Source of the DNA: Syncephalis plumigaleata
Lineage: Eukaryota; Zoopagomycota; Zoopagomycetes; Zoopagales; Piptocephalidaceae
DNA: 28,778 bases
Assembly (NCBI GenBank): GCA_025201365.1
Contig: JAIXMF010000161.1
Location: 1 to 28,778, forward strand
Reading direction: 5' to 3'
The position numbers and the translations under genes were made by a program. The notes under the pieces were generated by a model. That model saw only the letters and a list, made by a program, of their open reading frames with translations, made no database searches and was not told the DNA's origin. Below, piece after piece: positions 1-28,778 of this stretch. Every line of letters begins with the position of its first letter. Within the stretch, counting starts at the first letter, position 1.

Positions 1-618
1 TGTGGCTGAGCAGAACAGTGATGGTGTAGAGCGGAATGCGGTCTTTGCAATGAACTGGCTAATGAGGAAGTAGTCGTATAGTAGTAGTAGTAGTGGTAGC
101 CGTGTTCTCCTTCTTCTTAGCCGTTCCTTCATTGATTGATGCTGCTTTACTCTTGATGAAGTAATTCTCGATGTTATAGGTCGGTGATATCTAATAGAAC
201 TATGATTAATAACTAGCTGTGACAATAGCATGAAGAAGAAGAGTATTAATACATACCTTACTACTATCATTCGAGCTATTCCCATTTCGTTTACGTTTTG
301 ATATGGGTGCTGGTGCCTTGAACGTATTCTTTGCAGGTACATTTGACTTGTTGGCCAATGAAGCATGCTTAGATGTGGATGATGATGTCGATGTCGCTTT
401 GGCACTAGTTGGTGGGGGAGTCTTGTTTGATACCAATGCATTAGTGACAGATTGCTTCTTGGTATTATTGGCAAGTGCGAGTGGTGACAATGGTGTACGA
501 GGATTCGACATCATATTGCTCTTCTTATTAGAGAAGGACAGGAGTTTAGACTTGCTAGATGTCGATGTCTTTGTGCACTCATCATTGGCAATCCATAGTG
601 CAGATGCATTCGCTGAAT
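1..618. repeat. Left copy of the window-terminal direct repeat
   Basis: Bases 1-618 align along their whole length with 28188-28778, in the same orientation. By eye there are about a dozen substitutions and about eight indels; the indels account exactly for the 27-base length difference. The repeat covers the 3' part of exon 1, the 66-nt intron and exon 2 of the Ser/Thr-rich gene. It starts at the first base and ends at the last base of the window, so its true limits are unknown. Confidence 0.95.
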
Positions 619-1561
619 GTTGCAATGCAGGTGTTGGCGATGATGGAATTTGAACATTTGATGTCGTATTACCGATATCAGGAGATGGTAATGTGCATCG
701 GATAGGAGACAATGCTTTGTTGGTCTGTTCCTCATTGCTGATAGAAGAAGGAGAAGGAGAGGGTTCGTTATTTGCTGGCTTCTTACTATCTTGTTGCATA
801 GCAATAATAGGAGATGCCTCAGTGAAGAATGGCAATTCAAGCAGATCTAATGACTCTTGTGTCTTCATAGTGGGTGAAGATACGAGTAGAGGACTTGATG
901 AAGTTGCATCGACAGCCTGCTCCTTGCTCATCTGTTCCTTAGCATTGGATGATGTCTCATCGAATGGCCACATCAGCATGCCAGGACTTGATGATGATGA
1001 TGATGATGATGATGTGATGCAAGTATTGTTGAAGACAGGAGAGGTCAGCTGATCAATGATCGCATCATCAGCAGACAGCCGCTTCTTATTGCTCTTGGTT
1101 GGTGTGCAGAAAGCAGATGGTAGTTTGGGTGATGTTGATTGTCGCTGCGCTGCTGGTGTCAATGGCATTGATGTAGAAGAGAATGGAGGAGGCAGCTCGA
1201 CAATGTTGTCCGCTTGACCATCGATGGACGTGTCGGCAGTTGCAATGGGAGTAGAGGAGTCGATTGATGCTTGCATGGCTAGCACGTCATCATGAGCAGG
1301 TGTCTTGATGGTATGAGACAATGTGCATGACTGCTTGATCGACTGTTGTGTTGGAGTAGATGATGATGATTTCATCGCGGTGGGCAGACTAGCCACACCA
1401 TCCTTTAATGTTTGTAGCGTGTGTCTCATGGCTGTCACCGGCTTCTTCTTGAGTATGCTCATTGTCGACAAGAGCGAGATCTTGAATCGCATACGACGAG
1501 TTGGAGCCAGACACGGCTCGCGTTGTCGTTGCGACAGCTTCTTTTGTTGCCAGGAAAACAT
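59..1561 (-). CDS. Ser/Thr-rich low-complexity protein of unknown function, possibly cut by the window edge
   Basis: I do not recognise this protein. Exon 1 (1561-257) encodes 435 residues. It starts at the first ATG of the open frame and has a basic N-terminus (MFSWQQKKL, later ILKKK). Long Ser/Thr/Pro/Asn-rich stretches follow, including a Ser-9 run from TCA/TCG repeats near 990-1015, and a basic KRKR cluster at the exon end that could be a nuclear localisation signal. A 66-nt intron (256-191) starts GTATGT; the acceptor at 192-191 keeps the frame open, whereas the upstream AG at 201-200 gives an immediate stop. Exon 2 (190-59) encodes a more ordered piece with IENYFIKSK, then a Thr run and a stop at 61-59. 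The right-hand copy has a different frame here, so this stop may be a copy-specific indel and the real protein may be longer. IxxYF resembles the core of a PCNA-binding PIP box but lacks the usual Gln; this is only a resemblance. Confidence 0.6.
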
Positions 1562-2780
1562 GGTCTAGTGCGGAGTGGTTGTACTAAATGACTGGTGAAT
1601 ACTGCTGAACCACAAGGTGCGGCAATAATACAGAGCAGAGGATAATCATGCATCATATCAGTAAATACACACACACACTTGACGATACGCTTTCAAATCA
1701 CAGACAGGCTTGTCACTTACATTGAATATGGCAATACGAGCATAATACGAGTATGCTCGACAAGTAGTAATAAAAGAGGGAATGTAGTAATAGACTAAAG
1801 CTCTAGAGTGTGTTCGGAAACTGAACCAGAATAGCGCTGGATCAAAACAATAACAAACAGTCGAGTGGCTAGTTTGCTATTGCTCACAAGCGTAAAGCAC
1901 GTATATTAAAGCGAACAGACAAGCTTGACTATATGCTTTGGAATAATTAGAATAAATAGATCAGATACAACTTTCTGATGTGCAACGATAATAGCATACA
2001 GTAAACAAAACACAAGAAAGAATGAAAGAAAGTGAGTGAGTGAGTGAGTGAATGGGGAAGGACAGCCAAATACACAGTTATACCAGACTGATCATTCATT
2101 AACTATAATCTGCTTCCGCATCATTGTTTTCTAGATGCCACCATCTGCTACATGTCAATAGAGTTTTCGAAGCATACATGCCACTTGTATGCTGCGATAG
2201 ATACGGCATACACGTCATGCTGCATCTCTAAATATGCTGTTGGATAATACGCGTCGACGGTGTTTCAAGATGTAAACAAATAATGTCACGTGATATATGC
2301 ATATCCACTCGAGATATAATGATGATTACATTCATAGCAGACTAGCATATCAGGAATAAAGAGATGGCTTCATTCTAACAAGTGTCGAGATAATAGAATG
2401 ATTACCATTTAGAATGGAGATTAGTGCATATTGTCCGGATGTTGTCTCTTGTATTAGCAATGAATAAAATGGAAATAATATGTGATCAATATTGTTAACA
2501 TTTGAACCAGTACTTGCACATTATTTCTAAAGTAGAAGGAAGCAATGGCTATAATGCTTAGAATACGACATATATTTATTCAATAAATGACTGAATGATC
2601 TTGTAGATATACTTGTTGTTGTTGTACCAAGGAATAATGACTTGAATGGCATGGACACTAAATGAGGATCTTGCACCAATACATTCTTGACTTGAATACC
2701 TATAATATCTACTTGATGATGTCCTTGTCTTGTTCTTTAATCATGATGGATTAGTATGAGTATAATTATTGTGGATTATT
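1562..2780. other. Intergenic region, AT-rich
   Basis: I see no convincing gene. The region holds the 5' flank of the minus-strand Ser/Thr-rich gene and the 3' flank of the minus-strand signal-peptide gene. There is a short GTGA microsatellite at about 2031-2052. A minus-strand AATAAA at about 2575-2580 could be a polyadenylation signal for the signal-peptide gene, roughly 210 nt past its proposed stop. Confidence 0.6.
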
Positions 2781-3918
2781 ACCTACCGCTTAATTCTATC
2801 GTCCAGATGATGTAGATTGTAGTGTGATTAGCGTATCGTAGATGACGATTGGAGTAATGACTTACACCCTATCATGCAGGAACATATGTGGATCATGTGC
2901 CGTATTAGTATTAGTGCGTCATAAATTACGGTCAGAATGATTACTTACATCCTATCATACAGGAACATATGTCATATTATTATTAGTGTATCATCATTTA
3001 CGGTCAGAATGGTATCTTACCTCCTATCGTATACAAACATCCGTGGATCATGCGTCATACTGTGATTAGTACTCGTTCATTACGGCCAGAATGGTAACTT
3101 ACACCCTATCGTATACAAACATGCGTGGATCATATGTCATATTAGTATTAGTGCGTCATAAATTACGGTCAGAATGTTAACTTACAACCTATCATACAGA
3201 AACATAGGATCATACGCCACGTTGTAATTAGTACCCCATTCATTATGGTCAGAATAGTAACTTACACCCTATTGTGTACAAACATACGTGGATCGTGCAT
3301 CATACTGTGATTAGTACTCGTTCATTACGGTCAGAATGGTAACTTACACCCTATCGTATACAAACACACGTGAATCATGCGTCATATTGTGATTAGTACT
3401 CGTTCATTACGGCCAGAATGGTAACTTACATCCTATCATACAGGAGCAGACATGGATCATGTGTCATATTAGTATTAGTGTGTTATAGACTACGATTGGA
3501 ATGGAAACTTACAAGCTGTTATACAGAAACGTATAGATTGTGGGAGATATTGTGGTTATTACACTCATTCATTACAATCAGATGGTAACTTACACTCTAT
3601 CATACAGGAACATATGTCATATTATTATTAGTGCGTCATAAATTACAGCCATAACGATAACTTACTCCAACTTATAAAACGCATTCACACATGATTTTGA
3701 TTTATGTTACGATTAGTATAGTACTTGCTATGGTTAATAGGATAGCTTACGAAGTTGTGCTAACAAATTAATAGGCGAAATAAACATTACAATGTGATTA
3801 GCATGTCAAAACAACCATAAATACACATAAACTTACTATCTATTGGTAATCATCGGTAGACAATGAAACAATAGGCTATGATTAGTACATCAATCGATAG
3901 GGTCACGGCCAGACATAC
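2781..3918 (-). repeat. Tandem array of 14 intron-like units (about 82 bp each)
   Basis: On the minus strand, donors start at 3918, 3836, 3750, 3665, 3593, 3512, 3429, 3347, 3265, 3185, 3102, 3020, 2948 and 2865, with a closing GTAGGT at 2786. Spacing is 72-86 bp, most often 82 or 83. Eleven of 14 donors are GTAAGT; the others are GTATGT, GTAAGC and GTAAGA. Thirteen of 14 units have CTAAT about 35 nt in, and all 14 end in AG just before the next donor, usually as GATAG. The sequence between these signals varies clearly, most in the units nearest exon 1 and in the last unit. Units at 3665 and 3020 share an 11-nt loss and are 72 bp long. Intron 1 of the signal-peptide gene is itself the first unit, which suggests that the array grew from that intron. 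Confidence 0.9.
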
Positions 3919-4012
3919 CACGACGGACCAGGACGGGACTAGCTTCAACAGAGACCAGACTGGCGACAGCGACAACGGCGACGGCAATAGCGAGAACGGC
4001 AGAGAACTTCAT
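2790..4012 (-). CDS. Putative small secreted protein with a signal peptide and an array of 3-9 nt micro-exons
   Basis: Exon 1 (4012-3919) starts MKFSAVLAIAVAVV and reads as a textbook secretory leader: Lys at position 2, a long Ala/Val core, then a VEA-S cleavage-like site and a dibasic RR near residue 30. It ends in phase 1 at a GTATGT donor. Downstream, 14 tandem units each hold a donor and an AG placed 3, 5 or 9 nt before the next donor; 13 of the 14 also have a CTAAT motif. The tiny exons lie at 3839-3837, 3759-3751, 3670-3666, 3596-3594, 3515-3513, 3432-3430, 3350-3348, 3268-3266, 3188-3186, 3105-3103, 3023-3021, 2951-2949, 2868-2866 and 2795-2787. Joined in order they stay open, add DTQLLGSLDGGVGEDGN and stop at 2792-2790, giving about 48 residues. 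The leader is well supported; the chained micro-exons are inference. Alternatives are one roughly 1.1-kb intron, or a truncated product ending in the 39-nt segment at 3875-3837. No homologue is recognised. Confidence 0.45.
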
Positions 4013-4183
4013 GTTGAGGTTGGCCTAGTGGAATGGATAGACAGATAAGTTGACTAGAACGATAATATAAGGCAGTGGTATATACGAGTAGTAGTAGCAG
4101 TAGTAGCTAGAATAGAATAGAGTAGAATAGAATAGAAGAGCGAGTATGAAAATGACAAGTCGAGTGTGCCAAAAAGTGCTCGA

Positions 4184-4189
4184 TTTATA
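4184..4189 (-). promoter_or_regulatory. TATA box upstream of the signal-peptide gene
   Basis: TATAAA on the minus strand lies about 172 nt upstream of the ATG at 4012. The stretch between is CT-rich on the coding strand (repeats of CTATT and TACTAC), as expected for a 5' leader. The position is plausible for a core promoter with a leader of roughly 140 nt. No transcription start can be seen directly. Confidence 0.45.
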
Positions 4190-4464
4190 GCCGAGATGAT
4201 GATGGTGATGGCGGATATTCCTAGTGAGCATAATACGATGGTCATAGACCACAGTCAGACTATCTCCATACGATACTCTCCTCTGTACATGGATTGTACT
4301 CGGAATGATGGAACATCCATCAGACTGCACGTTTACCATGCCATCCATGTGAATATTGACCAGTAGATGCAGCATTCGCTAGTGAATCACGTCCACTTCA
4401 ATTGGTTTACTTTTGTCAATGACTGATAGCGACATAGCCAAGCCTTTAATCTGCTACTTATCGG

Positions 4465-4800
4465 TAGTACACCGAGCAAGCTAGCACCAATTAGATAGTG
4501 GAGTACGCGTCAGCATGTCCCAATCAACTACCAGTACATTCAAGATATACAGGAAAGCAAAGTAGCGGGTGAACAGTACAAGTCTTTAGCATATGACTGC
4601 ACCATTAGTTGTACGGGAATCAACTAGTAGCACTCGCGTAGTATTCCTCTCGCCACATGGACGTACAACAAATGTCTGCCGTGTTCACATACTAATATCA
4701 TTGCTATTGGTGCATGTCAAACGACGTTGAACTGTCAATCGATCATCTCCAGACTAGAAGCTATGCATATGGGACTGTGCATATGAAAAGAGGCGTGACT
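4465..4800. repeat. Diverged noncoding direct repeat, copy A
   Basis: Segments such as CACCGAGCA followed by CCAATTAGAT (about 4469-4497), ATTCCTCTCGCCACATG (about 4642-4659) and ATGCATATG (about 4763) recur in the same order in copy B, about 720 bp to the right. The match is patchy and clearly old. No frame is conserved. Confidence 0.55.
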
Positions 4801-5189
4801 GTTCGTATGTTTATTCGTGATATCGAACACCCTGATAGGTTACAAATACCTGTTCCTATCAGTGCAATGACGTAGACATCAATCAAATGGCCAGAATATA
4901 TCGTATCACCATTATCATTGATAGCTATCGATATGTTCGGTGAATGCTGACGCGTACACTTGCATCAACTGGTATTGCTTGTCTGTATCGTACATCCAGA
5001 TATGTTGACTACTTTGTATTGATTGATTATACGCTGATATTATTGCTATGATTGTATTGATTGTTGTATACATGGCTAGTGTATTATGGAATGAATAGTA
5101 GTAGTAGTAGTAGTAGTAGTCAATAGGCGAGTGATCATTGACGGATACAATGGACAGACAAATACCAAATGACAAGTAGTATTGGTGTA

Positions 5190-5490
5190 GTAGCACACCG
5201 AGCAGATGAGTACCAATTAGATGGAGGAATACATGTCATGCTTGTTTCTGTCAATTGTCGAATGCAATCCGAATGTATAAACTGAAACGTTGACATGAAT
5301 TACCCGAGTTAACTATCGTATGATTGCATTGTCACCTTTGCTTACAATGTATCATCTGGCATTCCTTTCACCACATGAGCGTACACCATATGAGCTACTA
5401 CAATTGCAGTAGACATGCATCGGGTGAGTGTCAAGATAGCCACTATCATCTAATCCCATTTAGATGCATACGATGCATATGAGTGTCGAT
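5190..5490. repeat. Diverged noncoding direct repeat, copy B
   Basis: This is the partner of the block at 4465-4800. CACCGAGCAG and ACCAATTAGATGG lie at about 5193-5224, ATTCCTTTCACCACATG at about 5361-5377, and GATGCATATGAG at about 5472-5483. A shorter third echo (GCTTGTCATG, then CTGCCAATTGTC) follows at about 5561-5598. I cannot tell what the unit once was. Confidence 0.55.
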
Positions 5491-6272
5491 TAAAGTGGAA
5501 ATGTAAGGAAAGCTATCCACCTGTTTAAGCATCATAGCAATTAGCGATGAATGAATGAATGCTTGTCATGTCGTGTAGCTACATGCCTGCCAATTGTCTG
5601 AATCGACACATCATCAGCATACAAATCCACCTAATCGATAAACTTACCTCTTTTCTCTATCCAACTGACTGCTTTGTTCCTATCTAATGACTGTTCTATT
5701 CCCTTCTACTTCTTTTCACCTTATTCATTAACAACTTACATGAAAATAACTACACAGCAATTGACTATATCATTGAAATCTTCAGTGTTATTCCATATGT
5801 ATATACATAACATTATCAATAAATCTATATTCTCAAAGTAAAACAGCCTTATGAACGCCTTAACTTTGTACGTAACACACTCTAACTTCTTTAGCTACTC
5901 ATTCAGCATTGCTTATGATAACTTAATACTACAATCATTACACTAAGAAGTAAGCACACATGCACACACATGACTGCTAATAAATAAGATGGGATCAATT
6001 AATATTGATGGAAAATGACCAAATCAGTCGTGTTTGTTTGTTTACTACTACTACTACTTGTTGTTCATTAACAAAAATGTTCACTAATGCACAACAAATA
6101 GAAGAGGTGGTTAGGATGTGTGTATATATATATCGCCAAGTGTGAATAACAGTATATGTAAGAGTATATTATGGACCGATGTTGAAATAGTGACAACAAC
6201 AACAACAACCAACAAATAACAACATCGCTTACTCATTCATTCACGCATACGCGTACACACATATATATCCAT

Positions 6273-7258
6273 TTAAGCCTTAAGGGCAAACTTGCGTAGA
6301 GGGAAGTTTTGCTCGCGCTTAATGGTGCGGAGTGTCTTGGTGCTACGCTCCTTCTTGGTCAATTGACGACGGATGGCACGTGTCTTCTTGACGCGCAAGT
6401 CAAGTGGCTTGTACTTCTTGCCCTTGTAGAGCAGAGCAACCTGAGCGCGTTGCTTTTGAGTAATGACAGTCAAGGTACGAGCAATGGCGTGCTTGACTTC
6501 GCGACTAATTAATACGGCGGTATAGCATATTAGAATAGATTAGTTGATGATCAATCAAAGCGGGCTGAAATAACAATAGAGCTACTAATCAATTCGTAAA
6601 GAAAAGAGATACTTACATGCGGAAGGTCTTGGCATTGTTACCAGCGGTGACCTTTTGGACACGAAGGGAAAGGAGCTCTTGCTTGAGATCATCCAACTGC
6701 TTCTCAAGAGCAGCACGGTCTTTCTGACGCAGCTCGGAGGCCTTGGAGGTCTATAAAATAGTCGCGAGTAATACAGAAATATCATAGAATAATGAATTAG
6801 TCAAGCTGTTCTATACATGTATGTTTACCAATATAATTATTATCCCTTCTACTATTAGTAGTAGCAGTAGTAGTATTGGTATGCGTATTATCTCGCGAAT
6901 AATACACTTACGCTAAAGTGATTACTACTGCTAAAGATTATTGCGCCACTTTAATTCTTATCATTACTATTAGCTGCTTAGTTGTTGTACAGCTGTATTC
7001 ATAGCAAAAGCAACAGTATAATACTATCTACTCTCGTTCTATTTATCATATATACGCCCCTATATCTCTTATATATAGACGAGTAAATACGAATCGCTTA
7101 CAACTATCTATCTATCCATCTATCTACTATATCCACGCTAATTATCTCCATATCCTATCAATATATTATAGTATTCATCCATCCATCCATCCATCCATCC
7201 ATCCATCTGCATACTCTACCAACTCATCCTATATTGTATTTGTATAGATACATACCAT
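6273..7258 (-). CDS. RPL35: 60S ribosomal protein L35 (uL29)
   Basis: Component of the large ribosomal subunit near the polypeptide exit tunnel. Exons are 7258-7256 (the start codon alone), 6750-6617 and 6504-6273, giving 122 residues; family members are 120-123. Exon 2 encodes the N-terminal helical hairpin (KASELRQKDRAALEKQLDDL, then LLSLRVQKVTAG). Exon 3 begins IREVKHAIARTLTVI and carries the family hallmark YKGKKYKPLDLR, then KKTRAIRRQLT and the end FPLRKFALKA. The start was chosen because ATG is followed at once by GTATGT and exon 2 continues in phase 0 without another upstream Met. Intron 1 is 505 nt, long for this window, and contains an ATCC microsatellite; I looked for a snoRNA in it and found none I could support. 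Intron 2 is 112 nt. A very secure family call; the one-codon first exon is likely but inferred. Confidence 0.95.
7175..7207. repeat. ATCC tetranucleotide microsatellite
   Basis: About eight ATCC copies on the plus strand, inside intron 1 of the L35 gene. ATCT and ATCC variants continue upstream at about 7104-7130. Confidence 0.9.
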
Positions 7259-7977
7259 ATTGTCGTTTCGGATGGATAGCGAATCCTAAGGAAACGAATG
7301 TTTAGAAAAGAGAGAGGAGGAGCCAATCTTGGGGCCGAGTGGACGATGGCATCCAGCTTGCCTCTGCGCACACCACTGTGCCAGTCAATCGACCCACTCA
7401 GTCACTCAGTCAGTCACATTCACTAATTCACAGATTAATTTACTATACAGTGTTTTTCCATCCAATTAGCGCATTTACCCTTTAACTTTTGCTCTTTATT
7501 AACAGATAGATTAATACAATTGTTAACATCATCATCACATTGCTATTATTATTGAGTAGTTGTCATTGCCCTAGCAGTTGAGGGAGATGTTAGTGATGGC
7601 GATATCATCTATTACAATTAGTGATAACTATTATTTATTCATAAAAACAAAAGGCTAACTGCGCAAATTGAATGGAAAAAGCCTGTAATCATTTTTACTT
7701 GAGAAATAACTAATAACAATAAAGTACTAATTTTATTAATATTTGCTACTAATGTTATGGATATTGAAGGTATGCCGTTGCATTGTGTTGATGGGGATAA
7801 TCAAATATTTGTATTTTGTATTTTGTATATAGAAGCAATTGGGAATGAGACATCATTATAGTAACAAGTCATTCTAATTAACTTGTTCGATATTATCCAG
7901 TCAATGATAATCAATAGCAGTGTTTACTATTGATTGAATACTAGTGTGAAGGTATTCATCATGTCACAACAAGTATG
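7259..7977. other. Intergenic: L35 promoter side and MARCH5-like 3' flank
   Basis: Bases 7259-7450 are the probable 5' leader and promoter of L35 and are locally richer in G/C, with CAGTCACTCAGTCAGTCA-like repeats at about 7396-7418. From 7450 to 7977 the sequence is AT-rich and I see nothing coding. Confidence 0.5.
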
Positions 7978-8263
7978 TTATAGTTTAACCGCGGTTTGTT
8001 CCTGCATTTCAGAGACATCACGAATACGACGTGAGCGACGTTGCTTTAACCGTTGTCGCTTATACAAAAGCTGTATCACATCCTGTAGTGACATACTTGT
8101 CTATTAGTATACACGATAGAAATAGTATGCATCTTCATTACCTTTGCCACTACAAATAGACATCCACCCAGTATACTACGATTAAATGGATCTCGTACAG
8201 TTGATCGAACAAGACTAATTCGTCCCAACATACTAATAAATACATCATATGTAAATATAATGA

Positions 8264-8306
<43 letters not shown>

Positions 8307-9829
8307 CGTAAAACTTACCTGCCACAAAATGAAGCAATAGCTAATCAATGTACAAACAAATGAATACATCATTAATTAGTATATCATCTAAATACAATAA
8401 ACAATAAATGACACTTACCAGGGAATAGAAGTGCACCGATGACTGTACGCATAACATCATGCATAACATCGATGAATACTAGATCATCCACTAGATCATC
8501 TTCAATTTGTGCTTGTTGACGTGGTATTGGTGTGGGTTCATTCTGATGTACACCTTCAGTATTAGGTGAAGTATTTGTCAAATTGATTCCTGTCTCTGTA
8601 GTTCCTGTTCCTGTTGCTGTTCCTGTTGCTGTATCCTCCATAAAAGGTGTTTGATATTGCGGTGACAATTGTAAATCCCATTGTCGCTCCATAGAACCGA
8701 ATATCCATTGATAGACACCATTGTAAGCCATACTGTATTAGTATATTCTATTAGATTAGACAGGCTGATTATTAAGATATTCTACTTACCGTATCCATGG
8801 CAATAGCACAGTTGTTACAGCGGGTGTTGGAGGCCATAATGGCTGGAATTGTGGCCCACCCATAATGGATAGAGGGAGTATCGGTAATACTGCATCAAGA
8901 TAAGTGGTACGTGAAAAGATAAGTGCAATAGGAATCATTGGTAATCCAATCTATTAGTATAAGCACATATGTATATATTAGTAAACAAGTTAATCAATTA
9001 GATGATCATTTCTAGCTTACCCATACTCGCCATCCCCATGGATTGGGACCACCTAGTAATCGTTCTCCATACTCGGTACCGCAGAGTGTAAGTACAGCAT
9101 ACGTGCTATCATATACAAAGTAGACATTGTTAGTGATGACTATTACGTATAGAGAGAGACTAGCAATTCATCATAATGAATATTACCCAAATGTAGTGCA
9201 TGTCACTAAAAGACAACAACCAAGACCAATACCGCAAATATACGGAATGGTAGAACGTATCACCGTATCACATCGTGACATAATTGCTAATAGAATAGAT
9301 CTCGATTCCACTAATTGATAGACAGCTTTGCATTGTGGACAATGTACCTACATACATATATATGTTAATATATATAATTACTTTACATGTCTGTACTTAC
9401 CTTCTTAAAGGGCATATCTTTTTGATTCTCTGTAATCCAGCGTAGTAAGCAGGATTCATGACTAATAAGTGAACATGAACATGCTTTCACCCAACGATCA
9501 TGAATGGTAGAATCACTTCGTGGTGAAAGTAGCGTTGTTGCATCGATATCAGCTTGCTCGTCATTACCAAAGCATATCCAACATTTACGCTGTTCACCAT
9601 TGATACTCGTACTATTTAATGATCTATAATCACTAGTATCACCATTGGTATGTTGCTGCTGCTGCTGCTGTTGCTGTTGCTGTCCACTCGTTGATACCGA
9701 ATAAAACGATGATGTTGGTGTGGTGGCTTGTCCACTTTGACTACTTCTATCGCTACGTGGAAATGATCCTATAGTAGTTATACGCGTACGATGTCGCTCC
9801 ATAAACTGTTGGAATCGAGCAGAAGCCAT
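7978..9829 (-). CDS. MARCH5-like RING-CH membrane E3 ubiquitin ligase
   Basis: Predicted transmembrane ubiquitin ligase. Exons are 9829-9401, 9347-9187, 9105-9021, 8950-8790, 8732-8419, 8340-8319, 8232-8142 and 8082-7978, all phase-consistent, giving 455 residues. After a Ser/Gln-rich N-terminus with a polyQ run (residues about 50-59) comes a C4HC3 RING-CH domain: CWIC, CSC, HESC with LLRW, and CPQC, spanning exons 1-2. Hydrophobic segments follow (IPYICGIGLGCCLLVTC; then WIGLPMIPIALIF), in the same order as in animal MARCH5, including the TY-A-V and IGLP-IP motifs. Animal MARCH5 acts at the outer mitochondrial membrane; that location is inference here. The protein is longer than MARCH5 (about 280), with an acidic Thr/Gly-rich insert in exon 5 and a basic tail (KQRRSRRIR). 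Exon 6 is only 22 nt. It is transcribed divergently from PDCD5. Confidence 0.85.
8276..8302. repeat. TA dinucleotide run in an intron
   Basis: About 13 TA repeats, in the intron between exons 6 and 7 of the MARCH5-like gene. Similar TA runs occur inside introns at about 10925-10955 (PDCD5), 17676-17693 (TBP) and 21355-21378 (TRP5), so they seem to be a common intron component here. Confidence 0.9.
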
Positions 9830-10484
9830 GCTTCAGTCACTGGTAGTATACGTTGTATAAACCCTATGACTACTTGAACGTGACACTGACTCGATTCTAT
9901 TGGTGTATAGACGATAGCAACAGCTATACTGGTAATTGTAGTAGAATTTAATACTAGTCTATATATCTTACAATATAATAACTATAGAATACGAGATGAC
10001 TAATAAGCTTCTTCTTCTTAATAGAAAGGATAAGACAAACGACTATAATCAGTTAGACAAGTGTGCTAAAGATAGCGGTGCTAGTGATATGCGTGTGTGT
10101 CTGCTAAAAGTCCATAGATTGGGGAAAGGAAAAAGGATGTGTGTTTTTCTGACAATGTGTTAAGTGGAATGACACGCGATATACTAGAATGAGATTAGAG
10201 AGCAGCATCATCATCATTTTAACAACACCAAGATGAACATAGAAATACGAATGATGAAATCAAAGGGGTATATCATATACTATTTATTTACTATTCATCT
10301 TGTAGATATAGTTATTAGAGTATAATGTGATGTATATAGGTGAGTGTAACTAGTCTACCATAATGACGTTGTCTTCTATTGTTGTTGTTCAATCAAATAG
10401 TAGTATCTCTTGTCGTTGTCGTCAACTATCCTCTTCTTTTGTTCTTTTGTTCTTTTCTCCCTTACTCAATCTTATCACAACAAT
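9830..10484. other. Divergent promoter region between the MARCH5-like gene and PDCD5
   Basis: These 655 bp carry the 5' flanks of both genes. The PDCD5 side ends in a pyrimidine-rich stretch (about 10425-10470, CTTTTGTTCTTTTCTCCC-like) typical of a leader. No canonical TATA box or other site stands out. Confidence 0.5.
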
Positions 10485-11265
10485 ATGGATGACAGTGAAT
10501 TGCAGGCTATACGTGCACGCCGACTAGCTGAACTACAGGCACAAAGGGTAAACAAGCTATTTAGTATATAAAGTACGACAACAATTAACAATAGACTATT
10601 CACTATAGGGCAGTGGTTCTAGTGCCGGTGGACCGTCTAGTTCTTTCACTGGTGCAAGCAATCAAAGTGGAAGTGATGACGCTGAGAAGCAGAGGTAAGT
10701 ACTATTATGATCTTAGTAATCTCTATGAATTAACAAGTATTCATATACTCATTATGTCTATACTAATAGTCAAGCTGAAGAAATGCGTCGTACTATGGTA
10801 ATTACATTAATGAATGATATCATACTAATTATTAATACATTACTATGTTGATCATATACGTGTAATAGCTCACTCAAATACTAAACAATGAGGCTCGTGA
10901 ACGATGTAAGTAATAACCTATCATGTATATATGTATATATATATATATATATATAGTACTCATTTATGATTATACTAGTGGCTCGTATTGCTATAGTGAA
11001 ACCTGATAAAGCGCGTGCCATGGAGGATCTACTGATTCGTATGGCTCGATCTGGTCAGTTACGCGGACAAGTAACTGAGAAACAGTTGGTTGAACTGCTA
11101 GAGAACATTAATCAACAAGCGCAATCTCAGACGCAATCAAAGATTGTGGTAAGTATTCGTGCTTTATAGGATATAGAGTTGACATAGTTTATTCATTGAT
11201 TAATACTATTGTAGTATAATCGACGACGTGAAGTCGATTCCGACGAGGATGACTGGGACTTGTGA
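10485..11265 (+). CDS. PDCD5: PDCD5 / TFAR19 family protein
   Basis: Small nuclear/cytosolic protein of the PDCD5 family; in animals it is associated with apoptosis and TIP60 and has a helical-bundle core. Exons are 10485-10547, 10609-10694, 10770-10797, 10869-10905, 10979-11148 and 11215-11265, all joining in frame, about 144 residues. The N-terminus (MDDSELQAIRARRLAELQAQ) and core (LARIAIVKPDKARAMEDLLI, then MARSGQLRGQVTEKQLVELL) match the family. The C-terminus has the typical NRRREVDSDEDDWDL acidic tail. A Ser/Gly-rich insert (exon 2) replaces the shorter linker of animal homologues. Exons 3 and 4 are only 28 and 37 nt. The gene converges on the PRP4 kinase gene; the stop codons are about 157 bp apart. 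Confidence 0.95.
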
Positions 11266-11421
11266 TACATGAAGAATGTCAATATGCAGTTTATTGCAAT
11301 AAATGTTTAGTAAGAAGCTATTTACTTACGCAAATGATTTAAGATAAAGATGAATGAATGAACACAACAGTGCTAGTAATGATGCTAATTTAAATGAACA
11401 CTCCAGCAAATAATGATATAG

Positions 11422-14918
<3,497 letters not shown>

Positions 14919-16084
14919 TGGTTACGAGACAACTAAACGATGGATAGGATATAGCAGCTATTTAGCACAACACGATATCAATAGAAAGGGAAAGAAAGAA
15001 GTGAGAGCATACAAGTGAATGAGAACAGACACGCACATACAAAGACGAGTACAATTTACGTTAATACCAAGAGTGAGGCCTGTCAATGGTATGTATGTAT
15101 GTATGTGTGTGCGAGCAAGCTAGTTCTATTGTAATAGCGATCACGCTGATTATATACCTTGTCAATACGTCAGTTCACAAGCTGAATAAAGACAGATGCT
15201 TTACGCTATTCCGGATACAGACAAGCTTGTCAGTAATAGGGCATAAACTAGCTTAAATATAGACAACAAGATTGTCAGATTGCAGCGAAACAATAAAAGG
15301 AGAAAGAATCAAAGTTGTCAGAAAGGAAAGAGCTAGAACAAGTGACCATAAAGAGAGAGACATAGGAGAAAACGATGACAAGGCCAAAAATAATCATTCC
15401 ATAGTAATTTACACACACGCACATGTATTCACAGAACATTCACACATACATATGCTAGCATTACTCATCATAATAACATGTAAAATTAAGTTGATAATAC
15501 CAATATATTGTTACAAAATGATTATAATAAATAAATGAATATATTGCTTGTTAAAACAAAGGTATACTGAAGTGTACCATCTACAACTAATTGTTTTAGC
15601 ATCACATTGAGAAATGATACCATTTGTAACAGTTTGAATATACTTGTATAGAATAGCAGCATTACATGCTAAACATTATTGAAACCAGGAAGCATGCTGT
15701 TGATCATTCATTGAAGTTGCCGTCAATAATGAACACATCGTGGCATGAACGCCATGTTGTCATTCCATCAATGCCATGCGTAATGAAACTGCATGGTGGT
15801 CACATCAAACACAATACAGAAGCAGAAGCAGAAGCAGCAATGACAACCACGCTGTGATCATTGCACGCACATCAATCTAAAACCATGCTGTCAATGCCAA
15901 TTATAATTTACATTAGGAATCGGTTTGTTCTCAATTAACTGATTATCTAATCGTCACGACATTTATACGCGATAAACCAGGTCTGGTCGCGCGTTTTAAT
16001 CGCCATGCAATCAGAAAAATGCAAATAATTTTTCTTTTCTTTTCTTCATCAATAGCCAGCAGAAAAGGAGAAAAGGAGCCTAAT
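14919..16084. other. Intergenic region upstream of PRP4 kinase and TBP
   Basis: No supported gene. An 88-codon plus-strand frame at 15272-15538 has no recognisable domain and is probably chance. A GTAT repeat lies at about 15092-15108 and a GAAGCA repeat at about 15820-15838. Confidence 0.5.
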
Positions 16085-16220
16085 CACGTGTTCCAGTGTC
16101 GCCCAATCAAGAAGGGTCACTGAGTGATTGTCGCCAATCAAACGAAATTTCACTCTCTGTTCCGCCAATCAAAATTACCCACGCTCATAGGCCATGGATC
16201 CTCAGTGTGGGAGTATAAAA
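16085..16220 (+). promoter_or_regulatory. TBP promoter: E-box, three phased CCAAT boxes and TATA box
   Basis: On the plus strand CACGTG is at 16085-16090. CCAATCA occurs at 16103-16109, 16134-16140 and 16165-16171, with starts exactly 31 bp apart, about three helical turns. TATAAAA follows at 16214-16220, 43 bp after the last CCAAT box. A CT-rich leader of about 390 nt (16221-16611) leads to the TBP start codon. CCAAT boxes are known sites for the fungal HAP/NF-Y complex; binding here is inference. The TATA box suggests that TBP could feed back on its own gene. Confidence 0.75.
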
Positions 16221-16611
16221 GGTCGAGGTTATCCCTCCCTTTCGTCCTCCCTTTTTTTCCATCCCTCACTCTTTGAGCTGATTCACCACACGCACCACCA
16301 CACTACGCACCACACACACATTTCCCCCATTGATTGTTCGCACCCATTCTCTCTGCTTGTTTGTCTGGTTCTAGTGTCACTCTGCCCGTTTATCTTGCCA
16401 GTTTGACTTTGCCAGTTTTACACAGCTCATCACCATCATCATCATCATCCACCACAGAGAATAAACACACTCACTCACATTCTATCGTTTCGTTGATCAG
16501 CAACAAACAAAGAAACAAACAAGCAAACAAACAACGTCCTCATCTATCACGCTCATTCTCTCTCTCATTCTCTCATCTATCACTTTCCTCACTGCATTAT
16601 AAAACGTCACC

Positions 16612-18024
16612 ATGGCGACCGCCAATACTGATATTAACTCACTCATCTACTCTGTTTCCAATCCGAATAACAATGGCGATAATACAGCCGCGTCCATCTA
16701 CTCGCAGTTGAATGGGCTTGGTTTGCCGGAAGGCACACTGAACGGTATTGCCTCGGCGTCTCAAGGTTTGTCGTTGCCTCCAACTCCGGCACCCACTCAG
16801 GAACTAGCGAACGACAAATCAGCAGCGGTAATGCCAACAGATGCATCTACCTCTGGAGCAACAACCGGTGTTACCGTTCATGGTATTGTTCCAACACTAC
16901 AGTAAGTATACAAGATGGATACACTCGGCTAGCACCTTTATTCAAACGTGTACGCTTTCTCTCTCTCTCTCTGTCTCTCTTCTCTACCGTCATCCTACAT
17001 AGGAATATTGTGGCTACAGTGAATCTTGACTGCCGTTTGGATCTCAAGACAATTGCTATGCACGCGCGTAATGCCGAGTATAATCCTAAGGTATATATAT
17101 ATTTCCATTATCTTATGCGTAAATATGTTTCTATCGTATCACGTACACCTAGTGTATTGTGAATACTTGACTTGAGCTATTAGTATCAAAGCACATACAT
17201 ATATACATACAGTATGTATATGTATGTATGTGCATGTTACTTGCTCTTATGGTCTACCCATTGCGGATATTAGTGGTTGGTATAGCATTATCAACAGATC
17301 CGTTGCATCATATTATCTTTTATGGATACAATGCTAAATAGTTCTACAGCGTTTTGCTGCAGTGATTATGCGTATCCGTGAGCCAAAGACCACCGCCCTT
17401 ATCTTTGCCTCGGGCAAAATGGTGGTAACCGGTGCCAAATCCGAGGACGATTCACGACTGGCTGCACGTAAATACGCCCGTATTGTTCAGAAACTTGGAT
17501 TTGCCGCCAAGTTTACGGATTTCAAGATCCAGAACATTGTCGGTAGTTGTGACGTCAGATTCCCTATTCGTTTGGAAGGATTGGCCTACTCTCACGGACA
17601 TTACTCCAGTGTACGTATTATTATTATTATTACTACTACTAGTTATAGAATACTCATGATATTGTTCTTTTGTATATATATATATATATATAATTACTAT
17701 GTTATCTGTTCTTTACCATTGAACAGTACGAACCGGAACTATTTCCTGGTCTAATTTACCGAATGGTAAAACCAAAAATTGTATTACTTATTTTTGTGTC
17801 TGGCAAGATTGTCCTTACAGGTGCAAAGGTAAGTTGTACACTATTAATGATTAAAGTATGTTGTTTTTTTGTATCAATTTCTTACTGTTGTTGTTGTTTT
17901 TGTTTGTTGTGTACATGATGATGGTGATGATTATCCTCTTTATTCCTCCATATAGGTTCGTGAGGAAATCTACCAGGCATTCGACACGATCTATCCTGTA
18001 TTGGCGGAATTCCGCAAGCCGTAG
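16612..18024 (+). CDS. TBP (SPT15): TATA-box-binding protein (TBP)
   Basis: Core transcription factor that binds TATA elements for RNA polymerases I, II and III. Exons are 16612-16901, 17003-17090, 17350-17610, 17727-17828 and 17956-18024, phase-consistent, 269 residues. The first 90 or so residues are a variable Asn/Ser/Ala/Thr-rich tail. The conserved saddle begins at [20 protein letters not shown]. It shows both direct repeats: [20 protein letters not shown] with [15 protein letters not shown] in the first, and [17 protein letters not shown] with [10 protein letters not shown] in the second. The end [20 protein letters not shown] is fungal-like. The start is the first ATG after the CT-rich leader (context CACCATGG). 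Intron 1 has a CT-rich stretch near its 3' end. A very secure call. Confidence 0.98.
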
Positions 18025-19109
18025 AGTAGTTATACATCTGTGCCCGTTCAAAGTGTGCAGATGTGATTCGATGTATTATGTGTTTTGCATTCTCTTTCAT
18101 CATTCACCTGCCGCGACGATCATATCACTCTATCTACCAGTGCTTATACAACACTAACCGTACTCTCTTTCCTTTGACTCTTTCTTTCTTTCTTTTCCTT
18201 CTTCTCTCTTTCTCTTCATTTGTTTGTCATGCCTTTGTCGTTTCTCATTTCCTATTATTCTATTACTATTACTACTATTACTATCATCATCGAATAACCC
18301 ACTACACTGTTCGTACTTCCTTGTCTGCCTACTACTATCAACTTCCTATTTTCCTTGCCCATTTTCACTGCGTCTACTCTCGTTTTCTCAACTCTATCAA
18401 AGCACACGCATGCTTTTGATTATCCTTCTGTATTTTACACTTGCTCTTTAGTGTGATCGTCCATCCCTTTATCCATCTTATATCTATCTACTATCTTATA
18501 TCTATTATCTATCTACTGGCTATATATCTATATATCTATATATCTATAAGTTCACATCGACTACTACTCGTTCATCACATACTTGCAACATCATTCTCTC
18601 GAATAGCTTTTTAAAAGATCACTCACCCACCATTATCCACCATCCTATTTGATCATTAATGTGTTGTTACCTCTTTCTCTCGCACTCTATACTGCACAAT
18701 TCATTCACTGATTGATTGTGTCAGTAGTGGCGTGTTCATTTGGTATTAACACTTGTGGATAATCTATTTGCAAAAGTATAAAGCAACTTTTGCGTAAAAG
18801 TAAAATAAATAAAAATGCGTTTCGTACAGACTATTATTACTGCTCATTATACATATACATTCATATATAAGACTGCCTTCTAATCGCTTGCTTTAATTTG
18901 AAACACAATTATAACTAATCGAGTAAGTCGGCATTGATGCATAAATAAATGATCAATTTTGTTTTCTTAATTTGCCATTTGCTGCTATAATGCAGGAATA
19001 GCAACTCTTCTTGTTTACTTGGTAACTACTTTTTCCATCACTTAGCATACACACACATACGTAAGCTCTGCTACTTGTCACTCTACTCTACTTTACTCTA
19101 CTGTTCGTT
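18025..19109. other. Intergenic region between TBP and sulfite oxidase
   Basis: The first 500 bases are very CT-rich on the plus strand (18150-18500), probably TBP 3' flank. ATCTA/TATC repeats follow at about 18480-18548. A stretch rich in AATAAA-like motifs lies at about 18803-18816. Bases 19060-19109 contain repeated CTCTACT and are probably the leader of the sulfite oxidase gene. No gene is seen. Confidence 0.5.
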
Positions 19110-20789
19110 ATGGCTACTACTGAGAAACGTGGTCCGTTCAATTATGAGAATGACCCGGAACGACCGTCACCTCACTTGATTATACGAAAGGCCGAACCAT
19201 TTAACGCGGAACCTGCACTGCCCGTACTAACTCGTAACTATATTACGCCTATTAACGAGTTCTTTAAACGGAATCACGGTCCTATTCCTGACTTGAACGC
19301 CGATACACATAAAGTATTGATATCGGCACCGGCACTTGAAGGCGCGCCACAACGTTCCTTCTCTATGGCTGAACTTCGTGCTATGCCACGACTTGAAATA
19401 ACCGCTGCCTTACAAGTAAGTTGACAAAACAATACACGATTATTGATTGATGACTGATAATCATTTGTTATTCGCAAGTGTGCTGGTAATCGTCGCGACG
19501 GTCTTAATAAACTAGCCAAAGTAAAAGGCGTCATTTGGGCTGCAGGCACCATTAGCAATGCCACATGGGCTGGTGCCACTATGCGTGATGTACTAAAGGC
19601 AGCGGGTATTCCAGATGCTAATGATCCACGAGTGCAAAATTGGCATGTTGCCTTTGAAGCAATCGGTGACTGTGAAGAGGATGTCGTCTATGGATCATCC
19701 ATTCCTCTATGGATTGCCATGTAAGTAATCGTAGTGTAGTATGTTGTATATTAATCAATTGATTAGGAGCCCACAACGTGATGTACTACTAGCCTATGAG
19801 GTGAGTTATTAGTATTAGTATTACAATGATTGTTAATCACCATTATGTAGATGAATGGTAAAACATTGACTCGTGATCATGGCTTTCCACTTCGTGTTGT
19901 TGTACCTGGTAAGTGAAACTATTTGATTGTTAGATGATGAGTATGCTTGATCTAAAAGGCTCATTCAATCTATTCAGGTATTATTGGTGCACGTTCCGTT
20001 AAATGGATATCAAAGATTACGGTACAACCACAAGAATCTGAAAGCTTTTATCAACAGCGTGATTATAAGATACTTCCACCACATGTAAGCAGTGATTCAT
20101 TAAGGAGGAGATATTTGCTATTACAAATTGTCTTAACAAATATTACTATGCAATAGGTGCAAGAGAAGGATCTCGGTGAATGGTGGCCACGACTTGCAGC
20201 CATACAAGAAATGAATGTACAAAGTGTCATTTGTGAACCAGAAGAGGATGAACTAGTTCGTGGTGGTCCGATTACCATTCGAGGATACGCCATCTCAGGT
20301 AATGAATTGTATATTACTACAACTAGTAGTTATTCAATTGATGTTAATATCTATATATATATATATACGTGTAGGTGGAGGAAGATCTATCGAACGTGTA
20401 GGCAAGTCATTTATTCATTGCTGTATTTACTATCATCACATGATGCTAACACTCTATTTAGATGTATCACTTGATGGTGGCAATACATGGGGTCAAGCTG
20501 AATTGTACAAGACACCGGCAAAACCAGATCGTCATTGGGGATGGACATTATGGTCATTTAGAGTGCCACGTATTGCAACTGATGCAGAAATCGTGTGTCG
20601 TGCTTGTAAGTAGCATGGATGTCTCTATATTCATTAGTATTTCAATCAATGACTACGCTCTAATATACACGTATTTCAATAGGGGACATAGCGGGTAATA
20701 CACAACCAAATCTACCCGTTTATAATTATCGCGGTGTTATGAACAATGCGTATCATCGTATTCGTGTTAAACCAAATGCTAAATGTTAA
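19110..20789 (+). CDS. Sulfite oxidase, molybdopterin type, without a cytochrome b5 domain
   Basis: Molybdenum enzyme oxidising sulfite to sulfate. Exons are 19110-19415, 19479-19720, 19767-19800, 19851-19908, 19978-20084, 20157-20298, 20375-20401, 20462-20605 and 20683-20789, all in phase, giving 388 residues. The Moco domain shows [10 protein letters not shown], the molybdenum-ligand Cys in [10 protein letters not shown] (exon 2 start), [12 protein letters not shown], and [18 protein letters not shown]. The dimerisation domain shows [21 protein letters not shown] and ends in [16 protein letters not shown]. There is no heme-binding b5 domain and no evident mitochondrial presequence, as in plant-type enzymes; the C-terminus is not a canonical SKL-type peroxisomal signal, so a cytosolic location is likely but inferred. 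Exon 7 is 27 nt and is followed by a GC-AG intron. The gene converges with TRP5, stops about 195 bp apart. Confidence 0.95.
20402..20461 (+). other. GC-AG intron in the sulfite oxidase gene
   Basis: The donor reads AG then GCAAGT, and the acceptor reads CTATTTAG. Only this pair joins IERV to [10 protein letters not shown] in frame, as the family requires. GC donors with an otherwise perfect consensus are the common minor class of U2 introns. It is the only non-GT donor that I needed in the conserved genes of this window. Confidence 0.85.
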
Positions 20790-20983
20790 ACAAGTAATAC
20801 GCTTTCTATTTTGCTTGTTATAGCAGATAATAAATCAATCAATCAATTAATTATTATTACTAGAGCTATTAGAGTTGTACCATTTATTCATTTAGTATTT
20901 GTAGATGTGAATCAATCATACTAATGAATGTTACGCATTTGTTGCTTAACAATCAATAGAATTGCTTTTTCTTCTACCTTTCC

Positions 20984-23936
20984 TTACTCGAATCGAAGAT
21001 CCCATCCAATGGCTGGACCTAGTTTGGGTAGTACTTCTGCCACCGTGTTCGTGTCCTTGTCACCACGACCACTGACACACAGTATGATATTCTGATCTTT
21101 GGGCAGTGTACGTGCTAATTCAACACAAGCATAGATGGCATGTGATGTCTCCAATGCTGGAATGATACCTAAATAATAACAGCATATTAATATCATATTC
21201 ATTCATCATGTTAATCAATAAGCAATACCTTCAAGTTCAGTCATCCATTTGAAACCTTGTAGAGCCTGTGCATCAGTGGCAGCCGTGTATTTAGCACGGT
21301 TAGAATCCTTGAGCCAAGCGTGTTCCGGTCCTACAGCAGGATAGTCAAGACCCTATATATATATATATATATATATATTATGTCATTCATTAGTGCGTGT
21401 GTTAGCAATATAGTAATACATTCGCTACTTACAGCACTAATACTATGTGCAGGTATAATCTGACCATCTTCATTCTGAAGAACGTAGGTACGTGCACCGT
21501 GGAATACACCCGATGTACCCGCTGATAATGTGGCAGCATGATGTGGCGTATCGATACCTTCACCGGCTGCCTCGACACCCATCATGCGTACATTTGTGTC
21601 GTTGATGAACGGATGGAATAGACCGATGGCATTGCTACCCGCACCAACACACGCCACCAAGTAATCGGGTAGTTTGCCAGTCTTCTCGAGTATTTGCTCG
21701 CGTGCTTCACGACCAATAACCGATTGGAATTCACGTACCATACGCGGGAATGGATCAGAACCGATGGCCGAACCGATGAGATAATGTGTGGTGTTGACAT
21801 TGGTCACCCATTCGCGTAAGGCTTCATTGACGGCATCCTTTAATGTTTTACTTCCTGTGAATGATCAATCATTTAGTATATACTTGATGCTGATAATGAT
21901 AATGATAATGATGATGATGATGATGAGCATACCTGATGTGACGGGTATCACCTTAGCACCCAACATTCGCATACGGAACACGTTAAGTGCTTGACGACGA
22001 ACATCCTCTGCTCCCATGTAGATAGTGCAGTCAAAGCCGAACTTGGCACATACGGTAGCAGTGGCCACACCATGCTGACCGGCACCAGTCTCTGCGATAA
22101 TACGACGTTTTCCTAGTCGTTTAGCAATAAGGATCTAATCAGCAAATGTATAGCATGAATAGATTAGCAAGTATTCATTCGCTCAATGGTATAAGCTACT
22201 CTACCTGTCCGATGGCATTGTTAATCTTGTGCGATCCTGTATGATTGAGATCTTCACGCTTCAACCAGATGCTAGCACCACCAGCAAACTCCGATAGTCG
22301 ATCAGCTCGATGCAATGAGCTTTCACGACCCATGTAAGCATAATGACTACGGAATTCCTCCCAGAAGGTTGGATCTTTGAGAGCATTGTCAAATGCCTAA
22401 AATGACATGCAATGTCAATACAAGCAATAGTCAATATCGTCATCACTGTTAATCAATCTAGTATACAAGCAAGCTTACCTTGGCCAATTCTATATGACAG
22501 CTCACTAGCACTTCTGGAATGTAACGACCGCCAAACTCGCCAAAACGCATCATCTTATTGTCCTCCTAAGCATCAATCATTAGTATAAGGCATTAGCAAA
22601 TAATAACAATAGCAAGAAATAGAGGCAGGTCTGTCTAATTACTTACCGTAATGGGCACACTCGTTACCGATGAATTGCTGCCATTTGGTGATTGATTTGA
22701 TGCAGCTGATTTGTCACCTGTCGATGATTTACGACGATCAGCTAGACCACATACTTCGGCAGCATAGGCCTCGATGGCAGCAGCCTTTTGACTAGGTTCT
22801 ATACGTTGCAATCGAATTAGAATAGTACACAGTAGCAATACAATTATCTGTCTATTGTTTCCTACCTGCATTTTGTATTACACTAATCAATTGACTACCA
22901 ATGATGACACCATCGCCTAGTTGTCCCACTTGGTCAAAGTGTTCCCGTTTCGACACGCCAAACCCAATGGCCAACGGGAAATCTGTATGCTCACGAATAC
23001 GCTTAATGAGGTCTGGTAGATAGCTTGTCATCTGTTCGGATTGGCCGGTGACACCCATTCTCGATACGACGTAGATGAAACTATCGGCCACCGAGGCGAG
23101 TTGTCTAATACGTTCATTCGTGCTGTTAGGAGCAACTAGGGGCACAAACGATAGACTGACAGCGCACCATCATCATCATCATCATCATATTGCATTCATA
23201 ACAGTTAGCGTCTAGTACTAGTAGTATAGATTAACAAATGGTACACCTACTTGGCCGCTCGGATCTCCTTGCGAAGATGATGAGATTCTTCCGGTGGCAA
23301 ATCTACAACGATAAATCCATTGATACCGGCCTCGACACTCTCCTTAACGAAGCGTACCTCACCATAGCTAACAATAGGGTTGTAGTATCCCATCAGTAGT
23401 ATGGGAATACGTAGTCCACGTTCACGTGCATCGCGTGCCAAGCGTAAGCACTTGGCAACGTCAATACCTTGAGCTAGAGCAATCTAAGAAGCATACAAGC
23501 ATTAGATACACCTAATAGATGATACTAGTAGCATTCATCGAGCAATGAATACACGACAGATAGATACATACATCGCTAGATGCCTGAATGGTAGGACCAT
23601 CGGCCATTGGATCACTAAATGGTAGACCTATTGTATGCAAATGAATAAGTTATTCGATGAATAATATATTACTACTATTACTACTATTATTACTACTTAC
23701 CTAGCTCAATAACATCAGCGCCACCCTTCTCAAGAGCAAGTAGAATATCCACGGTTTCCTCAATGGACGGATAGCCGGCAGTAACAAATGCAACGAATGC
23801 CGGACGACCTTTTTACAACCATAATTGAATATATAGATATCGTTTAGTATACAAGTAGTATCGAGTAGTATAGTATTGTCTCTCGCTTACCTTCTTGCTT
23901 GCAACGAGCAAACCTATCCACCAATGCTTGTGACAT
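20984..23936 (-). CDS. TRP5: Tryptophan synthase, fused alpha-beta (TRP5 type)
   Basis: Bifunctional enzyme for the last two steps of tryptophan synthesis: the alpha domain cleaves indole-glycerol phosphate and the PLP-dependent beta domain joins indole to serine. Twelve exons (23936-23891, 23808-23701, 23627-23572, 23483-23251, 23155-22866, 22798-22647, 22565-22479, 22396-22205, 22134-21933, 21854-21433, 21352-21229, 21168-20984) give 698 residues, the usual fungal length. Alpha shows the catalytic Glu in DVIELG and Asp in [13 protein letters not shown] Ser/Asn-rich linker is encoded in exon 6. Beta starts at [14 protein letters not shown] and has the PLP Lys in [20 protein letters not shown], and SGRGDKD near the end. 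The Gly-rich PLP-phosphate loop reads GAGSNA where GGGSNA is usual. The start is the only Met ahead of [25 protein letters not shown]-like sequence. It is divergent from the ABCD4-like gene. Confidence 0.97.
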
Positions 23937-24766
23937 GTTTGTTGATTGCAAGTGAACGAATAGACTGACCACGTAAGTTAGTAAGCGATACTTCTCTAGA
24001 AAGAAGCAAGTGAACAACAAATAGGAAGAGTGAAGAACAGACCTAGCGACACCAGTTTGGCGTGATATTTTATGGGATTAAAGATACGCTACATAATAAG
24101 TGCATACGTATACGTGTGAGTGTGCATGCGTAATTTGTGTATGAGTGTGAGTGTTTTCATTGGATTGTCCCACCCAAAAAAAGAAAATGAAATCTATACA
24201 TTCATCACTAATTTACTGATGATCTTGATTTCTTTACGCTTTCTGTCAATAACATCAACATCGTCGTCGTCGTCATTGAGTGCTCACTTCTTATCATGTA
24301 TTCTATTATTATACTAGTTATGGGTAACAATAATAGTGATACTACTATCTAGCAATGATCTCAATAAATAATCCGGTATTTATCTGGTAGGATGTGTATG
24401 CAATGCATTAGAGTGGCAGCCTTTGAATGAATGTGTATATCATGCAAGTGCTCATCCTCTACTAATGTGGCGTCAGCAGTAGCAATGGATTGCGTACGCA
24501 CTGACAAACAACCGCTATTTGACTCTACACGTGTGGTATTATGTGTAACGTATGTACGCGGGTTAAGCTTGTTTGTTCGCCTATGGTTTTTTCGGTCGGA
24601 TGTCGTTTTTTCCCTTCCTCGTTCGAGTATTCTCTTCTTGTTCTTTCGTGCTTCTTTGTCCGTATATCAGGCCTATCCTACTTAAATGGCATATCTCTAC
24701 AAATTTGCACCAGTATAATCTTAATATTGTTAGTGTGTTCCCTATTCCTTCTTGCTTACCATCAAT
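23937..24766. other. Divergent promoter region between TRP5 and the ABCD4-like gene
   Basis: 830 bp without a supported gene. The several 65-93-codon frames are overlapping and compositionally simple. I looked for amino-acid-control (Gcn4-like TGACTCA) sites for TRP5; only an imperfect TGACTCT at about 24519-24525 is present, too far and too weak to call. Confidence 0.5.
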
Positions 24767-26856
24767 ATGGATACTATTTCTGAAAAACAACGTCTTTTAC
24801 CGTAAGTATTTATTGATATCCTCCATACACACACATATATATCATGTATTATGAACTAATTGTCGTATAATTAGAACTGATCCAGTTGCTTCTGTCGATA
24901 AGTTGGAGGAGCAAGCTGCTCGTCAAAATCACGGATTTAATTTATTATTCCTACATCGCTTCTATCGTATCATTTGTATTACCTTTAATCCTAAGCAATC
25001 CAAAAGTACACTCTACTTTTATTGTCTACTGTTGTTGATTGCTGGTGTAAACGAGGTTGCCGTCTACTATACTGGCAATGTGCCATCGCAATTCTATGGT
25101 GTACTTCTCGTCAAGGATATTCACCAATTCAACATTGTCGTAGGCAAGTCGATTGGTTTTATTGTTGCCGTCACTATTGTAAGTAACAGTGATAATAGAA
25201 GTGGTCATCCTCTAATCGATCATGTCATTCATTAGAGTAAAAGTCTTGTTAACTTTGTGGCCGGTCTATTCGAGTATCATCTGCGTAATGCGTTGACTCG
25301 TCATCTGCATCAACGTTTTCTAAAGCCAAACATATTCTATCCCGTGTCATCCAGCAATGAGATTGACAATGTCGATCAACGTATCACTCAAGATGTCGAA
25401 AAGTTCGCCAATACACTACGTCAAATACTCCAACTAACGATAGTGTCGCCATTCATTATCATATACTACACGGTCAAGACATGGGAGGTATCGGGCTATC
25501 TAGGACCAGTGTTGTCACTCGCCTACTTTATCCTCTTCTCGATATTTAGTCGTCTCGTTATGTCACCTGTCACTAAGGCTGTTTTCATGAAAGAACGACA
25601 TGAAGGCCTATTTCGGTAGGTTTTATGCAAGCAACATATTCTATAATCATCTATATGTAGATACTCACTTGTTTACTCGTTTTAGATTTATACATGTTCG
25701 TTTGAGAACGGCGAATGAATCAGTGGCCATGCTCAAGGGTGAAAACAAGGAACAAGACACCGCCAACAATGCGCTGGCCTCGTTGATTGAACGTCAAAAG
25801 AAAGTCGTCTACTGGGAATTACCGCTGACCATGGTCAATAATCTTAGTTCCTATCTTGGCTCGATTGTCTCTTACCTTATTATTGCCATTCCTATCTACA
25901 GCGGTAAATACGACTATATGTCATCCCAGCAATTGACACAATTGATCAGTCAGCACGCGTTCATGTCCATGTACCTCATCTATCAATTCACTACGATTGT
26001 TGAGCAAGCTGTTCGTTTTGCTGAATCGGCCGGTTTCGCTAATCGTATCGGACAGATGCTCGAGACTATTGATGCGCAACAGGAAAAGAACAATGCCATC
26101 AATGTGAATAATGTCTACATTACAGATAGTCAATTAGCGAGTGGACACCATGATGATGGTGATAATAGTGCCTCATCCTCCAAACTTGATGGTGGCATTC
26201 GATTCAACAATGTTACCGTTTGTTCACCAACAGGTCAGCTACTTGTCAATAATTTGACATTAGAGTTTAGACTAGGTGACAACGTTCTCATTACAGGAGC
26301 CAATGGCACCGGTAAGACGTCGTTATTGCGCGTCATATGCGGTCTATGGCCTGCTGCCTCGGGAGAGTGCACGTTTTACGGTCAGCTTCACCAGCATCAA
26401 GTGCAACTACTACCGCAACAGCCTTATATAGCTGTTGGTTCACTTCGTAAGCAAATTGCTTATCCAGCACCGGTACACACCGTGTCGGATGAAGCACTTC
26501 GTAGCGCGTTGAATGCAGCTGGATTGGATCATCTCTTAGTTAAGGTTGAGTCGGCAGACACCGACTATGGAACGGAGTGGTCGCGTATCTTGTCGCCGGG
26601 TGAAGCGCAACGTCTAGCGTTTGCCCGTCTTTTGCATAGTCGTCCGAGATTCGCCGTTCTTGACGAGGCGACAAGTGCCGTGGACGAAGCAACCGAGAAC
26701 GCACTCTACAGACGTGCTCTCGACCTTGGTATTAGTCTAGTCTCCATTGGACATCGTGTTTCATTGCGTCAATTCCATCAGCATGAACTACACTTGAATG
26801 GTACTCGGGATGCAAACAACGAACTAGAAGGCAGCTACACGCTTCTTGATATATAA
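24767..26856 (+). CDS. ABCD4-like half ABC transporter (ABC subfamily D)
   Basis: Half transporter with one membrane domain and one ATPase domain, expected to dimerise. Exons are 24767-24801, 24875-25178, 25236-25615 and 25686-26856, in phase, giving 629 residues (animal ABCD4 is about 606). The membrane domain has hydrophobic helices and ABCD4-type landmarks: VPSQFYGVLLVKD, DNVDQRITQDVEKF (the EAA-like/DQR region), EGLFRFIHVRLRTANESVA, YLGSIVSYLIIAIPIYSG, and NRIGQ. The ATPase shows Walker A GANGTGKTS, signature LSPGEAQRLAFAR, Walker B FAVLDEATSAVD and the switch SIGHR. LSPGE and the VPSQFYGVL motif fit ABCD4 better than the peroxisomal ABCD1-3 fatty-acid carriers. Animal ABCD4 acts in lysosomal cobalamin export; whether this fungal protein moves B12 is inference. 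A His/Asp/Ser-rich insert precedes the ATPase. Confidence 0.88.
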
Positions 26857-27269
26857 ATCTATGTAGTAACTGCGCCATTCTATCACTGATATTACTACAG
26901 AGATTGGTTATTTAACAAGTCGTCCTATTTATTGCAACTTACTAAGTAAATATAGTAAATTTGATGTTGCTTAGCTTGTAATTAGCGTATAATCTTGCTG
27001 TTTGGAATGCAGTTTGTTAGTAGATACATGTAATTATGCTAGTCATTGATACACGCTATTAGTAATAGGTACTAATTATTTACTGATACTACAAAATACG
27101 AAGTACGGTATAACATTAATATGCATACAAGAAAAGATTACAAATGTATACAAGGTTGATGATGAATGGTGGATGGTGGATGGTGGATGAGGCGACAACA
27201 CAATATAAATACTGTTTCTAATTACTAAATGATTGCCACAGCAATCTATGATAGCTAGCCCGTTTCTTA
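26857..27269. other. Intergenic region
   Basis: 3' flank of the ABCD4-like gene and of the right-hand minus-strand gene. There is a GGTGGAT repeat at about 27168-27190. No gene is seen. Confidence 0.5.
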
Positions 27270-28778
27270 TTATAACAAGAATTGGTCCCGCTTTGTATGA
27301 TTGCTGTCTATATCGTAATAGAATGAAGTATCCATATTGTTGGAGGCATGTCTGCATTCCTTGATCAATGTAGTCGACAGTTGTGCCACTACTAAAATGC
27401 TAGCCCGTCCCTCACAATGGTGAGAGCCAGTCCCGCGAATAACAGAGACAAGTATACATTGATCCTGATGACAGTCCTGTGATTGGAGTAGGGTTTAAAG
27501 GAATGGCTAATGGAACAGAAATGAGCACATGAACTAGAATCATAGAATGCATCATACTTACATTAACCAGGTTGGATTTGAGCATGTCCATCGGCATGGT
27601 CTCGCCAAATCGACGCATGCCAGCTGCAGCAATGATACGACGCGACATGGGCGACATGAATGAATCGGATCCATGAACGATCGTTTGTGAGGTGGTGGAC
27701 GACGACTGTTCTTGCGACTCTGTAGCATTCTTCGTAGACTCGATGGCATTGGATGGCGATGAACAGCGTCGAGTAGAAGGTGGTGTGTGTGGTGCACTGC
27801 TATGACAAGCACCGATGTGATTCACTGCTGACTCGCTCAAGGAACGCTCAGCATAACGAGGCTTGTGGATGCCACCATTGGTATGCACAGAGACACGAGT
27901 GCGTTTTCGCATCACTTGCTCATTCAGTCCCAGTTGAGGTGAGCTTAGTCGTCGTGTATCTCGTCGTTGTCGTTGTTGCGGTGATGCTGATACTGATAGG
28001 AATACATCATCGTCACTGTCATTGGATGTTGATGGATTTGGCATGGTGTGCGAGCGAGTTGCTAATGGCAGCACCTTACGCTTCAAGAACGAACAGGACT
28101 GAGTATTGTCCTCGATGCCGCTACGCTTACGCTTGATGCTGGGTGGACGGCAGAAACCATCGGCATCCTTTTCGTTGTCGATTCAGATGTGGCTGAGCAG
28201 AATAGTGATGGTGTAGAGCGGAATGCGGCCTTTTGCAATGAACTGGCTAATGAGGAAGTAGTAGTGGTAGTCGTGTTCTCCTTCTTAGCCGTTCCTTCAT
28301 TGATTGATGCTGCTTTACTCTTGATGAAGTAATTCTCGATGTTATAGGTCGGTGATATCTAATAGAACTATGATTAATAACTACTTGTGACAATATCATG
28401 AAGAAGAAGAGTATTAATACATACCTTACTACTATCATTCGAGCTATTCCCATTTCGTTTACGTTTTGATATGGGTGCTGGTGCCTTGAACGTATTCTTT
28501 GCAGGTACATTTGACTTGTTGGCCAATGAAGCATGCTTAAATGTGGATGTCGATGTTGATTTGGCACTAGTTGGTGGGGAGTCTTGCTTGATACCAATGC
28601 ATTAGTGACAGATTGCTTCTTGGTATTATGGCAAGTGCGAGTGGTGACAATGGTGTACGAGGATTTGACATCATATTGCTCTTCTTAATTAGAGAAGGAA
28701 GGAGTTTAGACTTGCTAGATGTCGATGTCTTTGTGCACTCATCATTGGCAATCCATAGTGCAGATGCATTCGCTGAAT
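27270..28778 (-). pseudogene. Second, frame-disrupted copy of the Ser/Thr-rich gene, with its 3' part
   Basis: Bases 28778-28188 match the left gene. Exon 1 (to 28425) has four single-base frame-breaking indels relative to the left copy, near 28577, 28627, 28686 and 28698. The intron (28424-28359) is intact, 66 nt. Exon 2 is open from 28358 to a stop at 28085-28083. A different frame is open from 28182 to 27562 and looks genuinely coding: KRKR and LKRK basic clusters, Ser-rich stretches, then MSRRIIAAAGMRRFGETMP and KSNLVN. A GTAAGT donor follows at 27561, and the acceptor at 27478-27477 continues 68 codons to a stop at 27272-27270. The two frames do not join cleanly, because a TGA at 28185-28183 lies between. 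The copy is either a decayed duplicate or carries errors at the sequence end. The 3' part may be the real end of the left gene. Function unknown. Confidence 0.55.
28188..28778. repeat. Right copy of the window-terminal direct repeat
   Basis: The partner of 1-618. It starts at TGTGGCTGAGCAGAA, immediately matching base 1 of the window, and runs to the final base. It lacks 17 bases of the TAG-repeat tract seen at about 70-95 and has a 6-base in-frame loss near 28550. Confidence 0.95.

Follow-up and report, generated by a model that had tools for sequence, protein, structure and literature searches.

One-codon exons in tandem arrays are predicted to encode a family of secreted peptides in the fungus Syncephalis plumigaleata

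Introduction

The ratchet points of recursive splicing leave no exon behind, the exons of schistosome micro-exon genes (MEGs) are longer than one codon, and a signal peptide followed by Arg-Arg is what we take to be the layout of fungal secreted peptides processed by Kex2. MEG products are described as being secreted at the parasite interface, with coding sequences that consist mostly of very small symmetrical exons (PMC4350168). Aphid bicycle genes, in the account on which we draw, are fast-evolving putative effectors with about 17 exons on average, and the megacycle gene is given there as having more than 100 micro-exons and about 2000 amino acids (PMC9168663). Isolated exons of 1 to 3 nt are also in print: a 1-nt exon in Arabidopsis APC11 (PMC4674806), another in Fusarium CYP621A (PMC12940212) and two 3-nt exons in lipS of Dactylellina haptotyla (PMC5639578); as reported, these cases indicate that the spliceosome can include such exons, in fungi too.

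Syncephalis is described as a genus of mycoparasites (PMC6784888, PMC10386755). The present analysis concerns Syncephalis plumigaleata (Zoopagomycota, Zoopagales) and a stretch of DNA of 28,778 nt, the window, which is the whole of contig C70 in an assembly of 32.6 Mb and 383 contigs. A preliminary description had placed at 2781-4012 a secretory-leader gene followed by introns parted by in-frame micro-exons, with the caution that the window alone could not prove coding. We consider it very likely that this gene belongs to a family encoding secreted, Kex2-processed peptides at one codon per exon, which would evolve by cassettes of one intron plus one codon.

Locus sampling and parsing

Used as a DNA query, the window array gave 106 matches genome-wide, which were grouped by eye into about 40 loci. 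The analysis covered 46 family loci (L009-L054), 45 of which were parsed; L047 was left out, its exon 1 having been missed by the search pattern. Loci were parsed with a dynamic programme that scores donor, branch point and acceptor, gives equal prior weight to exon lengths of 1-30, favours intron lengths near 79 and penalises an AG between branch point and acceptor. Analyses of peptide composition used 30 non-redundant arrays, from which 13 close copies as well as L048 and L053 were excluded.

Structure of the window gene

On re-reading the sequence, every detail of the array proved exact as first described. Introns 1-14 (Table 1) measure 69-80 nt; 11 of the 14 donors read GTAAGT, the others being GTATGT, GTAAGC and GTAAGA, and a CTAAT branch point is present in 13, the exception being AATAAC in intron 5. 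The gaps between the introns read, in order, ATA, 9 nt, 5 nt and then AGT CTT GAT GGT GGT GTT GGT GAG GAT GGT, 11 of them being triplets, and the joined frame is ...VRR-DTQLLGSLDGGVGEDGN-stop. The gene extends slightly past 2781, with its last intron at 2735-2786.

Table 1. Features of the one-codon-exon gene in window coordinates.
Feature	Positions	Strand	Remarks
TATAAA, likely promoter element	4184..4189	-	upstream of start codon; by eye
Exon 1, 94 nt	3919..4012	-	putative signal peptide and Kex2-type site: MKFSAVLAIAVAVVAVASLVSVEASPVLVRR plus first base of next codon
Intron 1, 79 nt	3840..3918	-	donor GTATGT
Exon 2, ATA	3837..3839	-	
Intron 2, 77 nt	3760..3836	-	donor GTAAGT
Exon 3, 9 nt	3751..3759	-	
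Intron 3, 80 nt	3671..3750	-	donor GTAAGC
Exon 4, 5 nt	3666..3670	-	brings frame to phase 0 (94+3+9+5 = 111)
Intron 4, 69 nt	3597..3665	-	first of one-codon array
One-codon exon AGT	3594..3596	-	Ser
One-codon exon CTT	3513..3515	-	Leu
One-codon exon GAT	3430..3432	-	Asp
One-codon exon GGT	3348..3350	-	Gly
One-codon exon GGT	3266..3268	-	Gly
One-codon exon GTT	3186..3188	-	Val
One-codon exon GGT	3103..3105	-	Gly
One-codon exon GAG	3021..3023	-	Glu
One-codon exon GAT	2949..2951	-	Asp
One-codon exon GGT	2866..2868	-	Gly
Terminal coding exon AAT TAA GCG	2787..2795	-	last residue Asn and in-frame stop
Intron 15, 52 nt	2735..2786	-	after stop, in presumed 3' UTR
AATAAA, likely polyadenylation signal	2575..2580	-	

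A close copy of the window gene lies on contig C1 (95% by BLAST); its exon 1 is broken, whereas the window copy is open (L010 and L009, respectively). The two ends of the window, 1-618 and 28188-28778, are direct repeats with 93.4% identity over 620 aligned columns, so that this contig may represent either a segmental duplicate in tandem or a product of the assembly. Scanning the window for non-coding RNA families returned nothing at the gathering score, and a tRNA search, made with a tool that names the bacterial code, returned 0.

Family size and the leader exon

The genome contains at least 150 copies of the signal-peptide exon (150 scored among 184 candidates). Near-identical loci, for example L028 and L029 at 99.4%, sit on small contigs, which suggests that part of this copy number is due to a second haplotype or recent duplication. 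Exon 1 shows a conserved M-K-F-S and a hydrophobic core, with the look of a signal peptide as judged from the aligned sequence, and the putative signal peptide is followed by an Arg-Arg dibasic site in all 15 of the aligned members; L036 is an exception at this site, with Arg-Pro.

Copies of the signal exon also occur in longer open frames of up to 154 aa, at G000:C340:439257-439367, C1:1327458-1327559 and elsewhere, and this leader seems to be shared with conventionally built genes such as P0022. Short metagenome proteins (P0017, P0019, P0021, P0023, P0024 and P0025) resemble exon 1. Five of these six also seem to read into the start of intron 1, which suggests that related species have the same first exon-intron boundary.

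Exons of exactly three nucleotides

Across the 45 parsed loci, 797 of 825 array exons have a length of exactly 3 nt and 819 a length divisible by 3; the array introns average 78.9 nt, with a range of 59-89 nt. Earlier parses run without the intron-length term gave 3-nt internal exons in 335 of 400 cases (20 loci) and 548 of 661 (35 loci). Counts that are independent of the parser agree on the spacing: the pattern CTAAY-N(20-50)-AG-NNN-GTAAGT occurs 1148+1052 = 2200 times genome-wide versus 166+122 = 288 times for the reversed pattern, while a gap of 4 nt gives 127 versus 263 reversed and a gap of 2 nt gives 224 versus 218. Three consecutive units are found 678+540 = 1218 times genome-wide, versus 4 in the control. 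Chance is excluded as the source of the 3-nt spacing.

Most of the coding region thereby lies in very small symmetrical exons, exon 1 being ordinary at 94 nt. The acceptor is not joined directly to the following donor, as it would be at a recursive splice site, 3 nt lying between AG and GT in the 797 cases given above. In L045 (G000:C113:160200-164000), it is the units with 9- and 12-nt exons, in place of those with 3-nt exons, that have been multiplied, 9 of these exons in a row preceding the 3-nt array. Viral contigs contain 30 stretches with a two-step pattern; no chain in them is longer than 3 units, and they were taken as chance.

Splice-site signatures of the arrays

The splice sites of the arrays hardly differ between close copies. 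Between the loci of 11 close pairs, which overlap in some loci, changes affect 6 of 1037 donor sites and none of 342 AG sites, as against 32 of 1203 sites in branch motifs and 560 of 10577 elsewhere in the introns. GTAAGT accounts for 678 of 825 array donors versus 12 of 22 donors of ordinary window genes, these 22 and the identities of their genes being judged by eye (P 0.003); such an excess would follow if U1 had to be recruited from the intron side only. No AG lies between the branch region and the acceptor in 820 of 825 introns, a figure partly built into the parser, and intron 1 has the donor GTATGT in 45 of 45 parsed loci, partly because the script sought GTATGT.

The triplets themselves carry a further signature. 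CAG and TAG together occur in 0 of 797 (11.8 expected), CAA is found 25 times, and an ordinary exon in the window has 9 CAG to 14 CAA. Because a YAG right behind the acceptor would compete with it, this absence is, on composition, a mark of a presumably active 3' splice site just upstream.

GC-AG introns with a GCAAGT donor occur in the arrays of L020, L027, L030 and L033, where they come after TGG or TTG codons wherever the parse shows them; an ordinary window gene also has an apparent GC-AG intron at about 20402, seen by eye.

Evidence that the triplets are codons

Stop codons are absent from the array triplets (0 of 797), although 17.5 would be expected from position-wise composition (P 2e-8), and the result is unchanged when close copies are dropped (0 of 639, 17.6 expected). 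In an earlier set of 646 triplets, which covers all 20 amino acids, out-of-frame reading yields 8 stops in 608 and 62 in 608. In 27 of the 45 parsed loci an open frame starts at the ATG and ends at a stop within the terminal exon. The exons before the array measure 94, 3, 9 and 5 nt in the window gene and elsewhere appear as variants of 9, 12 or 3, and 2 nt; in the clean-frame loci their lengths keep the same sum modulo 3, which places the array in phase 0. When about 40 paralogous loci are compared, the array triplets prove, at the level of sequence, to be codons. It was this comparison, and not the window, that settled their status, so the initial caution was right, and the same loci support the reading of a secretory leader followed by in-frame micro-exons.

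The remaining 18 of the 45 parsed loci do not have a clean frame. For L049 and L051 the stretch of sequence analysed ended early, and L048 spans only 900 bases; L036 and L045 have a stop just outside the parsed terminal exon, and exon 1 is broken in L010, L015 and L027. A 2-nt exon is contained in L022, L023, L034 and L043, and L030, L053 and L054 show an unusual exon 3 or 4. L014, L024 and L032 have lost the third acceptor AG, so that the frame enters the array and meets an early stop; this subgroup comprises either pseudogenes or genes for a different product. Taken together, the loci that lack a clean frame represent pseudogenes, errors of assembly or departures from the rule.

Predicted peptides

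The predicted products are diverse in composition. After Arg-Arg, the peptides of the window gene and L011 are short and rich in Gly and Leu, that of L028 is rich in Pro, that of L017 is rich in His (APDHHHGHHGGHH), and those of L021 and L044 are charged. Cysteine-rich peptides are predicted from L031 (APQDPNCTGVCCNVGKDGCQGWMRDWGN), L035 (AKDLPACEWDYNGYCCHSTPGGGFSCWDPRD), L050 and L052. Exactly four cysteines in the arrangement C-x(3-14)-CC-x(6-23)-C, each Cys in its own exon, are found in 10 of the 30 non-redundant arrays; in two of these ten, L022 and L034, a 2-nt exon was disregarded. The array begins with Cys in 13 of the 30, an outcome reached in 0 of 5000 within-array shuffles, and CC is present in 11 of the 30 (2 of 5000 shuffles). 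The spacing between cysteines varies between genes by whole codons.

A Pfam scan of 7 predicted peptides gave no match above the curated cut-off; the best was a weak match to a peritrophin-like chitin-binding domain (E 0.017, 15.7 bits against a cut-off of 22.1). The peptides are probably candidate effectors, or antimicrobial or signalling peptides, of a mycoparasite.

GenBank gene models and alternative use of cassettes

We compared 18 named S. plumigaleata proteins with the predicted array peptides of the analysed loci. Three carry long stretches of them: P0002 (BDF22DRAFT_685685) matches L018, P0007 (BDF22DRAFT_685769, partial) matches L049 and P0015 (BDF22DRAFT_657705) matches L021, with alignment scores of 217, 194 and 125 and shuffle maxima of 63, 68 and 67, respectively. 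For P0003, P0011, P0012 and P0018 the match is confined to read-through sequence from the 3' region; the other 11 proteins have no match above shuffles among the analysed loci.

The three models omit 10 codons inside the matched stretches, and these may correspond to exons that are truly skipped or may stem from the way the genes were modelled. Skipping on a larger scale, in which each transcript would use a different subset of the one-codon exons so that one gene yields many peptides, as in the schistosome model, would be favoured by the fact that any 3-nt exon can be skipped in frame and by the position of the omitted codons, mostly before weaker donors. The same position has another reading: a donor other than GTAAGT follows 7 of the 10 omitted codons versus 12 of 100 included ones, so that the models could be score-driven predictions and not transcript evidence, and the omissions modelling artefacts. 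Since the cysteine pattern and the lack of stops fit constitutive inclusion equally well, we regard such alternative use as less likely than not, though a serious possibility; if real, it would give each locus a very large coding capacity.

Evolution by cassettes

The preliminary description suggested that the number of units used could set peptide length; the variation observed here is in the number of units in the DNA, which is not the same in all genes or even in close copies. Close copies differ by whole cassettes: L013 and L016 by two, L011 and L012 by the position of one. When each cassette is compared with its nearest counterpart in another gene, the codon is the same in 88 of 800 cases, as against 3.6% by chance, and among cassette pairs scoring 90-105 bits it is the same in 35 of 99. 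Sharing of this kind, above chance yet incomplete, indicates that codons travel with their introns but change.

An origin by introner-like or mobile introns, inserted between all the codons of an older gene with few introns, is improbable on these data. The introns are indeed homologous to one another, and some isolated copies of the signal exon do lie in longer open frames. Copies are nevertheless confined, as far as seen, to tandem arrays within one gene family (as judged from the first 100 places in each of the genome-wide pattern lists), and the tendency of similar introns to share a codon, together with the whole-unit differences between close copies, fits duplication of cassettes over insertion between codons.

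The rate at which codons change presents a mixed picture over 11 pairs, and a general rule that codons evolve faster than introns was dropped. In six close pairs, codon sites changed at 0 of 261 positions and introns at 168 of 6100; in the other five the figures are 41 of 189 and 392 of 4477, part of the former being due to cassette shift in the alignment. L038 and L040 have all 17 codons in common despite intron differences at 83 of 1175 sites. L035 and L037 show codon changes of two and three bases (TAT to ATC, TAT to ATG), with 2 of 77 and 3 of 77 differences in the flanking sequence.

By a simple mark-up of AG-NNN-donor steps, three further loci have 4 (L085), 11 (L086) and 13 (L087) steps. 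L085 (G000:C1:2254900-2258000) and L086 (G000:C1:2472600-2474900) are secretory genes whose introns are, by eye, unlike the main repeat, which suggests that the one-codon architecture may predate the present repeat; exon 1 of L086 repeats DHVPPAAFRSLERR and variants of it, in units that end in Arg-Arg. In L087 (G000:C1:1742200-1744200), cassettes with GCC alternate with AAG cassettes and yield Ala-Lys repeats; duplication here seems to have involved two cassettes at a time.

It is very improbable that the arrays are a tandem intron repeat inside one large intron running from exon 1 to the terminal exon, its triplets untranslated and its spacing copied, for although all units of an array are homologous, so that spacing could be copied, and related cassettes recur across genes, the absence of stops, the cysteine pattern across genes, the near-constancy of donors and AG in close copies while other intron sites drift, the presence of the codons in GenBank models, and the spacing kept at 11 places among the dissimilar introns of L086 all speak against it. 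Satellite DNA or a single large intron was likewise considered and rejected in view of stop avoidance, the cysteine pattern and splice-site constraint.

A model for splicing and growth of the arrays

In the reading that we favour, of secreted peptides encoded one codon per exon, exon 1 would supply the signal peptide and Arg-Arg, and the mature peptide would be encoded almost wholly at one codon per exon. The cassette would consist of one intron (about 79 nt, with GTAAGT, TACTAAY and an AG about 43 nt further) and one in-frame triplet. Established splicing knowledge is the basis for an intron-defined, ordered removal of introns of about 79 nt. The spliceosome would remove the introns successively, probably from 5' to 3', each splice adding 3 nt to the upstream exon ahead of splicing at the following donor; the order would follow because 3 nt leave no room for U1 on a donor together with the complex on the acceptor before it. 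With strong intronic donors, the codon would be free, not being needed for pairing with U1. Unequal exchange between homologous introns, or slippage between them, may lengthen and shorten the arrays, so that gain or loss of a cassette would add or remove one amino acid and never shift the frame.

A broader interpretation, which we put forward as a tentative possibility, treats exon and codon as one system in which unequal exchange adds, drops or swaps residues and cassette skipping gives in-frame variants, the whole forming an evolvable and perhaps combinatorial peptide arsenal. Part of the same tentative interpretation is that the codons of some pairs outpace the surrounding introns.

If the one-codon reading is true, the family would define how small the exons of an entire protein can be, with nearly every mature residue in its own exon in at least dozens of genes, and the spliceosome would have to handle some 40 consecutive 3-nt exons. 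The arrays would offer a natural test of ordered splicing and intron definition, and they suggest a selective use of introns, namely protection of the frame during gain or loss of codons. They would also represent a class of secreted peptides that gene finders largely miss, as the GenBank models examined here are partial.

Comparison with known systems

A full-text literature search, most subscription journals and bioRxiv preprints outside PubMed Central lying beyond its scope, found no arrays of one-codon exons. The likeness to schistosome MEGs, as these are described, lies in architecture only, namely in small symmetrical exons and a putatively secreted product; in Syncephalis each array exon holds one codon, between introns that are tandem copies of each other, and no kinship in sequence is expected. 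With the bicycle and megacycle genes, in the account cited, the family shares fast-evolving putative effectors and many micro-exons, but bicycle exons are given as phase 2 and far longer than a codon, whereas the Syncephalis array exons are in phase 0 and 3 nt long. The reported ultra-small exons occur as one or two among ordinary exons, in contrast to dozens in a row here. Recursive splicing and stwintrons are similar in having a donor at or close by the preceding acceptor and a likely ordered removal; unlike recursive splicing, each step in Syncephalis would leave a codon that is read. Kex2-processed fungal peptides have the signal peptide and Arg-Arg in common with the family, and the repeats of L086 are parted by Arg-Arg, but the gene architecture differs. 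Because exon and codon coincide and an intron plus a codon is duplicated as the unit, we rate the predicted arrangement as a new kind of gene architecture and, if it is counted as a micro-exon gene, as the extreme of that kind.
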